From contig NZ_RWKV01000008.1 in assembly GCF_003993795.1 (NCBI RefSeq), forward strand, positions 1,116,001 to 1,180,000: a stretch of DNA of 64,000 nt. The letters run 5' to 3'. This stretch comes from Aquabacter cavernae. GTDB lineage: Bacteria; Pseudomonadota; Alphaproteobacteria; Rhizobiales; Xanthobacteraceae. The notes below the pieces were generated by a model that saw nothing but the letters and a program-made list of their open reading frames with translations, was not told where the DNA came from and searched no databases. Made by a program: the position numbers and the translations under genes. Shown here piece after piece: positions 1-64,000 of this stretch (positions within the stretch are counted from its first letter, which is position 1; each line of letters opens with the position of its first letter).

Positions 1-457
1 GAGCGCCGAAATTCAGCAGGCGGTAAAAGGCCTTCACGAACAGGCGCCGGGCCGTCGGCTCCTCGGAACGGTCCGCCTTCACCGCATAGGCCACGTCGAT
101 GCCCTGGTCCTTCCAGAGACCGACGAAGGTGTCGATCATTTCCGGCGGGTGCTGGCCGTCTCCGTCCATGAACAGGAGCGCATCGCCCCGCGCATGGTCG
201 AGCCCGGCCATGAGGGCCGCTTCCTTGCCGAAATTGCGGGACAGGGCCACCACCTGGACATCCACGCCCAGCGGCGCCAGCTCGGCGGCGCGCAGCGCCG
301 TTCCGTCCCGGCTGCCATCGTCCACATAGACGATTTCCAGCCGCATGCCGCGCGCCTGCGCCGTGCGCGCCGCGCAGGCGGACAGCCGCCGGTGAAACAC
401 ATCGATTCCGCCCGCTTCGTTATAGAGCGGGACCACAATGCTGAGGTCCGGTGTCAC
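1..457 (-). CDS. Glycosyltransferase family 2, N-terminal part (cut by window edge)
   Basis: The frame reads leftward from a GTG at 457 and runs off position 1, so only about 152 N-terminal residues are present. They start with LSIVVPLYNEAGG, followed by EIVYVDDGSRDGT, ALSRNFGKEAALMAGLDHA and FMDGDGQHPPEMI. These are the nucleotide-sugar and metal-binding motifs of GT2 enzymes of the dolichyl-phosphate-mannose synthase/GtrB/ArnC type. Members move a sugar from a nucleotide donor to a polyprenyl phosphate at the cytoplasmic membrane, often with C-terminal membrane helices, which are not visible here. An in-frame TAA lies eight codons upstream of the GTG, so a longer start is excluded. The substrate cannot be told from this fragment. 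Confidence 0.85.
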   Translation of the reverse strand, partial: MTPDLSIVVPLYNEAGGIDVFHRRLSACAARTAQARGMRLEIVYVDDGSRDGTALRAAELAPLGVDVQVVALSRNFGKEAALMAGLDHARGDALLFMDGDGQHPPEMIDTFVGLWKDQGIDVAYAVKADRSEEPTARRLFVKAFYRLLNFGA

Positions 458-550
458 CGCCGCGCACCCAGGCTGACGTTAGAGCCGACGCTTCGTTTAG
501 CCCCGTTCGGAGCCACAGACGAGAGGCGCAGATTTTTTTTCATTTTTTCT

Positions 551-575
551 GGAACCCGAAACCGGAGCGGCCGTT
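551..575 (+). promoter_or_regulatory. EcfG (general stress sigma factor) promoter
   Basis: GGAAC at 551-555 is followed by exactly 16 bases and CGTT at 572-575. This matches the -35/-10 consensus (GGAAC-N16-17-CGTT) of the alphaproteobacterial general-stress sigma factor EcfG/RpoE2/SigT. No protein-coding start follows closely. The next downstream element is the hairpin pair at 588-650, so this promoter most likely drives a small RNA. An identical arrangement with the same 16-base spacer lies before csbD at 56256-56280. Confidence 0.8.
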
Positions 576-581
576 ATGTAC

Positions 582-656
582 ACGGAACGATCGACTTCCC
601 CCCCTTGATCGATCCATGCGACGCGGCCGCCTCTCCCCCAGGCGGCCGCGTTTTCT
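582..656 (+). ncRNA. Candidate general-stress small RNA with two C-rich loops
   Basis: The expected start is about 7 bases after the EcfG -10 box. Hairpin 1 pairs 588-594 with 605-611 (7 bp, one G-U) and exposes a 10-base loop, CTTCCCCCCC. Hairpin 2 pairs 622-632 with 640-650 (11 bp, perfect) around the loop CTCCCCC and is followed by TTTTCTTTT, a textbook intrinsic terminator. Both loops are complementary to Shine-Dalgarno sequences. The layout resembles the Caulobacter general-stress RNA GsrN, which is SigT-controlled and has an exposed C-rich loop, but homology is not established. The ends are inferred from promoter and terminator geometry. Confidence 0.7.
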
Positions 657-659
657 TTT

Positions 660-785
660 AGAGCCTGATCCCCTCAGGTTGAAGCGATCTGAGGGGCGGA
701 TCAGCCTCTAACTCTTTGAGAGAGAGCGATTCACGCCCCACCTTGACGCACCAAGATGCGTCAAGGTGGGGCGATCGCACCCTAG
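660..785 (+). repeat. Interspersed repeat family A, copy 1 (126 bp, two hairpins)
   Basis: The copy begins AGAGCCTGATC and ends near GCGATCGCACCCTAG. It aligns end to end with the reverse complement of 49933-50058. The first half folds as nested CTGATC/CCTCAG arms. The second half holds a perfect 17-bp inverted repeat, 734-750 against 757-773, with a 6-base loop. The hairpin arms differ in sequence between the copies while the flanks AGAGCCTGATC, GAGAGCGATTCA and GCGATCGC are shared, as expected for a structured repeat. No open reading frame is supported in it. Confidence 0.75.
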
Positions 786-886
786 GGTCCCCTCACGGCG
801 GCTTTGCGGCGGATCAACATTGCCTCCTGGAACCTCATTAGGTTTATGGTGTCGCCGTTTTTGCGGCACCGGGAGGGCCTTTCGTT

Positions 887-1717
887 ATGATCCGCGACAT
901 TCTCGTCAATCTCAGCCAGGGCACCGACCACGACCGGGCGGCGGCCTTTGCCATCAGCCTGGCGTCCAAGTTCTCGGCCCATCTGACGGGCCTGGCGGTG
1001 ACGTACGAAATCGACGTTCCGCCCTTCTATATGGGCGCCCTGCCCACCGATTTCCTGGAAACCCAGATGCAGGAAAACACCGCGGCAGCCGCTGCCGCCG
1101 GTGAAGCCTTCGCAGCGCGCGCGGCGGCGGCGGGCCTCGTCCACGATGTGCGCTCCATGAGCGGCTCGCTCGGCCTTGCGGCCAACAGCCTCGCGGAAAT
1201 GTCGCGCGCCTATGACCTCACCGTGGTGGCGCAGCCCGACCCGGACCGGCCGGGGCCGGAAGAGGTGATCGCCGAGACCGTCCTGCTGGAATCCGGCCGT
1301 GCGGTGCTGGTGGTTCCCTATGTGCAGCGCGACGGCTATGGCGGCGGCCGCGCCGTGGTGGCCTGGGACGGCAGCCGCGCCGCCGCGCGGGCGCTGGCCG
1401 AGGGACTGCCGCTCCTGCACCGCGCCTCCGTGGTGGAAGTGCTGCGCGTCGTGCGCGCCAGCGACGAGCCGGCGGATTGCGAGGACGTGCTGCGCCATCT
1501 CGCCCGGCACGGCCTCACCGCCACCACGCGCACCCTGCATGTGGGCAATGGCGAGCCCAGCATCGCCCAGACCATTCTCAACGAAGTGTCCGACCAGGGC
1601 GCCGACCTCGTGGTGATGGGCGGCTACGGCCATTCGCGCCTGCGCGAACTGGTCATGGGCGGCGTCACCCGCGAGATCCTCTCGGCCATGACCGTGCCCG
1701 TGCTGATGGCGCACTGA
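887..1717 (+). CDS. Universal stress protein, tandem UspA domains
   Basis: This 276-residue protein carries two UspA-type Rossmann domains. The N-terminal one (about 1-145) starts MIRDILVNLSQG. The C-terminal one (about 150-276) starts RAVVAWDGSRAA and ends with GGYGHSRLRELVMGGVTREI, the nucleotide-binding G-X2-G-X9-G(S/T) signature. The second domain therefore probably binds ATP, while the first lacks a clear motif. Tandem Usps are cytoplasmic stress-tolerance proteins; no specific partner is indicated. A GGGAGGG ribosome-binding site lies a suitable distance before the ATG. The gene stands alone and converges on trcR, with a shared bidirectional terminator between them. Confidence 0.9.
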   Translation: MIRDILVNLSQGTDHDRAAAFAISLASKFSAHLTGLAVTYEIDVPPFYMGALPTDFLETQMQENTAAAAAAGEAFAARAAAAGLVHDVRSMSGSLGLAANSLAEMSRAYDLTVVAQPDPDRPGPEEVIAETVLLESGRAVLVVPYVQRDGYGGGRAVVAWDGSRAAARALAEGLPLLHRASVVEVLRVVRASDEPADCEDVLRHLARHGLTATTRTLHVGNGEPSIAQTILNEVSDQGADLVVMGGYGHSRLRELVMGGVTREILSAMTVPVLMAH

Positions 1718-1794
1718 CACTTTCGGCTCCGGTCCACCACCGGGGCCGCCCCCTTTCGGGGATGATCCGTCCGCGGCAATCCATGCCGCCAAAC

Positions 1795-1832
1795 AAAAAG
1801 GCCCCCTCCGATGCCGGAGGGGGCCTTTTTCG
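1795..1832. terminator. Bidirectional intrinsic terminator
   Basis: The arms AAAAAGGCCCCCTCC and GGAGGGGGCCTTTTT form a long GC-rich stem with A and T runs on both outer sides. The hairpin therefore works for the rightward Usp gene and the leftward trcR gene. Confidence 0.9.
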
Positions 1833-1855
1833 TGAGCCGCCGGATGGCGAGGCGA

Positions 1856-2548
1856 TCACTCGTCGTCTTCGTCGGCCTCGGTCTTGCGGGAACCGCCCAG
1901 CTTGGCGAACACGGTTTCCAGATCGAGGGATTCGCGGCGGGGCGGCGCATCCTCATGGCGGCGGGTGGTGACATCCGCCGGCAGCAGGGTGGCGCCGCGC
2001 TCTTCCACGGCGGAAGCGGGCCGGTCCTTGGCCGCGCGCTGAACCTCGATGTCCAGGTCGATCTGGCTGCACAGGCCGAGCGTGACCGGGTCCATGGGCT
2101 GGAGCTGCGCCGAGTTCCAGTGGGTCCGTTCGCGGATCGCCTGGATGGTGGACTTGGTGGTGCCCACCAGGCGGATGATCTGGGCGTCCTTCAGCTCGGG
2201 ATGATTCCGGGTGAGCCAGAGGATGGCGTTCGGCCGGTCATGGCGGCGCGAGACGGGGGTGTAGCGCGGCCCCTTGCGGGTCTTCTTCTCCGGCAGGCGC
2301 ACCTTGGATTCCAGCAGCTTCAGGCGCCGGTTGGGATCCTTCTCGGCGATCGCGATCTCGTCGCGCGCAAGCTGGCCGGTGGAGATGGGATCGAGACCCT
2401 TGATGCCCTGCGCCACTTCGCCGTCGGCGATGCCCTTCACTTCCAGAGCGTGCAGTTTGCAGAAGTCTCCGATCTGCTCGAACGTGAGGGCCGTGTTATC
2501 GACCAGCCACACGGCGGTCGCCTTTGGCATGAGGGGGGTGTTCGACAT
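1856..2548 (-). CDS. trcR: TrcR-type cell-cycle transcriptional regulator (DUF1013)
   Basis: The 230-residue product matches the DUF1013 family found throughout Alphaproteobacteria. It opens MSNTPLMPKATAVWLVDNT, continues with LTFEQIGDFCKLH, and has the central block RRHDRPNAILWLTRNHPELK followed by QIIRLVGTTKSTIQAIRERT, which reads as a DNA-binding helix-turn-helix. The C-terminal 60 residues are charged and low in complexity. The family includes TrcR, reported as a cell-cycle-linked transcription regulator in Caulobacter and Rickettsia. The start is supported by AGAGG seven bases upstream. It is transcribed alone, leftward, ending at the shared terminator. Confidence 0.9.
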   Translation of the reverse strand: MSNTPLMPKATAVWLVDNTALTFEQIGDFCKLHALEVKGIADGEVAQGIKGLDPISTGQLARDEIAIAEKDPNRRLKLLESKVRLPEKKTRKGPRYTPVSRRHDRPNAILWLTRNHPELKDAQIIRLVGTTKSTIQAIRERTHWNSAQLQPMDPVTLGLCSQIDLDIEVQRAAKDRPASAVEERGATLLPADVTTRRHEDAPPRRESLDLETVFAKLGGSRKTEADEDDE

Positions 2549-2827
2549 GGAGCGGCCTCTTGGAGCAGCCTTTCGGCGTTGTTGGTCTTCCCCGCCCGTC
2601 CGATCCTCTCAGGAGTCGCCCGCGCTGGCGGCGACGTCCGGGAAACCGGCCTTGCGGCTGACACGAGGGGTCCGTCGCTCGCCCGACTGCCGGGCGAACC
2701 GCGGAACTCGCAATGTCCGGGATGCTGCAACAATAGGCGCCCCGGCGGTCGGATGCAAATGGGCATTGGCCCTTTCCTCCACAAGCGCCCTTGACACGTC
2801 TCGCCGCGCCCCGCCATTCATGGCGCG

Positions 2828-3805
2828 ATGCAGACTGCCGCTCCCTCCCCCAAGCCCCGCCTGCGGGTGCTCTTGTGCGCGCCGCGCGGTTTCTGCGCGG
2901 GCGTGGTCCGTGCCATCGACGCGGTGGAGCAGGCGCTCGCGCTCTATGGCCCGCCGGTCTATGTGCGCCACGAGATCGTCCACAACAAATACGTGGTGGA
3001 GGGCCTGAAGCGGAAGGGCGCGGTGTTCGTGGAAGAGCTGGACGAGGTGCCGGAAGGCCCGGCGCCGGTCATCTTCTCCGCCCATGGCGTGCCGAAATCC
3101 GTGCCCGAGGCGGCGGCCTCCCGCAACATGTTCGCCATCGACGCCACCTGCCCGCTGGTGACCAAGGTGCATCGCGAGGCGCAGGTGCACCACCGCAAGG
3201 GCCGCGAGATCCTGCTCATCGGCCATGCCCGGCACCCGGAGGTGATCGGCACCATGGGGCAATTGCCCGATGATGCCGTGACCCTGATCGAGACGGCGGA
3301 GGACGCCCGCACCATCGTGCCGCGCGACCCCGACAATCTCGCTTACGTGACGCAGACCACCCTCTCCCTGGATGACACCGCCGAGATGGTGAACATCCTG
3401 CGGGCGCGCTTTCCCAACATGGCCGCGCCCCACAAGGAAGATATCTGCTACGCCACCACCAACCGCCAGGACGCGGTGAAGAAGGTGGCGCCCCAGGTGG
3501 ACGCCATGGTGGTGGTGGGCGCCCCCAATTCCTCCAATTCCCTGCGCCTGCGCGAAGCGGCCGAGCGGGCGGGCTGCGCCCTCTCCGTGCTGGTGCAGCG
3601 CGCCACCGACATCGACTGGGAGCGCTTCGGCACCATCACCTCGCTGGGCGTAACGGCGGGCGCCTCCGCGCCGGAAGTGCTGGTGGAGGAATTGCTGGAT
3701 GCGTTCGCGGAGCGGTTCGAGCTGGACGTGCGCAGCGTGACCGCCGCCGAGGAGGACGTGTTCTTCCCCCTTCCCCGGGCGCTGCGCCCGGACGCCGCGG
3801 AGTAG
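2828..3805 (+). CDS. ispH: 4-hydroxy-3-methylbut-2-enyl diphosphate reductase
   Basis: IspH (LytB) catalyses the last MEP-pathway step, reducing HMBPP to IPP and DMAPP with a [4Fe-4S] cluster. The three cluster cysteines are visible in PRGFCAGV (C23), [11 protein letters not shown] (C108) and [11 protein letters not shown] (C207). The proton-donating Glu sits in RHPEVIGT (E138), and the substrate-binding SNSLRL follows at about residue 235. The length of 325 residues is normal. It is the first gene of a tight run ispH-thrB-rnhA with 3-bp spacing and then overlap, an arrangement common in Rhizobiales. No regulatory element is obvious in the 280-bp gap upstream. Confidence 0.97.
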
Positions 3806-3808
3806 GGC

Positions 3809-4777
3809 GTGGCCGTCTATACGGACGTGACGTCCGCGCAACTGGAGGAGTTCCTCTCCCGCTACGACATGGGCACGCTGGTGTCCTATCACGGCATCGC
3901 CGAGGGCGTGGAGAACTCCAACTTCCTCCTCCAGACCACCACGGGCAGCTACATCCTGACCCTGTACGAGAAGCGCGTCGCGCCCCGCGACCTGCCTTTC
4001 TTCGTGGGGCTCATGCGCCATCTGGCCCAGAAGGGCATCTCCTGCCCGCAGCCCGTGGCGGCGCGGGACGGCACTGCGCTGGGCGAATTGTCGGGGCGGC
4101 CCGCCGCCATCGTCACCTTCCTGAAGGGCGTCTCGGTGCGGCGTCCCGCCGTGACCCATTGCGCCCAATTGGGCACGGCCCTGGCCAAGCTCCATCTGGC
4201 GGGCGCCGACTTCACGCAGTTGTCGCGGCCCAACGCCCTCTCCGTCGCCGGCTGGCGGCCCTTGTTCGAGGCGGCGGGCGCGGGCGCGGACACGGTGGCG
4301 CCGGGCCTTGCGGACACCATTGCGGGCGAGCTGGCGGACCTGGAGGCCGAATGGCCCGCCCATCTGCCGGCCGGCGTGATCCATGCGGACCTGTTCCCGG
4401 ACAACGCCTTCTTCCTGGACGACAGCCTGTCCGGGATCATCGACTTCTATTTCGCCTGCAACGACCTCTACGCCTATGACGTGGCGGTGTGCCTGAACGC
4501 CTGGTGTTTCGAGCCGGACGGTGCCTTCAACGCCACCAAGGGCCGCGCGCTGCTCTCCGGCTATGCCCAGGCCCGCCCGCTTTCCGCGGAAGAGGCGAAG
4601 GCCCTGCCCCGGCTCGCGCGCGGGGCGGCGCTGCGCTTTCTTCTCACCCGGCTGGTGGACAAGCTGAACGTGCCGGCTGGGGCCCTCGTGATGCCCAAGG
4701 ACCCGCTGGAATATCTCCGGAAGCTCCGCTTCCACCGCGCCGTGGCCAGCGCCAGCGATTACGGACTGTCCCTATGA
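3809..4777 (+). CDS. thrB: Homoserine kinase (APH-fold type)
   Basis: ThrB phosphorylates L-homoserine with ATP in threonine biosynthesis. This is the aminoglycoside-phosphotransferase-fold version typical of Alphaproteobacteria, not the GHMP kinase of E. coli. [16 protein letters not shown] carries the catalytic Asp and metal-binding Asn, and SGIIDFYFA carries the second metal Asp. The N-terminus ([18 protein letters not shown], then GVENSNFLL) is characteristic of the family. The start is a GTG only three bases after the ispH stop. The gene ends in an ATGA overlap with rnhA, so translation is probably coupled. Confidence 0.95.
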
Positions 4778-5232
4778 GCGCGCCGGTGGAGATCTGGACG
4801 GACGGGGCCTGCTCGGGCAATCCCGGCCCCGGCGGCTGGGGCGCCATCCTGCGCACGGGGGCGCACGAGAAGGAATTGCAGGGCGGGGAAGCCAACACCA
4901 CCAACAACCGCATGGAGCTGATGGCCGCCATCAGCGCGCTGGAAGCGCTGAAGCGCCCCTGCTCGGTGGACCTGAACACGGACAGCGAATATCTGCGCAA
5001 CGGCATCCTGAAATGGATGCACGGCTGGAAGCGCAACGGCTGGCGCACCGCCGACAGGAAGCCGGTGAAGAACCAGGACCTGTGGGAACGGCTCGACGCC
5101 GCCATCGCCCGCCACGAAATCCGCTGGCACTGGGTGAAGGGCCATGCGGGCAACGAACTGAACGAGCGCGCGGACCTTCTCGCCCGCCAGGGCATGGCGC
5201 CGTTCAAGATGTCCGGCGCGCGGGCCGGCTGA
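4774..5232 (+). CDS. rnhA: Ribonuclease HI
   Basis: The 152-residue enzyme degrades the RNA strand of RNA-DNA hybrids. The catalytic acidic residues appear in [31 protein letters not shown] and [11 protein letters not shown]. The basic handle WKRNGWRT is present as in E. coli RNase HI. The ATG at 4774 overlaps the thrB stop (ATGA). A longer in-frame extension upstream exists but lies inside thrB and is not conserved. It closes the ispH-thrB-rnhA run. Confidence 0.96.
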
Positions 5233-5344
5233 GGCCGCCAATTGTGAATTGGTGCGGGCGGGCGAATCGCTCATTGCCTGAAGCGGAACAATAACGCGCG
5301 CTCCCCGGCCCAGCGGCTGGCATCGGAGCGCGACGGGAGAAGCC

Positions 5345-5884
5345 ATGCAGGACGCCTCCGCAAAGATCGAAATCCGCGTGGAGCGGATCGCCCAGCTTCT
5401 CAACATGCTGGACCCCTACCCCTTCCAGGAGCGCGACCTCGATCCCCAGGCGGAAGCCTTTATCGTCGAGTGGGCCGGCGACCTGCCCGCCAAGCAGCCG
5501 CTGGCCATCGTGCTGCACCTGCCCGCTGAGGAAGCCGGAACCGACGCGGCGCGGGCCTTCGGCCAGACGCTGAACCATTTCTTCCGCGCGCGGGCGGAAG
5601 AGAAGAGCCGGGAGCTGAAGGAGCTGTTCCGGATGGGGCGCATCGCGCTCGCCATCGGCCTCGCCGTTCTCGCCGCCTGCATCCTGCTCTCGGAACTGAT
5701 CTCGGGGCGCCTCGGAGACCGGCCCTTCGCCCATTTCGTGAGCGAGAGCCTGATCATTCTCGGCTGGGTGGCCAATTGGCGGCCCATCGAGATCTTTCTC
5801 TATGACTGGTGGCCCCTGGTGCGCGACCGCCGCCTCTATCGCCGCCTCGCGCAGGCGCGCGTCGAGATCCGCGCCGCCTCCTGA
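5345..5884 (+). CDS. Hypothetical membrane protein
   Basis: The 179-residue protein has a soluble N-terminal half (RVERIAQLLNMLDPYPFQERDLDPQ), a helical segment rich in Glu and Arg (about 85-100) and two likely membrane segments (IALAIGLAVLAACILL and SESLIILGWVANW). It ends with a short basic tail. I do not recognise a named domain. GGGAGAAGCC precedes the ATG as a good ribosome-binding site. It lies 110 bp after rnhA in the same direction and ends before a clear terminator, so it may have its own promoter. Function is unknown. Confidence 0.75.
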   Translation: MQDASAKIEIRVERIAQLLNMLDPYPFQERDLDPQAEAFIVEWAGDLPAKQPLAIVLHLPAEEAGTDAARAFGQTLNHFFRARAEEKSRELKELFRMGRIALAIGLAVLAACILLSELISGRLGDRPFAHFVSESLIILGWVANWRPIEIFLYDWWPLVRDRRLYRRLAQARVEIRAAS

Positions 5885-5907
5885 CCAACCTGCCCTTCCA
5901 AACGCAG

Positions 5908-5940
5908 ACGGCCGGACCCAGGGGTCCGGCCGTCCGTTTC
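5908..5940 (+). terminator. Intrinsic terminator
   Basis: ACGGCCGGACC (5908-5918) pairs with GGTCCGGCCGT (5923-5933) around a 4-base loop and is followed by CCGTTTC. It lies between the convergent membrane-protein and polyamine-binding-protein genes. Confidence 0.75.
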
Positions 5941-5979
5941 ACACGGGGCTGACGCGACGATGCGCGTCAGAAGCGCGGA

Positions 5980-7086
5980 TCACTTGCCGCGCTTGAAGCT
6001 CTGCCAGGTGCGCGTCACCACCCGCTGCACGTCCTGCGGATAGGTGGTCACGGTGAACAGGCGCGAGAAGGTGTCCTTGTCGGGATAGATGGACGGGTTG
6101 TCCATGATCGCCTTGTCGATGAACTTCTGCGACGCGAGGTTGCCGTTCGCGTAGGAGATGTAGTTCGTGTTCTTGGCCGCGACTTCCGGCTTGTTCATGT
6201 AGTTGATGAACGCCAGGGCCTCGTCCACATTCTTCGCGTCCTTGGGGATGGCGAAGTTGTCGAACCACATCAGCGCGCCTTCCTTGGGGATGACGTAGGC
6301 GATGTTGATGGGCTTCTTCTTGGTCTTCTTCGCGGCTTCCTCGGCGCGGGACTTGGCCTGGAACATGTCGCCCGACCACGCCACCGCGATGCAGATGTCG
6401 CCGCGCGCCATGGCGTTGATGATGCCGCCGGAATCGAACTTGCGCACGAAGGGACGGACCTTCAGGAGCATCTCGCCGGCCTTGGCGATCTCTTCGGGAT
6501 TTTTCGAATCGGGATCGAAGCCGAGATAGCGCAGGGCGGCGGGGATCACCTCTTCCGGCGCATCCAGGATATAGACGCCGCAATCCTTCAGCTTGGAGAG
6601 GTTCTCCGGCTTGAAGATGATGTCCCAGGTGTTCATGGGCACATCGCCGAGGCGCTGCTTCACCATGTCCACGTTATAGCCGATGCCCGTGGTGCCCCAC
6701 ATATAGTTCACGGCGAACTCGTTGCCGGGATCATAGACACCGAGGCGCTGGGTGATTTCCGGCCACATATATTGGAGGTTCGGAAGCTTCGACTTGTCCA
6801 GCTTCTGGAACACGCCCGCCTTGATCTGGCGCTGCAGGAACGAGCCGGTGGGAACCACCACGTCATACCCGGTCTTGCCTGCCAGGAGCTTGGTTTCCAG
6901 CACCTCGTTGCTGTCGAATACGTCGTACCGAACCTTGATGCCGGTTTCCTTGGTGAAGTCTTCCAGCACGGATTCGTCGATGTAATCCGACCAGTTGAAG
7001 ACGTTCACCACCTTTTGCTGGGCGGCTGCCGGCAGCGTGCCAAGGGCAAGCAGGCCGGCCGCTGCCGCAAGGGCGAGGCGATGCAT
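5980..7086 (-). CDS. Polyamine ABC transporter periplasmic binding protein (PotF/SpuD type)
   Basis: The 368-residue protein has a Sec signal peptide (MHRLALAAAAGLLALGTLPAAAQQ). The mature start KVVNVFNWSDYIDESVLEDFTKETGIKV is diagnostic of putrescine/spermidine-binding PotF/PotD/SpuD proteins. The conserved WGTTGIGYN and the GGIINAMARGDICIAVAWSGD segments line the ligand cleft in the family. It would capture polyamines in the periplasm for an ABC importer. The ATPase and permease genes are not in this window on either side, so it is either an orphan binding protein or works with a distant permease set. Start chosen at the ATG opening the signal peptide. Confidence 0.93.
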   Translation of the reverse strand: MHRLALAAAAGLLALGTLPAAAQQKVVNVFNWSDYIDESVLEDFTKETGIKVRYDVFDSNEVLETKLLAGKTGYDVVVPTGSFLQRQIKAGVFQKLDKSKLPNLQYMWPEITQRLGVYDPGNEFAVNYMWGTTGIGYNVDMVKQRLGDVPMNTWDIIFKPENLSKLKDCGVYILDAPEEVIPAALRYLGFDPDSKNPEEIAKAGEMLLKVRPFVRKFDSGGIINAMARGDICIAVAWSGDMFQAKSRAEEAAKKTKKKPINIAYVIPKEGALMWFDNFAIPKDAKNVDEALAFINYMNKPEVAAKNTNYISYANGNLASQKFIDKAIMDNPSIYPDKDTFSRLFTVTTYPQDVQRVVTRTWQSFKRGK

Positions 7087-7212
7087 GATTTTCTCCTCTC
7101 GAAGGTCCCGCGGAAGCCGTTCCTCGGCTTTCCCCGAACAGGCTATTGCGGGACGGCGCGCCGCTCAACCGTCAACCGCGCGTCTGCGACCTTAGACGGA
7201 GATATGCGTAGG

Positions 7213-7422
7213 TCAGGCCAGCAGGATGGAGAGGGGAAGCAGCCCGCTTGAACTGGTGGCCCGGTCCAGCAGGATAAAGAAAACCAGCACCAGCGCCGCC
7301 AGCGCCAGGAACACCCCGAACAGCACCAGCGAGATGCGCCGCGCCACGGCGGACACGTTCATGAAGCCCATCGCCCCCGCGAGCATGGAAACGACGAGGA
7401 AGAAGATAGCGTATTTCAGCAT
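7213..7422 (-). CDS. Small DUF1328-like membrane protein
   Basis: The 69-residue protein is almost entirely two hydrophobic helices: MLKYAIFFLVVSMLAGAMGF, then a short polar turn with VAARR-like residues, then ISLVLFGVFLALAALVLVFF. The opening matches the DUF1328 (YtjA-like) family of inner-membrane proteins, often stress-associated. The C-terminal 15 residues extend past the usual DUF1328 end. It is monocistronic. GGAACC and GGTTCC arms 17 bases apart lie upstream (about 7448-7475), but the -10 half is only a partial EcfG match. Confidence 0.75.
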   Translation of the reverse strand: MLKYAIFFLVVSMLAGAMGFMNVSAVARRISLVLFGVFLALAALVLVFFILLDRATSSSGLLPLSILLA

Positions 7423-7497
7423 GGCCGAGGCTCCGTTTGCGCGAACGGAACCCCAGGCCCCCTCCGCCGGTTCCTCACCTGTGACACGCAGCCGGCA

Positions 7498-7899
7498 TCA
7501 GGGGCTGTTGAGCCACCCGCTCACCTCCAGCTTGAGGCGGCGGAAGTCCCAGAAGGCGGCCGCGAGAATGGCGAACGGCACCAGGGCGAACAGGAGCGAC
7601 AGGGTGGATGACCATTCCAGCGCTCCGCGCAGGAAGTCATAGGCCAGATAGGTGGTGAGCAGCGTGATGACGGCGGAGATGATGAAATATATCTTGCGGC
7701 TGAGGCGGCTCAGCCCGAAGCCCACAAGAACAGCAACGATAAGCGCGCCCACCATGCCCCAGGCCCAGCCCAACCCCATCTGCACCCCGACGAATCGTCC
7801 GGCGGAAACGCAGAACAGGATGAGCGCCAGGAGCAGCAGGAGCCCTGCGCGAACACGCACGATGGATGGCTTGCCCGAAGGTGAGAAATCCGCCGCCAT
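7498..7899 (-). CDS. Hypothetical four-helix membrane protein
   Basis: The 133-residue product has four likely transmembrane segments (about 14-30, 40-60, 68-85, 100-120): AGLLLLLALILFCVS, LGWAWGMVGALIVAVLVGF, IYFIISAVITLLTTYLAY and TLSLLFALVPFAILAAAF. A short polar tail follows (WDFRRLKLEVSGWLN). I chose the ATG at 7899 because GGGAG lies seven bases before it; the ATG at 7905 is too close to that site. It is divergent from the lipid kinase gene 75 bp away. No named family is recognised. Reading further upstream would run into the kinase gene on the other strand. Confidence 0.7.
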   Translation of the reverse strand: MAADFSPSGKPSIVRVRAGLLLLLALILFCVSAGRFVGVQMGLGWAWGMVGALIVAVLVGFGLSRLSRKIYFIISAVITLLTTYLAYDFLRGALEWSSTLSLLFALVPFAILAAAFWDFRRLKLEVSGWLNSP

Positions 7900-7974
7900 T
7901 GTCATGCTCCCTGCCCCGGGGGCCAAGCCTGCGCACAAGCCTGCGCACCTGCCCCCCATCCATCCCGGAGACCG

Positions 7975-8904
7975 ATGATGGCCCGCACGCTCGTCATCCT
8001 CAATGCCCAGGCGGGCACTATCCTCGATCTCGGAGCGGAGCGGGTGCGCCGCGAAGTGGACGCAGCCCTCACCGAGCCCGGCCAGGACGTGGACGTGGTG
8101 GTGCGCGAGGGCGCGGAAATAGCCAAGACCATCCGCGCAGCCCCTGCTTTGGGCTACGACACGCTGGTGGTGGGCGCGGGGGACGGGACCGTCAGCTATG
8201 CCTGCTCGGTGCTGGCCGATACCGGCCTGACCCTGGGCGTGCTGCCGCTCGGCACCATGAACCTTCTGGCCTACGACATCGGCCTGCCGCGCGACCTGCC
8301 GGGCGCCCTCGCCGCCCTGCGGGAGGCCGAGCCCATGGCCATCGACCTCGCCCTCCTGAACGGGCGGGCCTTCCACGGCGTGTCCGGCGTCGGCTTCTTC
8401 AGCCAGATGGCCATGGCGCGCGAAGCCATGCGCCAGCAGCACGGGCGGGCGATCGGCTGGTTCCTGGCCCTCGGCCGGGCGCTGGCCCGGTCCGGGCGGC
8501 TGCGGCTCGATATCGACGTGGACGGGCAGCGCGTCTCGCTGGACGCCTATGCGGCCCTCATCACCAACAACACGTTCGACGGGGCCGGCTGGCACCGCTC
8601 GCGGCTGGATGGCGGGGAACTGGAGGTTCTGGTGGCGGAGGAGCGTGGCGCGCTCGCGCGGGTGAAGGTGGGCGCGGACGTGCTCATCCAGACCTGGCGC
8701 GACAATCCCGGCATCCACGCCTTCAAGGGCCGCTCGATCACCATCAGCGCCTCCCATCGCCGCCGCCTGTGGGTAGCGACCGATGGGGAAGTGACCCGGG
8801 AGAACACGCCCATGCGCTATGAGATCCAGCCCAAGGCGCTGCGCCTGCTCATGCCCAAGGCCGCCCTCCAGCGCCCCCAGCCCCTGGCCGAAAGCGCGGC
8901 GTGA
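7975..8904 (+). CDS. Diacylglycerol kinase-family lipid kinase
   Basis: The 309-residue protein has the DAGK catalytic fold. VILNAQAGTILD is the first nucleotide-binding loop, TLVVGAGDGTVSYACSVL replaces the usual GGDGT with GAGDGT, and LGVLPLGTMNLLAYDIGLP is the substrate-side motif. The C-terminal beta domain ends with LWVATDGEVTREN. Relatives (YegS, DgkB, BmrU type) phosphorylate diacylglycerol or related lipids at the cytoplasmic membrane face. The Gly-to-Ala change in GAGDGT is mild and activity is likely retained. The first Met doublet (MMARTL) leaves a one-codon ambiguity in the start. Confidence 0.85.
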   Translation: MMARTLVILNAQAGTILDLGAERVRREVDAALTEPGQDVDVVVREGAEIAKTIRAAPALGYDTLVVGAGDGTVSYACSVLADTGLTLGVLPLGTMNLLAYDIGLPRDLPGALAALREAEPMAIDLALLNGRAFHGVSGVGFFSQMAMAREAMRQQHGRAIGWFLALGRALARSGRLRLDIDVDGQRVSLDAYAALITNNTFDGAGWHRSRLDGGELEVLVAEERGALARVKVGADVLIQTWRDNPGIHAFKGRSITISASHRRRLWVATDGEVTRENTPMRYEIQPKALRLLMPKAALQRPQPLAESAA

Positions 8905-8939
8905 GGCCCCGGGAGCCCGTCTGGAACTACACGGGTTGC

Positions 8940-9131
8940 GTCCTTCCCCCTCCCAACCCTCCCCCGCAAGCGGGAGAGGGCTTTCCACACCTGAATTATG
9001 GGCCTGCCACGGGCGGTTGGCGCGACCGGCTCCCTCTCCCGCCCGAACTCGGCTGTTGCCGAGTTCGGTTCATGAGCGCACCTAAGTCGGCAACAGCCGA
9101 CTTAGGTGCGGGGGAGGGTGGGAGGGGCAGA
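8940..9131. repeat. Palindromic repeat family C, composite (fills the 8905-9270 gap)
   Basis: The 366-bp gene-free gap holds CCCTCCCCCGCAAGCGGGAGAGG and then a larger unit at about 9027-9131. That unit is bounded by CCCTCTCCCGC and GCGGGGGAGGG. Inside are two perfect hairpins: CGAACTCGG with CCGAGTTCG, and CACCTAAGTCGGC with GCCGACTTAGGTG. The large unit aligns with the reverse complement of about 33100-33207. No gene is supported; the remainder of the gap shows nothing recognisable. Confidence 0.75.
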
Positions 9132-9270
9132 GCCGTTCCGAAGGGCAAGCGGATCTGAATTTCCAAACGGGCTCTAAGATCCGCGCGTTCGACCCATGGG
9201 TCTTTGGTCATGCCCGCGCGGCGCCTGAGCAAAGCGGCCCGGCATCTGCGGACGCCGGGAGCCGACAGGA

Positions 9271-9834
9271 TCAGGCGGAGGCACCCTGCGCCTTCGCGCG
9301 CTTCAGGTGCTCGTCGAGACGCGGCAGGATCTCCACGAAATTGCAGGGGCGGTAGCGCACGTCGAGCTGGTTCACGAGGATCTCGTCCCAGCCGTCCCGG
9401 CAGGCGCCCGGCGAGCCGGGCAGGCAGAAGATGTAGGTGGCATTGGCCACCCCCGCCGTGGCGCGGCTCTGCAGCGTCGAGGTGCCGATCTTCGCATAGG
9501 AGATCATGTGGAAGACCGTGGAGAAGCCTTCCATGCGCTTCTCGAACAAAGGCTCCAGCGCCTCCGGCGTCACGTCGCGTCCCGTGAAGCCCGTGCCCCC
9601 GGTGGTGATGACCACGTCCACCTCGGGATGGGCGATCCAGCCCCGCACCACGGAGCGGATCTCCGCCACGTCGTCCGGCACGATGTCGCGGCCGGCGAGC
9701 ACATGGCCCGCCCCCTCGATACGCTCCTGGAGGGTCGCACCCGACTTGTCGGTGGCAAGGTCGCGGCTGTCGGAGACGGTGAGCACCGCGATGCGCAGGG
9801 GCACGAAGGGGCGCGTGGCATCGATTCCGGGCAT
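9271..9834 (-). CDS. moaB: Molybdenum cofactor biosynthesis protein MoaB
   Basis: The 187-residue protein belongs to the MoaB/MogA molybdopterin adenylyltransferase family. IAVLTVSDSRDLATDKSG, DVVITTGGTGFTGRDVTPEA and the ISYAKIGTSTLQSRATAGVAN block are the MPT-binding motifs. FCLPGSPGACRDGWDEIL matches the C-terminal family signature. It adenylylates molybdopterin before metal insertion, or a paralogous role applies. The ATG at 9834 overlaps the stop of the upstream metallopeptidase gene (TGATG), so the two are co-transcribed and probably translationally coupled. An upstream in-frame ATG at 9861 lies inside that neighbour and is less likely. Confidence 0.92.
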   Translation of the reverse strand: MPGIDATRPFVPLRIAVLTVSDSRDLATDKSGATLQERIEGAGHVLAGRDIVPDDVAEIRSVVRGWIAHPEVDVVITTGGTGFTGRDVTPEALEPLFEKRMEGFSTVFHMISYAKIGTSTLQSRATAGVANATYIFCLPGSPGACRDGWDEILVNQLDVRYRPCNFVEILPRLDEHLKRAKAQGASA

Positions 9835-10700
9835 CAGACGGGTCCCTGCAAGGTATTGCATTGCTGCATGGAGCCCGTCTTAAGCCCGCGCGTGAACCAG
9901 GTCACGCGCTGCTGGGAGGAGCCGTGGGTGAAGCTGTCCGGCATCACCATGCCCTGGGACTGCTTCTGAAGCTTGTCGTCGCCGATGGCGCTGGCGGCGT
10001 TCAGCGCCTCCTCGATGTCGCCCGGCTCCAGGATCTGGAAGCGCGCATTGGCATGGTGCGCCCACACGCCCGCGAGACAGTCGGCCATCAGCTCCGTGCG
10101 CACGGAAAGCGCGTTCGCCTCCGCCTTGCTGCCCGCACTGCGCTGGGCCTCCTGCACACGCGGCAGGATGCCGGTGATGTTCTGCACATGGTGGCCCACC
10201 TCGTGGGCGATCACATAGGCATTGGCGAAGTCGCCGGGCGCGCGGAAGCGGTCCTTCATCTCCTGGAAGAAGGAGAGGTCCAGATAGACCTTCTGGTCCG
10301 TGGGGCAATAGAACGGCCCCACCGCCGAGGTCGCCCCGCCGCAGGCCGAGCGGGTGGAGCCGGAGAACAGGACCATGGTGGGGTCCTTATAGGTGCGGCC
10401 CTGCTGGCGGAAGAGTTCGGTCCACACATCCTCGGTCTGGGCGAGCACGGTGGAGGCGAAGCGGCCGAGCTGGTCCGTCGGCGCGCCTTGCTTGCCCTGA
10501 GGCTGTGCGCTTTGCTCATAACCGCCCGACCCGCCCTGGATGGCGTCGAGCCCGGAGAGCAGCACCAACGGGTTGATGCCCAGCGCCCAGCCCACAAGGC
10601 CCACCACGATCAACGTGCCGATGCCGATGCCCCCGGCCCCGCCGCGCATGCCGCGCCGGTCCTCCACATTGCCGCTGGAGCGGAAATCCTCCCACCGCAT
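9834..10700 (-). CDS. Neutral zinc metallopeptidase (YpfJ family)
   Basis: The 288-residue protein starts MRWEDFRSSGNVEDRR, the conserved N-terminus of the YpfJ family (PF04228). A single membrane segment (GIGTLIVVGLVGWALG, about 25-42) is followed by a low-complexity linker. The catalytic domain carries VIAHEVGHHVQNITG, the HEXXH zinc site, and ELMADCLAGVWAHHA with the third ligand region. Family members are predicted membrane-anchored peptidases whose substrates are unknown. The start is set by GGAGGATGTC directly before the ATG. It is the first gene of a two-gene unit with moaB, an association with no evident biochemical link. Confidence 0.9.
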   Translation of the reverse strand: MRWEDFRSSGNVEDRRGMRGGAGGIGIGTLIVVGLVGWALGINPLVLLSGLDAIQGGSGGYEQSAQPQGKQGAPTDQLGRFASTVLAQTEDVWTELFRQQGRTYKDPTMVLFSGSTRSACGGATSAVGPFYCPTDQKVYLDLSFFQEMKDRFRAPGDFANAYVIAHEVGHHVQNITGILPRVQEAQRSAGSKAEANALSVRTELMADCLAGVWAHHANARFQILEPGDIEEALNAASAIGDDKLQKQSQGMVMPDSFTHGSSQQRVTWFTRGLKTGSMQQCNTLQGPV

Positions 10701-10813
10701 GACATCCTCCACCGCTCGTCTTCGGCTTGCGCCACCCGTGACCAACGCCACGGCGGCGCTCTCGGTTCTGTTCGCTTAAAGGCAGATTGCGGTGGAAACG
10801 GTGACGCTCGCGC

Positions 10814-11821
10814 TCAATGTGGCGCCACGAGGCGGCTGTCCGCGCGCTCGAACCGCCACAATGCCGCCGGCGACAGGTGCGTCCCGCCGATCCAGCGATC
10901 CACGCCGTTGCGCGCGGCGTGGTCGAAATCGCCCGCCAGCGCCGCCTCCCCCGCCTTGGTCAGCGCCACCGTCCCGGAGGCGAACTCCCGGTAGGTGCGC
11001 TCCTCCGGGCTTGGCGGCTCGGCGGGCGTGAAGGGGCGCACCTGCGCGATGCTGAACGGCAGGCCCGTGATCAGCGGCTCGGGGGCGTTCGCCAGGGCCT
11101 CCAGCCGCAGGAAGAAGGAGAGATCACCCATGAATTGCGCCTCCTCCGCCTGGGTGACCGTGCCGAACAGGCGGCCGATCACCTGCGGGCCGTCTGCGAG
11201 CGCGCGCAAGGTCCGCTCCTCGGTCAAGGACAGGCCGCTGCCGGGGGCGGGAAGCTCGGCCAGCAGGCGGCGCAGGGCCGCCCCCAGAAAGGGCAGTTCC
11301 GGCAGGCTGGAATGGCCCAGCACCGCCAGCGCCTCGGGCGTCGGGGCGGTGAAGGCTTCCCAGGCGGCGCGCGCCATCTCCAGCTGGAGGCTCGACACCG
11401 GCGTGGCCGTGCCCTCGAAACGGGCCATGTCGGCGGGGGCGAGCGCGCCCAGATAGGTGTCCGCCTGCATCAGCCGCAGGCCGAGGCGCTCCGGCTCGCG
11501 GGCGAAGAAGGCGAGGAGCTGGATGAGCTGGAGCTGGTCGAACAGATCATGCTCGAACCACAGCTCCACCTCGCTATAGGCGATATGGGCGGACAGGATG
11601 CCGTCGCGCTGGGCGAAATCCGCGCGCACGCCGTCGAGGTCGAAACCGAGCGCGCCCGCGATGAAGTCGGCCCGCGCGTCGGAAACCAGTTCGAGGCTTC
11701 CCGCGTCCGGCACCGGGCCGTCATGCAGGAAGTCCCGCCATTCCAGGACGCGCCCCTTCACGCCGCCGCTGCGGATGTTCGCGGCAGCCGAATCCCCATT
11801 GGTGACGATCAGCCGTGCCAT
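10814..11821 (-). CDS. DUF1835 domain protein
   Basis: The 335-residue protein opens with LIVTNGDSAAANIRSGGVKGRVLEWRD, typical of the DUF1835 family, and has LWFEHDLFDQLQLIQLLAFF in the first half. The C-terminal part (YREFASGTVALTKAGEAALAG, then RWIGGTHLSP) looks like a winged-helix-type region followed by a conserved motif often seen in these proteins. Function is unknown. It is transcribed alone. Its ribosome-binding region lies in a 12-bp tandem repeat (11827-11855), each unit of which supplies an AGCGAGG on the coding strand. Confidence 0.85.
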   Translation of the reverse strand: MARLIVTNGDSAAANIRSGGVKGRVLEWRDFLHDGPVPDAGSLELVSDARADFIAGALGFDLDGVRADFAQRDGILSAHIAYSEVELWFEHDLFDQLQLIQLLAFFAREPERLGLRLMQADTYLGALAPADMARFEGTATPVSSLQLEMARAAWEAFTAPTPEALAVLGHSSLPELPFLGAALRRLLAELPAPGSGLSLTEERTLRALADGPQVIGRLFGTVTQAEEAQFMGDLSFFLRLEALANAPEPLITGLPFSIAQVRPFTPAEPPSPEERTYREFASGTVALTKAGEAALAGDFDHAARNGVDRWIGGTHLSPAALWRFERADSRLVAPH

Positions 11822-11826
11822 GAAAA

Positions 11827-11855
11827 CCTCGCTCTAACCCTCGCTCTAACCCTCG
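11827..11855. repeat. 12-bp tandem repeat, 2.4 copies
   Basis: CCTCGCTCTAAC occurs at 11827-11838 and 11839-11850, followed by CCTCG. It sits immediately before the DUF1835 start codon and provides the purine-rich ribosome-binding segment on the minus strand. Confidence 0.8.
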
Positions 11856-11898
11856 TTGCGGTCCCCGCCGGTTTGGTCTTGCGTCTTGTGCCGGGCTC

Positions 11899-13861
<1,963 letters not shown>

Positions 13862-13888
13862 TCCCATCCGCCGCTACGGCCACAGGAA

Positions 13889-13918
13889 GCGCCCGCCCTC
13901 CCCGGCGGGCGCTTTTTT
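13889..13918 (+). terminator. Intrinsic terminator of eno
   Basis: GCGCCCGCC (13889-13897) pairs with GGCGGGCGC (13904-13912) and is followed by six T residues. Confidence 0.9.
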
Positions 13919-13923
13919 ATGGG

Positions 13924-14706
13924 TCAGGCGGCGGAAGCCGGCTCGCGCGGGCGGCGCGGGGCGGCGCGCCGGGTGGGCGTGCCCTTGCTGCGGGCCGGAA
14001 CTGGCGCCGGGGCAGGTGCGGGCTGGCGCGAAGCCAGCAGCATGAGACCGGCCGGAAGCGCGGCGAGCAGCACCAGCAGCACGGCGAGCAGTCCCTCGCC
14101 CATGACGCCCTTCAGCACCGCCGCGAGCCCCGCCACCGTCACCAGAGCGGAAAGGACAGCCGCGCCCAGCACGGCCGCCAGGGCCCGCAGGCCCGCTTTA
14201 TGCCGGTTCATGGCCACCAGCATGGCCCAGGCGGCCAAAGGCAGCATGAGCAGCCCCGTGCCGAGGCCCGGATTGTAGCGCGCGAGCCCCATGGCCGCGC
14301 CGATCTGCAGGATGAGATTGCCCAGCGGCAAGGCGAAGACGGTGAGGGCAAGCAGCGGGCGGCGCGAGGCGGCCAGCGCCCCGAACAGCCCGGCCAGCCA
14401 GACCGCGCCCGCATTATAGGCGGTGAGGAAACTGAGCGGCACCGGGCAGGCCACCGCGTCGCGATAGCCGAGGCCCGTGCAGAGCGCGCCCAGAAGCGCA
14501 TAGGGCCGCCCGAACAGGTCGATGCCGCTTTCCTCGAACTGATGCAGCAGGCTGAGCGCGAAACCGAGCCAGGCGAGCCACGTCAGATCATGGCCGCGCG
14601 GCACCCGCCGGTCCGTCGCAAGCCCATCCCCCGCCGCCAGCAGGACGAAGAGCACCAAGGCGGCGCCGAGCGCGATCCAGGGCCATGAGACTGCGAAGGA
14701 CATCAT
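13924..14706 (-). CDS. HXXEE-domain membrane protein
   Basis: The 260-residue protein is mostly hydrophobic, with about seven membrane segments. Near residue 54 it has LLHQFEES, the HXXEE motif after which this bacterial family is named, and SFLTAYNAGAVW carries the conserved Asn region. The last 40 residues are a basic, proline-rich cytoplasmic tail (PAPAPAPVPARSKGTPTRR). No activity is established for the family. It converges on eno, whose terminator is six bases away. A start at the second Met is equally possible. Confidence 0.75.
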   Translation of the reverse strand: MMSFAVSWPWIALGAALVLFVLLAAGDGLATDRRVPRGHDLTWLAWLGFALSLLHQFEESGIDLFGRPYALLGALCTGLGYRDAVACPVPLSFLTAYNAGAVWLAGLFGALAASRRPLLALTVFALPLGNLILQIGAAMGLARYNPGLGTGLLMLPLAAWAMLVAMNRHKAGLRALAAVLGAAVLSALVTVAGLAAVLKGVMGEGLLAVLLVLLAALPAGLMLLASRQPAPAPAPVPARSKGTPTRRAAPRRPREPASAA

Positions 14707-14769
14707 GGCGGGCAGTCTAGCGGACGAAGGTTTCGGAAAATGAAATCCCCGCCCTCTATTGGGCGTGCG

Positions 14770-15495
14770 TCATGCCTCGCTGTCCAGGGTGGCGAGCGCC
14801 GCGCGGGCCAATTCCATGGTGCGGGTGAAATGGGCGGCGAGCGCCCGGGTCGCGGCGTCCGGATCGCGGGCGAGCGCGGCCTCGAACAAAAGCTGGTGCT
14901 CGCTCTGCACATCCCGCTCCGCCCCGTCCGCCGTGGCGCGGGCCAGGGCGCGGTAGCGTTCGGATTGCTCGAACAGGGTGCGCTGGAGGCGCAGCAGCCA
15001 GTCCAGGCCGCAAGCGCTCACCAGGGCCTGATGGAAGGCGAAGTGCAGGTCCGTCCAGCCGCCGTCCTGGGGAGCGGGCTGGCGGGCATTGGCGGACGGG
15101 CTCTCGCTGAGCGCCGCCCAGGCCGCGCGCACATCCGCCTCCCATTCCGCCCCGCCCCGCTCCAGGGACCGGCGCAGGGCAAGGCTTTCCACCTCGATAC
15201 GGGTCTCGGTCAGGTCCGCAAGGTCGGCGGCATCCAGCCCGGTGACGCGGAAGCCGCGCTGGTCCTCGCTGGTCACGAACCCGTCCGCCACAAGGCGGGA
15301 CAAGGCTTCGCGCACGGCGGAGAGGCTCACATCGAAGCGCTTGGCCAAGAGCGCGATGGGCAGCTTCTCACCGGGCGGCAGGCGGCAGGTGAGAATGTCC
15401 GAGCGCAAGGAGGCATAAACAGCCGAGGTGAGGGAACGCACGGGACCGGAGGGAGCCGTAATGCCCGTCGCCCGTCGTCGCACCACCATGTCCAT
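14770..15495 (-). CDS. GntR-family transcriptional regulator (FadR subfamily, FCD domain)
   Basis: The 241-residue regulator has an N-terminal winged helix ([25 protein letters not shown], then [25 protein letters not shown]) and an all-helical FCD effector domain from about 90, with the metal-site candidates in the [17 protein letters not shown] and [10 protein letters not shown] segments. FCD regulators usually sense organic acids and repress adjacent catabolic genes. No obvious target lies next to it; hisC is divergent. The start at 15495 is set by GGGGAGAG five bases upstream. A longer frame exists but would overlap the hisC leader. Confidence 0.88.
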
Positions 15496-15665
15496 CACCG
15501 CTCTCCCCCGAGAACACGCCATCCGGCCCGCACAATTCCATATTGCGCCGCCAAACTCCCGGTCTTTTCCGCCGGATGGGTGCAGAAAATGTGCCGGATC
15601 CGCGAATCGCACCCGCGCGCCCGGCATGCTACATGCCGCCTCCGAGGAAGGACCCGAGCACACCC

Positions 15666-16724
15666 ATGTCGCGCTTCTGGAGCCCGGTCGTCGAGACCCT
15701 GACCCCCTATGTCCCCGGCGAGCAGCCGCGGATGGCGGGGCTGATCAAGCTCAACACCAATGAGAACCCCTATCCCCCCTCCCCCAAGGTCGCCGAGGCG
15801 ATCGCGGCCGAGATGGGGACACTGCGCCTTTATCCCGAGCCCACCGGCCATGTCCTGCGGGCGGCGGTGGCGGCCCGCTACGGGGTGGGCGAGGACGAGG
15901 TGTTCGTGGGCAACGGCTCCGACGAGGTGCTGGCCCATGCCTTCCAGGCGCTGCTGAAGCACGAGCGGCCCCTGCTCTTCCCGGACATCACCTATTCCTT
16001 CTACCCGGTCTATTGCGGCCTCTACGGCATCACGTCCGTGGAAGTGCCGCTGGACGAAGACCTGCGGGTGCGCCTGTCGGACTATGACCGGCCCTGCGGC
16101 GGCATCATCCTGCCCAATCCCAACGCCCCCACCGGCACGGCCCTGTCGCGCGCCGAGATCGCGGCGCTGCTCGCCGCCCATCCCGACGCGGTGGTTGTGG
16201 TGGACGAGGCCTATGTGGATTTCGGCGCCGAGAGCGCCATTCCCCTGGTGAAGGACCATCCCAACCTGCTGGTGGTGCACACCCTCTCCAAGTCCCGCGC
16301 CCTGGCGGGGCTGCGGGTGGGCTACGCCATCGGCCAGCCCCACCTCATCGAGGCGCTGGTGCGGGTGAAGGACAGCTTCAATTCCTACCCCCTGGACCGC
16401 CTCGCCTTGGTGGGTGCGGCGGCGGCGGTGGCGGACGAGGACTGGTTCACGCAGACCTGCGCCAAGGTGATCGCCTCCCGCACGCGGCTGGAGGCGGGCC
16501 TGTCGGCGCTGGGCTTCGCGACACTGCCCTCCAGCGCCAACTTCCTGTTCACCCGCCACGAGAGCGTGCCCGGCGCCACGCTTGCCGCCAAGCTGCGGGA
16601 GCGCGCCATCCTGGTGCGCCATTTCAAACGGCCGCGAATCGAGAACCATCTGCGCATTACCGTAGGGACGGACGCGGACTGCGACCGGCTGCTTGAGGCG
16701 CTCCACGATATTCTCAGAGCCTGA
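15666..16724 (+). CDS. hisC: Histidinol-phosphate aminotransferase
   Basis: HisC is a PLP-dependent class I/II aminotransferase that converts imidazole acetol phosphate to histidinol phosphate. [15 protein letters not shown] is the N-terminal family signature. [24 protein letters not shown] and [10 protein letters not shown] line the PLP pocket, and the Schiff-base Lys is in [31 protein letters not shown] carries the phosphate-binding Arg. The length of 352 residues is normal. Several Rhizobiales have more than one HisC paralogue, some acting on aromatic amino acids. This gene is not next to other his genes, so its exact role is inferred. Confidence 0.92.
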
Positions 16725-16782
16725 TTCTTGAGATCTGACGGCTCATCAAGGCCCCTTGTGACGTTTCGGCGAAGCGGCGGCA

Positions 16783-16811
16783 TTGAAACCGCAGGCTACC
16801 TTCGCTATAGG
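16783..16811 (+). promoter_or_regulatory. Sigma-70-type promoter of the acpXL operon
   Basis: TTGAAA at 16783-16788 and TATAGG at 16806-16811 are separated by exactly 17 bases. The promoter lies about 100 bases before acpXL, which gives the operon a leader of roughly 95 nucleotides. Confidence 0.6.
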
Positions 16812-16917
16812 GGCGCACGACTATCAGAAGGGCTGCCGGACGGCCCTTGGCTTTGTCGCGAGCGCTCGCAAGTGCGATCATGCCGCGACAAAGGCCGAGC
16901 ACCATAGAGGCGTATTC

Positions 16918-17199
16918 ATGTCTTCGACGTTCGATACGGTCGCCAACATCATCGCCGAGACGTGCGACATCCCGCGCGACACGATCACGCCGGAAAGCCA
17001 TGCCATCGATGACCTCGGCATCGACAGCCTCGACTTCCTCGACATTGCCTTCGCCATCGACAAGGCGTTCGGCATTAAGCTGCCGCTGGAGCAGTGGACG
17101 CAGGAAGTGAACGACGGCAAGGCGACGACCGAGCAGTATTTCGTTCTCAAGAACCTCTGCGCGCGCATCGACGAGTTGGTCGCTGCGAAGTCCGCCTGA
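16918..17199 (+). CDS. acpXL: Acyl carrier protein AcpXL
   Basis: The 93-residue protein is the specialised acyl carrier protein for very-long-chain (27-hydroxyoctacosanoate-type) fatty acids of rhizobial lipid [22 protein letters not shown] contains the phosphopantetheine-accepting Ser (S37). The C-terminal segment [37 protein letters not shown] is longer than in AcpP and typical of AcpXL. It heads a run with fabZXL 15 bp downstream. The short leader and strong promoter fit a highly expressed carrier protein. Confidence 0.95.
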
Positions 17200-17214
17200 G
17201 GCCGGAAGGGCCTG

Positions 17215-17688
17215 ATGCGTCCCGAAGTTTTCAAGATGGTGGACCGGATCGTTTCCATCGATCCGGCCCTGAAGACCATTCACTGCCAGGGCCTCGTGCC
17301 CGAGGAAAGCTCCATCTTCGAGGGGCACTTCCCCGGCTACCCCATCATGCCCGGCGTGCTCCTCATCGAGGCCATGGCGCAGACCACCGGCTGGCTGGTC
17401 CTGGCGCGCAACCGCTTCGAGAAGATGCCGTTTTTGGCCACCGTCAAGGAAGCCAAGCTGCGCACCTTCGTGGTGCCGGGCCAGAATCTGGACCTGCACT
17501 CGGAAATCCTGCACGAGGGCTCCGGATTCGTGGTGGCCAAGACCCATGCCACGCTCGACGGCAAGCCCATCTGCAATGCGGAACTGACCTTCCGCGTGCT
17601 CTCCTGGCCCGAAGGCCGCATGAAAAGCGTGGTGCTGAAGGTGGCCGAACACGTCCAGTTCCCCGTCGCGGATTATGTCGATGCCTGA
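17215..17688 (+). CDS. fabZXL: 3-hydroxyacyl-ACP dehydratase FabZXL
   Basis: The 157-residue hot-dog-fold dehydratase has the FabZ active site GHFPGYPIMPGVLLIEAMAQ, with catalytic His38 and Glu52. It would remove water from 3-hydroxyacyl-AcpXL during elongation to the C28 chain. It follows acpXL closely, and its 3' end overlaps the next ketosynthase-like gene by about 14 bp in another frame, so translational coupling is likely. Location in this cluster, not sequence alone, distinguishes it from housekeeping FabZ. Confidence 0.93.
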   Translation: MRPEVFKMVDRIVSIDPALKTIHCQGLVPEESSIFEGHFPGYPIMPGVLLIEAMAQTTGWLVLARNRFEKMPFLATVKEAKLRTFVVPGQNLDLHSEILHEGSGFVVAKTHATLDGKPICNAELTFRVLSWPEGRMKSVVLKVAEHVQFPVADYVDA

Positions 17689-18859
17689 GGGCACAAAACG
17701 GGACGTGTGGATCACCGGAATCGGGATCGTCTCCTCGCTCGGCGAGGGGCCGGACGCCCATTGGCAGGCGCTGAGCGCGGGCACCCCGCCCGTGACCGAC
17801 GCCGAGCGCTTCGCGCCCTACGTGGTGCACCCCCTCGTCAAGCTGGTCTATGACGCGCAGATCCCCAAGAAGGGCGACCAGCGCCAGATGGAGACCTGGC
17901 AGCGCATCGGCACCTACACGGCCGGGCTGGCGCTGGACAGCGCGGGCATCGCCAAGAATGCCGAGATCCTGGGCCGCACCGACATGGTGGTGGGCGCGGG
18001 CGGCGGCGAGCGCGACCATCAGGTGGACACGGCCATCCTCAACGATGTGCTCACTTCCAACGAGCCGGGCAAGCTGCTGAACGAGCGCCTGCTGTCGGAC
18101 CTGCGACCCACCTTGTCGCTGGCCCAGCTCTCCAACCTGCTGGCGGGCAACATTTCCATCGTGCACGGCGTCACCGGCTCCTCCCGCACCTTCATGGGCG
18201 AGGAAAGCGCGGGCGTGGACGCGGTGCGTGTGGGCTATTCGCGCATCGCGGCTGGCCAGAGCGAGATCGGCCTCGTGGGCGGCGCCTATAATGCCGAGCG
18301 CGAGGACATGCTGCTCCTCTATGCGCTCAACGATTTCTGCATGACCGACGAATTCCGCCCGGTCTTCTCGGGCGCCGAGGCTCCGGGCATTCCCTCCGGC
18401 TCCATGGGCGCCTTCCTGGTGCTCGAATCGCCCGAGCACGCCACGGCGCGCGGCGCGACCCCCATCGCCAAGCTCACCGGCGTCTGGTCCGAGCGGGCGC
18501 GACGCGATGAGCCCGGCGCGGTGGCCGCCAAGGTCGCGGACTTCGTGGCCCGGACCCATCCCGACGCGGTACTCTCCGGCGCCACCGGCGCGCACGGCGC
18601 CACCGAGGGCGAGGCCGAAGCGCTCAAGGGCGCGGGCGTGCCCGTGCGTGCCGTCGCCAACCGCATCGGCCACGGCTTCGAGGCCCAGTTCCCCGCCGCC
18701 GTCGCGCTTGCCGCGCTCACGGTCGCTAAGGGCGAGCTGTTCCCCGCCCTTTCCGGCGATCCGCTGGAGACCGGCACGGGCGCGCCGCAGCGCATCCTGG
18801 TGACCGGCGTCGGCCACTGGCGCGGCGAAGGCGCCGGGCTGGTGGAAAAGGTCGGCTGA
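17675..18859 (+). CDS. fabF2XL: Ketosynthase-like protein FabF2XL lacking the catalytic Cys
   Basis: The 394-residue protein has the thiolase fold of beta-ketoacyl-ACP synthase II (VWITGIGIVSSLGEGPDAHW at the N-terminus). The two active-site His positions appear kept, in GAHGATEGEAEA and RIGHGFEAQFP. The nucleophile region reads VTGSSRTFMGEESAGVDAV instead of TACASGA; aligning it with fabF1XL puts Glu177 at the Cys position. The only Cys is in NDFCMTDE. It therefore cannot act as a normal condensing enzyme and may be a chain-length-factor-like partner of the next gene. Two ATG codons (17675, 17681) both overlap the fabZXL stop. Confidence 0.9.
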   Translation: MSMPEGTKRDVWITGIGIVSSLGEGPDAHWQALSAGTPPVTDAERFAPYVVHPLVKLVYDAQIPKKGDQRQMETWQRIGTYTAGLALDSAGIAKNAEILGRTDMVVGAGGGERDHQVDTAILNDVLTSNEPGKLLNERLLSDLRPTLSLAQLSNLLAGNISIVHGVTGSSRTFMGEESAGVDAVRVGYSRIAAGQSEIGLVGGAYNAEREDMLLLYALNDFCMTDEFRPVFSGAEAPGIPSGSMGAFLVLESPEHATARGATPIAKLTGVWSERARRDEPGAVAAKVADFVARTHPDAVLSGATGAHGATEGEAEALKGAGVPVRAVANRIGHGFEAQFPAAVALAALTVAKGELFPALSGDPLETGTGAPQRILVTGVGHWRGEGAGLVEKVG

Positions 18860-19065
18860 GGCGCGCCTTTTCGCCTGTGCGGGGAGCGGCGGCATCGACG
18901 CTCCCGATCCTTCACGCCCGGACACGACCCTGCAAGGGGCGCCTGCCGCCCTCCTGCGGCAATGCCGCTCACCCGGCTCCGGGGTCGCGTTTTCCGCAGG
19001 ATCAACTAAATAGAGCGTGACTGACGCGCCGGGCGGGGCGCCGTATCGATTCCAGGAGTTGCCCC

Positions 19066-20343
19066 ATGGCGCATACCGACAAGCACGGCCGTCCCATTGT
19101 CGTCGTCACCGGCATCGGCGTCGTCTCTTCCCTCGGCCAGGGCAAGGAAGACAATTGGCGGCGCCTGACGGCGGGTGAAAGCGGCATCCACCGCATCACC
19201 CGCTTCCCCATCGAGGGCATGCGCACCACCATCGCCGGAACCGTGGACTTCCTGTTCGACGAGCGCGTCGCCGCCCCGGACCTGTCCGAGCGCCTTGCCA
19301 CGCTGGCGGCCGAGGAGGCCATCGGCCAGTCGGGCATCGGCTCCAAGGGCAATTTCCCCGGCCCGCTCTTCGCCGCCGTCCCCCCCGTGGAGATGGAATG
19401 GCCCGAGAAGCGCAAGCTCGCCGAGAACGCGCCCGAGCGGCCGGTTGAGTATCGCGACCTGCTCGCCTCCGCCGCCTCCGGCAAGTTCCGCCCCTGGCAT
19501 GAGCGCTTCCTGTTCGGCTCGGTGGCGGACCGCCTCGCCGACAAGTTCGGCACGCAGGGCCAGCCCATCTCCCTGTCCACCGCCTGCGCCTCCGGCGCCA
19601 CGGCCATCCAGCTCGGCGTGGAGGCCATCCGGCGCGGGGAGTGCGAGGTCGCCCTCTCGCTCGGCACGGACGGCTCGGTGCACCCGGAAGCGCTCATCCG
19701 CTTCTCGCTGCTCTCGGCGCTGACCACAGCCAATGACAAGCCGGAGGAGGCCGCGCGCCCCTTCGCCAAGAACCGCGACGGCTTCGTCATGGCCGAGGGC
19801 GCGGGCGCCCTGGTGCTGGAGAGCCTCGACCATGCGCTGGCGCGCGGCGCGCGCATTCTCGGCGTGCTGGAAGGCTGCGGCGAGATGGCGGACAATTTCC
19901 ACCGCACCCGCTCCAGCCCGGACGGCAAGCCCATCATCGGCTGCATGAACAACGCCATGGCGGATGCGGGCGTGACCCCCGGGGACATCGACTACATCAA
20001 CGCCCACGGCACCTCCACGCCCGAGAATGACCGCATGGAATATGTGGGCCTGAAGGCGGTGTTCGGCGAAGAGGTGCTGGCGGGCATCCCCTGCTCGTCC
20101 AACAAGTCCATGATCGGCCACACCCTGACGGCGGCGGGCGCCATCGAGGCGGCGGTCTCGCTGCTCACCATCGCAAACGGCCGCATTCCGCCCACCATCA
20201 ACTACCATGTGCCCGACCCGGCCATTCCTTTGGACGTGGTGCCCAACGTCGCCCGCGACGCGCAGGTGCGCCGGGTGATCTCCAACTCGTTCGGCTTCGG
20301 CGGCCAGAATGTCAGCCTCGTCATGGCGGGGGAGCCGGCGTGA
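19066..20343 (+). CDS. fabF1XL: Beta-ketoacyl-ACP synthase II FabF1XL
   Basis: This 425-residue condensing enzyme has an intact triad: the nucleophile in ISLSTACASGATAIQ (C174), NAHGTSTPEND for the first His, and NKSMIGHTLTAAGAIE for the second His. NSFGFGGQNVSLVM is the C-terminal glycine-rich loop. It would elongate AcpXL-bound chains with malonyl-AcpXL. An insertion of about 25 residues after VPPVEMEWPEKRKLAEN is larger than in housekeeping FabF. It lies 206 bp after fabF2XL, a gap without a recognisable promoter. It is followed by a family C repeat before the SDR gene. Confidence 0.93.
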   Translation: MAHTDKHGRPIVVVTGIGVVSSLGQGKEDNWRRLTAGESGIHRITRFPIEGMRTTIAGTVDFLFDERVAAPDLSERLATLAAEEAIGQSGIGSKGNFPGPLFAAVPPVEMEWPEKRKLAENAPERPVEYRDLLASAASGKFRPWHERFLFGSVADRLADKFGTQGQPISLSTACASGATAIQLGVEAIRRGECEVALSLGTDGSVHPEALIRFSLLSALTTANDKPEEAARPFAKNRDGFVMAEGAGALVLESLDHALARGARILGVLEGCGEMADNFHRTRSSPDGKPIIGCMNNAMADAGVTPGDIDYINAHGTSTPENDRMEYVGLKAVFGEEVLAGIPCSSNKSMIGHTLTAAGAIEAAVSLLTIANGRIPPTINYHVPDPAIPLDVVPNVARDAQVRRVISNSFGFGGQNVSLVMAGEPA

Positions 20344-20402
20344 GGGATGTGTCCGCCGCGGCGTTCATCTCTTCGGGCGATAGTCCGCTTAAAGCGGGAC
20401 GC

Positions 20403-20543
20403 GCCCCCTCTCCCCTCGCGGGAGAGGGATGGGGTGAGGGGGCCACGTCGCTTGGTATGACCTCTCAGGATGACGCCAAGCGGTGCCTAACCCCTCACCC
20501 GCCTCGCTCCGCTCAGCACCCTCTCCCGCAAGGGGAGAGGGGA
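20403..20543. repeat. Palindromic repeat family C, composite inside the lipid A gene cluster
   Basis: CCCCTCTCCCCTCGCGGGAGAGGG and GGGTGAGGG at about 20405-20441 are followed by CCCCTCACCCGCCTCGCTCCGCTCAGCACCCTCTCCCGCAAGGGGAGAGGGG in sections up to 20543. The second part aligns with 33003-33085 in opposite orientation. It separates fabF1XL from the SDR gene and ends 11 bp before the latter's start. Confidence 0.75.
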
Positions 20544-20554
20544 AGGCTGCACCC

Positions 20555-21307
20555 ATGAGCCGCCGCGTTCTCGTCACCGGCGGCGGGCGCGGGCTGGGCG
20601 CGGCCATCGTGCGGGCGCTCAGTGCCGCGGGCTTCGACGTGACCTTCACCTATCGCAGCGCCCGCGCGGAAGCCGAGGCGCTGCTGGAGGAACTGAAGGC
20701 CCGCCCCGGCGCGTCTCCGCTCGCCGTGGAACTGGATCTCGCCGACCGCGCGGCGGTGGACGCCTTCGCCGAGGGCCTGGAGGCCGAGGACGGTCCCTAT
20801 TTCGGCTTCTGCCACAATGCCGGCCTGTCCTACGACACGCTGGCCGCCATGGTGGACCAGGACAAGGCCGAGGCGGTGATGCAGGTGAATCACTTCGCCT
20901 TCGTGCGCATCACCCGCGCGCTGGTTCGCCCCATGACGCGGGCGAGGGAGGGGCGCATCGTCGCCATCGGCTCGGTGGCGGCGCTGCTCGCCAACCAGGG
21001 CAATGTGGCCTATGCGGCCTCCAAGGCGGCGCTGCTGGCCCATGTGCGCGGCCTCGCCATCGAGACCGCCCGGCGCGGCGTGACGGTGAATTACATCGCC
21101 CCCGGCTTCATCGACACCGCCATGCTCGCCAAGTTCGCCGACCACCGCGAGCGCATGGCCGCGCAGATCCCGGCCGGGCGCTTCGCGCAGCCGGATGACG
21201 TGGCGCAGGTGGCAGCGTTTCTTTTCTCCCCTGGCGCGGGCTATATCACCGGCGCCGTGATCCCGGTGGATGGCGGCCTCTCGGCCCAGCTCGCCGCCCA
21301 TCGCTGA
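20555..21307 (+). CDS. SDR-family 3-oxoacyl-ACP reductase (FabG-like)
   Basis: The 250-residue short-chain dehydrogenase has the NAD(P)-binding motif VLVTGGGRGLGAAIV and the catalytic Ser-Tyr-Lys in IGSVAALLANQGNVAYAASKAAL. NYIAPGFIDTAM and the C-terminal VIPVDGGLSAQ match FabG. It probably reduces 3-oxoacyl-AcpXL intermediates, the one elongation step otherwise missing from the cluster. To my knowledge the classical Rhizobium leguminosarum acpXL cluster lacks this gene. The ATG at 20555 follows a family C repeat, and AGGGGAAGG provides a plausible ribosome-binding site within the repeat end. Confidence 0.88.
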   Translation: MSRRVLVTGGGRGLGAAIVRALSAAGFDVTFTYRSARAEAEALLEELKARPGASPLAVELDLADRAAVDAFAEGLEAEDGPYFGFCHNAGLSYDTLAAMVDQDKAEAVMQVNHFAFVRITRALVRPMTRAREGRIVAIGSVAALLANQGNVAYAASKAALLAHVRGLAIETARRGVTVNYIAPGFIDTAMLAKFADHRERMAAQIPAGRFAQPDDVAQVAAFLFSPGAGYITGAVIPVDGGLSAQLAAHR

Positions 21308-21322
21308 GTTTCAAGGACAATC

Positions 21323-22345
21323 ATGCGCGCCCTCCAGCTCGTCACCGACCGCAAGCTCGAAATCGTGGACATGCCCGAGCCCGACGCCCCCGGCGCTGGC
21401 GAGGTGCAGGTGCGGGTGAAGGCCCTGGCCCTCAACCATATCGACGTGTGGGGCTGGCGCGGCATGGCCTTCGCCAAGCGCAAGATGCCCCTCGTGGTGG
21501 GCGCGGAAGCCGCCGGCGAGATCGTGGCGCTGGGCGCGGACGTGCGCGGGCTGAAAGTGGGCCAGACGGTCGCCATGTACGGCGCGCTGACCTGCGGCCA
21601 TTGCCGCAACTGCATGAAGGGCCGCGACAATCTCTGCGAGAATGTGGGCGGCGTTCTGGGCTTCCATATCGACGGCTTCGCCCGCGACGTGATCAACATG
21701 CCCGAGCGGCTGGTGATCCCCGCCCCCGAGGGCGTCTCCTTCGAGGACGCCGCCTGCGCGGGCATCACCTTCTCCACGGTCGAGCACATGCTGTTCGACA
21801 ACGCCCTGCTTGAGAAGGGCGAGACCGTGCTCGTCCATGCGGGCGGCTCGGGCATCGGCTCCGCCGCCATCCGCCTCGCCAAGGATGTGGGCGCCACCGT
21901 CATCACCACCGTGGGCGACGACGACAAGGCCATCAAGGCGGAAGTGCTGGGCGCCGACCACGTCATCAATTACCGCGAGGAGCGCTTCGAGCACATGGTC
22001 CGCAAGATCACCAAGAAGGTGGGCGTGGACGTGGTGTTCGAGCATGTGGGCGCGGACACCTGGAACGGCTCGCTGCTCTCCATGAAGCCGGGCGGACGGC
22101 TGGTGACCTGCGGGTCCACCTCCGGCGTGTCGGTGAACATGAACCTCATGCAGCTGTTCCAGCGGCAATATCGCATCCTCGGCTCGTTCGGCGCCACCAT
22201 CCGCAACGTGGCGGACGGGCTGCAGAAGATGGGTCGCGGCGTGCTGCCGGTGATCGACAGCGTGGTGACGCTGGAGAATTTCAACGAGGGCCTGGAGCGC
22301 CTGGAAAGCCGGAAAGTGTTCGGCAAGATCGTCGTGCGCTTCTGA
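21323..22345 (+). CDS. Zinc-type alcohol dehydrogenase of the acpXL cluster
   Basis: The 340-residue medium-chain dehydrogenase corresponds to the alcohol dehydrogenase-like gene found between the ketosynthases and lpxXL in rhizobial VLCFA clusters. The structural-zinc loop CGHCRNCMKGRDNLC is complete. VLVHAGGSGIGSAAIRLAK is the NAD(P)-binding Rossmann motif. At the catalytic-zinc position the usual Cys is not seen (LNHIDVWGWRG), so it may act as an enoyl reductase/quinone-oxidoreductase-like enzyme; reduction of the trans-2-enoyl intermediate is an inference. It starts 15 bp after the SDR gene and precedes lpxXL by 25 bp. Confidence 0.87.
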   Translation: MRALQLVTDRKLEIVDMPEPDAPGAGEVQVRVKALALNHIDVWGWRGMAFAKRKMPLVVGAEAAGEIVALGADVRGLKVGQTVAMYGALTCGHCRNCMKGRDNLCENVGGVLGFHIDGFARDVINMPERLVIPAPEGVSFEDAACAGITFSTVEHMLFDNALLEKGETVLVHAGGSGIGSAAIRLAKDVGATVITTVGDDDKAIKAEVLGADHVINYREERFEHMVRKITKKVGVDVVFEHVGADTWNGSLLSMKPGGRLVTCGSTSGVSVNMNLMQLFQRQYRILGSFGATIRNVADGLQKMGRGVLPVIDSVVTLENFNEGLERLESRKVFGKIVVRF

Positions 22346-22370
22346 AACCGGGCGGGCTGGGACAAGAGAC

Positions 22371-23306
22371 GTGTCGCCATTGAAGGCCATATGGGTGCGC
22401 ATTGCGCGGCGCCTGCGCGCGCTGCTGGCGCCGGTGTGGGAGACCATCGTGGTCGGCACGCTGCGCGGCCTCGTCTGGTGGTCGCGCCTGTTCCCGGTCT
22501 CCTGGTCATCCACCATCATCTCCACCCTCGCCAAGCTGTGCGGGCCGTTCTTCGTGGTGAGCGGCACGGCGCGGCGGAACCTGCGCACCGCCTTCCCGGA
22601 GAAGAGCGACTGGGAGATCTGGTGGCTGGTGGTGGGCGTGTGGGACAATCTCGGGCGCATGGCGGCCGAGTTCGCCCATCTCGACCGCATCTGGGACTAT
22701 GACCCGGTCCATCCCAACAGGGGCCGCATCGAGATCGTCGGCGCCGACATCATGGAGCGCCTGCGCGACGACGGGCGCCCGGCCCTGTTCTTCACCGCCC
22801 ATACCGGCAATTGGGAGCTGAACGCCATTACCGGCGCGAAGCTGGACGTGCCGGGCGGCGTGCTCTACCGCGCCCCCAACATCAAGAAGGCCGCCGACCT
22901 CATCGCGGAAATGCGCGCGCAGACCATGCCCGGCCTCGTGAAGGCGAGCCGCAATGCGGGGCGCCAGATGGCCCGCATGCTGGAGGATGGCGAGCATATC
23001 GGCATGCTGGTGGACCAGTATTGGGGCCAGGGCGTGGTGGTGGACTTCTTCGGCCGCCCCGCCGCCACCAATCCCACCCTCGCCCGCCTCGCCCGGCAGT
23101 TCGACTGCCCGGTCCACGGCATGCGCGTCATCCGCCTGCCGCGCGGGCGCTTCCGCATCGAGATCACCGAGGAAGTGCCGCTGCCCCGCGACGCGGACGG
23201 CCGCATCGAGGTGGACGGCGCCATGCAGGCGGTGACGAAGGTGATCGAGGACTGGGTGCGGGAATATCCGAGCCAGTGGCTCTGGCTGCACCGCCGCTGG
23301 CGCTGA
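22371..23306 (+). CDS. lpxXL: Very-long-chain acyl transferase LpxXL (lipid A biosynthesis)
   Basis: The 311-residue protein is a LpxL/HtrB-type acyltransferase with one N-terminal membrane segment. FFTAHTGNWELNAI holds the catalytic HX4E motif. SRNAGRQMARMLEDGEHIGMLVDQYWGQGVVVDFFGRPAATNP is the acceptor-side block, and WLWLHRRWR is the typical C-terminus. In Rhizobium LpxXL transfers 27-OH-C28 from AcpXL to lipid A. It starts with GTG at 22371 and closes the operon, so the whole set runs carrier protein, elongation enzymes, transferase. Confidence 0.93.
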   Translation: MSPLKAIWVRIARRLRALLAPVWETIVVGTLRGLVWWSRLFPVSWSSTIISTLAKLCGPFFVVSGTARRNLRTAFPEKSDWEIWWLVVGVWDNLGRMAAEFAHLDRIWDYDPVHPNRGRIEIVGADIMERLRDDGRPALFFTAHTGNWELNAITGAKLDVPGGVLYRAPNIKKAADLIAEMRAQTMPGLVKASRNAGRQMARMLEDGEHIGMLVDQYWGQGVVVDFFGRPAATNPTLARLARQFDCPVHGMRVIRLPRGRFRIEITEEVPLPRDADGRIEVDGAMQAVTKVIEDWVREYPSQWLWLHRRWR

Positions 23307-23356
23307 GCGGCGGCAGGCGGCTCAGCGCTGCTGCCGCTTGTGGTCGTTCCCCCTCT

Positions 23357-23641
23357 TCAGCCCATCGGGTCGATGAATACAAGCTGGGCGGATTCGTCAT
23401 CCTCGATCGCGGCGGCGCGCTCGAGGATGACGCGGCCATTGTAGAGGCCGGCCAGTTCGTCGGTGGTCGAGCCCGGTAGCCTCGTGGCGAGTCGCCCCGT
23501 AATTGCCGATGGCGCCCACGGGGTCTCGGGTGCGGATGGGCACCATGACGAGGCTCTTCACGAAGGTGGGACGATAGCCAGGGCGGGACTGCGCGCATCC
23601 GCATAGATGTCCGGTATCGCCACGGACGTGCGGTTGCGCAT
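23357..23641 (-). pseudogene. Degenerate GAF-domain fragment
   Basis: Read leftward, MRNRTSVAIPDIYADAR continues in a second frame as RPGYRPTFVKSLVMVPIRTRDPVGAIGNYGATRHEATG. A third frame then gives TDELAGLYNGRVILERAAAIEDDESAQLVFIDPMG and a stop. Together this reads like the end of a GAF domain from a sensor kinase or cyclase, broken by at least two frameshifts. There is no start of a full gene upstream. It lies between lpxXL and the GGDEF gene and is the only decayed gene recognised here. A further 180 bp of AT-richer sequence to 23839 shows no gene. Confidence 0.65.
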
Positions 23642-23839
23642 CAGCGGCTATTCCTCATCTGGAGGGAGCCTGTTGTTAAAGCAGCCGAGAATCTGGAATG
23701 CCCCGCTCGCCCGCGCGCGGAATCGTCCCGGAGGTGAAATATTCTACACCCTCAGAAATTGAAGAACTTTACTTAGATCAATATTTTTGCTTTTCAGCAC
23801 GCTAGACTGACCGCCCTAAGGGAACCGAAGGCCGCCTTG

Positions 23840-24781
23840 ATGCGCGTAGTTTTGGTGGAGCCGGGCAAGGTCGGCTTGAAACTCATGTCGCGCATGATTG
23901 AGGAGATGGGGCACGTTGTGAGCCCCTTCACCGACGGCACGGGCGCCCTCGCCTATCTCCACAGCGGCGCCGATATCGACGTGCTCATGACGAGCTTCGA
24001 GATCGAGGGCGTTTCGGGCATCCAGCTCTGCTGGGAAGCGCGCACCATCGCCGATGGCGGGCGGCCCATCTATGTGATCGCCATGTCCTCCAGCAATGAC
24101 AGCGCCCATCTGGTGGAGGCGCTGGACAGCGGGGCGGACGACTTCATCCGCAAGCCTCCGGACCGCATCGAGCTGGACGCGCGCCTGCGCGCCGCCGCGC
24201 GCCTCGTGCAGGCGCGGCGCGATCTGGTGCGGCTCGCCACGCGCGATTCCCTCACCGGCCTGCTCAACCGCCGCGCCTATTTCACCGAAGCCGAGGCGCT
24301 CATCCGCGCGGGCGGACCGGCATCGGTCCTGCTGTTCGACATCGACTATTTCAAGCGGATCAACGACACGTTCGGCCATGACGGTGGCGACGCCGTTCTG
24401 GTGGCCGTGGCCCGCGCGGCAGCGGACCTGCTGGGCTGCACCGCCCGCATCGGCGGCGAGGAATTCGCCGCCTTGCTTCCCGGCCGGTCGGAAGACGACG
24501 CCTTCGCGGAGGCCGAGCGCCTGCGCGCCCTCATTGCGGGCATGACTGTCGGCCTGCCGGACGGGCGGATGACATCCGTCACCGTGTCCCTGGGCGTGGC
24601 GCAGAACCGGCCCGGCCAGAATGCGGACGCCTGGCTGAAGCAGGCGGACATCGCCCTTTATGCCGCCAAGACGGGCGGACGCGACCGAGCGGTGAAAGCC
24701 CGGCAGGCGGTGACCGCAGGCGCACCCGGCACGGCAAGCGGGATCGTACGCGCGGAAAGCCGGGCCGCGCGCCCCACCTGA
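23840..24781 (+). CDS. Diguanylate cyclase with degenerate receiver domain
   Basis: The 313-residue protein has an N-terminal receiver-like domain (1-125) and a GGDEF domain (about 130-290) with RDSLTGLLNRRAYF and the active loop RIGGEEFAALLPG. The cyclase should make c-di-GMP from GTP. In the receiver, the phospho-acceptor position reads VLMTSFEI, Ser instead of Asp, and the acidic pocket has VLVEPGK, while the Lys in FIRKPPD is kept. Classical phosphorylation is thus unlikely and the domain may signal by binding. The ATG at 23840 is preferred over an in-frame TTG one codon earlier. An inhibitory-site RXXD is not evident at the usual spacing. Confidence 0.9.
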   Translation: MRVVLVEPGKVGLKLMSRMIEEMGHVVSPFTDGTGALAYLHSGADIDVLMTSFEIEGVSGIQLCWEARTIADGGRPIYVIAMSSSNDSAHLVEALDSGADDFIRKPPDRIELDARLRAAARLVQARRDLVRLATRDSLTGLLNRRAYFTEAEALIRAGGPASVLLFDIDYFKRINDTFGHDGGDAVLVAVARAAADLLGCTARIGGEEFAALLPGRSEDDAFAEAERLRALIAGMTVGLPDGRMTSVTVSLGVAQNRPGQNADAWLKQADIALYAAKTGGRDRAVKARQAVTAGAPGTASGIVRAESRAARPT

Positions 24782-24907
24782 AGGAAATCGGACGCGAGAC
24801 CTTAAGCCATATAAGCGCAGATAAGCGTTGCCCAGGAGGCACCCACTGCTTGACAACGAGCACTCGCACCTCCCCTGATTGCATTAATCGGGCTTGGAGT
24901 GCGTGTT

Positions 24908-25243
24908 GTGATAGCCGCCAATCAGATTGCTATCATTGTTGCTCTCGCAGAAGGGCGTGACCCATTCACGGGCGAAGCAATACCGCCGGAAGGTCTTCTA
25001 AACGATGCCCGTGTCGCAAGAGCACTTTTGTACGCCGTCCAAAAACTGAAACCCGAAGCATCTACTCCATTACGTGAAGCGGAGAACGTTGGTGCTCGCT
25101 GGGATGCAGTCCAAGAAGTGGAGCTGCTTAAACTCTTTGACGCGGGCATATCTCTCGATGAAATCGCTCGGACCATGGGGCGGAACCGTGGGGGCATTCG
25201 CGCCCGGCTTGTTCGTTTGGGGAGGCTGGAGCAAGAAACGTAG
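24908..25243 (+). CDS. Small helix-turn-helix-like protein, unrecognised family
   Basis: The 111-residue product has an N-terminal helical part (LAEGRDPFTGEAIPPEGLLNDARVARALLYAVQKL). Its C-terminal part, WDAVQEVELLKLFDAGISLDEIARTMGRNRGGIRARLVRLGRL, reads like a Myb/sigma-region-4-type HTH that could contact DNA or RNA polymerase. GTG at 24908 is preferred because GGAG lies eight bases upstream; an in-frame GTG at 24899 overlaps that site. TTGACA lies upstream near 24851. Base composition is clearly less GC-rich than the neighbours, which hints at transfer or relaxed selection. It is not part of the purEK unit. Confidence 0.6.
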   Translation: MIAANQIAIIVALAEGRDPFTGEAIPPEGLLNDARVARALLYAVQKLKPEASTPLREAENVGARWDAVQEVELLKLFDAGISLDEIARTMGRNRGGIRARLVRLGRLEQET

Positions 25244-25316
25244 ACACTCAAGCCTTGCTCTCCAGCCATCGATCCTTTAAAGCCGCGCTTTCCTTTGGCG
25301 CATAAGGATCACGACG

Positions 25317-25799
25317 ATGGGTTCGCGGCCGGTGGCCGTCATCATGGGCAGCCAGTCCGACTGGGAAACGATGCGCCATGCCGTCGAGATGCTCGACGCG
25401 CTGGAAATCCCCTGCGACGTTCGGATCGTCTCGGCCCATCGCACGCCTGAGCGCATGTTCGCCTTCGCGCAAGGCGCCAAGGATGCGGGCTTCAAGGTGA
25501 TCATCGCCGGTGCCGGCGGGGCCGCCCATCTGCCGGGCATGGTCGCCGCCCTCACCTGCCTGCCGGTGTTCGGCGTGCCGGTGGAATCCAAGGCCCTGTC
25601 GGGCGTGGACAGCCTGCATTCCATCGTCCAGATGCCCGCGGGCGTGCCCGTGGGCTGCCTCGCCATCGGCAAGGCGGGCGCGGTCAATGCCGCGCTGCTG
25701 GCCGCGAGCGTCCTCGCCTTGTCCGACGAGCCGCTGGCCGACCGGCTGGAATCCTGGCGCCGCGCCCGGACCGAGAGCGTGGCGGAGCGCCCGTCCTGA
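25317..25799 (+). CDS. purE: N5-carboxyaminoimidazole ribonucleotide mutase
   Basis: Class I PurE (160 residues) rearranges N5-CAIR to CAIR in purine synthesis. [12 protein letters not shown] and [10 protein letters not shown] are the substrate-binding and catalytic segments, with the mobile His in the latter. [16 protein letters not shown] and [21 protein letters not shown] complete the family pattern. It is followed five bases later by purK, with which it works as a pair. The ATG at 25317 directly follows GATCACGACG, so the ribosome-binding site is not strong. Confidence 0.97.
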
Positions 25800-25804
25800 G
25801 CCTC

Positions 25805-26893
25805 ATGATCAAGCCCGGCGCCACCATCGGCATCCTCGGCGGCGGCCAGCTCGGCCGCATGATCGCGCTGTCCTGCGCGCAGCTCGGGCTGAAGACGCAC
25901 ATCCTCTGCCCCGATGCGGACAGCCCGGCCTTCCAGGTCTCCGACGGCCATATCTGCGCCGCCTATGACGACGAGGCCGCGCTGGCGGAGCTTGCGTCCA
26001 TCAGCGACGTGGTGACCTACGAATTCGAGAATGTGCCGCTGGCGACCGCCCAGTTCCTGCAGGCGCGGGTTCCCGTGCGCCCCGGCCCGCGCGCGCTGGC
26101 GGTCTCGCAGGACCGTCTGGCGGAGAAGACCTTCGTGCGCGATCTCGGCATCGAGACCGCCCCCTTCGCCCCGGTGGACAGCCTGGACGACCTGATCGCC
26201 GCCGCCGCCGCCATCGGCCTGCCCGCCGTGCTCAAGACCCGGCGCTTCGGCTATGACGGCAAGGGACAGGTGACCATCCGCCCCGGCGACGACCTTGCCG
26301 CCGCCTTCGAGACCATCGGCCGCCAGAGCGCCATTCTGGAAGGCTTCGTGAGCTTCCGGCGCGAAGTGTCGGTGGTGGCCGCGCGGCGCGAGGACGGCGC
26401 CTTCGCCGCCTATGACGTGACCGAGAACGTCCACCGCAACCATATCCTCCACACCTCCACCGCCCCCGCCAACGTGACGGCGGAGACCGCCCGCTCCGCG
26501 CGCGGCATTGCCTGCCGCATCGCCGGGGCGCTGGAATATGTGGGCGTGTTCGCGGTGGAGCTGTTCGTGGCCGACCAGGGCCTGTCCGAACGGCTGATCG
26601 TCAACGAGATCGCCCCGCGCGTGCACAATTCCGGCCATTGGACCATGGATGGCGCGGTCACCAGCCAGTTCGAGCAGCATGTGCGGGCCATCGCCGGCTG
26701 GCCTTTGGGCGACACGGCGTGCCTGGGGCGCGTGGAGATGCTGAACCTCATCGGCGACGATGTGGACGACTGGCAGCGTTTCCTCGCCGATCCCGCCGCC
26801 CACCTGCACCTCTACGGCAAGCAGGAAGCCCGCGCCGGCCGCAAGATGGGCCATGTGAACCGCCTGCTGGATCGCGACCCCGAAGGCTGCTGA
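25805..26893 (+). CDS. purK: 5-(carboxyamino)imidazole ribonucleotide synthase
   Basis: PurK is an ATP-grasp enzyme that carboxylates AIR to N5-CAIR. IGILGGGQLGRMIALSCAQLG is the N-terminal signature. LKTRRFGYDGKGQ is the ATP-binding loop, and VNEIAPRVHNSGHWTMDGAVTSQFEQHVRA carries the metal-binding Glu/Asn region. The length of 362 residues is normal. It is the second gene of a purEK pair, and no terminator of good quality is visible in the 135 bp before the TRAP genes. Confidence 0.97.
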   Translation: MIKPGATIGILGGGQLGRMIALSCAQLGLKTHILCPDADSPAFQVSDGHICAAYDDEAALAELASISDVVTYEFENVPLATAQFLQARVPVRPGPRALAVSQDRLAEKTFVRDLGIETAPFAPVDSLDDLIAAAAAIGLPAVLKTRRFGYDGKGQVTIRPGDDLAAAFETIGRQSAILEGFVSFRREVSVVAARREDGAFAAYDVTENVHRNHILHTSTAPANVTAETARSARGIACRIAGALEYVGVFAVELFVADQGLSERLIVNEIAPRVHNSGHWTMDGAVTSQFEQHVRAIAGWPLGDTACLGRVEMLNLIGDDVDDWQRFLADPAAHLHLYGKQEARAGRKMGHVNRLLDRDPEGC

Positions 26894-27028
26894 CGCCGGG
26901 CGGCTTTCCGCGCTGTCTTCTCTTCTCCCCTGACTACCATTTCAGTCCCTTGACAGGACCGGCCTGCCTCCATTCAAATCGTTTTAAACCGGCACGCCAA
27001 ATTCAAAGCCGGACCTGGGAGGACACCA

Positions 27029-28021
27029 ATGGCCATTACCCGTCGCGGCCTTGCGGCCGCGTTCGCCCTGAGCGTTGCGCTTTCCCTCGGTGGCGGCGTC
27101 GCGCAGGCCCAGACCAAGCTGAAATGGGCCCATGTCTATGAGCCCGCCGAGCCGTTCCACACCGCCTCGGTCTGGGCGGCGGCCGAGATCGCCAAGCGCA
27201 CCAACGGGCGCTACACCATCGATGTCTATCCCTCCTCGCAGCTCGGCAAGGAAAGCGACATCAACCAGGGCCTGACGCTGGGCACCGTGGACATGATCAT
27301 TTCCGGGTCCAGCTTCGCGGCCAAGGCCTACCCGCCCATCGGCGTCACCTATTATCCCTATACCTTCCGCGACGCGAACCACCTGCTGGCCTATGCCAAG
27401 AGCGACGTGTTCAACGACCTCGCCAAGGGATACGCGGACAAGACCGGCAACCAGATCGTCGCCGTGACCTATTACGGCGTGCGCCAGGCCACCTCCAACA
27501 AGCTGTTCAAGACCTGCGCGGAGATGAAGGGCCTGAAGATCCGCGTGCCGGACGCCCCCGCTTATCTCGCCATGCCCAAGGCCTGCGGCGCCAATATCGC
27601 CCCCATCGCCTTCGCCGAGGTCTATCTGGCGCTCCAGAACGGCACCGTGGACGCGCAGGAAAACCCGCTCACCACCATCGAGGCCAAGAAGTTCTACGAG
27701 GTGCAGAAGAACATCATTCTCACCGGCCACATCGTGGACCATCTCAACACCATTCTCTCCAAGCAGCTCTGGGACAAGCTCTCGCCCGAGGACCGCAAGA
27801 TCTTCCAGGAGGTGACCCAGGAAGCCGCCGCCAAGGCCAGCGGCGAGGTGGCAGCGCGCGAGAAGGAGCTGATCGAGATCTTCAAGAGCAAGGGCATCAA
27901 CATCGTCGAGGTGAACACCACCGACTTCAAGGACGCGGTGATCAAGAACATCACCTTCGAGAGCCTCGGCTACCGCAAGGCGGACTGGGACAAGATCCAG
28001 GCGCTCAAGAGCACCATGTGA
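27029..28021 (+). CDS. dctP: TRAP transporter periplasmic binding protein (DctP family)
   Basis: The 330-residue protein has a signal peptide (MAITRRGLAAAFALSVALSLGGGVAQAQ). The mature protein begins TKLKWAHVYEPAEPFHTASVWAAAEI. GLKIRVPDAPAYLAMPKACGANIAPIAFAEVYLALQNGTVDAQENPLTTIEAKKFYEVQK contains the conserved Arg that binds a carboxylate and the family signature. It would deliver an organic acid to the DctQM permease encoded next. The ligand cannot be read from sequence; the TTIEAKKFYEVQ motif occurs in both C4-dicarboxylate and sialic-acid-type proteins. Confidence 0.93.
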   Translation: MAITRRGLAAAFALSVALSLGGGVAQAQTKLKWAHVYEPAEPFHTASVWAAAEIAKRTNGRYTIDVYPSSQLGKESDINQGLTLGTVDMIISGSSFAAKAYPPIGVTYYPYTFRDANHLLAYAKSDVFNDLAKGYADKTGNQIVAVTYYGVRQATSNKLFKTCAEMKGLKIRVPDAPAYLAMPKACGANIAPIAFAEVYLALQNGTVDAQENPLTTIEAKKFYEVQKNIILTGHIVDHLNTILSKQLWDKLSPEDRKIFQEVTQEAAAKASGEVAAREKELIEIFKSKGINIVEVNTTDFKDAVIKNITFESLGYRKADWDKIQALKSTM

Positions 28022-28022
28022 T

Positions 28023-28056
28023 CGCGCCCCCTCTCCCGCGCCCGGCGCGGGAGAGG
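28023..28056. repeat. Palindromic repeat family C unit inside the TRAP operon
   Basis: CCCCCTCTCCCGCGCC and GGCGCGGGAGAGGGTTG form a near-perfect hairpin directly after the dctP stop codon. In mRNA it could protect the 3' end of the dctP segment. It is not followed by a T run, so it is unlikely to be a strong terminator. Confidence 0.7.
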
Positions 28057-28092
28057 GTTGTCCTCCCCGTCCCCTCCATCGCGGGATCCCCC

Positions 28093-28674
28093 ATGGCCGA
28101 GCAGCCTCACCCCGAAATCCATACGCGCATCACCGGCGAAGAACTGGCCGAGACCTTCGAGCAGGAAGCCCCCGTGGACCTCTCCACCTATGGGGTCGAG
28201 GACTGGCTGACGCTCATCATGTTCTGGGTCATGGCGGGCCTCGTCTTCCTCCAGTTCTTCACCCGCTACGTGCTGAACGACAGCTTCGCCTGGACCGAGG
28301 AGTTGGCGAGCTACGCGCTGGTGGTGGTGGTGTTCTGGGGCGCGTCCATGTGCGTGCGGCTGTCACGGCACATCCAGGTGGACCTGCTCTACCGCTTCCT
28401 GCCCCCGCGCGTCGGCCGGGTGCTGGCGCTGCTGGTGGACGTGCTGCGCACGGCCTTCTTCGCCTACGCCGTGTGGCTCATGTGGCGCTATGTGGGCCTC
28501 GTGGGCGACGAGCCCATGGTGATGGTGGAGGCCTCCAAGGGCCTCGTCTATATCGCCGTGCTCGCCGCCTTCGCCCTCATGCTGGTGCGCTCGGTCCAGG
28601 TGACCATCGCCAATGTCCGGCGCGGCTACGGGGTGCTGGAGCGCCCCGAAGCCTTCGACGCCCTGGAGGCGTGA
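28093..28674 (+). CDS. dctQ: TRAP transporter small permease (DctQ family)
   Basis: The 193-residue protein has four membrane segments: LTLIMFWVMAGLVFLQFF, ELASYALVVVVFWGAS, LLVDVLRTAFFAYAVWL and GLVYIAVLAAFALMLV. Between helices one and two, TRYVLNDSFAWTEELASY is the DctQ signature. The N-terminal 40 residues are a polar cytoplasmic tail longer than usual. ATG at 28093 is chosen; the frame is open further upstream, but that extension runs through the repeat. It is followed by dctM one base after its stop. Confidence 0.9.
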   Translation: MAEQPHPEIHTRITGEELAETFEQEAPVDLSTYGVEDWLTLIMFWVMAGLVFLQFFTRYVLNDSFAWTEELASYALVVVVFWGASMCVRLSRHIQVDLLYRFLPPRVGRVLALLVDVLRTAFFAYAVWLMWRYVGLVGDEPMVMVEASKGLVYIAVLAAFALMLVRSVQVTIANVRRGYGVLERPEAFDALEA

Positions 28675-28675
28675 C

Positions 28676-30082
28676 ATGTGGCTGCTCATCGGATCCTTCC
28701 TCGGGCTGATGCTCATCGGCGTGCCCGTGGCGCTGGCGCTGGCGGGCGCCTCGCTGCTCTATATCCTCGTCACCGGCACGGCGCCGGACGTGGTGATCGC
28801 CCAGCGCATGATCGCGGGCGTGGAGAGCTTCCCGCTGCTGGCGGTGCCGTTCTTCATCCTGGCCGGCAACCTCATGAACATCGCCGGCGTGACCGGGCGC
28901 ATCTATGCCTTCGCGGTAGCCCTGGTGGGCTGGATGCGCGGGGGCCTCGGGCAGGTGAACATCATCGGCTCGGTGATCTTCTCCGGCATGTCCGGCACCG
29001 CCATCGCCGATGCCGCCGGGCTCGGCACCATCGAGATCAAGGCCATGAAGGACCATGGCTATTCCACCGAATTCTCGGTGGGCGTCACCGCCGCCTCGGC
29101 GACGCTGGGGCCGATCATCCCGCCGTCCTTGCCGTTCGTCATCTACGGCATGCTGGCCAATGTCTCCATCGGCGCGCTGTTCCTGGGCGGGCTCATCCCC
29201 GGCGCGGTGATGACGCTGCTGATGATGGGGACGGTGGCCTATTTCGCCCGTCGCAACAATTGGGGCAGCGACGCCAAATTCTCCTGGCGCCAGCTCGGCG
29301 GGGCGGCGCTGGAAGTGGCCGTGGTGGCCTGCTTCCCGCTGGGCGTCTATGTGCTGACCGCGCTCGGCCTCTCCTCCAACGCCGCCGTGCTCATCGCGCT
29401 GGCGGTGCTGATCGCGGCGGACTGGTATTTCGACTTCTCCGCCGTCATGGCGCTGATGACCCCCGTCATCCTCATCGGCGGCATGACGCTCGGCTGGTTC
29501 ACGCCCACGGAGGCGGCGGTGGCGGCGGTGATCTGGTCGCTGTTCCTCGGCCTCGTGCGCTATCGGTCCATGACCATGCGCACGCTGGCCAAGGCCACGT
29601 TCGACACCATCGAGACCACCGCCTCGGTGCTGTTCATCGTCACCGCGGCCTCCATCTTCGCGTGGCTGCTCACCGCCAGCCAGGCGGCGCAGGCGCTCTC
29701 CGACGCCATCCTCTCGCTCACCGACAACAAATGGGTGTTCCTGCTGCTGGCGAACCTGCTCATCCTGTTCGTCGGCTGCTTCATCGACACCATCGCGGCC
29801 ATCACCATCCTGGTGCCCATCCTGCTGCCCATCGTGCTGAAGCTCGGCATCGACCCCATTCATTTCGGGCTGGTGATGACGCTGAACCTGATGATCGGCC
29901 TGCTGCATCCACCATTGGGCATGGTGCTGTTCGTGCTGGCGCGGGTGGCGAAGCTCTCGGTGGAGCGTACCACCATCGCCATCCTGCCCTGGTTGGTGCC
30001 CCTGATGCTGGCGCTGATCGCCATCACCTACATTCCGGAGCTGACCCTCTGGCTGCCGCGCATGGCGGGGATGGGGCGGTAG
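28676..30082 (+). CDS. dctM: TRAP transporter large permease (DctM family)
   Basis: The 468-residue protein has 12 or more hydrophobic segments and the family pattern LLIGSFLGLMLIGVPVALALAGAS at the start, then AVPFFILAGNLMN and FSGMSGTAIADAAGLGTIE, and GMTLGWFTPTEAAVAAV in the second half. It forms the ion-coupled channel with DctQ. The start at 28676 has GGAGGCGTGAC directly upstream. A large internal loop (YFARRNNWGSDAKFSWRQ) is normal for the family. The operon ends here, before a block of family C repeats. Confidence 0.94.
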   Translation: MWLLIGSFLGLMLIGVPVALALAGASLLYILVTGTAPDVVIAQRMIAGVESFPLLAVPFFILAGNLMNIAGVTGRIYAFAVALVGWMRGGLGQVNIIGSVIFSGMSGTAIADAAGLGTIEIKAMKDHGYSTEFSVGVTAASATLGPIIPPSLPFVIYGMLANVSIGALFLGGLIPGAVMTLLMMGTVAYFARRNNWGSDAKFSWRQLGGAALEVAVVACFPLGVYVLTALGLSSNAAVLIALAVLIAADWYFDFSAVMALMTPVILIGGMTLGWFTPTEAAVAAVIWSLFLGLVRYRSMTMRTLAKATFDTIETTASVLFIVTAASIFAWLLTASQAAQALSDAILSLTDNKWVFLLLANLLILFVGCFIDTIAAITILVPILLPIVLKLGIDPIHFGLVMTLNLMIGLLHPPLGMVLFVLARVAKLSVERTTIAILPWLVPLMLALIAITYIPELTLWLPRMAGMGR

Positions 30083-30117
30083 GGGGCTCTCCAACCGCTC
30101 CTCTTATGGGCCATCGC

Positions 30118-30263
30118 CTTGCCCCCTCCCAACCCTCCCCCGCAAGCGGGAGAGGGCTTTTGGGGCCCAAGCAACGCTGGGTTCTACCCCGGTGGGAGGG
30201 CGCGCTTTCCCATCCGCAACGCTCAGCCCCCTCTCCCGCTTGCGGGGGAGGGCCGGGGAGGGG
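30118..30263. repeat. Palindromic repeat family C, composite
   Basis: The 231-bp gap between dctM and the TetR gene holds CCCTCCCCCGCAAGCGGGAGAGGG near 30128 and CCCCTCTCCCGCTTGCGGGGGAGGG near 30230 in opposite orientation, with the spacer GGGCCCAAGCAACGCTGGG between. It may also serve as the transcript end for both flanking convergent genes. Confidence 0.7.
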
Positions 30264-30313
30264 GAAATCGGGAAGAGCTGTGGCGGGAAGGGATGGAGCC
30301 TGCCCGCCCCGCC

Positions 30314-30901
30314 TCACACTTCCAGCGAGGCGCGTACCAGGGCGCTCACCATCCAGCGCACGGTCTCTTCCGTGTCCTCGCTGGAGAGTTCGCAGACATC
30401 GCGCAGCACCACCACCGTCTCGATGCCGGCGAGCACGCTGAGCGCGGTCAGCAGCCGCTCGAAGCGCGCCTGGGGCATGGCCTGCGCCAGGGGGGCGAAG
30501 GCCGCGCGGAGCCAGCGCAGGCGGCGGCTGCCCAAAGCGGAGGCCCCGTCGCCGCGCGCCGCCAGCGCCATATAGGCCCGGAACAGCGGCTCGTTGCGCA
30601 TCACCATGGAGAGATAGCGAGCCATGGCCTCGGCTGCCGCCTGCTCGGCATCGCTGTCCCGGCCAAGATCGGCGGCGATGGTCTCCATCTCCGTGGAGAG
30701 GCGGTCGAGGGCCGCCTCCTGCGCCAGGGTCTCGGGGGTGGAGAAATAGCGATAGGCGGTTGCGCGCGAGATGCCCGCATAGTCCGCCGCCTCGGTGACG
30801 CTCGGCGAATGGCCGAGGTCGAGGAAGTAACGGGCCGCATCCAGGAGAGCCTGACGGGTCTTCTGCTTCTGCGCGACCCGGCCCCGGCGCATGTAATTCA
30901 T
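30314..30901 (-). CDS. TetR/AcrR-family transcriptional regulator
   Basis: The 195-residue protein has a TetR-type HTH (KTRQALLDAARYFLDLGHSPSVTEAADYAGISRATAYRYFSTPETL) at about 10-58 and a helical ligand domain after it. The target is not evident; the convergent TRAP operon is adjacent and is a candidate. Starts at 30913 (GTG), 30901 and 30892 (ATG) are all possible; I chose 30901. TGACAAACGATCACGATCG upstream contains the imperfect repeat CGATCACGATCG, a possible operator. Confidence 0.82.
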   Translation of the reverse strand: MNYMRRGRVAQKQKTRQALLDAARYFLDLGHSPSVTEAADYAGISRATAYRYFSTPETLAQEAALDRLSTEMETIAADLGRDSDAEQAAAEAMARYLSMVMRNEPLFRAYMALAARGDGASALGSRRLRWLRAAFAPLAQAMPQARFERLLTALSVLAGIETVVVLRDVCELSSEDTEETVRWMVSALVRASLEV

Positions 30902-31121
30902 CCCGCGCCCCACGCGATCGTGATCGTTTGTCAGACGCTCGTATCACGGTGCAACCGGTCCCACAACGCGGCCGCGCCGGCCAGCGCGAGATGCGGCGAT
31001 TTCGCCCGCCAGCGTTAACGATGTGCGCAAGTCATGGGGCGCGGGGCACTGCGATGACGGGGAGCGTCTGATAGTCTCGGGGGTGTCCGGCACAGTGTCT
31101 GGCCGGACGGGCGAGGCGCCG

Positions 31122-31565
31122 ATGTTCTTCCTGCTGCGACTGGCATTCTGGCTCGGCATCGTGCTGCTGCTGCTGCCGCTCTCCACTTCGGAGGACGGCA
31201 CGCGGCAGATCGGCGCGTGGCAGGCACTCAGCGCCGCCCAGTCCGCCATCGCCGATGCCAGCGGCTTCTGCGAGCGCCAGCCTCAGGCTTGCGCCGTGGG
31301 CGGGCAATTGCTGTCCCATCTGGGCGACAAGGCCCAGGCGGCCGCGGAATGGCTGTTCGCCAATGTCAGCATCGGCGAAGGCGCGCACGCGCCCGCCACC
31401 GCCGACAAGACCGGCGGCCATGCTCTCACCCCGCAGGATCTGGTCCCGGCCTGGGGCGGGGACGCCGCCGATGCGCCCAAGGCCACCGGCTCCATACCCA
31501 CCGGCGCCGCGCCCGCCGCTCCCGCGCCGGGCTCCATCCCCCTGCCCCCGCGCCGCCCGGCCTGA
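31122..31565 (+). CDS. DUF5330 small membrane-anchored protein
   Basis: The 147-residue product starts MFFLLRLAFWLGIVLLLLPL, one membrane helix, followed by a segment conserved in Rhizobiales (ALSAAQSAIADASGFCERQPQACAVGGQLL), then an Ala/Pro-rich tail (PTGAAPAAPAPGSIPLPPRRPA). This matches DUF5330. The two Cys in CERQPQAC may form a disulfide in the periplasm. ATG at 31122 is chosen because the helix begins there; the frame is open upstream without conserved residues. Function unknown. Confidence 0.75.
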   Translation: MFFLLRLAFWLGIVLLLLPLSTSEDGTRQIGAWQALSAAQSAIADASGFCERQPQACAVGGQLLSHLGDKAQAAAEWLFANVSIGEGAHAPATADKTGGHALTPQDLVPAWGGDAADAPKATGSIPTGAAPAAPAPGSIPLPPRRPA

Positions 31566-31778
31566 GACCGGCCGCCCGCGCGCAGGCTGCATGTGCGTGC
31601 GGCGATTGACCGTGCGGAGATCGCTGCGCACGAACCGCGCCTCTTGGTATAATGAAGCTTCGCATGCGGCCCCTGTGCCGCATGACATCCTCGCCCCGTT
31701 GCGCGGATTTTCCCTTCATGCCGGACCTGCGGCGGCGCCGAGCGCCCGCACCGGTCCGCGCCGAGACCCGGTAGACCC

Positions 31779-32192
31779 ATGGACGTCGATGCGCTGATCG
31801 CCGATTTCGAATTGCTGGACGACTGGGAGGACCGGTACCGCTTCGTGATCGAACTGGGACGCGCTTTGCCGCCCTTCCCGGACGCCGAGCGGACGGAAGA
31901 GAACAAGGTCCAGGGCTGCGCGAGCCAGGTGTGGCTCGTGTCCCATCGCCGGGACGAACCAAGCGGAACCATCCTGGAATTCGAGGGGGATTCCGACGCC
32001 CATATCGTGCGCGGCCTCGTGGCGGTTCTGCTGGCGCTGCTCTCGGGCCGCAGCCCGAAGGAGATCCTGGCCACCGATGCGCTGGCCATCTTCCGCCGCA
32101 TCGGCCTGGAAGGGCATCTGACCCCCCAGCGCTCCAACGGCCTCAATTCCATGATCAACCGCATCCGCGCGGACGCGCAGGCGGCGCTCTGA
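31779..32192 (+). CDS. sufE: Cysteine desulfurase sulfur acceptor SufE
   Basis: SufE accepts persulfide sulfur from SufS for Fe-S cluster assembly. The 137-residue protein has the opening ELLDDWEDRYRFVIELGRALPPFP, the acceptor Cys in NKVQGCASQVWLV (about C51) and the C-terminal FRRIGLEGHLTPQRSNGLNSMINRI. It lies alone, away from a suf operon, as in many Rhizobiales. The 270 bp after it (32193-32463) hold nothing I can recognise. Confidence 0.95.
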   Translation: MDVDALIADFELLDDWEDRYRFVIELGRALPPFPDAERTEENKVQGCASQVWLVSHRRDEPSGTILEFEGDSDAHIVRGLVAVLLALLSGRSPKEILATDALAIFRRIGLEGHLTPQRSNGLNSMINRIRADAQAAL

Positions 32193-32463
32193 GGGCGGAT
32201 CGCCCTTCTGAGCGATGGATGGCTGGCGGTTTGTCAGGTCCGGCAAGGTCGTTGCCTGCTTGCAAAGCCGTCCGGGCCGCTTGAATGCCCAACCGTGCAG
32301 ACCTAACGGCCATCCACGCGGTTCCGCTGGGTGCCCGTTCGGCAGAGAGGCGTGGATACCCGGGACACGCCGAGGCAGACCGCTGGAAAAGCGTTATCGG
32401 GCTCTCAATCATCGGGAGAGTACGATCCGGGCAGGGAGGCGCCCTGCCTGGATCTCGCGCGCC

Positions 32464-32832
32464 TCAGGCGGGCGCGTAGGTGCGCGGATCGGGGCCGAAG
32501 CGGTTCGGCCCCTGCGTGCCGGGCAGTACGTTGAAGATGAAAAGCACGATCATGCCGATGCCGGTGAAAGCGATGAGCAGCCACCAGCCGGTGCGGTCGA
32601 TGTCGTGCAGCCGCCGCACGCCGATGGCAATGCCGGGAATGAGGTGGACAAGCGAGGCGATGGCCGAAATGGGCCCGCCATCGGCCGCATTCATGCCGAA
32701 CAGCGCCGCATCCAGCACGCCCGCCACCAGCAGGATCACAAAATAGATGAGGATATAGAGCCAGAGCCCCGCGCGGCTGGTGCGTCCCGTGAAGGTCGCA
32801 TAATGGCGCATGGCATCGAGATAGGCGTTCAT
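32464..32832 (-). CDS. DUF805 membrane protein
   Basis: The 122-residue protein has the DUF805 pattern: MNAYLDAMRHYATFTGRTSRAGLW (the FxGRxxRxxxW motif), three or four membrane segments and VRRLHDIDRTGWWLLIAF. The C-terminus GTQGPNRFGPDP is also family-typical. DUF805 proteins are small inner-membrane proteins of unknown function. The ATG at 32832 is the only sensible start. Confidence 0.9.
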   Translation of the reverse strand: MNAYLDAMRHYATFTGRTSRAGLWLYILIYFVILLVAGVLDAALFGMNAADGGPISAIASLVHLIPGIAIGVRRLHDIDRTGWWLLIAFTGIGMIVLFIFNVLPGTQGPNRFGPDPRTYAPA

Positions 32833-32997
32833 GTCCCCAAGCCCCCGGTGAAAAGGAATCCCCGGCCGATCATCGCCCGGCCGGGGCTGCGCGTCACTCC
32901 CCGTAAGCGTGCCAGGATCACGCGCAAGGATCACGCGCCGGGTTCGCGCGCCGCAACGTGGCCTTGGTGTCTTTGCTGTTTTGATTGAACAGCACGG

Positions 32998-33211
32998 CGG
33001 TCTTCCCTCCCCTCTTGCGGGAGAGGGTGCCGAGCGACAGCGAGGCGGGTGAGGGGTTGGGCATCGCTTGGCGCCTCCAGTCCGGCGTTCGCGCGAGTGC
33101 CCCTCACCCCACCCCTCTCCCGCATCGAAGCCGGATGTTTCCGACTTCGGCACGTCAGCCATCCGAACTCGGCACCAGCCGCGTTCGGGCGGGAGGGGGA
33201 GGAACGGTGAG
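32998..33211. repeat. Palindromic repeat family C, composite (fills 32833-33253)
   Basis: Two different family C units occur here. The first, about 33003-33085, matches the reverse complement of 20460-20543, including GCGAGGCGGGTGAGGGGTTG and CGCTTGGCG. The second, about 33100-33207, matches the reverse complement of 9027-9131, with CGAACTCGGCACCAGCCGCGTTCG and CGAAGCCGGATGTTTCCGACTTCG as internal hairpins. No gene is supported in this gap. Confidence 0.75.
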
Positions 33212-33253
33212 CCCCGCAGGGACAGGCCTGTGCGGTTCCATCAAGCACTCCCC

Positions 33254-33820
33254 CTAGACCTGCGCGCGCCAGGATTGGGTTCGCGCCCGCTCGCGCCCGC
33301 GCGCCTCGCTGGACAGGCCGTAATGGGCCGCGAGCCGGTCCAGGGCGAGGCCCAGCACCACCTTGCCCGCGCGCGGCGGCCAGCCGCGCTCCTGCTCCAC
33401 AAGCTCGATCCCCTTGAGGAAGCAGCAGACATCCAGCAGCGCGCCGGACAGTTCCGGCCCCACCGCCGCCAGCGCCGCCTGGACCCGGCTGCGGGCGGCG
33501 ATCACCGCATCGGTGAAGCTTTCGGGGCCACCCGTGCCTTGCCCGGCCGGGGACCAGTTGGTGGTGACGCGCGGGGTCAAGCCCGCGCGGGTGAAATCGA
33601 GCCGCAGCCGCTCGCCCGCCAGCAATTGGGGGGCGCTGATCAAGGCGCGCCCGTCGCGGCCCTTGCGGGTGGCGAGCCAGCCGAGCGGGCTTTCCGCCAG
33701 ATCCAGCTCCACGAGCCCATGCGCCCCTTCCACCATCACGCGCGAGGCGGACACCGCCCGGCGGGCCTGTTCGCGGGCGGCCCCGGCCGGGCGCGCCTTG
33801 GATCCCCTCTCCCTCACCAT
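33254..33820 (-). CDS. DUF6456 domain protein
   Basis: The 188-residue product has a basic, Ala-rich start and then the DUF6456 core: RLRLDFTRAGLTPRVTTNWSP, VIAARSRVQAALAAVGPELSGALLDVCCFLKGIELVEQERGWPPRAGKVVLGLALDRLAAHYGL. DUF6456 proteins are common in Rhizobiales and often also carry an N-terminal HTH; here the HTH is encoded separately by the preceding gene. The ATG at 33820 overlaps that gene's stop as ATGGTGA; an in-frame ATG at 33835 has a somewhat better ribosome-binding site. Function unknown, probably DNA-related by association. Confidence 0.8.
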   Translation of the reverse strand: MVRERGSKARPAGAAREQARRAVSASRVMVEGAHGLVELDLAESPLGWLATRKGRDGRALISAPQLLAGERLRLDFTRAGLTPRVTTNWSPAGQGTGGPESFTDAVIAARSRVQAALAAVGPELSGALLDVCCFLKGIELVEQERGWPPRAGKVVLGLALDRLAAHYGLSSEARGRERARTQSWRAQV

Positions 33821-34209
33821 TGCCCGGCGCTCCATTGGTCCCCAGCCCCCTTGCACATGTGCCGCACCTGCGCCTCGGCCCGCTCCATGAGCGTGTCGAA
33901 GGCCGAACTCTCCCGCGCCGCCTCGATGCGGCGGACGGCATAGGCCACCGATGCGGGATGGAGGCCGTCGAGCCGCGCCACCTGCCGCAGCCCCAGCCCG
34001 CACGCCACATGGGCGAGATAAAGGGCCACATGGCGGGCGAAGGCGGGCTGACGGCCAAGGCCGCGTGCCGCGCCGGCGGCGGGAGCGGCGGCGGCACAGC
34101 CCCCGACCTCCCGGCAGAGCGCGGCGAGCGCCCCAGCCGGCTGGCGTGGCGCGGCACGGGGCATGCCCCCCGCCGGACGCGGGGAGAGAGAAGAAGGATG
34201 AAGGGACAT
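33814..34209 (-). CDS. DnaA domain IV-like helix-turn-helix protein
   Basis: The 131-residue product has FARHVALYLAHVACGLGLRQVARLDGLHPASVAYAVRRIEAARE (about 60-103), which follows the layout of the DnaA C-terminal DNA-binding domain (RxxAxYLxRxxxGxSLxxIGxxFxxxHxTVxxAxxKIE), including the signature helix. There is no ATPase domain. GGAG precedes the ATG by six bases. The gene overlaps the DUF6456 gene in another frame, so the two likely form one functional unit split into two coupled genes. A 16-bp palindrome 14 bp upstream may be its operator. Confidence 0.78.
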   Translation of the reverse strand: MSLHPSSLSPRPAGGMPRAAPRQPAGALAALCREVGGCAAAAPAAGAARGLGRQPAFARHVALYLAHVACGLGLRQVARLDGLHPASVAYAVRRIEAARESSAFDTLMERAEAQVRHMCKGAGDQWSAGQW

Positions 34210-34222
34210 TGGCGGCTCCGTT

Positions 34223-34238
34223 TAGGATTTAAATCCTA
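34223..34238. promoter_or_regulatory. 16-bp perfect palindrome, candidate operator
   Basis: TAGGATTTAAATCCTA lies 14 bp before the HTH gene start. On the minus strand, TTGTCA and TAGGAT 18 bases apart form a candidate promoter, and the -10 box lies inside the palindrome, so binding there would block transcription. The AT-rich palindrome stands out against the GC-rich surroundings. Confidence 0.6.
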
Positions 34239-34373
34239 CAACCATGCCGAAGCATTTGACAATAGCGGTAACCCAAGAGGACGCGCTCCTTCAATCGGAA
34301 ATTTTTCTTAGGACACTTATCCGACACCCCATGCCCCGGCCGCATACTGACGGGCGAAACCGGGAGACAGGAC

Positions 34374-34697
34374 ATGACCAGACGAACACGGCCCCAAACG
34401 ACGGGGCGCGGCGGGCGCATCCGGGGTTTCTCAGCGGGCGGACGCCATACGGACATCGCCGCGCGCATGACCGCCCTCGCCGTCTTTACCGGCGACGATC
34501 CGGCGGCGCTCCGCAGTGCCCTGCGGGCCTGTCGAAGGGCGAGCCTCCAGACCCCGCAGGCTTATGACGCGGCCCGGCACGCCGCGCTGCTGAGGCTGCT
34601 GCGGCAAGGTTCGGCACCCCTGCGGGACGATGCGGGACGGGCCCGGAACGGCAGGGCAGAAAAGGAAACGGCGCCGTCCGGGGGACGGCGCCGTTGA
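34374..34697 (+). CDS. Possible small basic hypothetical protein
   Basis: A 107-residue Arg/Ala-rich frame begins with GGGAGACAGGAC before the ATG, a good ribosome-binding site. It includes DIAARMTALAVFTGDDPAALRSALRACRRASLQTPQAYDAARHAALLRLL, which could be two helices. The last 12 codons run through the hairpin that terminates mucR on the other strand, which argues against it. No family is recognised. Confidence 0.35.
   Translation: MTRRTRPQTTGRGGRIRGFSAGGRHTDIAARMTALAVFTGDDPAALRSALRACRRASLQTPQAYDAARHAALLRLLRQGSAPLRDDAGRARNGRAEKETAPSGGRRR
34655..34695 (-). terminator. Intrinsic terminator of mucR
   Basis: AACGGCGCCGTCC (34667-34679) pairs perfectly with 34683-34695. Read leftward, the hairpin is followed by TTTCCTTTTCTG, so it serves the minus-strand mucR gene. 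Confidence 0.8.
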
Positions 34698-34772
34698 AGG
34701 CGGAAGCAATGCTGTGCCTGAGCGGGGTCGGCCGCCCTGCGGCGGCCCACCCTGCCAAGGACCGCTGAACGC

Positions 34773-35189
34773 TCAGCGGCGGCGGCGACGCTGCTGGCCG
34801 AGGCCCATCTGCTTGGCAAGCTCGGAGCGGGCAGCCGCATAGTTGGGCGCCACCATCGGATAGTCGGCCGGCAGGCCCCACTTCTCGCGATACTGCTCGG
34901 GGCTCATATTGTACTGCGTGCGCAGGTGCCGCTTCAGCGACTTGAACTTCTTGCCGTCTTCCAGGCAGATGATGTAGTCGGGCGTCACCGACTTCTTCAG
35001 GGGAACCGCCGGCTTCAGCGGCTCGGGGGCCGGCTCGGCCTCACCCTTGGACACGCGCTGCAGAGCGGCATGCACATCACTGATGAGGCTCGGCAGATCG
35101 GCCGCCGCGACCGAATTGTTGCTGACGTACGCAGAGACGATGTCCGCGGCCAGTTCGATATAGGTGGTCGATTCCATTGTTTCGCTCAT
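34773..35189 (-). CDS. mucR: MucR/Ros-family transcriptional regulator
   Basis: The 138-residue protein starts [27 protein letters not shown], the conserved oligomerisation part of MucR. The DNA-binding part [64 protein letters not shown] matches Ros/MucR. At the zinc site, however, the second Cys is Asp (CLED) and the last His is replaced (HLRTQY), so only one Cys and one His remain. MucR proteins are global, H-NS-like regulators of exopolysaccharide, cell-cycle and symbiosis genes that bind AT-rich DNA. The arginine-rich end (QQRRRRR) is typical. Confidence 0.93.
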
Positions 35190-35569
35190 GACACTTTCTT
35201 TTGGTTCGGAACGAAATTCGCAGTGGCCGACTGATTGAAGCCAGCATTCGACGACGAACGCTGCAACCTCACCCTGTCGCCATCGGCGCAGCGATTCGAT
35301 GTCCACACCGTATTTGCTAGTTATGTTGTTCAGATATGAATTGCAAGTTCATTTTCGAGTTAAGCGCGCCTCTTCTTCCATCATATTTTCGTCTGGATTG
35401 CGAAAGCGCACGCTGGACTAACAGACGCAAGTGCAGTGAAACTTCTGACAGGTATGCCGCATATGCCCCTCGGGCGCCCCGCGCCTTGCGCGAAGCCGCA
35501 TCCATACTTACCTCACTGCAAATCAGGCGGGCCCGGCGGGCCCGCCATGCCGGACCGGGAGGTTGTTCG
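35190..35569. other. AT-rich divergent regulatory region between mucR and msrB
   Basis: This 380-bp gap is markedly richer in A and T than the rest (for example CTAGTTATGTTGTTCAGATA and TTCATTTTCGAGTTAAG around 35317-35365). Such regions are typical MucR/Ros targets, and MucR commonly represses its own gene, so autoregulation here is plausible. The msrB frame stays open upstream to 35336, but the predicted residues are not MsrB-like. GGCGGGCCCGGCGGGCCCGCC near 35526 is a GC palindrome just before msrB. Confidence 0.5.
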
Positions 35570-35998
35570 ATGGCTGATGAAACCCTGCCAGAGAAGATCG
35601 TGAAGACCGAGACCGAGTGGCAAAGCTGCCTCACACCCGAGCAGTTTCGCATTGCCCGGCAGGCCGGCACGGAGCGCGCCTTCACCGGCCCCTATTGGGA
35701 CGAGAAGCGGGACGGCCTTTATTCCTGTGTCGCCTGCGGCGCGCCTTTGTTCCGCTCCGAGGCGAAGTTCGACAGCGGCACCGGCTGGCCGAGCTTTTTC
35801 GCCCCGGTCTCCGCGGACGCCATTTCCAGCCATGAGGATGTCTCCCACGGCATGCGGCGCGTGGAGATCCGCTGCGCGCGCTGCGAGAGCCATCTGGGCC
35901 ACGTCTTCCCGGACGGCCCGCGCCCCACGGGCCTGCGCTTCTGCATGAACGGCACGGCGCTCGCCCTCGCGACGGATGCGGGCGAGGACGGCCAATGA
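35570..35998 (+). CDS. msrB: Peptide-methionine (R)-S-oxide reductase
   Basis: MsrB repairs methionine-R-sulfoxide in proteins. The 142-residue enzyme has two zinc CXXC pairs ([10 protein letters not shown] and [13 protein letters not shown]) and the catalytic Cys in [21 protein letters not shown] is the substrate-binding Trp loop. ATG at 35570 follows GGGAGGTTGTTCG, a good ribosome-binding site. The stop overlaps the start of the oligopeptidase gene (ATGA), so they are co-translated. Confidence 0.97.
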
Positions 35999-38106
35999 CC
36001 GCTGAGCCGCCCCGCGCCCAGCGCCGCCCCACCACGCGCAATGTCCACGGGGTCACCCTCGCCGACGATTATGCCTGGCTCCGGGCCGAGAACTGGCGCG
36101 AGGTGATGCGCGATCCCACCGTTCTGGACGCGGACATCCGCGCCTATCTGGAAGCCGAGAATACCTATAGCGACGCCTATTTCGCGCCCGAGGCGGAGCT
36201 GAAGACGCAGCTTCTCACGGAAATGCGCGGGCGCATCAAGGAAGACGATGCGGGCGTGCCCTCCCCCGACGGGCCGTTCGCCTACTACACCCGCCACCGC
36301 ACCGGCGGGCAGCATCCGCTCATCTGCCGCAAGCCTTTGCCCGAGGGCGAGGAAGCCATCCTGCTGGACGGCGACCGCATGGCGGAAGGACGGGCCTATT
36401 TCCATCTCGGCCATGTGCGCCACAGCCCGGACCATGCGCGGCTTGCCTATGCGGTGGACGAGCAGGGATCGGAACTGCATGTCATCGGCGTGCGCGACCT
36501 TACGACCGGCGCCGACCTGCCGGACCGCATCGAGGAGACCACCGGCGACCTGCTCTGGTCGCAAGACGGCGCCTTCCTCTATTACATCCGCCGCGATGCC
36601 GAGCACCGCCCCTCCAAGGTCTACCGCCACCGGCTGGGCGACAATGCGTCCGAAGACGAGTTGATCTATGCGGAGGCGGACAAGGGTTTCTTCGTCTCCC
36701 TCGCCGAGACCCAGTCGCACCGCTTCGGCCTCATCGCCTGCGGCGATCATGAGACCTCGGAAGTCCATCTCCTCGACCTCATGGCGCCGGAAGCGCCGCC
36801 CCGCGTGGTGGCGCCGCGCAGCCCTGGCGTGCGCTACGAGGTGGAGCACCATCCCGACCTCGGCGGGGAGGACCAGCTCGTCATCCTCACCAATGCGGAC
36901 GAGGCCGAGGACTTCAAGATCGTCATGGCGCCCAGCGCCACGCCCGGCCGCGACTTCTGGCGCGACCTCGTGCCCCACAGGCCCGGCCGCATGATCCTGA
37001 GCCAGGTGGCCTATCGCGGCTTCCTGGTGCGCCTGGAGCGCGAGGACGGGCTGCCGCGCATCGTCATCCGCACGGTGTTTTCCTCCGAAGAGCATTCCAT
37101 CGCCTTCGCGGAAGAAGCCTATGCGCTGGGCATCGACGACGGCTACCAGTTCGACACGGCACAACTGCGCTTCAGCTACGCCTCCATGACCACGCCCGCG
37201 GAATTGTGGGCCTATGACATGCACAGCCGCGGGCGCACCCTGCTGAAGCGCCAGGAGGTGCCGAGCGGCCATGAGCCGGCCGACTATGTCACCCGCCGCC
37301 TGTTCGCCCCCGCCGGTGACGGCGAGAGCGTGCCCGTCACCCTGCTCTACCGCGCCGGGACGGCGCTGGATGGGTCGGCGCCCTGCCTGCTCTACGGCTA
37401 CGGCGCCTACGGCATCGCCATGCCCGCCAATTTCTCCACGAACCGCCTGAGCCTGGTGGATCGCGGCTTCGTCTATGCCATCGCCCATGTGCGCGGCGGC
37501 ACGGACAAAGGCTGGCGCTGGTATGCGGACGGCAAGCTGGACAAGAAGACCAACACCTTCACGGACTTCATCGCCGCCGCCGAGCATCTGGTGCGCGAGA
37601 AGATCACCACGGCGGACCGCATCGTCGCCCATGGCGGCTCGGCGGGCGGCATGCTCATGGGCGCCATCTCCAACCTGCGGCCGGACCTGTTCACCGGGAT
37701 CGTGGCGGAGGTGCCGTTCGTGGACGTGCTCGCCACCATGCTGGACGACACCTTGCCCCTCACCCCGCCCGAATGGCCGGAATGGGGCAATCCCATCGCC
37801 AGCGAGGAGGCGTTCCTGCGCATCCGCGCCTATTCCCCCGTGGACAATGTGGCCCCCCGTGCCTACCCCGCCATCTTCGCCTTGGCGGGCCTCACGGACC
37901 CCCGCGTCACCTATTGGGAGCCCGCCCGCTGGATGGCGCGGCTGCGGGAGGCGAATACGGGTTCAGGCCCGCTTCTGCTGCGCACCAACATGGATGCGGG
38001 CCATGGCGGCGCCGCCGGCCGCTTCGACCGGCTGGAAGAAGTTGCCCTCATCTATGCCTTCGCCCTGAAGGTGGCCGGAGGAATAGGCGCCGGTCGCGGT
38101 TCGTGA
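35995..38106 (+). CDS. ptrB: Oligopeptidase B / prolyl oligopeptidase family S9A
   Basis: The 703-residue serine peptidase has an N-terminal beta-propeller (about 75-410) and a C-terminal alpha/beta-hydrolase domain. The catalytic Ser is in [12 protein letters not shown], the Asp in [14 protein letters not shown] and the His in [48 protein letters not shown] matches oligopeptidase B. It cleaves short peptides, often after basic residues, in the cytoplasm. It has no signal peptide. It is translationally coupled to msrB. Confidence 0.93.
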
Positions 38107-38121
38107 AAAGAGTCCTTTAGC

Positions 38122-38180
38122 GGTCCCCCGTCCCCGACTATAAATCCCGCAGGACATCGTATCCAAAGGGACGGGGGACC
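38122..38180 (+). promoter_or_regulatory. Inverted repeat covering the ribosome-binding site of the S53 peptidase gene
   Basis: GGTCCCCCGTCCC (38122-38134) is perfectly complementary to GGGACGGGGGACC (38168-38180), which contains the ribosome-binding site and ends two bases before the ATG. If both arms are in the mRNA, translation starts would be masked. TATAAAT at 38139-38145 in the loop could be a -10 box, in which case only the right arm is transcribed. Confidence 0.6.
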
Positions 38181-38182
38181 CT

Positions 38183-41131
38183 ATGGCTATCGCAGAGATC
38201 GCGAATTCGTCTTATCTCGACTTCACCGGATACGGGGTGGTCGCGCCGGGCGTCACCACCGTCACGCAGGCCTGGGACCTGACCGCGGGCGAAATCACCA
38301 CGCCGGATGCGAGCTGGAAGATCAATGTGGCGCTGATCCTGGATCGGGCCACGGATCCGGCGGCGCTGCTGGCCGCAGACTGGGCCACCCGCCAGCAGAT
38401 CCTGGGCTCCATGACCCAGGACGAAATCTTCGCCATGTATGGGGCGGACCAGGACCAGTATAATGAGGTCCTGGACTATCTGGGCGGGAGCAATCCCGCT
38501 TCGCGCACCTATACCGTTCTCGGCCTGAGCGGCAGCGACGCGAACGGGGACTATGTGTCCTCCGCCGCCTCCCGCACCATCTGGGTGGAGCTGGACGCCG
38601 CCAGCTTCAAGGACCTGTTCGGCACCGACCTCTATCTCGCCAATTCCCCCACCGAGGGCCAGTTCCTGTTCTGGAACGGCAATCTCAGCCTGCCGGAAGA
38701 GGCCGGCGTGGTGGGCCTGTGGCTGGACACGGAAAATATTCCCCCGGCCGACAATCTCGCGCCGGGCGTCTCCGTGACACTGCCGGACGGCAGCCAGAGC
38801 ATCGGCAACCAGTTGGGCACGCTCGGCCAGAACGCCGCCCAGAACCCGCAGGTGGCCGCCAGCGACTATTACAATTTCCCGCTGGCCAACTTCTCGGACG
38901 TACAGACGGGTGCCATCGGCCTGATCGAGCCGGGCATCGGCACCGCCCTGCGGGCCTCGGCCGAGCACGACTTCCAGTATTACCTGGAGCGCTATTACGA
39001 GAAGATGGGCGTCATCGGCACCGGCACCGCCTACACGCAGGGCGCCTCGGGCCAGGAATATGGCAGCGGCGCGGAAGGCGAGCGCTCGCTGGACGTGGGG
39101 ATGGTCAGCGCCATCAACCCCAACAGCGACATCGCCCTCTATGTGGGCTCCGGCTATAACGGCGCCGCCGATGCCAGCACCTTCACCGCCTATCAGAGCG
39201 CCATCTGGCAGACGCCGGCCGGGGTTCCCGCCGGCTGGATCAATCCGGCCGTCCTGTCCTCCTCCTTCGGCGACCTCCAGGCCCCCTCCCCGGATTCGCC
39301 CTTCTACGCCGCCTATTGGCAGTTGATGATCGACGCCGTGCTCATGAACAAGAGCGTGTTCACGGCCCTGGGCGACGGCGGCTCGGGCAATGAGCTGGGC
39401 AACGGCCTCACCAATCTGGAATACAATTATGCCAGCCCCTACACGGTGCTGGTGGGCGGCACCTCCATCTCCACCACCCAGCAGGCGGAGCTGGACAGCA
39501 CGCTGACCTGGATGCTCCAGCTGGCCGAGCAGAGCGACCGCGCGGTGCTCTGGCGCCTCGTCCAGGGCGGCCTCACCACCCTGCCGCAGGACGCCACGGA
39601 CGCGAACACCTTCCTTGAGGCGGTGTGGAACGAATATTACGTGGACGGCAACAGCCGCACCATCATCGAGGGCGGCTACCAGCAGAACAACACGTCCTCC
39701 GGCGGCGTGGACACCACCCAGCCGACACCCTCCTACCAGTTGGCCTACGGCCTCACCCCCACCGCCGCGAACACGCCGTTTCCCGGCCAGGGGCGCGGCC
39801 TGCCGGACGTGTCGGCCAATGCGGGCGGCAATCTCTATTACTGGACGCCGGACGGCTCCATGGAGGGCCTGACGGAGGAAGGCGGCACCAGCGCCGCGAC
39901 ACCGCTCTGGGCTTCGCTGGCGGTGCAGATCAACACCATCTTCGCGGACCAGGGCCTGCCGCAGCTCGGCTATATGACCGACCTGCTCTATATCGCCTCG
40001 GCCATCGCGCCCGCCGCGTTCAACGACATCCAGTTCGGCAACAACATATCGAGCTTCTCCCAGGGCGGGGACTATACGAGCAACGGCGAGGCCATCACGC
40101 CCACGGGCTACGGCTTCGAGGCGGCCCCCGGCTATGACCTCGTGTCGGGCCTGGGCACGCCCAACGGCACGGTGCTGGCGCGCGCGCTGCTCTCCATCGC
40201 CCATGCGCAGATGTCGTTCGCGGACCAGCCGGACGTGCTGATCGCCCAGCCGGTGGACCCGAGCGATCCCTCCTCCCCCACATTCAATGTGAGCGGGGCG
40301 AGCCAGAGCCTGCTGTTCCAGCCCATCTTCGCCTCCGACACCGCCTGGGCGCTGGAACTGGGCACGTCCACTGTGAGCTTCTCCGGCCTCCAGTCCGCCG
40401 CCTATGCCTGGACCAACCAGCTCGCCCAGCAGGTTGTGCAGGCGGACTTCTCCAACGATCTCGTGACCCTGTTCGACGGCTTCTCCCAGGGGTCGCTCTA
40501 TCAGGCGCAGGTGGCGGTGGGCACCAGCGTGGGCATCTCCATCGGCGGGGCCGATGCGGGCCAGCCGCAGATGAGCCTCACCAGCCAGTTCGGCTTCGTG
40601 GACTATGTGAACGACGCCCAGGACAGCGCCGTCCAGGTGGCCCGCCCCATCGCCATCGCCGAGACGGCGAACGCCGCGGACGACCAGATGGCCGTGGTGC
40701 GCATGCGCCAGAGCGGCGTGAATGACAGCGCCATTACCTTCTACAAGGTGGACGACTTCAACGGCACCATCGGCGGCATCGATCCCGGCGAGGCGGGCTA
40801 TGCGGCCGCCGTGCAGGCCCGCGCCTATTCCACCACGGACGGCGACACCGCGATTTCCGGCCAGGGCTTCGGCGTGCAGAGCCAGGCCTTCCTGACCAAT
40901 GTGGATGCGGGCGACCTCATCGCCATGATGCTCACCAGCGCAGGCCACACCTATTACGCCTTCGCCCAGGCGAACGAGCAGGTGAACGGCGAATATGTAG
41001 GCCATCTATGGAATTACGGCCTCAACACCTGGGGCTGGGAAGACCTCTATGGCGGCGGCGACCAGGACTATAACGACCTGGTGGTGCAGCTCGACTTCAC
41101 CAGCGCGGCGGGCAGCGGCTGGCTGATCTGA
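38183..41131 (+). CDS. Large S53 (sedolisin-type) serine peptidase with C-terminal DUF4114-like domain
   Basis: The 982-residue protein is a serine-carboxyl peptidase. GERSLDVGMVSA contains the catalytic Glu and Asp (ExxxD), TALGDGGSGNE the oxyanion Asp, and GGTSAATPLWASLA the catalytic Ser. YDLVSGLGTPNG is the Ca-site region. The N-terminal part (about 1-220) resembles a propeptide that is normally removed. After about residue 690 comes an extension ending GWEDLYGGGDQDYNDLVVQLDF, a DUF4114-like Ca-binding domain. There is no Sec signal peptide, so type I secretion is likely, although no transporter gene is near. Acid-active proteolysis outside the cell is expected for the family. Confidence 0.88.
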   Translation: MAIAEIANSSYLDFTGYGVVAPGVTTVTQAWDLTAGEITTPDASWKINVALILDRATDPAALLAADWATRQQILGSMTQDEIFAMYGADQDQYNEVLDYLGGSNPASRTYTVLGLSGSDANGDYVSSAASRTIWVELDAASFKDLFGTDLYLANSPTEGQFLFWNGNLSLPEEAGVVGLWLDTENIPPADNLAPGVSVTLPDGSQSIGNQLGTLGQNAAQNPQVAASDYYNFPLANFSDVQTGAIGLIEPGIGTALRASAEHDFQYYLERYYEKMGVIGTGTAYTQGASGQEYGSGAEGERSLDVGMVSAINPNSDIALYVGSGYNGAADASTFTAYQSAIWQTPAGVPAGWINPAVLSSSFGDLQAPSPDSPFYAAYWQLMIDAVLMNKSVFTALGDGGSGNELGNGLTNLEYNYASPYTVLVGGTSISTTQQAELDSTLTWMLQLAEQSDRAVLWRLVQGGLTTLPQDATDANTFLEAVWNEYYVDGNSRTIIEGGYQQNNTSSGGVDTTQPTPSYQLAYGLTPTAANTPFPGQGRGLPDVSANAGGNLYYWTPDGSMEGLTEEGGTSAATPLWASLAVQINTIFADQGLPQLGYMTDLLYIASAIAPAAFNDIQFGNNISSFSQGGDYTSNGEAITPTGYGFEAAPGYDLVSGLGTPNGTVLARALLSIAHAQMSFADQPDVLIAQPVDPSDPSSPTFNVSGASQSLLFQPIFASDTAWALELGTSTVSFSGLQSAAYAWTNQLAQQVVQADFSNDLVTLFDGFSQGSLYQAQVAVGTSVGISIGGADAGQPQMSLTSQFGFVDYVNDAQDSAVQVARPIAIAETANAADDQMAVVRMRQSGVNDSAITFYKVDDFNGTIGGIDPGEAGYAAAVQARAYSTTDGDTAISGQGFGVQSQAFLTNVDAGDLIAMMLTSAGHTYYAFAQANEQVNGEYVGHLWNYGLNTWGWEDLYGGGDQDYNDLVVQLDFTSAAGSGWLI

Positions 41132-41433
41132 CGCGCGGCCTCCACGACCCGGCGGCCCGGCCTCTCGACCGGGGCCGCCGGACACGCCTGACGTCGCCAT
41201 TTCGACCCAGACTGCCCTGACCTGAACCTTCGCCGGAGACCGGCCCGCCCGCCGCATGACCGCAGGTTTTCCGTGGCGGAGAACGACGCGGAAATTGTAC
41301 AGTCGCGTTTACAACCACATGACCTTTGCGCATTTTCAGTCTTGGGAGGGCCTGCATTCTTCCGCAGGCACGGTCGGGACAAGCCCCCGGCTCACCAGTC
41401 TCCGACAAGACGAGACAGACCAAGGACGCCGCA
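41132..41433. other. Gap between the S53 gene and the XRE gene
   Basis: CGGCGGCCCGGC and GACCGGGGCCGCCGG near 41150-41182 form a GC hairpin that may end the S53 transcript, without a clear T run. The rest (about 250 bp), including a slightly AT-richer part near 41290-41345, shows no gene or motif I can support. Confidence 0.4.
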
Positions 41434-41709
41434 ATGACCGGATCAGAGTTGAGGCTCTTGAGGCAATCGCTCAGGCTCTCGCAGCACGAAATGGCTGATG
41501 GCATGGGCGTTTCGCTCCGGGACTACACGGCTCTCGAATCCAGCCCCTCCGACTCGATCCGGCGCAGCCATGTGCTGGCCGCATCGGTCCTGTCGCTTGA
41601 GCAGGCCATCGCCCGGCAGGACATCAGCCTCGCACGGCCGCGCATTCGCGAACTGGCGCTGCAATACGCCACCCTGGTGAATACCGGGGCCGTGGATATG
41701 GGCGATTGA
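41434..41709 (+). CDS. Small XRE-like helix-turn-helix protein
   Basis: The 91-residue protein has MTGSELRLLRQSLRLSQHEMADGMGVSLRDYTALESSPSDSIRRSHVLAASVL, an XRE/Cro-type HTH in which recognition-helix residues lie in GVSLRDYTALE. The C-terminal 35 residues are helical (RPRIRELALQYATLV). ATG at 41434 coincides with the start of the domain. There is no neighbouring antitoxin or toxin partner, and no phage gene around it. It may be a solitary regulator. Confidence 0.7.
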   Translation: MTGSELRLLRQSLRLSQHEMADGMGVSLRDYTALESSPSDSIRRSHVLAASVLSLEQAIARQDISLARPRIRELALQYATLVNTGAVDMGD

Positions 41710-41751
41710 GAGACGCGCGCCCGGCCCGGGCGCGACGATGGATGCCCGGCC

Positions 41752-43389
41752 CTATTGCGCGGGACGGGGCGGCGCGGGACCGTCGCAATGAACCTCAAAG
41801 GCCTTGACCGCCTTTTCCTCGAACACCGCCTTGCCCGTGCAGCCCGCCGCCTTCAGCGCGTCCATGAGCTGGACTTCCTGATAGGGGAAGATCTCCACGG
41901 TGGCGATGAGCGTGACGGCGTTGCGGGTCACGCGGCGCACCACCCAGTCCACATAGGTGCGGAAATCCTCTTCCCGCTTCAGCACGGACCAGAGCTGGTT
42001 GGGGATGTCGTCGTCATCCGCCTCCAGCCGCCGCTTCAGTTCCGCGACCGAGAGATTGGGGGCGGAGGCCGGGTTGAGCAGGCCCTTCACCTCGAACGAC
42101 TTGTCCGTGTCATCCCGGTAGAAGACATGGATGGTGGGATCGAACACCACCCATGAGACGACGTGCTTGTATCCGTTCTTCTTGATGAACTGATAGAGGT
42201 CCCACACGTCGGTCTTCACGTAGGACGTGCGCTCCGCCTCCACGAGATTGTAGAGCATGCCGGGGGCGATCATCACGCCCAGCGCCAGGATGCGCGCCGG
42301 GGCCGAGAGGCCGAACGCCTTCAGCATGCGCACCGTCAGCCAGCCCAGGAACAGGGCGATGACCGGCGACACATAGAGCAATTGCCGCGTGGTGGAGAAG
42401 GGATAGATGCCCGCCAGATTGAGCGCGCCGAGCCCGCCGCAGACATACAGCAGCAGCCGGGCGGGCGCATGCCGCGCCGCCAGCGCCTCGCTCAGAGGCG
42501 GCCAGATGCGGTCCTTCAGGGGCTTGGGCGCGCGCCACCAGAGCAGCAGCAGGACCGGGACGGCTACCACCAGGAACAGATGGGGGCCGATGCCCCGCAC
42601 CTCCCGCAGCATGATTGAGAGGGACGTCATGTCCCGGTTCATCAGCACGTTCAGGAGGGTGAGCCCCCCATATTCCTTGCCGTAATTGATGAACTGGAGC
42701 GCGACGAGCGGCTTCACCAGGGTGAGATAGGTGGCGACCCAGACCAGGCAGAAGAGCGCGGCGCCGCCGATCCACAGAAGCCGCCGCCCCTTATTCTCCC
42801 GGCAGATGATGATGTCGAACATCACCGGCACCACGATGAACATGCTGGAGAAGGAGAACAGGATGGAGACCAGGGCCACCGCCAGGAAGGCGGCGAGGTA
42901 GCCCGGCGAATAATCCCGTCCGCGCGCCCAATGCATCAGGATGAGGGCGACGGCGAACATCACCTCGAAGATATATTGCTTCAGCTCGGTGGCATTGAGC
43001 AGCACCGGGCGGATGGCGAGCAGGATCAGCAGGCCGTAGACCATCCCGAGATCGCGCCGCCGCAGCGCCACGAGCAGGGTTCCGGCGAAGAAGGCCATGC
43101 TGAGAACGAGCAGGCCCACGCGGGTAAGATCGAGATTGCCGCCCACCAGATGGTAGATGGCCGACAGCACCGCCATGGAGAGCGGGGGTGCGGCCTGATC
43201 GTAATAGGGCAGCGGCGAGAAGAAGCCCCAGAAGCCCACCGCGAAATTGAGGACGACGGCGCCCTCGTCCTGGAAGATGGAGCGGCGGCACGCGAACAGC
43301 CCGGCGGCGAAGGCCAGCGCGAAGCCCAACAGGGCCAGGGCACGGGGGCCGAAATGGGCCACGGCCATGCGGAGCTTCAATGACGTCAT
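41752..43389 (-). CDS. GT-C-type membrane glycosyltransferase-like protein
   Basis: The 545-residue protein has about ten membrane segments and then a soluble C-terminal part of about 150 residues (YVKTDVWDLYQFIKKNGYKHVVSW). RRSIFQDEGAVVLNFAVGFW after the first helix carries the acidic pair typical of GT39/PMT-like GT-C enzymes in the first periplasmic loop. Such enzymes transfer sugars from polyprenyl-phosphate donors to lipids, polysaccharides or proteins in the periplasm. The substrate is unknown. It lies in the minus direction and a family B repeat sits directly upstream of its start. Confidence 0.7.
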   Translation of the reverse strand: MTSLKLRMAVAHFGPRALALLGFALAFAAGLFACRRSIFQDEGAVVLNFAVGFWGFFSPLPYYDQAAPPLSMAVLSAIYHLVGGNLDLTRVGLLVLSMAFFAGTLLVALRRRDLGMVYGLLILLAIRPVLLNATELKQYIFEVMFAVALILMHWARGRDYSPGYLAAFLAVALVSILFSFSSMFIVVPVMFDIIICRENKGRRLLWIGGAALFCLVWVATYLTLVKPLVALQFINYGKEYGGLTLLNVLMNRDMTSLSIMLREVRGIGPHLFLVVAVPVLLLLWWRAPKPLKDRIWPPLSEALAARHAPARLLLYVCGGLGALNLAGIYPFSTTRQLLYVSPVIALFLGWLTVRMLKAFGLSAPARILALGVMIAPGMLYNLVEAERTSYVKTDVWDLYQFIKKNGYKHVVSWVVFDPTIHVFYRDDTDKSFEVKGLLNPASAPNLSVAELKRRLEADDDDIPNQLWSVLKREEDFRTYVDWVVRRVTRNAVTLIATVEIFPYQEVQLMDALKAAGCTGKAVFEEKAVKAFEVHCDGPAPPRPAQ

Positions 43390-43411
43390 GGCCGACCTGT
43401 TCGCCCCCGCT

Positions 43412-43516
43412 TAGAGCGTTTCCGAGCGAAGTGTGAAGCGGTTCGCGTGAAGGAAACGCGGAAAAATAAAGAGATAGAGCGCTTCGGCGTTTCCATGAAA
43501 GGCTGAAGCGCTCTAG
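43412..43516 (+). repeat. Interspersed repeat family B, copy 1 (105 bp)
   Basis: Starts TAGAGCGTTTCCGAGCGAAG, continues GTGTGAAGCGGTTCGCGTGA and ends GGCTGAAGCGCTCTAG. It matches the reverse complement of 62744-62906. Short internal palindromes (AGAGCGCTTC / GAAGCGCTCT) frame a second arm. Similar GAGCGTTTTC-GAGCGAAGTG elements are widespread between genes in Rhizobiales. Confidence 0.8.
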
Positions 43517-43641
43517 CCCTCCGCGCGTGGGCGCCCGTTCGCGGAGCGCGAATGTGACCACGCACGGTCCTGTCCGTCATCGGCATCCAGACATGCCACG
43601 GCCGGCCACTCTGGAGAGAGAGGCCGGCCGTGTTCGGGATA

Positions 43642-44631
43642 TCAGCCCTGCTGGGAGCGCGCGACGTGCTCGCGCAGTTCCTGGAGCGAAGCGAAGCGCA
43701 GCGCGCCGTCGGGCAGCTCCGCCTGGATCGAGCCGTCGGAATAGAGGGTGTAGGCCATGCCGCCCACCACGCCGGACTTGAGCACGGTCGGCTCGGCCGC
43801 CGAGACCGGAGCCGGAGGCGCGGGCGGCGCATAAGGCGCAGGCGGTGTGAAAGCCGGAGCCGAAGGCGCCGGAGCCGCGGGCGGCACCGGGGCGACGCCC
43901 TGGTCGGGCCGGCGGGACGGCGGGGTGAAGGGGCGCGTCACCATGGGCGCGCGCTCCACCGGACGCTCCGGCGCGCGTTCCACCGGAGCCTCGGGCTCCG
44001 GGGCGGGCGGCACGAAGGCGGGTTGGGGACGCATGCGGTCGGCGAAATGCTCGCCTTCCGGGGTGCGGCCGAGCACCCGGCCGCGCTGGAGCGCCTCCGG
44101 CATGCGGGTCTGCTCGGTGCGGGGCATCTCGGCACGGGACGGCTCGGGACGCGCCGGCTCGGGACGGGCGAATTCGGAGCGCGGCGGCTCGGGGCGATAG
44201 GGCTCCGGCGGCGCGACCGGGCGCTCCGGCGCAGGGGCCGGCTGGCGCGCGAAGGACGGCGGCACATAGGAGCGGGGCGGCTGCGCGGGCGCCGGCGCGG
44301 GCTCCTCTTCCTCCTCCTCGTAATATTCCTCGGCTTCGTCCTGCAGATCGCTTTCCGCGCTGGAGGCGAAGTCCTCATCGGCCGCGTCCAGCGGCCGGGC
44401 GGCCGCCAGCGTGCCGCCGGCAAGGGCCGCGTCGAGCCGCTCGGACATGTCCAGCAGCTGCTTCATCACCAGGCCGACGGCGGCGAGCGTGATGCCCCCC
44501 GAAAGGAAGACCGCCCCGGCGGCGATCAGCGTGTTGCCGAAGGAGGAGACGAAAATCGCCACTCCCAGCGCCACGACCACGAGGCCCGCGAGCGCGAGCA
44601 GCAAACCGAGACCCACCATGAACCGCCACAT
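43642..44631 (-). CDS. Proline-rich membrane-anchored hypothetical protein
   Basis: The 329-residue protein has two N-terminal membrane helices (MVGLGLLLALAGLVVVALGVAIFV and TLIAAGAVFLSGGITLAAVGLVM). An acidic stretch (EEYYEEEEEEP, about 105) and a long Pro/Glu/Arg-rich disordered linker (about 110-285) follow. It ends with a small conserved-looking module, MAYTLYSDGSIQAELPDGALRFASLQELREHV. The membrane anchor, long linker and C-terminal module suggest a scaffold. Start at 44631 is supported by GGAG seven bases before. No family name is recognised. Confidence 0.75.
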   Translation of the reverse strand: MWRFMVGLGLLLALAGLVVVALGVAIFVSSFGNTLIAAGAVFLSGGITLAAVGLVMKQLLDMSERLDAALAGGTLAAARPLDAADEDFASSAESDLQDEAEEYYEEEEEEPAPAPAQPPRSYVPPSFARQPAPAPERPVAPPEPYRPEPPRSEFARPEPARPEPSRAEMPRTEQTRMPEALQRGRVLGRTPEGEHFADRMRPQPAFVPPAPEPEAPVERAPERPVERAPMVTRPFTPPSRRPDQGVAPVPPAAPAPSAPAFTPPAPYAPPAPPAPVSAAEPTVLKSGVVGGMAYTLYSDGSIQAELPDGALRFASLQELREHVARSQQG

Positions 44632-44815
44632 CGTCTCACTCCACGCAGGACCAGCCCCCGCCGGTCCGGGTCCAGGCCAAAGAGCCACGCCTGATTTTGC
44701 CGTGGCCACTGTTGTTTGACGCCTGCGCCCGGCCTATCTAGGTCGCAGGGAAGGCGGCTCAACCGTTCCTGGATGAAGCCCCAGCCCCCTCCCGGACCGA
44801 ACGCGGAGACGCCCA

Positions 44816-45412
44816 ATGTCCTTCACGCTGCCTGATCTTCCGTATGCCTACGACGCCCTCGGGCCCTATATGTCCCGTGAGACGCTCGAATACCATCACG
44901 ACAAGCATCATCTCGCTTACGTGAATAACGGTAACAATCTCCTAAAGGGAACCGAATTCGAGGGAAAATCCCTGGAAGAGATTGTGAAGGGCTCCTACGG
45001 CAAGAATGCCGGGCTCTTCAACAATGCCGCCCAGCACTACAACCATGTCCTGTTCTGGAACTGGATGAAGCCGAACGGTGGCGGTGCCATCCCCGGTGAG
45101 ATCGAGAAGAAGATCATCGAGGACATCGGCTCTGTCGATAAGTTCAAGGAAGACTTCGTTGCCGCCGGCATCGGCCAGTTCGGCTCCGGCTGGGCGTGGC
45201 TCACGCTCAAGGATGGCAAGTTCTCCATCACCAAGACCCCCAATGGCGAGAATCCTCTCGTCCATGGCGGCGTTCCGCTGCTGGGCGTGGATGTGTGGGA
45301 GCATTCCTACTATATCGATTACCGCAACCGTCGCCCCGATTACCTCAAGGCCTTTGTGGATAATCTGGTGAACTGGGACTACGTCGCCGAGCTTTACAGC
45401 AAGGCGGCCTGA
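44816..45412 (+). CDS. sodB: Superoxide dismutase (Fe/Mn family)
   Basis: The 198-residue enzyme converts superoxide to hydrogen peroxide and oxygen. Metal ligands lie in LEYHHDKHHLAYV (His), NAAQHYNHVLFW (His) and VDVWEHSYYIDYRNRRPDYL (Asp and His). Gln in NNAAQHYNH is the second-sphere residue that favours Fe over Mn, though cambialistic enzymes exist. No signal peptide, so it is cytoplasmic. It is monocistronic with a strong terminator. Confidence 0.96.
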   Translation: MSFTLPDLPYAYDALGPYMSRETLEYHHDKHHLAYVNNGNNLLKGTEFEGKSLEEIVKGSYGKNAGLFNNAAQHYNHVLFWNWMKPNGGGAIPGEIEKKIIEDIGSVDKFKEDFVAAGIGQFGSGWAWLTLKDGKFSITKTPNGENPLVHGGVPLLGVDVWEHSYYIDYRNRRPDYLKAFVDNLVNWDYVAELYSKAA

Positions 45413-45454
45413 GGATCGGCGCTGACGGCGCGATCCGAATTGCAAACAGAGTTA

Positions 45455-45490
45455 ACGCCGGCCGGGCCCGTCCCGACCGGCGTTTTTCTT
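45455..45490 (+). terminator. Intrinsic terminator of sodB
   Basis: ACGCCGGCCGGG (45455-45466) pairs with CCCGACCGGCGT (45472-45483), with one mismatch, and is followed by TTTTCTT. Confidence 0.85.
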
Positions 45491-45738
45491 GGGCGCCGAA
45501 GGAATCGGCACACCCATAACCTGCACAGTTTTTGAACTATACATCCCTAGATGGAGATGAGGGGGCAGTGCAAAACGCCTTGCGCTGCATCGCAGTGTAT
45601 AAAATTCTTGCAAAGATCCAGTTTAACGGGATGATAAAGAAGCTCACGGATATGTGACCGACGGCGGCCGTCAAGCTGCCGTTCAGGGGACATGTTTTCC
45701 GGGCTGATGCACAGCGTCTCAGTTGGGTCCCGGAACCT
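45491..45738. other. AT-richer leader before the GT39-like gene
   Basis: This 248-bp gap has several AT-rich stretches (CAGTTTTTGAACTATAC at 45528, GTATAAAATTCTTGC at 45596) that could hold promoters for the gene at 45739. I could not fix a single -35/-10 pair, and no operator or RNA structure stands out. Confidence 0.4.
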
Positions 45739-47361
45739 ATGCGTGTCCCCCGCCTTTCCTTGCCGCAATCCCTGGCGGATCGCCTCGCCCTGATCGTCTT
45801 CGCGGCGGCGAGCCTCGTCAGCCTCTTCACATTCAACGATTACGGCCTGGGATGGGATGACTTCACCCATTCCCAATATGGCGACCTGCTCTATTCCTAT
45901 TTCGCCTCCGGCCTGACCCACACGAGGGTCTTCTCCTTCGTGAACCTCTATTATTACGGCGGCGGCTTCGACCTCGCGGCCTCGGCGCTCTCCAAGATGC
46001 TGCCGGTTGACGTGTTCGACGTGCGCCGCCTGCTGGGCGCCGTGGTGGGCCTGGGCGGCGTGCTCATCGTGTGGCGCCTGGCGCGCCGGGTGGGCGGGCC
46101 GGTCTGCGGGTTTGTCGCCCTCTGCCTCCTGCTCATCTGCCCACTCTATTACGGGCACATGTTCATGAACGCGAAGGACGCGCCCTTCGCCGTGGCCGTG
46201 GCCCTGCTGATCTATTCCATGGCCCGCGCCCTGGACGAATATCCCTCCCCCTCCTGGCGCACGGCGGCCATTTTCGGCATCAGCCTGGGTCTTGCGGTGG
46301 GAACGCGCGTGCTCGGCGTCATCACGGTGGCCTATGCCGGCTTCGCGCTGATGCTGCTGGCCACCCTCGAATGGCGGCGCCTGGGCTTCAAGGCCATGGC
46401 CGGCCGTCTCGGCCAGTGCCTCGCGCTCATGGCGCTGGGCCTGCCGCTCGCCTATTTCACCCTGGGCATCGTCTGGCCCTGGGCGGTGGTGGACCCGCTG
46501 AACCCCATGAAGGCGCTCGCCTATTACGCCCATTTCTGGGAAGTGCCGTGGCGCGAGCTGTATGAGGGGCGGCCCATCCTGGTGCCGGACATGCCGCGCA
46601 CCTATGTGCCCACCCTGTTCGCCGTGCAGATGCCGGAACTGTTCCTGGCCCTGGGCGTGGCCGGCACGGCGGGCGCGCTGGTGGGCGCGCTGTTCGGCTC
46701 GGCGGCGCCCACGCGCCGTGCCCAATATATGCTGCTGGCGGCGGCGGCCCTGTTCCCCATCCTGCTCACCGTGGTGGAACGCCCGGTGATGTATAACGGC
46801 ATCCGCCACTTCGTCTTCATCACGCCCGCCTTCGCGGTGCTGGGCGGGCTCGCGGCCAGCTGGGCCTGGACCTGGCTCGCCCGCCAGCATCGCGCGGTGC
46901 GCGCCGCGGCGGCGGCCGTCTTTGTGGGCGGCATCGCGGTGCCCGCCTTCGAGCTGGCCCAGCTCCACCCCTATCAATATACCTACTACAATCACATCGT
47001 CGGCGGCGTGAAGGGCGCGGACGAGAAGTTCATGCTCGATTACTGGGGCCTCGCCTTCAAGCAGGCCGCCGCCGAGCTGGACGAATATGTGGACGAGCAC
47101 CGCCGGTCCCTGCCCCAGGGCCGCAAGTTCCGGGTGGCCGTGTGCGGCCCGCACCGCGCGGCGGCGGTGGAGCTGGGGCCGCGCTTCGAGACCACCTATG
47201 AGACGCTCGGCGCCGACTTCGCGCTCATGCTGGGCGAGTTCTATTGCGCCGATGTCCAGGCGCCGGTGATTGCCAAGGTGGAGCGCGACGGCGTGGTCTA
47301 TGCCCGTGTCTATGACACGCGCGGCCGCTCCTTCCCCTCGGTCTTCGCGGGCGGCCAGTAA
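45739..47361 (+). CDS. GT39-like membrane glycosyltransferase
   Basis: The 540-residue protein has about ten membrane helices. FNDYGLGWDDFTHSQYGDLLYSY after the first helix contains the acidic pair of GT-C enzymes (ArnT/PMT-like). The C-terminal part is soluble (YEYVDEHRRSLPQGRKFRVAVCGPH). YQYTYYNHIVGGVKGADEKFMLDYWGLAFKQA is a block often seen in this family. Sugar and acceptor are unknown. It lies on the opposite strand to, and about 2.3 kb from, the other GT-C protein of this window and shares the general architecture. Confidence 0.72.
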   Translation: MRVPRLSLPQSLADRLALIVFAAASLVSLFTFNDYGLGWDDFTHSQYGDLLYSYFASGLTHTRVFSFVNLYYYGGGFDLAASALSKMLPVDVFDVRRLLGAVVGLGGVLIVWRLARRVGGPVCGFVALCLLLICPLYYGHMFMNAKDAPFAVAVALLIYSMARALDEYPSPSWRTAAIFGISLGLAVGTRVLGVITVAYAGFALMLLATLEWRRLGFKAMAGRLGQCLALMALGLPLAYFTLGIVWPWAVVDPLNPMKALAYYAHFWEVPWRELYEGRPILVPDMPRTYVPTLFAVQMPELFLALGVAGTAGALVGALFGSAAPTRRAQYMLLAAAALFPILLTVVERPVMYNGIRHFVFITPAFAVLGGLAASWAWTWLARQHRAVRAAAAAVFVGGIAVPAFELAQLHPYQYTYYNHIVGGVKGADEKFMLDYWGLAFKQAAAELDEYVDEHRRSLPQGRKFRVAVCGPHRAAAVELGPRFETTYETLGADFALMLGEFYCADVQAPVIAKVERDGVVYARVYDTRGRSFPSVFAGGQ

Positions 47362-47380
47362 ACCCGCCGGCACACGGCTC

Positions 47381-47420
47381 AAAAAAAGACGGGGCGGCCT
47401 CACAGCCGCCCCGCTTTTTT
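47381..47420. terminator. Bidirectional intrinsic terminator
   Basis: AAAAAAAGACGGGGCGGC and GCCGCCCCGCTTTTTT form a stem (47390-47398 with 47405-47413) flanked by A and T runs on both sides. It serves the convergent glycosyltransferase and phytase-like genes. Confidence 0.92.
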
Positions 47421-47438
47421 ATATCGACGGCCGAAGCC

Positions 47439-48845
47439 TCACTTCGCCTTCAGCAACTCGCCCACTTCCAGAAGGACGAACTCGTTGTCATCCGCCTTCT
47501 GCGGCGCGCGGCCGGCGGAGAAGGGCAGATTGTTGTCATTGCCCACCACGATATGGGTGGGGTCCACCATCACCACGTCCTCGATGGTGAAGAAGGGGAA
47601 GCCGAGCGTGCCGTTGGCGGCGGTGCCCGGCCGGGACTTGCCGTTGGGATCCTTCATGGCCAGCAGGTCGATATGGCCCACCTTGCGCATGAGCCCTCCA
47701 GCCATTTCGGGCGTGAACTCCACCTTGTAGACGCGCTTGAAGGCCGCCGGCTTATGGAAGCAGGTGGGGTCCACCTTGCCCTCGGCGCAGGCCGCAGCCT
47801 TCGTGCCTTCGAGGCTGTCGCGCTCGATGACCAGGGCCGTGGTGGCGTCGATCATGTTGAAGTCGCCGATGGCATTGCCCGCCACCGCCAGGGGATATTT
47901 CCAGGAGCGGCCGGTCCACTGGCGGCTGGGAATGTCGAACTCCAGCACGCGCAGCACTTCCTTGCCGCCCTCGGTCTCCTTCGCGCCGTCGGCGGTGGCG
48001 ATGGGCCCCTCCAGCATGGCGTAGAGCTTGGTCTTGTCGGGCGAGATGGCCATGCCCTCGAAGCCCTTGGAGCGGAACACCTCGAACGCCACCTTGCCGC
48101 CCGGCGCGCCGGGCGTGGTCACGCTGGGATGGTCGGGCGAGCGCACGGTCTTGCCGTCCACCTTGGTCTCGTAGATGGCCTTCACCTTGCCGGTGGCGTC
48201 GGCCTCGATGAGATAGGGGCCGAACTCCTCGCCAAACCACACGCTGTCACCGGCCACCTGGATGGATTCCGGGTCGAAGTCCGCGCCGGTGAGATAGCGC
48301 GTGGTGGTGCTTTCCGTGGCGATGGGGAACGGCACCTTCTTGTCGGGATCGCGCAGGAAGAAGGTGTCGGTGCGGGTGATGGTGCCCGCCTTGAAGTCCA
48401 TGGCGACGCGATGGAACATCAGCATGGCGTCGCTGGAATTGGCCTTGGAGCCATAGCCGTTGTCGGTGAGGATCAGGAAGCGTCCGCCGCCCTCATCCAC
48501 GATGCCCGAGAAGCCCTGGACCGGCTGGCCCTGGAACGGCCGGCTGAGGCCGGTGGGGCGTGGCGCCTCCTTGTCGGAGAGCACGCTGGTGGCGGGCACG
48601 GAGCCCACCTTGTCGTTCCGCGCCCGCTCGGGGCCGGCATATTTGCCGGACACCTGCAGATCCACGGGCGCATCGGCGGGCGGCGGCACGAAGGTGGCCG
48701 CGGGCAGCGCCACATGGCCTTCCACCGTGGCCGGATAGGCTGCGCCTTCGGAAGCCGCAGGCGCCGCCTGCTGGGCGAGCGCGGACACCGGCGAAAAAGC
48801 TGTGCTGGCTAAAATAATGGCGAGCAGGGAAGGAAGATGTCGCAT
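47439..48845 (-). CDS. Secreted esterase-like activity of phytase family protein
   Basis: The 468-residue protein has a signal peptide (MRHLPSLLAIILASTAFSPVSALAQ). The rest is the phytase-like beta-propeller domain (PF13449): GFSGIVDEGGGRFLILTDNGYGSKANSSDAMLM, then GADFDPESIQVAGDSVWFGEEFGPYLIEAD and KGFEGMAISPDKTKLYAMLEGP, and IEDVVMVDPTHIVVGNDNNLPFS near the end. These Asp/Asn-rich blocks are metal-binding in the family. The true substrate of this branch is unclear. AGGAG six bases before ATG fixes the start. Confidence 0.9.
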   Translation of the reverse strand: MRHLPSLLAIILASTAFSPVSALAQQAAPAASEGAAYPATVEGHVALPAATFVPPPADAPVDLQVSGKYAGPERARNDKVGSVPATSVLSDKEAPRPTGLSRPFQGQPVQGFSGIVDEGGGRFLILTDNGYGSKANSSDAMLMFHRVAMDFKAGTITRTDTFFLRDPDKKVPFPIATESTTTRYLTGADFDPESIQVAGDSVWFGEEFGPYLIEADATGKVKAIYETKVDGKTVRSPDHPSVTTPGAPGGKVAFEVFRSKGFEGMAISPDKTKLYAMLEGPIATADGAKETEGGKEVLRVLEFDIPSRQWTGRSWKYPLAVAGNAIGDFNMIDATTALVIERDSLEGTKAAACAEGKVDPTCFHKPAAFKRVYKVEFTPEMAGGLMRKVGHIDLLAMKDPNGKSRPGTAANGTLGFPFFTIEDVVMVDPTHIVVGNDNNLPFSAGRAPQKADDNEFVLLEVGELLKAK

Positions 48846-48933
48846 GGCAGTCTCCTGATATCCCCGCGCCACTTACTTGCGGTCTGGAGGTGTCGGAGAG
48901 GAGACGGGCCAACGACAATTCAGTGACGCGAGA

Positions 48934-49917
48934 TCAGATCCATCTGAGCCGGCGAAACAACCAGGACAGGCTCAAGGCAAACGCCACCAGAAGGAAGGAG
49001 ATGAGCCAGAAGGATTCCGGATCATCCACGCCGGGAATGCCGCCCACATTCATGCCGAACAGGCCCGAGACGAAGGTGAGCGGGGCGAACACCACCGTCA
49101 CCACCGCCAGAACCAGCATGGACTTGTTCATCTGCTCGGCGCGCCGGTCCACCATCTGGTCGCGGATTAGGGACGCGCGCTCGCGGATGGAATCCAGCTC
49201 TTCCGTGAAGCGCGCCACGCGGTCGGCGGCATCGCGGATGCGGGTGCGGTCCTTGGGGCCGAGCCAGGGATCGTCCTCGGTGGAGAAATGGTTCAGCGCC
49301 TCCCGCTGGGGGGCGATGTGGCGGCGCAGCTTGATGGAGACCCGCCGCAGAATGGCGAGCTTGGGCAGCAGGTCGCGGGATTCCGATGTCTCCACGGAAT
49401 CCTCCAGTTCGTCCGCCTCGTCCATCAGGGCGGAGATGACCGTGTCCAGCCGGTCTACGAGACGCAGGCTGAGGTCCGCCACCATCTCCCCCTGGGTGCG
49501 TGGCTTCTTCGCGCGGGAGAGGGCGTCCACATAATCGCCGATGGCGGAGATGGGCTCGTGCTGCAGCGTGATGATGCGCCGCGCCTCCACCCAGAGATGC
49601 AGGCCCAGCAGATCCTCGGGGAGGGAATTGCGCTGGAGATTGACCGCGCGGAGCACCAGGAAGGCGCTGTCATTGAACAGGGAGCAGCGCGGGCGGCTCT
49701 CGTCGTCCAGCATGCCTTCCAGGATGATGCGGTCGATGCCGCTATGCTCGCGCAGCCAGTCCTGCGGCTGTTTGGGCAGGCAGCGGAAATGCAGCCAGAC
49801 GAAGCCCTCGTCCATCGCCTCCTGGGCCTGCACCTCATCCCAGGCGATGCGGCGCCCGCCGCCCTCGCCATCGAAGTACCATGCCTCCAGGAGGCCCTCA
49901 TTGTGCTGGTCCGCCAT
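48934..49917 (-). CDS. zntB: ZntB/CorA-family divalent cation transporter
   Basis: The 327-residue protein has a large N-terminal cytoplasmic domain and two C-terminal helices (MLVLAVVTVVFAPLTFVSGLFGMNVGG, FWLISFLLVAFALSLSWLF) with the GMN pore motif. ERASLIRDQMVDRRAEQMNKSM is the long stalk helix. The N-terminus (LLEAWYFDGEGGGRRIAWDE) fits ZntB rather than CorA. It would move Zn2+ (or Mg2+/other cations) across the inner membrane as a pentamer. Monocistronic; repeat family A copy 2 lies directly upstream. Confidence 0.9.
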   Translation of the reverse strand: MADQHNEGLLEAWYFDGEGGGRRIAWDEVQAQEAMDEGFVWLHFRCLPKQPQDWLREHSGIDRIILEGMLDDESRPRCSLFNDSAFLVLRAVNLQRNSLPEDLLGLHLWVEARRIITLQHEPISAIGDYVDALSRAKKPRTQGEMVADLSLRLVDRLDTVISALMDEADELEDSVETSESRDLLPKLAILRRVSIKLRRHIAPQREALNHFSTEDDPWLGPKDRTRIRDAADRVARFTEELDSIRERASLIRDQMVDRRAEQMNKSMLVLAVVTVVFAPLTFVSGLFGMNVGGIPGVDDPESFWLISFLLVAFALSLSWLFRRLRWI

Positions 49918-49932
49918 CCTCGCCCCCACCGG

Positions 49933-50058
49933 CTAGAGCGCGATCGCCCGACCTCGAAGCACCGGGATGCGCCGAGGCATGTGATGAATCGCTCTCCATC
50001 CAGGATTGAGAGGCCGATTCACCAATCAGGTTGCGTCAACCTGATCGGATCAGGCTCT
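49933..50058 (-). repeat. Interspersed repeat family A, copy 2 (126 bp)
   Basis: The reverse complement begins AGAGCCTGATCCGATCAGG and ends GGGCGATCGCGCTCTAG, aligning with 660-785. The first hairpin here is ATCAGGTTG / CAACCTGAT, different in sequence from copy 1 but in the same place. It lies between the zntB start and the M20 peptidase stop. Confidence 0.75.
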
Positions 50059-50133
50059 GGCGCCTTCCTGCCAGAAAGCCGGGCGCGGGAAAAGCGGCGA
50101 GAGCGGCGCGCGCCCCTGCCGCCGCCCCTGCCC

Positions 50134-51510
50134 TCACGCCAGCGCGTCGAGGATGCGCACCCAGCTGCGGGTGCCCTTGCGGAAGCATTTGAGGTCGTAC
50201 TTCTCATTGGGCGAATGCACGCGGTCATCGTCCAGGCCGAAGCCGATGAGCAGCGTGTCCAGGCCGATCACCGCCTTGAACTGGCCGAGAATGGGAATGG
50301 AGCCGCCGGAGCCGATCTCCACCGGCGGCTTGTCCCATTCCTGCTCCAGCGCGTGGGCCGCTTTCTTGAGGTCGGGATTATCCGCCGGCACCATGAGCGC
50401 GCTCGCGCCCTCGCCGAAATGCAGGTCGAGCTTGCAATCGCCCGGCAGGCGCGCGGCCACGAATTCCGCGAACGCGGCCTTGATGGCGGCGGGGTCCTGG
50501 TCCGCCACCAGGCGGAAGGAGATCTTGGCGGTGGCGGCGGACGGGACGATGGTCTTGCTCCCCTTCCCCGTATAGCCGCCGAACATGCCGTTCACCTCGG
50601 CGGTGGGGCGCGACTGGATCATCTCGATGAGCATCCGGTCCTGCTCGCCCGAGGGGATGGAGAGCCCCACGGGGCCGAGGAAGGTGTCGGCCGTGAAGCC
50701 CAGCGCCTCCCATTGCGCCCGCACCTCGGCGGTGGGCTCGCGCACCGCATCGTAGAAGCCGGGAATGGTCACGCGCCCGTTCGCGTCGTGCATGTCCGCG
50801 ATGATCTGCGCCACCACATGGGTGGGATTGCGGGCGGCACCGCCGAACAGGCCGGAATGCAAATCACGGTCGGCGCCGGTGATGGTCAGTTCGCAATGCA
50901 GGATGCCGCGCAGGGCGGTGGTGATGGCGGGCGTATCGCGATCCCACATGCCCGTGTCGCACACCAGCGCCACGTCGGCGGCCAGTTCCGGCGCATTGGC
51001 GGCGAGGAAGGCGGGCAGGCTCGGGGAGCCGCACTCCTCCTCCCCTTCCAGCAGGATGGTGACATCCACCGGCAGGCGGCCATTCACGTCGCGATGGGCG
51101 CGCAGCGCTTCGATGAAGGTGAGGGCCTGACCCTTGTCGTCGGCCGCGCCGCGCCCGACGATGCGTTGCGCGCCCGCGTCGCCCAGCAGCGCCGGCTCGA
51201 ACGGCGGGGTGTTCCACAGCTCCAGCGGGTCCACCGGCTGCACGTCATAATGGCCGTAGAACAGGACGCGGCGGGCGGCACCCGTATCCGTGCGGCCGAG
51301 CACCACGGGATGTCCCGTCGTGTCGCGCACGGTGGTGGCGACACCCAACTCGTTCAGCACGCCCGCCACCCATTCCGCCGCGCGGCGGCAATCGCCGGCA
51401 TAGGCGGGATCGGTGGAGATGCTCGGGATCCTGAGGAAGGTGAACAGCCTGTCGAGGCTGCCCTCCAGCTGAGCGTCTACCTTGTTCAGAACGTCTTCCA
51501 GCGCAGCCAT
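50134..51510 (-). CDS. M20-family dipeptidase
   Basis: The 458-residue zinc peptidase has the M20 ligand set: FYGHYDVQPVDP (His), GRGAADDKGQ (bridging Asp), LEGEEECGSPS (catalytic Glu and ligand), LVCDTGMWD (Asp) and DDRVHSPNEKYDL (His). The dimerisation domain is at about 200-330 (DRDLHSGLFGGAARNP). Relatives are cytosolic dipeptidases or carnosinase-like enzymes; exact substrate unknown. It is monocistronic. Confidence 0.92.
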   Translation of the reverse strand: MAALEDVLNKVDAQLEGSLDRLFTFLRIPSISTDPAYAGDCRRAAEWVAGVLNELGVATTVRDTTGHPVVLGRTDTGAARRVLFYGHYDVQPVDPLELWNTPPFEPALLGDAGAQRIVGRGAADDKGQALTFIEALRAHRDVNGRLPVDVTILLEGEEECGSPSLPAFLAANAPELAADVALVCDTGMWDRDTPAITTALRGILHCELTITGADRDLHSGLFGGAARNPTHVVAQIIADMHDANGRVTIPGFYDAVREPTAEVRAQWEALGFTADTFLGPVGLSIPSGEQDRMLIEMIQSRPTAEVNGMFGGYTGKGSKTIVPSAATAKISFRLVADQDPAAIKAAFAEFVAARLPGDCKLDLHFGEGASALMVPADNPDLKKAAHALEQEWDKPPVEIGSGGSIPILGQFKAVIGLDTLLIGFGLDDDRVHSPNEKYDLKCFRKGTRSWVRILDALA

Positions 51511-51663
51511 GCCATCCTCGATGCCATCGGATCATCCGGGGGTATCGGGGAACACCTGAAGGCCGCCGTCAAGGGGGCGAACAGCGGTAGCCGGCGCGGG
51601 ACGGTGCTTTACAGGCAAGGCTCACGCCGCCCCGCCCGCATGGGGCGAGGCGATGGAGGCATT

Positions 51664-52101
51664 TCAATTTGCGGTAGGCGTAGCGGTGGTCGCGGCGACG
51701 CCTTCGCCAGCAACTGTTCCCGGACGCTGGCTGCGGCGGGCACGCTGGAGCACGGAGCCGATGCGCCGGTAGAGCAGGCGCGGCAGCAGGGGCATGCCCA
51801 CCGCGGCGTCATAGCCGTGGCGACCGGCGGCACGGGCGAGCGCATGGGCACTGCCTTCCGCCACCATCACGGCGGGAATGGCGTCCCCGGTATCCTTGAA
51901 GGGGTGATCGGGGACATCGTCCACCGAGGCGGCCTGGACCACCACCACGTCGAACTGGCGCGGCAGGTCGAGCGCTTCCGCCACGGCGGCGGCTTCGGTG
52001 ACGGTTCCCACGCCCAGGGCGGTCAGGCCGAGACGGGTGGTCTCGCGGCGGTCCGCATCGGCATCGATGATGAGAATGCGGGCAATCGGCAACACCTTCA
52101 T
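51664..52101 (-). CDS. Stand-alone pseudo-receiver protein
   Basis: The 145-residue product looks like a single receiver domain: ARILIIDADADRRETTRLGLTALGVGTVTEA, FDVVVVQAASVDDVPDHPFKDTG and AAVGMPLLPRLLYRRIGSVL. The phospho-acceptor Asp is replaced by Gln (VVVVQAAS), and the conserved Lys is missing (VGMPLL). It thus cannot be phosphorylated in the usual way. The last 25 residues are a low-complexity tail. ATG at 52101 with GGAG six bases before is preferred over a longer frame to 52155. Confidence 0.7.
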   Translation of the reverse strand: MKVLPIARILIIDADADRRETTRLGLTALGVGTVTEAAAVAEALDLPRQFDVVVVQAASVDDVPDHPFKDTGDAIPAVMVAEGSAHALARAAGRHGYDAAVGMPLLPRLLYRRIGSVLQRARRSQRPGTVAGEGVAATTATPTAN

Positions 52102-52305
52102 CGGGCGCTCCTCATTAGAGGCGACTCCGACCGATTTCTTCGGCCGGGCCGCCATTCAGCGACTCCGGCCGAACGTATTCCCCGCGCTACGTTCGACTCG
52201 TTCTGAATATACAAGCAGCCCGCTACCGAGGCAACCACTACCCGGCTCCGGCATAGTGTGCCGCCGAAAAAGGCGCCCGGTATCAGGAGGAGGAACGCTG
52301 CCGCC

Positions 52306-54000
52306 TCACGAACGGCTGCGCCCGCCCAGAATTCCGCGCAGGATCGCCCGTCCGATCTGGGTGCCCACCTGGGTCGCCACAGAACGCGCGACCTGGCGCA
52401 CCACCAGCTCCGTGGTGGACATGCGGGTGGTGGCGCGGGGCGTCTTCGGGGCGGTCGTCTTGGCGGCGGGCTCCCTCGGCGTGGTCGTCCTCGATGTCGT
52501 CGTCCTGGTCGTGGTCGTTCTGGCCGTGGTGGTTCTGGGCGCGGGCACCTCGGGCGCGGGGGCGGTGGGCGCGGGCCACGGCGAACCGCCGGTGCGGGGC
52601 ACCGACGTGGTGCGGGGCACGGAGGTGGAGCGCCCGGCGGGTTCAGCCGGCGGCGGGCTCGACCAGGGGCCCGGCGTCGGCGGCGCCTGGGGCCGCTCGC
52701 CGCGATCATGCAGCATCTCGAAGGCGGAGACCCGGTCGAGCGGGGTGTCGTAGCGGTGCCCCAGCGGGCTCTGGGCCAGGATCGCCTGCCGTTCCTGCGG
52801 GCTGATGGGCCCGACGCGGGCGGCGGGCGGGGCGATGAGCGTGCGCTCCACCATGGAGGGAATGCCGTTGCCCTCCAGCGTGGAGACCAGCGCCTCGCCC
52901 TTGCCCAGTTCGGTGATGGCGGCGGCGGTGTTCAAGGCGGGATTGGGCCGGAAGGTCTCGGCCGCCGCCTTCACCGCCTTCTGGTCGCGCGGCGTGAAGG
53001 CGCGCAAGGCGTGCTGCACCCGGTTGCCCAATTGGGCGAGCACCGTCTCCGGCACATCCAGCGGGTTCTGGGTGACGAAATAGACACCCACGCCCTTGGA
53101 GCGGATGAGCCGCACCACCTGCTCCACCTTCTCCAGCAACGCCTTCGGGGCGTCGTTGAACAGGAGATGGGCCTCGTCGAAGAAGAAGACGAGGCGCGGC
53201 TTGTCCGGGTCGCCCACCTCGGGAAGCTCCTCGAACAGTTCGGAGAGCAACCAAAGCAGGAAGCATCCATAGAGGCGCGGCGCGCCCATCAGCTTGTCCG
53301 CCGCCAGGATGTTCACCACCCCGCGCCCCGACGCATCCACCCGCATGAGGTCGCGAATATCCAAAGCGGGCTCACCGAAAAAGGAATCCGCGCCCTGGTT
53401 CTCCAGCACCAGCAATTGCCGCTGGATGGCGCCCACCGTCGCGGTGGAGACGTTGCCATAGGTGCGCGAGAGGGTCTGGGCGTTTTCCGCCACGTAAGTG
53501 AGGATCGCCCGCAAATCCTTCAGGTCCAGCAGCAGCAGGCCGTCCTCGTCCGCCACGCGGAAGGCGATGTTCAGCACGCCTTCCTGGGTATCGTTGAGGC
53601 CCATGAGGCGGGCCAGAAGCAGCGGCCCCAGTTCCGAGACCGTGGCGCGCACGGGGTGCCCCTGCTCCCCGAACAAATCCCAGAAGGCCACGGGGAATCG
53701 CTCCGGCCGATACTCGATCCCCACGTCCTGCGCGCGGCGCAGCAGGAAATCACGCGGCTCACCCTCGGCAGCGATTCCCGAAAGGTCGCCCTTGATGTCG
53801 GCGGCGAACACGGGAACCCCGGCGCGGGAAAAGCCTTCCGCCAGCACCTGGAGCGTCACGGTCTTGCCGGTTCCGGTGGCCCCGGTAATGAGGCCGTGAC
53901 GGTTCGCGAGGCGCAGCACGAGTGCCTCGTCCTTGCTCGTTCCGCCCTTCAGGAAACTGCGGCCCACAAAAATCCGCGCGTCGGACTTTTCGTTCGCCAT
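52306..54000 (-). CDS. HerA-like ATPase (DUF853)
   Basis: The 564-residue protein has Walker [19 protein letters not shown] (about 42), Walker [20 protein letters not shown] and the family blocks [19 protein letters not shown] at the N-terminus and [38 protein letters not shown]. This is the DUF853/HerA-like group of FtsK-HerA ATPases. The substrate is unknown. The tail (about 430-545) is low in complexity with tandem Thr/Arg blocks ([18 protein letters not shown]) before a short helical end ([19 protein letters not shown]). ATG at 54000 is the conserved start. Confidence 0.9.
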
Positions 54001-54122
54001 GGCGCCCTCTGCTGGTTTTCGTGACCAGTTTTGCCCCGGCGCGGGGGCAATGCACAAGGGCGCGTGCTTGCCTCCGGGCCGGGGGACGGTCAATATCCCG
54101 CGCCCAACCAGCGGAGGTGCGC

Positions 54123-54503
54123 ATGGAGGAGTTGATCGACCGCTTGCAGCGCAAGGTCGGCATCAGCGAGCAGGCGGCGCACCGGGCGGTGGAGGTGGTG
54201 ATGGAATTCATCTCCCGCGAAGCGCCCGCAGACACGGTGGCCGAACTGGCCGCCGCCATTCCCGGCCTCGGCGACCTCGCCGGTCCCTTGCCGGACGAGA
54301 CCACGGTGCTGGCCGGCACGCGCCATTTCGGCGGCATGGCCCGCCTCATGGTGGTGGCCGACAAGATGATGGCCGCCGGCCTCACCATGCCGCAGGTGCA
54401 GGAAGCCACCCACGAAGTGGTCGCCTTCGCCCGTGAGCGGGCAGGCGCGGATCTCGTGGACCGCATCGTGCGGGCGATTCCCGGCCTGCGCCAGATCGCC
54501 TGA
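54123..54503 (+). CDS. Small helical protein of uncharacterised family
   Basis: The 126-residue product begins [48 protein letters not shown], which resembles the N-terminus of DUF2267/DUF2780-type proteins, then [58 protein letters not shown]. It is all-helical and soluble. AGGTGC before the ATG is a modest ribosome-binding site. It diverges from the HerA-like gene by 122 bp and precedes folP. Function unknown. Confidence 0.7.
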
Positions 54504-54605
54504 CGGGGCTTTTCGCTCTGCGGGCGGCGGATCTTCCGCCCGCAACGGCTTGCCTTACGCCCGCGGCAGCTTGCCTCCGCGCGGGTTTTGTACCATCCCA
54601 CGGCC

Positions 54606-55460
54606 ATGTCCCTAGCGCCCTTCACCCCGCCCCCGGCCCGCCTGCTGAAGGCGCGCGGGCATGTCCTCACGCTCGGCCCGCGCACCCTCGTCATGGGGGT
54701 GCTGAACGTGACCCCCGATTCCTTCTCCGACGGCGGCCGCAGCGCCGCGCCGGAGGATGCCCTCGCCAATGCCCAAGCCATGATCGCCGAGGGTGCGGAC
54801 ATTCTGGATGTGGGCGGCGAATCCACCCGGCCCGGCCACACGCCTTTGTCTGCAGATGAGGAATGGGCGCGCATCGCGCCCGTGCTTAGCGGACTCGCCG
54901 CCCTGGAGACGGCCCCGCCCGTCTCCGTGGACACCTTCAAGGCCGAGGTGGCCCGCAGGGCGCTGGCGGCGGGGGCGGCCATCGTCAACGACATCTGGGG
55001 CTTCGCGCGCGACCCAGACATGGCCCGCGCCACGGCGGATTTCGATGCAGCCGCAGTAGTGATGCACAATCGCGAGACCCTGGACCCCGCCATCGACATC
55101 GTCGCCGACATGATCGCCTTCTTTGAGCGCGCCCTAGAGCGCGCGGCGGCGGCGGGGCTTGCGGCGGAGCGCATCGTGCTCGATCCCGGCATCGGCTTCG
55201 GCAAGACGCCGGAGCAGAACCTCACCGCCTTGCGCCGCATGGGCGAATTGCGCGTGCTGGGCCTGCCCATCCTGTTGGGCACGTCGCGCAAATCCTTCAT
55301 CGGTCGCATCCATCCCAGCACGCCCACGGAACGGCTGCCGGGCACGCTGGCCTCCCATGCGCTGGGCATATTGTGCGGCGCGGAGATCGTGCGCGCCCAT
55401 GACGTGGCCGCCCATGTGCAAGCGGTGCGGGTGCTCGACGCCATCCGGGCCGCGCCGTGA
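54606..55460 (+). CDS. folP: Dihydropteroate synthase
   Basis: FolP joins p-aminobenzoate to hydroxymethyl-dihydropterin pyrophosphate. The 284-residue TIM barrel has VMGVLNVTPDSFSDGG, ILDVGGESTRPGHTPLSADEE, IVNDIWGF and LDPGIGFGKTPEQN, and ILLGTSRKSFIG, the sulfonamide/pABA-site loop. ATG at 54606 is preferred to a TTG at 54588. It overlaps folK (GTGA), the two catalysing consecutive steps in folate synthesis. Confidence 0.95.
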   Translation: MSLAPFTPPPARLLKARGHVLTLGPRTLVMGVLNVTPDSFSDGGRSAAPEDALANAQAMIAEGADILDVGGESTRPGHTPLSADEEWARIAPVLSGLAALETAPPVSVDTFKAEVARRALAAGAAIVNDIWGFARDPDMARATADFDAAAVVMHNRETLDPAIDIVADMIAFFERALERAAAAGLAAERIVLDPGIGFGKTPEQNLTALRRMGELRVLGLPILLGTSRKSFIGRIHPSTPTERLPGTLASHALGILCGAEIVRAHDVAAHVQAVRVLDAIRAAP

Positions 55461-55939
55461 GCACGCGCGCCTTCCTGTGCCTGGGGGGAAACTGGGACGC
55501 GCCGGAGCGCACCCTGCCCCGCGCTTTGGTGCTCCTGGAAGAAACGGGGCTGCGCATCGGCGCGCGCTCGGCCCTCTATCGCACCCCGCCCTGGGGGCCG
55601 GTGGCCCAGCCGGACTATGTGAACCAGGTGGTGGAAGTGTTCACCGACGGCACGCCCGAGGCGCTTCTTGCCTTGGCGCTGGACGTGGAGCGACGGCTCG
55701 GGCGCGACCGCACGCGGGAGGAGCGGTTCGGCCCGCGCCGCATCGACATCGACATCCTGCTGTTCGGCGAGGAGGTGCGCACCGGCGAGACCCTCGCTCT
55801 GCCCCATCCCCGCCTTCTGGAGCGCGCCTTCGCGCTGGTGCCGCTGGCGGAGATCGCGCCGGACCTGGAGATTTCGGGCATTGAGGTGCGCGACGCGCTC
55901 CGGGCCCTCGACCGCTCCGGCATCGTGCGCCTGAACTGA
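55457..55939 (+). CDS. folK: 2-amino-4-hydroxy-6-hydroxymethyldihydropteridine pyrophosphokinase
   Basis: FolK transfers pyrophosphate from ATP to hydroxymethyl-dihydropterin. The 160-residue enzyme has FLCLGGNWDAPE (the family LG.N motif), SALYRTPPWGPVAQPDYVNQVVEV and RFGPRRIDIDILLFG, and LPHPRLLERAFALVPLAEIAP. It starts with GTG overlapping the folP stop, so translation is coupled. Confidence 0.95.
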   Translation: MSTRAFLCLGGNWDAPERTLPRALVLLEETGLRIGARSALYRTPPWGPVAQPDYVNQVVEVFTDGTPEALLALALDVERRLGRDRTREERFGPRRIDIDILLFGEEVRTGETLALPHPRLLERAFALVPLAEIAPDLEISGIEVRDALRALDRSGIVRLN

Positions 55940-55944
55940 AACTG

Positions 55945-55972
55945 AAAAGGGCCCCCGCGAGGGAGCCCTTCT
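55945..55972 (+). terminator. Probable terminator after folK
   Basis: AAGGGCCCCCGCGAGGGAGCCCTT forms a stem with one bulge, followed by CTCGTC. The T run is weak. It lies between the convergent folK and csbD genes. Confidence 0.55.
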
Positions 55973-56008
55973 CGTCTGACCGATGATCAGCACATCACAT
56001 GATGCGCA

Positions 56009-56215
56009 TCACATGCGCTTCACGCCCTCAGCCCAGGTATTCACCTGCTTGGCGACTTCATCCTTGGCGAGGCCGTAGCGCTCCTGGATTTTTCCTTCCA
56101 GGACCTCCCGGTTGCCCTTGATCTGGGTCAGGTCATCGTCCGTGAGCTTGCCCCACTGGGCCTTCACGTTGCCGGAAACCTGCTTCCAGTTACCTTCAAT
56201 GCGATCCCAATTCAT
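56009..56215 (-). CDS. CsbD family stress protein
   Basis: The 68-residue protein matches CsbD throughout: MNWDRIEGNWKQVSGNVKAQWGKLTDDDL, IKGNREVLEGKIQERYGLAKDEVAKQV. CsbD proteins are small, highly charged and abundant under stress; molecular function is unknown. It has its own EcfG-type promoter 41 bases upstream, consistent with membership in the general stress regulon. Confidence 0.95.
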   Translation of the reverse strand: MNWDRIEGNWKQVSGNVKAQWGKLTDDDLTQIKGNREVLEGKIQERYGLAKDEVAKQVNTWAEGVKRM

Positions 56216-56255
56216 CCCATGTCTCCTTGTGATGAGGAGTGAATTACATCGCTAC

Positions 56256-56280
56256 AACGTCCAGGCTCGGGAGAGGTTCC
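56256..56280 (-). promoter_or_regulatory. EcfG promoter of csbD
   Basis: Read leftward, GGAAC (56280-56276) and CGTT (56259-56256) are 16 bases apart, the exact geometry seen at 551-575. The transcript would begin about 35 nucleotides before the csbD start, which has AAGGAG upstream. Confidence 0.85.
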
Positions 56281-56364
56281 AGCACGAATGGAGCCGTTGA
56301 GGCGAAGGGACGATCGCGGCATTCTGGCGGGGCCCGACTCGGCGGGCCGGGCGTGGGGGACTTT

Positions 56365-57357
56365 ATGAGCGAGATGGCGTGGGCCGAGGCGGACGAAGCT
56401 CTGGCCCAGGCGGTGCTGCGCGGCGAGCGCGCGGCCCTGGCGCGGGCCATCACCCTGGTGGAATCCCGCCGCCCCGACCATCGCCGCCGCGCGCAGGCTT
56501 TGCTCCAGGGTCTGCTGCCCCACACAGGGGGCGCATTCCGCGTGGGCATTACGGGCGTGCCGGGCGTGGGCAAGTCCACCACCATCGATGCCCTCGGCTC
56601 CTATCTCACCGCCGAGGGCCACAAGGTGGCGGTTCTGGCGGTGGACCCCTCCTCCACCCGCACCGGCGGCTCCATCCTGGGCGACAAGACGCGCATGCAG
56701 CGCCTCTCCGTGGACCCGGCCGCCTTCGTGCGCCCCTCCCCCTCCAGCGGCACCCTGGGCGGCATCGCCGCCAAGACGCGCGAGACCATGCTTCTGTGCG
56801 AAGCGGCGGGCTTCGACGTGGTGCTGGTGGAAACGGTGGGCGTCGGCCAGTCGGAAACCGCCGTATCGGACCTCACCGACACCTTCCTCGTCCTCATGCT
56901 GCCCGGCGCGGGCGATGAATTGCAGGGCATCAAGAAGGGCGTGCTGGAACTGGCCGACATCGTGGCCGTGAACAAGGCGGACGGCGACAATGTGAACCGC
57001 GCCCGTGCGGCGGCGGGCGAATACAAGACGGCGCTGCATCTGCTGGGCGCGCGGGCCGCCCATTGGTCGCCGCCGGTTCTCACCTATTCCGGGCTGACCG
57101 GAGCGGGCGTGCCGGAAGTGTGGGAGCAGGTGCGCGCGCACCGGGCGCGCTGCGAGGCGGCCGGCGCCTTCGCCGCCACCCGCCGCACCCAGCAGATACG
57201 CTGGATGTGGACCCTGCTGCAGGAGCGCCTCGCGGAGCGCGTGCGCACCGACCCCGCCATCAAGGCCCGCCTGCCCGCCTTGGAAGGCGCGGTGGCGGAC
57301 GGCACCCTCGCCCCCACCCTCGCGGCCAACGAGATCGCCGCCTTGCTGGGGCTCTGA
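56365..57357 (+). CDS. meaB: Methylmalonyl-CoA mutase-associated GTPase MeaB
   Basis: The 330-residue G3E-type GTPase has [18 protein letters not shown] (P-loop), [36 protein letters not shown] and [25 protein letters not shown] is characteristic of MeaB/ArgK. MeaB protects and reloads adenosylcobalamin-dependent methylmalonyl-CoA mutase. The mutase genes are not in this window. Start at 56365; an open frame extends upstream into the csbD promoter without conserved residues. Confidence 0.94.
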
Positions 57358-57363
57358 ACAGCC

Positions 57364-57945
57364 ATGCGGTCGGTCCTCATCACCGGATTCGGCCCGTTTC
57401 CCGGCATGCCGCGCAATCCCACGGCTGACATGGCGCGGCGCCTTGCCGCCCTGCGTCTGCCGGGCCTTGAAGGAATGCGACGCACGGCATTGATCCTGCC
57501 CACCGAATGGTCCGCGCTGGAGCGGCTGGCGCGCGATCTCGCCGCCAATCCGCCGGACGCGATGCTGATGCTGGGCGTCGCGGGACGGCGCACGCGCATC
57601 AATGTGGAGACACGGGCGGTGAATGACGCGCGCGGGCTCGATGCGACCCGCCACCGCCCGGCCCGGCGGCTCAGCAAAAGCGGCACCTCCGAACGGCGGG
57701 CGGCGGCATCGGTGCCGCGCCTGCGCCATGCTTTGACCCAGGCGGGCCTTTCCGCCCGCGCCTCGCGCGATGCCGGGCGCTATCTCTGTAACGGCGCCTA
57801 TTACATCGCCCTGGAGGCGCTGGCGCCCGCCCGCGTGCCCGTGGTCTTCATCCACCTGCCCGGCCGCGGCCCCGACAGCCGCCGTCCTGCGGCACGCACA
57901 GCGGTGGCGCTCTCCCTCGTCCTGAGGGCCCTGCTGCGGGGCTGA
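57364..57945 (+). CDS. Pyroglutamyl-peptidase I-like protein (C15)
   Basis: The 193-residue protein follows the C15 cysteine-peptidase pattern: VLITGFGPFPGMPRNPTADMARRL at the N-terminus, INVETRAVN with the catalytic Glu region, GRYLCNGAYYIAL with the catalytic Cys and VVFIHLPGRGP with the His. All three active-site residues are present. It would remove N-terminal pyroglutamate from peptides, or the branch may have a related role. It starts six bases after meaB. Confidence 0.85.
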   Translation: MRSVLITGFGPFPGMPRNPTADMARRLAALRLPGLEGMRRTALILPTEWSALERLARDLAANPPDAMLMLGVAGRRTRINVETRAVNDARGLDATRHRPARRLSKSGTSERRAAASVPRLRHALTQAGLSARASRDAGRYLCNGAYYIALEALAPARVPVVFIHLPGRGPDSRRPAARTAVALSLVLRALLRG

Positions 57946-58101
57946 GGCGAAAGACTCGAGACAATGAGGCCCAGCGCCTGGGCTGCCGTTGAACGCGCCC
58001 TCACCGCGCGGAGGGTCGATGACATCGGCTGTGCAGGAATAGGCTTTTTTATTTGGCGCCGTGCCCCCATCCCGCTATACGGGTCCGCCTGGAGACATCC
58101 G

Positions 58102-58188
58102 GCGGGTGTGGCGGAACCGGTAGACGCGGCGGACTCAAAATCCGTTTCTGGTGACAGAGTGTCGGTTCGAGTCCGACCACCCGCACCA
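58102..58188 (+). tRNA. tRNA-Leu (anticodon CAA)
   Basis: An 87-nt cloverleaf with acceptor stem GCGGGTG / CACCCGC, encoded CCA (58186-58188), anticodon loop CTCAAAA giving CAA (58136-58138), a long class II variable arm (GTGACAGAGTGTC region) and TTCGAGTC T-loop. It decodes UUG. Confidence 0.95.
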
Positions 58189-58401
58189 TTTCCACTTGCG
58201 CGAGACATCTTACTCTGTCGCGCGCGTTCAAATCCCTCCCTCTCCGTTAGACGCAATTCTTACGCAACGCCCGCTGGTGCGAAGCGCCGCGCGTCTGCCT
58301 CCCAAACAGATCTCCCCGTCCACCCTAGTTGGGCTTCCATCCGTCGCAGCACATCAAGGCTCATGCGGGCGCTCCAGTGGGAAAGCCAGTACATTGCCAA
58401 T

Positions 58402-58438
58402 TTGTACCGATCAGTTTAATTTAAACCAATCGGTACAA
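58402..58438. promoter_or_regulatory. 37-bp near-perfect palindromic operator
   Basis: TTGTACCGAT (58402-58411) and ATCGGTACAA (58429-58438) are perfect 10-bp arms, with GTTTAA / TTAAAC arms nested inside. In all, 16 of 18 pairs match around one central base. It lies 14 bp before the DUF1348 gene and is the probable binding site of the TetR regulator encoded next. Confidence 0.82.
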
Positions 58439-58452
58439 ACAAGGATCTCCCC

Positions 58453-58929
58453 ATGTCGCCTGTGCCTCCCGCCCCTCTCGTTCCGCCCTTCACCCGCGAG
58501 ACCGCCATCGCCAAGGTGCGCCTTGCGGAGGATGGCTGGAACAGCCGCGATCCCGAGCGGGTCTCGAAGGTCTATACGCCCGACAGCAAGTGGCGGAACC
58601 GCGCCGAGTTTCCGCAGGGGACGGCCGAGATCATCGCCTTCCTCACCCACAAATGGGCGCGGGAGCTGGACTATCGGCTCATCAAGGAACTCTGGGCCTT
58701 CGAGGGAAACCGCATCGCCGTGCGCTTTGCCTATGAGTGGCACGATGACAGCGGGCAGTGGTATCGCTCCTATGGGAACGAGAATTGGGAATTCGCCCCG
58801 GACGGCCTGATGCAGCGGCGCTTCGCCTCCATCAATGACCGGCCCATCCGCCCCGAGGAGCGCCTGTTCCACTGGCCGCTGGGGCGGCGGCCGGATGACC
58901 ATCCGGGCCTGTCCGATCTCGGATTGTGA
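58453..58929 (+). CDS. DUF1348 (SnoaL/NTF2-like) protein
   Basis: The 158-residue protein has the NTF2-like fold with the DUF1348 pattern: [41 protein letters not shown], then [22 protein letters not shown] and [25 protein letters not shown]. Related proteins are small enzymes or ligand-binding proteins of unknown role. A GGATCTCCCC before the ATG serves as ribosome-binding site. It is co-transcribed with the TetR gene 24 bp downstream and controlled by the palindromic operator. Confidence 0.9.
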
Positions 58930-58953
58930 GCGAAACGGGGAGATATTCCGCTG

Positions 58954-59532
58954 ATGGCGCGGACGGTGTTCGAGAGGGAGGACGTTGTCCCGCTTCTGGC
59001 GGAGGTGTTCCGCGCCCTCGGCTATGAGGGCGCCTCGCTGAGCGCCCTCACCGCCCGCACCGGCCTCTCCAAGGGCAGCCTCTACAACTTCTTCCCCGGC
59101 GGGAAGGCGGAGATGGCCGCCGCCGTGCTGGCTCATGTGGATGGTTGGTTCGAGCGGGAGATCTTCACGCCCCTGGCGCAGGACGAGCCCCGGGCGGCCA
59201 TCGCGCACATGTGGGCGGCGAGCGACGCCTATTTCCGCTCCGGCCGCCGGGTCTGCCTCGTAGGCGCCTTCGCCCTGGAGGAGACCCGCGACCGCTTCGC
59301 GCTGGCCATCCAGGGCTATTTCCGGCGCTGGATCGAGACCCTGGCGAGCGCCCTCACCCGCGCCGGGTCGGATCCGGGCCAGGCGGCGGCGCTTGCGGAA
59401 TATGCTGTGGGCGGCATCCAGGGCGCGCTCGTGCTGGCGCGGGCGCTGAATGACGAGACCGCGTTCGGGCGCACCCTAGCGCGGCTTGAACAGGAAATGG
59501 CGGCGTCATTGCCGCCCGCGCGGACACCGTGA
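58954..59532 (+). CDS. TetR/AcrR-family regulator
   Basis: The 192-residue regulator has the HTH VVPLLAEVFRALGYEGASLSALTARTGLSKGSLYNFFPGGKAEMAAAVL (about 10-60). The ligand domain (RRVCLVGAFALEETRDRFALAIQGYF) resembles the YcdC/LfrR branch common in Rhizobiales. As the second gene of the operon behind a strong palindrome, it most likely represses itself and DUF1348. The inducer is unknown. Confidence 0.9.
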   Translation: MARTVFEREDVVPLLAEVFRALGYEGASLSALTARTGLSKGSLYNFFPGGKAEMAAAVLAHVDGWFEREIFTPLAQDEPRAAIAHMWAASDAYFRSGRRVCLVGAFALEETRDRFALAIQGYFRRWIETLASALTRAGSDPGQAAALAEYAVGGIQGALVLARALNDETAFGRTLARLEQEMAASLPPARTP

Positions 59533-59614
59533 AGGGCCCCTTTGAGGGCTCTTGGATGGCCGGGACACGCCCGGCTATGACGGCCTTCGGATGTGATCGC
59601 GGTCGATCCCCGCT

Positions 59615-59992
59615 TTAGTCCTTCACCTCGCTCAGCACCGACAGGTCCGCGGTGATCTGGAGCGCATAAGGCTGGGTCGCGTCCGGCTGACTGGTGGCGG
59701 GCGTCGCTTGCGTGGCGGTCTTCGCCGCCTGGGCGGCAAGGCGCGCGGTCAGTTCGGCGATCTGCTGGGCCACTGCCTTCAGGCTTTGCTCCAGCGTCTT
59801 GACGGTCTCTTCGGTGCTCTCCCCGGAAGCGCTCGCGGAGGTGCCGGACTGGGCCTCCTCCAACTGCTTCTGGAGATCATCCTTCTGCCCCTTGAGCCGG
59901 GCGATCTGGCCCTGGAGGTCGCTGCCGCCGGAACTGGAGCTGGTGGAGGTGCTGCCGCCCACGAGCGTGGTGGCACTGGAGATGGATGTCAT
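59615..59992 (-). CDS. FlxA-like coiled-coil protein
   Basis: The 125-residue protein has a Ser/Thr/Gly-rich start (MTSISSATTLVGGSTSTSSSSGG). A coiled coil follows, DLQGQIARLKGQKDDLQKQLEEAQSG, and then ETVKTLEQSLKAVAQQIAELTARLAAQAAK. This layout fits the FlxA-like family. GGGAGAGCATC before the ATG is a good ribosome-binding site. No flagellar gene is nearby and the role is unknown. Confidence 0.7.
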   Translation of the reverse strand: MTSISSATTLVGGSTSTSSSSGGSDLQGQIARLKGQKDDLQKQLEEAQSGTSASASGESTEETVKTLEQSLKAVAQQIAELTARLAAQAAKTATQATPATSQPDATQPYALQITADLSVLSEVKD

Positions 59993-60109
59993 GATGCTCT
60001 CCCTTGCCCCCGCAAGATGGAGGTATCATGGACACGCCAGCTTGTGCGAAGCTGCCGCGTTTTTCAGGTCAGGGATCCCCAAGGGGCGCTCGAAGGCGCC
60101 CTGCCCGGC

Positions 60110-60370
60110 TCAGTGCGGGCGGCGCGGCTCGCGCGGCGGGGTCACGTCGATCATGTCGAAGCCGCCGGGCGAGCGCTGGATGTCCTCGAACTTCGGCATC
60201 TTTCCCCGTCCGAAGATGAGGAAGTGGAGGCCGCCGGCCACGGCGGCGACGACCACGAAGATGCTCACCGCCACCAGCAGGCTGCCGAGAAGCGTGAACA
60301 GGAGGATGGCCGCGATGCCGCCCACGATCAGGATGGTGGCGGTGCGGAAGGTATTCAGGAGCCGGTTCAT
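60110..60370 (-). CDS. Small membrane protein
   Basis: The 86-residue protein has one long or two short membrane helices (ATILIVGGIAAILLFTLLGSLLVAVSIFVVVAAVAGGLHFLIF) and a basic/proline-rich C-terminal tail (FEDIQRSPGGFDMIDVTPPREPRRPH). ATG at 60370 marks the first sensible start. It lies in the same direction as the FlxA-like gene and ghrA but with gaps. No family recognised. Confidence 0.65.
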   Translation of the reverse strand: MNRLLNTFRTATILIVGGIAAILLFTLLGSLLVAVSIFVVVAAVAGGLHFLIFGRGKMPKFEDIQRSPGGFDMIDVTPPREPRRPH

Positions 60371-60422
60371 GATGTGATGATGCCGTGCCTGTTTGGCCGG
60401 TTTGTGGCGGATTTCCCCACGG

Positions 60423-61355
60423 TCAGTAGCCGCGCGCCGCGTCCACCCGCTGGGCGATGGGCTCACCCGCCCGGATGCGGCGGATATTGGCGGCCACCTG
60501 GGCGCAGGCGGATTTCGGAATGGCCATGGAGGCGAGATGCGGCGTGATCAGCACCCCGTCCATGCCCCAGAGCGGGCTTTCCTGCGGCAGCGGCTCGGTC
60601 TCGAACACATCCAGCGTCGCCTCGGCCACATGGCCGGAGCGGAGCGCCTCCACCAGCGCTGCCTCATCGATGATGGGCCCGCGCGCCACATTCACCAGCT
60701 TGGCCCCGCGCGGCAAAGCGGCGAGGCGGCGGGCATCCAGCAGATGGCGCGTCTGCGGGGTGAGCGGCAGCATCACCACCAGGATCTCGTTGGCGGCGAG
60801 GAAGCCGTCCAGCGCCTCCATTCCGTTCACGCAGGCGATGCCCGGCAGGTCCTTGGGGCTGCGCGACCAACCGCTGACCCGGAAACCCTGCCGCGCCAGT
60901 TCCAGCGCAGCGGTGCTGCCCAATTCCCCGAGCCCCAGCACCCCCACCGAGATCTCGCCAGCGGTGCGCGGAGTGATGAAATGCCAGCGCCGCTCCCGCT
61001 GGGCGCGCTCGAAGGCGGGAATGTCGCGGGCATGGCGCAGCACCGCGAACAGCACGAAGGACGCCATCATGCGCGACATTTCCGGATCGGAGATGCGGGC
61101 GATGGGCACCTCCGGCAGATCGGGCCGGGCCAGCAGCGCATCCACCCCCGCCCCCAGATTGGTCACCAGCTCCAGATTGGGAAAGCGGGAGAAGAAGCCG
61201 AGCGGCGGCCTCCAGACCAGGGCATAGCGCACGTCACGGTCATCGCCCGGCGCGTTCGACAGGCGTATCTCCAGCCACGGCAGCTCGGCCTTGAGCGCCG
61301 CGATCCAGGGCTCGGGCGAATCGAGGTCGGAATGAAAGACGAGAGCTTCTGCCAT
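60423..61355 (-). CDS. ghrA: Glyoxylate/hydroxypyruvate reductase A
   Basis: The 310-residue D-2-hydroxyacid dehydrogenase has VGVLGLGELGSTAALELARQGF for NAD(P) binding, NVARGPIIDEAALVEAL with the catalytic Arg region, DVFETEPLPQESPLW (Glu) and ITPHLASMAIP (His). The length and N-terminus (VFHSDLDSPEPWIAALKAELP) fit GhrA, which reduces glyoxylate and hydroxypyruvate with NADPH. ATG at 61355 is chosen; the open frame beyond lacks conserved residues. Confidence 0.92.
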   Translation of the reverse strand: MAEALVFHSDLDSPEPWIAALKAELPWLEIRLSNAPGDDRDVRYALVWRPPLGFFSRFPNLELVTNLGAGVDALLARPDLPEVPIARISDPEMSRMMASFVLFAVLRHARDIPAFERAQRERRWHFITPRTAGEISVGVLGLGELGSTAALELARQGFRVSGWSRSPKDLPGIACVNGMEALDGFLAANEILVVMLPLTPQTRHLLDARRLAALPRGAKLVNVARGPIIDEAALVEALRSGHVAEATLDVFETEPLPQESPLWGMDGVLITPHLASMAIPKSACAQVAANIRRIRAGEPIAQRVDAARGY

Positions 61356-61607
61356 GGGGACGGACCTGAAGGGACAGGACCCGCACGGGACGGGCCTGAA
61401 ACGCGGACAATGGAAGGGCGCGGCCAGAGGTGCCGCTGCGGCGGGTTCACCGCATTCAGCCGCAGAGACCTGTTCCATTCAAGCGGGGTTGCCCGTTCCG
61501 GTCGGGCAGGATCCCCATTTCGCTGAAGCGGGGTGCAGAGATGTTCGGCAATACATGTCGTTGCGGAAGCAGCCCGAGGTCAGGCGCAAAACGGCCACCG
61601 GCTGAAT

Positions 61608-61640
61608 GAAAAGCGGGACCGATCAAAGATCGGTCCCGCC
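61608..61640 (-). terminator. Intrinsic terminator on the minus strand
   Basis: GCGGGACCGATC (61613-61624) pairs perfectly with GATCGGTCCCGC (61628-61639). Read leftward it is followed by TTTTCATTC. The nearest minus-strand sequence upstream is the short frame at 61667-61795. Confidence 0.75.
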
Positions 61641-61666
61641 AAAGCGCATGAACACATGGATGAAAT

Positions 61667-61795
61667 CTACATGCGCACCAAAAGAACCAGACCAGCCCTC
61701 AAATCCGGGGTGCGCTGCCAACATTGCTTATGTTCATACGGCCCACTTACAAAAAAGACAACTCCTTTGATACCAAGCGAGAGCGCTGATATCAT
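61667..61795 (-). CDS. Possible 42-residue small protein
   Basis: From ATG at 61795, with GGAG nine bases before, the frame reads MISALSLGIKGVVFFVSGPYEHKQ and ends LVLLVRM. It is followed within 30 bases by the terminator at 61608-61640, which gives a compact transcription unit. Composition is AT-richer than the neighbours. It could equally be an untranslated small RNA. The rest of the 61356-61825 gap holds nothing I recognise. Confidence 0.35.
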   Translation of the reverse strand: MISALSLGIKGVVFFVSGPYEHKQCWQRTPDLRAGLVLLVRM

Positions 61796-61825
61796 GGCTG
61801 TAATCTCCAACTCATGTGAAACACA

Positions 61826-62221
61826 ATGATTGATGGACGGAAGGCGGCAAATCTTGTCATCGAAAAGCTTGAGCAAAAGGCTCAGAAATCTGTCGAGGAA
61901 GAAATCGATTTTATGAGGATGTCGGAGGCATTCATCCGTGATGCCCTCATCTTCATAGAAACTCTCGATGAAACTCTCCGTTCCAAGTCCCTCGGTTCCG
62001 TCGAGCGCACCCAGAGAGTGCTGCGCGAAACCAAGGTTCTTGAAGTTCTTCTTCGCGTAACCGTCCTGGAAAAGAAGAAGGTTCTGAAGTTCGGCGTCCA
62101 TCGCACCAAGATCGTGGTGGGCGGACAGCGCGAATCGGACCAGGTCAGCCCCTCCGGGCCGGTCTATAGCCAGGAGCAGCTCATCGAATGGCTTTCGAGC
62201 CAGATCACGTCGATGCTCTAG
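61826..62221 (+). CDS. Hypothetical helical protein, unrecognised
   Basis: The 131-residue protein is helical and charged in the first half (AANLVIEKLEQKAQKSVEEEIDFMRMSEAFIRDALIFIETLDETL). A mixed segment follows (VLEVLLRVTVLEKKKVLKFGVHRTKIVVGG), and the C-terminus YSQEQLIEWLSSQITSML is again helical. No domain is recognised. There is no convincing ribosome-binding site before the ATG. Base composition is less GC-rich than the genes around it. It may diverge from the small minus-strand unit at 61667-61795. Confidence 0.6.
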   Translation: MIDGRKAANLVIEKLEQKAQKSVEEEIDFMRMSEAFIRDALIFIETLDETLRSKSLGSVERTQRVLRETKVLEVLLRVTVLEKKKVLKFGVHRTKIVVGGQRESDQVSPSGPVYSQEQLIEWLSSQITSML

Positions 62222-62401
62222 GCACTTAATCGGTCCGCCCCGGCGGCGGCGGCGGACGGTATATCGCGGCGTCATGCCGCGCATGGCTTGCCCCTCTGGC
62301 AAGCCCCCTTTCGGGGGATCGGCCTGCAGGCGACGGCTTTGTCGCCCGGCACGCCGCTGATTCTGCCTCTGCCCTGCCAGACCTACCATATGTAGCGACT
62401 T

Positions 62402-62416
62402 GTTCCTGATTTGTTC
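62402..62416 (+). promoter_or_regulatory. SOS (LexA) box, alphaproteobacterial type
   Basis: GTTC at 62402-62405 and GTTC at 62413-62416 are separated by exactly seven bases, the direct-repeat LexA site of Alphaproteobacteria (GTTC-N7-GTTC). It lies about 38 bases before the ATG of the small gene at 62454. Confidence 0.75.
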
Positions 62417-62453
62417 CTATGGAATCCATAGAGCCCATTTCAGGAGACGGTTC

Positions 62454-62687
62454 ATGCCCGACGCCCTCACTTCCGGCGCTCCCCAGCCCGGCCCCTCCGG
62501 GGCCCTGGATGCGCGTCCCTTCGATGTCTCCGAAACCGACATCGACGAGGCCCTGGCCGCCTGCGACGGCGATGCCCGCGCCACCATACGGGCGCTCCTC
62601 ATCGGGCAAGCCTATCTGGAGCACGAAATGTCGCGCCGCGCCTCGCGGGCGGGCTTGGGTCCGGAATGCGCTCGCCCAGGGGTGTGA
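62454..62687 (+). CDS. Small protein preceded by an SOS box
   Basis: The 77-residue product has a disordered start (MPDALTSGAPQPGPSGALDARP) and then VSETDIDEALAACDGDARATIRALLIGQAYLEHEMSRRAS, a helical module reminiscent of a short UBA-like or HTH-like fold that I have not tied to a named family. AGGAGACGG before the ATG is a strong ribosome-binding site. The upstream GTTC-N7-GTTC suggests DNA-damage control. It converges on dnaE2. Confidence 0.7.
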   Translation: MPDALTSGAPQPGPSGALDARPFDVSETDIDEALAACDGDARATIRALLIGQAYLEHEMSRRASRAGLGPECARPGV

Positions 62688-62743
62688 AAGACGGTCGGGC
62701 TGGGCGGAGACGAACCCGCCGGACGGCTGGAAAATGGTGCTCC

Positions 62744-62906
62744 GGAGTGTTTCAGCCTTTCATGGAAACGCTGAAACACTCACTCTCTTTTTTACGCATT
62801 TCCTTCACGCGAACCGCGTCACACTTCGCTTGGAAATGCTCACTCTCTTTTTTACGCATTTCCTTCACGCGAACCGCGTCACACTTCGCTTGGAAATGCT
62901 TTAGCG
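62744..62906 (-). repeat. Interspersed repeat family B, copy 2, with exact 60-bp internal duplication
   Basis: The reverse complement matches 43412-43516, but the core CGAAGTGTGACGCGGTTCGC section occurs twice. 62779-62838 and 62839-62898 are identical 60-bp units in direct tandem. The outer GTTTCAGCCTTTCATGGAAAC end is single-copy. Confidence 0.9.
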
Positions 62907-63303
62907 CCCCCTCCCCCTTCCCCGCCGCGTGCCCGAGCCTCAAGTCCGGACACAGGTGGCCCTTCGCCTTGGTCCGAAGGACCGGATTGTCCGGCGGGGA
63001 CGCCATCGGGAAACCGGGAGGGAAGACCCGGACGGCATCGGCTCCCAATCCCACCAGCCCAATGTCCTTTCTTGCACCCTCGCTTTAACGTCTCTGGTCC
63101 CCATCCCGACCTCATCGTGCGCCATCGCCATCCCGTCGCCATGGGATGAAACAGTCGGAATCGGGAGCCAAAGGGCGTTCGGTCGAAACGCCCTTTGGAC
63201 CGTTCTCGTGAAGCCTTCTCTCAGTGCCTTTTCTTCAGGCGCTCAGCCGGGGCGGGGTCGCGGAGCGGCTCGATGGCGGGAGGCAACGAGGCCGCCGGCG
63301 CGG
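62907..63303. other. Gene-free stretch between repeat B and dnaE2
   Basis: About 400 bp without a supported gene. CCAAAGGGCGTT (63168-63179) and AACGCCCTTTGG (63187-63198) form a 12-bp hairpin with a short loop that may end the dnaE2 transcript, though without a T run. GTCCGAAGGACCGGATTGTCC near 62969 is a minor palindrome. Nothing else stands out. Confidence 0.45.
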
Positions 63304-64000
63304 TCAATGAAAGTCCCGCGATTTCGGCAGGATGCGGACCTGGCGTGGATGGCCCTGGCCGGAACGGCGCCCTGCCAGCATATGGCCCTGGCGCGGCTCC
63401 GCGCGCGCGCGCTCGTCAATCCCCGGATCCACTCTCGGACGGGCAATGGCGGCGGCGGTGTTGTGCTCCGGATCGTCGAACAGGCGGGCCAGTTCGCCGG
63501 AGCGGTCGTGGAGCCTCTCGGCCATCAGGTGGATGACGCCTTCCTTGCTCCGCTGCACGCGGCCTTCCACGAGGACGAGGCGCGCGCCCATCACCTGCGC
63601 CCGGAAGCGCTCGAACAGCCGGGCCCAGATCACCACATTGACGATGCCGGTCTCGTCTTCCAGCGTCATGAAGATGGCGTTCCCCTTGCCCGGCCGCTGA
63701 CGCACCAGGACGATGCCGGCGGTGCGCACGAAGCTGCCGTCGCGCCTGGCCGCCGTCTCGGCGCTGCTGGCGATGCCTTCCCCCTGGAAGAGATCGCGCA
63801 GCATGCCCATGGGATGCCCCTTCAGCGACAGTCGCGTGGTCTGGTAGTCCACCGCGATCTGCTCGGGCAGGGGCATGAGGGGAAGCTGCGCATCCGGCTC
63901 CGCGCCGAGTTCGCGGGCCTGCGCCGCCGCAAACAGGGGCAAGGGCACGTCGTCCGGCAGGCGCCGGACCATCCAGGCCGCCTCGCGCCGATCCAATCCG
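63304..64000 (-). CDS. dnaE2: Error-prone DNA polymerase DnaE2, C-terminal part (cut by window edge)
   Basis: The frame enters from beyond 64000 and gives about 231 C-terminal residues. LDRREAAWMVRRLPDD, DYQTTRLSLKGHPMGMLRDLF and VRTAGIVLVRQRPGKGNAIFMTLEDETGIVNVVIWARLFERFR (the OB-fold) lead to the typical end HPRQVRILPKSRDFH. DnaE2 works with ImuA and ImuB in SOS-induced translesion synthesis. The upstream imuA-imuB genes would lie outside this window. The catalytic polymerase residues are not in the visible part. Confidence 0.93.
   Translation of the reverse strand, partial: GLDRREAAWMVRRLPDDVPLPLFAAAQARELGAEPDAQLPLMPLPEQIAVDYQTTRLSLKGHPMGMLRDLFQGEGIASSAETAARRDGSFVRTAGIVLVRQRPGKGNAIFMTLEDETGIVNVVIWARLFERFRAQVMGARLVLVEGRVQRSKEGVIHLMAERLHDRSGELARLFDDPEHNTAAAIARPRVDPGIDERARAEPRQGHMLAGRRSGQGHPRQVRILPKSRDFH

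What the first reader, a model, noticed from the sequence alone, without database searches (positions are those of the whole stretch)
551..660. EcfG-controlled candidate sRNA with two C-rich anti-Shine-Dalgarno loops
Seen directly: a perfect GGAAC-N16-CGTT promoter, a 7-bp hairpin with loop CTTCCCCCCC, then an 11-bp terminator hairpin with loop CTCCCCC and a T run, all within 110 bp and with no ORF. Established: EcfG/SigT controls the alphaproteobacterial general stress response, and Caulobacter GsrN is a SigT-dependent sRNA acting through an exposed C-rich loop. Inference: this is a GsrN-like or convergent stress sRNA that pairs with ribosome-binding sites. A Usp gene lies next to it.
Basis: partly seen in the sequence, partly recalled or inferred. 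Interest (0 to 1): 0.75.

Follow-up and report, generated by a model that had tools for sequence, protein, structure and literature searches.

The report
Stress-controlled small RNA with C-rich loops
A short, non-coding RNA gene with two hairpins whose loops are runs of C, sitting behind the same general-stress promoter in related soil and water bacteria, probably tunes several mRNAs during stress by pairing with G-rich sites; nobody has yet shown that the RNA is made.

Summary
Window 551-660 holds GGAAC-N16-CGTT, a hairpin with a C7 loop and a terminator hairpin with a C5 loop. A covariance model built without the promoter found homologues in Aquabacter, Azorhizobium and Xanthobacter. All 21 matches with E<=7.6e-9 carry GGAAC-N16-[C/G]GTT 31-32 nt upstream; with two weaker ones, 23 of the 49 matches inspected do. 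Spacers are 40% identical while GGAACC is invariant. Stems covary, and 24 of 24 aligned members keep at least five C in both loops. The host has an EcfG/NepR/PhyR locus. EcfG control and a structured sRNA are well supported; expression is untested. No Rfam family reaches its threshold: nearest in build are 6C/B11, CcsR and ar14; nearest in wiring is Caulobacter GsrN. The strict anti-Shine-Dalgarno motif CCUCCUCCC is absent (0 of 24). The usp neighbour is syntenic but has its own FNR/FixK-like box. A GsrN-like katG match in this genome is not conserved. Similar EcfG-plus-C-loop loci occur elsewhere in Alphaproteobacteria, notably in nine genomes of one unnamed genus.

The parts
531..550 (+). 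T-rich tract just upstream of the -35 element, possibly an UP-like element
   Evidence: Sequence; by eye an A/T-rich tract stands near the same place in homologues printed. Function inferred.
551..575 (+). EcfG-type promoter GGAAC (551-555) - N16 - CGTT (572-575)
   Evidence: conserved 31-32 nt upstream of the model start in 23 homologues, -10 CGTT in 21 and GGTT in 2, mean spacer identity 0.396.
582..659 (+). predicted sRNA, about 75-80 nt; start (about 581-582) and end are inferred, not mapped
   Evidence: Distance from the -10 element and T-run after hairpin 2; fold z -5.5; models R1 and R2.
584..615 (+). hairpin 1, loop CTTCCCCCCC at 595-604
   Evidence: 5 of its 10 pairs show two-sided changes among 24 homologues; loop C-run 5-9 in 24 of 24.
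620..652 (+). hairpin 2 / terminator stem, loop CTCCCCC at 633-639
   Evidence: 4 of 13 pairs show two-sided changes, 99.7% of cells paired; loop C-run 5-6 in 24 of 24.
650..659 (+). U-rich tail of the intrinsic terminator
   Evidence: 6-7 T in the last ten columns in the Aquabacter and Azorhizobium rows, 2-6 in the Xanthobacter (g65) rows.
2..457 (-). divergent glycosyltransferase family 2 gene (cut by the window edge), syntenic neighbour
   Evidence: Pfam PF00535, E 1.8e-27; beside the sRNA in 21 of 21 promoter-bearing loci tested.
887..1717 (+). universal stress protein gene, syntenic neighbour; not part of the sRNA unit
   Evidence: Pfam PF00582, E 1.8e-16; 21 of 21 loci tested.
804..817 (+). 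FNR/FixK-like box TTGCGGCGGATCAA upstream of usp
   Evidence: TTG-N8-CAA at -78 to -83 of the usp start in 20 of 21 loci; the name of the box is recalled.

Best explanation
A trans-acting small RNA of the general stress response. Under stress PhyR frees EcfG from NepR (established for Alphaproteobacteria), and EcfG transcribes an RNA of about 78 nt made of two stable hairpins. Each hairpin exposes a run of 5-9 C. The two loops act as interchangeable seeds that pair with G-tracts in 5' leaders or ribosome-binding sites of several mRNAs and change their translation or stability, probably more often repressing than activating. Shown here by sequence: the conserved promoter, covarying stems, conserved C-runs and a GSR locus in the host. 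Inferred: transcription, EcfG dependence in vivo, pairing with mRNAs and the direction of control.
For: Promoter at a fixed offset in 21 of 21 homologues with E<=7.6e-9 found with a promoter-free model, plus 2 weaker ones; boxes kept while spacers diverged. Covariation: 9 pairs and 27 cells with two-sided changes, against 4.5 and 9.7 in shuffles (1 and 0 of 500 reach it) and 2-3 pairs in slid structures (that alignment is fitted to the model, so it leans towards it; the unfitted 7-row alignment has 3 pairs against 0.9, 15 of 500). C-runs of 5 or more in both loops in 24 of 24. Hairpin 2 and its C-loop persist where the U-run is lost (L078, L089), so it is kept for more than termination. GSR locus with ecfG, nepR-like and phyR genes and EcfG-type promoters. 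Precedents, passages read: GsrN, whose six tandem loop cytosines are modelled to set its targets (PMC5869019), and mycobacterial B11, whose two C-rich loops redundantly repress a leader with a six-G tract (PMC10470900).
Against: No transcript data. No conserved target found: the one target tested a priori, katG, fails, and 9 of 24 genomes searched gave no katG (some are incomplete). The usp leader has GGGGG in 10 of 21 loci, all of genus g65, and no G-run longer than 2 in five others. The -10 is GGTT in two Aquabacter members. Two related loci have lost the promoter (L067, L069). The motif is not enriched genome-wide over its reversed control.
Confidence: 0.68

Rival explanations
1. It is the 5' leader (attenuator) of usp: EcfG transcription runs through hairpin 2 into usp, and the hairpins set read-through.
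For: usp lies downstream on the same strand in 21 of 21 loci tested; most Xanthobacter members have a poor U-run after hairpin 2.
Against: usp has its own FNR/FixK-like box at a fixed distance in 20 of 21. The window has a good U-run and about 120 nt with two palindromes between terminator and box. An attenuator would not need C-runs in both loops.
Confidence: 0.1
2. The RNA binds a protein (a single-stranded C-run binder, or a DUF1127-type processing factor) and acts as a sponge rather than by pairing with mRNA.
For: C-run composition, not one exact sequence, is kept while stems change; CcsR RNAs of Rhodobacter are matured with the small protein CcaF1 (PMC10253847, passages).
Against: The promoter stands 31-32 nt before the hairpins, leaving no room for a cotranscribed upstream gene as in the ccaF1-CcsR operon; the C-loop RNAs with studied targets (B11, GsrN) are reported to act on G-rich mRNA sites. 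No binding protein was searched for.
Confidence: 0.12
3. It is a diverged member of the CcsR/ar14 'cuckoo' RNA class.
For: Below-threshold matches over the whole RNA: CcsR1 27.4 bits with the best E-value (3.7e-5), ar14 31.5-32.2 bits; an alphaproteobacterium; repeated C-rich hairpins.
Against: Far below gathering scores (65.3 and 58.8); CCUCCUCCC in 0 of 24; EcfG promoter instead of the sigma-70 type of NfeR1/ar14 or RpoHI/RpoHII of CcsR; the best bit score is 6C, an actinobacterial family.
Confidence: 0.1
4. A common terminator with a chance promoter-like match upstream.
For: The promoter motif alone is not enriched in this genome (47 against 41); the 24 unrelated weak model matches inspected look like plain terminators.
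Against: Fixed-offset conservation with diverged spacer, covariation in hairpin 1, and synteny.
Confidence: 0.02

Closest known systems
GsrN (Caulobacter, sigma-T/EcfG-dependent sRNA; eLife 2018, PMC5869019, passages read)
   Same: EcfG-class promoter, run of C in an exposed loop, terminator hairpin, short RNA; same regulatory system.
   Different: GsrN is about 100 nt, acts mainly through its 5' C-rich loop and is cleaved to a 5' isoform. Ours has two C-run hairpins, lies beside usp and shows no conserved katG match. Sequence homology not tested.
6C RNA / B11 sRNA (Actinobacteria, Rfam RF01066; B11 paper PMC10470900, passages read)
   Same: Two hairpins, each with a C-run loop; highest Rfam bit score at the site (39.8, over model positions 1-75).
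   Different: Below the gathering score of 47; another phylum (recalled); no EcfG control; probably convergent.
CcsR1-4 (Rhodobacter, Rfam RF02791; PMC10253847, passages read)
   Same: Two C-rich hairpin loops in the model, stress-induced sRNA in an alphaproteobacterium; best E-value.
   Different: Loops are CCUCCUCCC, RpoHI/RpoHII promoter, cotranscribed with ccaF1 (DUF1127); our score 27.4 against 65.3.
NfeR1 / ar14 family (Rhizobiales, Rfam RF02344; PMC10746234, passages read)
   Same: C-rich, anti-Shine-Dalgarno-like loops in repeated hairpins.
   Different: Three hairpins with identical CCUCCUCCC, sigma-70 type promoter; our score 32 against 58.8.

Membership tests
EcfG (general stress) regulon | GGAAC-N16/17-CGTT promoter (consensus recalled), conserved upstream of the gene in relatives | tested here: met
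   23 homologues with GGAAC-N16-[C/G]GTT at -31/-32; the same motif stands before the nepR-like and ecfG genes of the host.
EcfG (general stress) regulon | Transcript lost in an ecfG mutant | not testable with these tools
   No expression data available.
GsrN | Sequence homology to Caulobacter GsrN | not tested
   The GsrN sequence was not obtained; GsrN is reported BLASTn-detectable only within Caulobacteraceae.
GsrN | Run of C in a 5' loop plus 3' terminator hairpin, EcfG-type promoter | tested here: met
GsrN | Pairing with the katG leader | tested here: not met
   A 9-nt complement in G000; 15 of 24 other genomes have katG, 13 with a usable upstream stretch, and none of the 13 has CTGGGGGAG.
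GsrN | Position near the ecfG-nepR-phyR locus (typical of predicted homologues; C. crescentus gsrN itself is an exception) | tested here: not met
   GSR locus is on contig C15, the sRNA on C1; a weak criterion because of the exception.
6C RNA (RF01066) | Score at or above the gathering threshold | tested here: not met
   39.8 against 47 for the window, 40.2 for L053.
6C RNA (RF01066) | Two hairpins with C-run loops | tested here: met
   Alignment over the whole model.
CcsR (RF02791) | Loop motif CCUCCUCCC | tested here: not met
   0 of 24 homologues.
CcsR (RF02791) | Score at or above the gathering threshold | tested here: not met
   27.4 against 65.3.
CcsR (RF02791) | Cotranscription with a DUF1127 gene from an RpoH promoter | tested here: not met
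   EcfG-type promoter 31-32 nt before the hairpins leaves no room for an upstream gene; flanking genes are a divergent glycosyltransferase and usp. No genome-wide DUF1127 search was made.
ar14 / cuckoo (RF02344) | Three hairpins with CCUCCUCCC loops; score at or above 58.8 | tested here: not met
   Two hairpins, poly-C loops, 31.5-32.6 bits.

The most novel reading that the evidence does not exclude
RNAs with two or three C-run hairpin loops behind an EcfG promoter are a recurrent post-transcriptional arm of the alphaproteobacterial general stress response, arisen or kept in several families with different neighbours (Xanthobacteraceae beside usp; another family of the order beside hisG; single candidates in four further families, and a fifth beside an HWE-type kinase), with GsrN as one case. 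Alphaproteobacteria would thus repeatedly have built stress sRNAs on the 6C/B11 principle.
Probability: 0.4. Interest if true: 0.72.

Novelty: new variant of a known kind. Interest (0 to 1): 0.55.

Why it matters
It gives a named set of genomes, including Xanthobacter autotrophicus, Azorhizobium and Aquabacter species, in which a general-stress sRNA can be tested at once. It joins two things known apart: EcfG control (GsrN) and paired poly-C loops (6C/B11). If the wider pattern holds, it predicts where many alphaproteobacteria keep a general-stress sRNA that plain sequence search misses, because only promoter, C-runs and stems are kept.

Tried and rejected
Usp as evidence of shared stress control: rejected, because usp has its own FNR/FixK-like box. 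katG as target: an exact 9-nt match in G000 looked striking, but none of 13 usable upstream stretches in other genomes has it (L165 is cut by the contig end, L178 was placed by guess and looks like coding sequence, L179 is a partial second copy in G005). One of them, G232, has another GGGGG. The longest complement to the own sRNA in those other stretches is 6-11 nt, so 9 is not unusual. The usp ribosome-binding site as target: GGGGG in 10 of 21 loci, all of g65; left as a lead. Other copies in the host genome: the second R1 match (window 34658-34709, minus) is a plain terminator without promoter; an ar14 search of the genome gave only weak matches, and its first look missed the site itself. 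Plasmid search: no match. Naming the second genus (g81) was not possible with unnamed handles.

Rows set aside: of the matches listed, 49 were inspected for promoters (30, 19); the other weak ones were not. L067 stayed in the 24-row alignment although it lacks the promoter; L069 (truncated) was left out. Duplicate pattern rows (L153-L155, L162) were merged before counting sites. Alignment A1 took four minus-strand loci on the wrong strand and was discarded.

Literature: none of the papers listed by searches is, by title, about this RNA. These lists were capped (for example 12 of 9,379 and 8 of 3,798) and cover open-licence PMC papers only. The 2015 cuckoo-family paper and the 2019 6C paper were not held.

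Full report
What is there. The window's site reads T-rich tract 531-550, GGAAC 551-555, N16, CGTT 572-575, hairpin 584-615 (loop CTTCCCCCCC), hairpin 620-652 (loop CTCCCCC) and a T-run. The RNA folds at -37.8 kcal/mol against -21.2 (sd 3.0) for shuffles, z -5.5. Taken alone the promoter is weak evidence: the exact motif occurs 47 times in the 4.5-Mb genome and its reversed control 41 times.

Where it is. The window lies in G000, contig C1. The genus mate G001 has the contig length (205,136) and promoter sequence of Aquabacter spiritensis DSM 9035, so the window comes from an Aquabacter-like species; the family, Xanthobacteraceae, is recalled.

Homologues. A DNA search of 61 genomes gave clear matches in 4 of 4 other genus members and in three genomes of other genera (G016, G021, G005); most of the other matches at E<=1 are short and look like chance. 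A covariance model of seven sequences, without promoter columns, was run over 391 genomes of the family: 104 had a match at E<=0.01. I inspected 49 of the listed matches. All 21 with E<=7.6e-9 have GGAAC-N16-CGTT (19) or GGAAC-N16-GGTT (2) at 31 or 32 nt before the model start. Two weaker ones (G224, G215, both of genus g65) have it at 31. The other 26 do not: L067 keeps both C-loops but has lost the promoter, L069 is truncated, and the remaining 24 look like unrelated terminators. In 21 loci the motif with [C/G]GTT occurs 21 times in 125,846 both-strand positions, only at these promoters. Across 23 promoters GGAACC and GTT are invariant, while the 16-nt spacer is on average 39.6% identical. 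A pattern scan of the GTDB collection gave 16 stretches, all titled Aquabacter, Azorhizobium, Xanthobacter or Hyphomicrobiales/Rhizobiales bins; 15 of 16 have the promoter. That pattern was made from known members, so it cannot show absence elsewhere.

Structure. On the 24-row alignment A3, 93.8% of cells pair; 9 pairs and 27 cells have two-sided changes (shuffles 4.5 and 9.7; slid structures 2-3 pairs). RNAalifold on the same alignment gives nearly the same structure, with 8 pairs of that kind. A3 was fitted to the model, which favours the structure; the unfitted 7-row alignment showed 3 such pairs against 0.9 in shuffles (15 of 500). Longest C-run: loop 1 5-9, loop 2 5-6, in 24 of 24. In g65 members the U-run after hairpin 2 is weaker (2-6 T in the last ten columns, against 6-7 in the rest) while stem and C-loop stay, so hairpin 2 is not kept only as a terminator.

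Surroundings. The divergent glycosyltransferase (PF00535) and downstream Usp (PF00582) flank it in 21 of 21 promoter-bearing loci tested (L078 and L089 were not in that test). usp carries TTG-N8-CAA at -78 to -83 in 20 of 21 loci, followed by a TAGGGT-like element (by eye), so it looks separately controlled by an FNR/FixK-type regulator (name recalled). The GSR locus of the host (L077, contig C15) holds an EcfG-like sigma factor, a NepR-like protein (22.3 bits, below Pfam's 25.7 cut-off), a PhyR and an HWE/HisKA_2 kinase. It has 12 EcfG-type motifs with at most one mismatch in 18 kb against 3.28 expected (0 of 200 shuffles), including ones before the nepR-like and ecfG genes.

Wider occurrence. 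Model R2 over 397 genomes of the order found 25 with a match at E<=5e-4, the window's own included. Of 19 loci inspected, six, all of one unnamed genus (g81), carry GGAAC-N16-CGTT 57-60 nt upstream with an extra 5' hairpin between. Four of these six lie between a dienelactone-hydrolase-like gene and hisG (names read by eye from translations). Over 385 genomes of the class 11 had a match, the own included; of ten loci inspected none had the promoter at the place seen in Xanthobacteraceae; two had a motif-like match at -65 or -55 that I did not follow.

A pattern search for exact promoter + two C-runs gave 12 distinct sites (15 raw matches) in 11 of 249 genomes of the order, against 4 raw matches of the reversed pattern and 1 site in 244 genomes for a pattern with the promoter boxes reversed. 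In 240 genomes of the class it gave five sites besides the window's against 2 for the reversed pattern, so the excess outside the order is small. A fold rule (C-run in the loop of a stem of at least 6 pairs) found two or more such hairpins in 8 of the 12 order sites (window included; L148 weak) and in 2 of the 5 class sites (L157, and L159, whose genus mate L160 scored none); the single control site had one. L158, beside a kinase with an HWE-type motif (by eye), scored one. Three of the 12 are further g81 genomes (G465, G529, G556), so nine g81 genomes carry the RNA, with CCCCC invariant in both terminal loops; two have a C-run in the 5' loop as well. Against this, the pattern found nothing in g81 genomes G424 and G599, nor in G499, G578 and G618, where the model had found the RNA. 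Whether the g81 RNA shares ancestry with the window's or is convergent is open.

Mechanism. Best reading: EcfG-made trans-acting RNA with two redundant poly-C seeds for G-tracts in mRNA leaders. Precedents read as passages: GsrN and B11. The only a-priori target, katG, failed: G000 has CTGGGGGAG in its leader, an exact complement of loop 2, but none of 13 usable upstream stretches in other genomes has it, and 9 of 24 genomes gave no katG. The usp leader has GGGGG in 10 of 21 loci, all g65. The direction of regulation is unknown; GsrN activates katG, B11 represses.

Known families. No Rfam family reaches its gathering score at the site (one search lists only a tRNA in the whole window). Below threshold: 6C 39.8 bits (47), ar14 31.5-32.2 (58.8), Scr3202 27.5 (52), CcsR1 27.4 (65.3), sX13 27.0 (50) and others; CcsR1 has the best E-value. 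In 11 representative loci at E<=0.05, three had a match at the sRNA (6C in L053, ar14 in L048, sX13 in L057), all below threshold. NfeR1/ar14 has three CCUCCUCCC hairpins and a sigma-70 promoter (PMC10746234, passages); CcsR is made with ccaF1 from an RpoHI/RpoHII promoter (PMC10253847, passages). RpoE2 motifs were reported before 23 sRNAs of S. meliloti (PMC3616915, passages), and EcfG-dependent sRNAs were proposed to be prevalent in the clade (PMC5869019, passages). So the kind is known; this RNA, its double poly-C build and its family are what is added.

Noticed in passing
window 804-817: FNR/FixK-like box TTGCGGCGGATCAA before usp, at -78 to -83 in 20 of 21 loci tested; usp is probably oxygen-controlled.
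   Followed up: yes
window 661-780: Two strong palindromes (around CCTCAG...CTGAGG and CGCCCCACCTTGACGCA...TGCGTCAAGGTGGGGCG) between the terminator and the usp promoter, not seen in the nearest relative L018: a species-level repeat-like insert.
   Followed up: no
window 34658-34709, minus strand: Second, weak match of model R1: a terminator with a GTCCCCCGG loop and no EcfG motif.
   Followed up: partly
window 1856-2548, minus strand: TrcR (PF06242) cell-cycle regulator gene next to usp, with a GC-rich palindrome flanked by A- and T-runs at about 1796-1830 that may terminate both genes.
   Followed up: no
L113-L117, L124, L145-L147: Genus g81: EcfG-promoted RNA of about 110 nt with three hairpins and invariant CCCCC in the last two loops; between a dienelactone-hydrolase-like gene and hisG in four of the six loci whose neighbours were read.
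   Followed up: partly
L142, L144, L156, L157, L158: Single genomes of five other families with an exact EcfG motif followed by C-run hairpins (L158 scored one C-loop by the rule and lies beside an HWE-type kinase and tatC).
   Followed up: partly
L163, about 92 bases before the katG HMM start: The host's katG leader holds CTGGGGGAG, an exact complement of sRNA loop 2; not conserved in relatives.
   Followed up: yes
L057 319-509: Near-threshold match to sRNA sX6 (38.2 against 40 bits) in a g65 relative.
   Followed up: no
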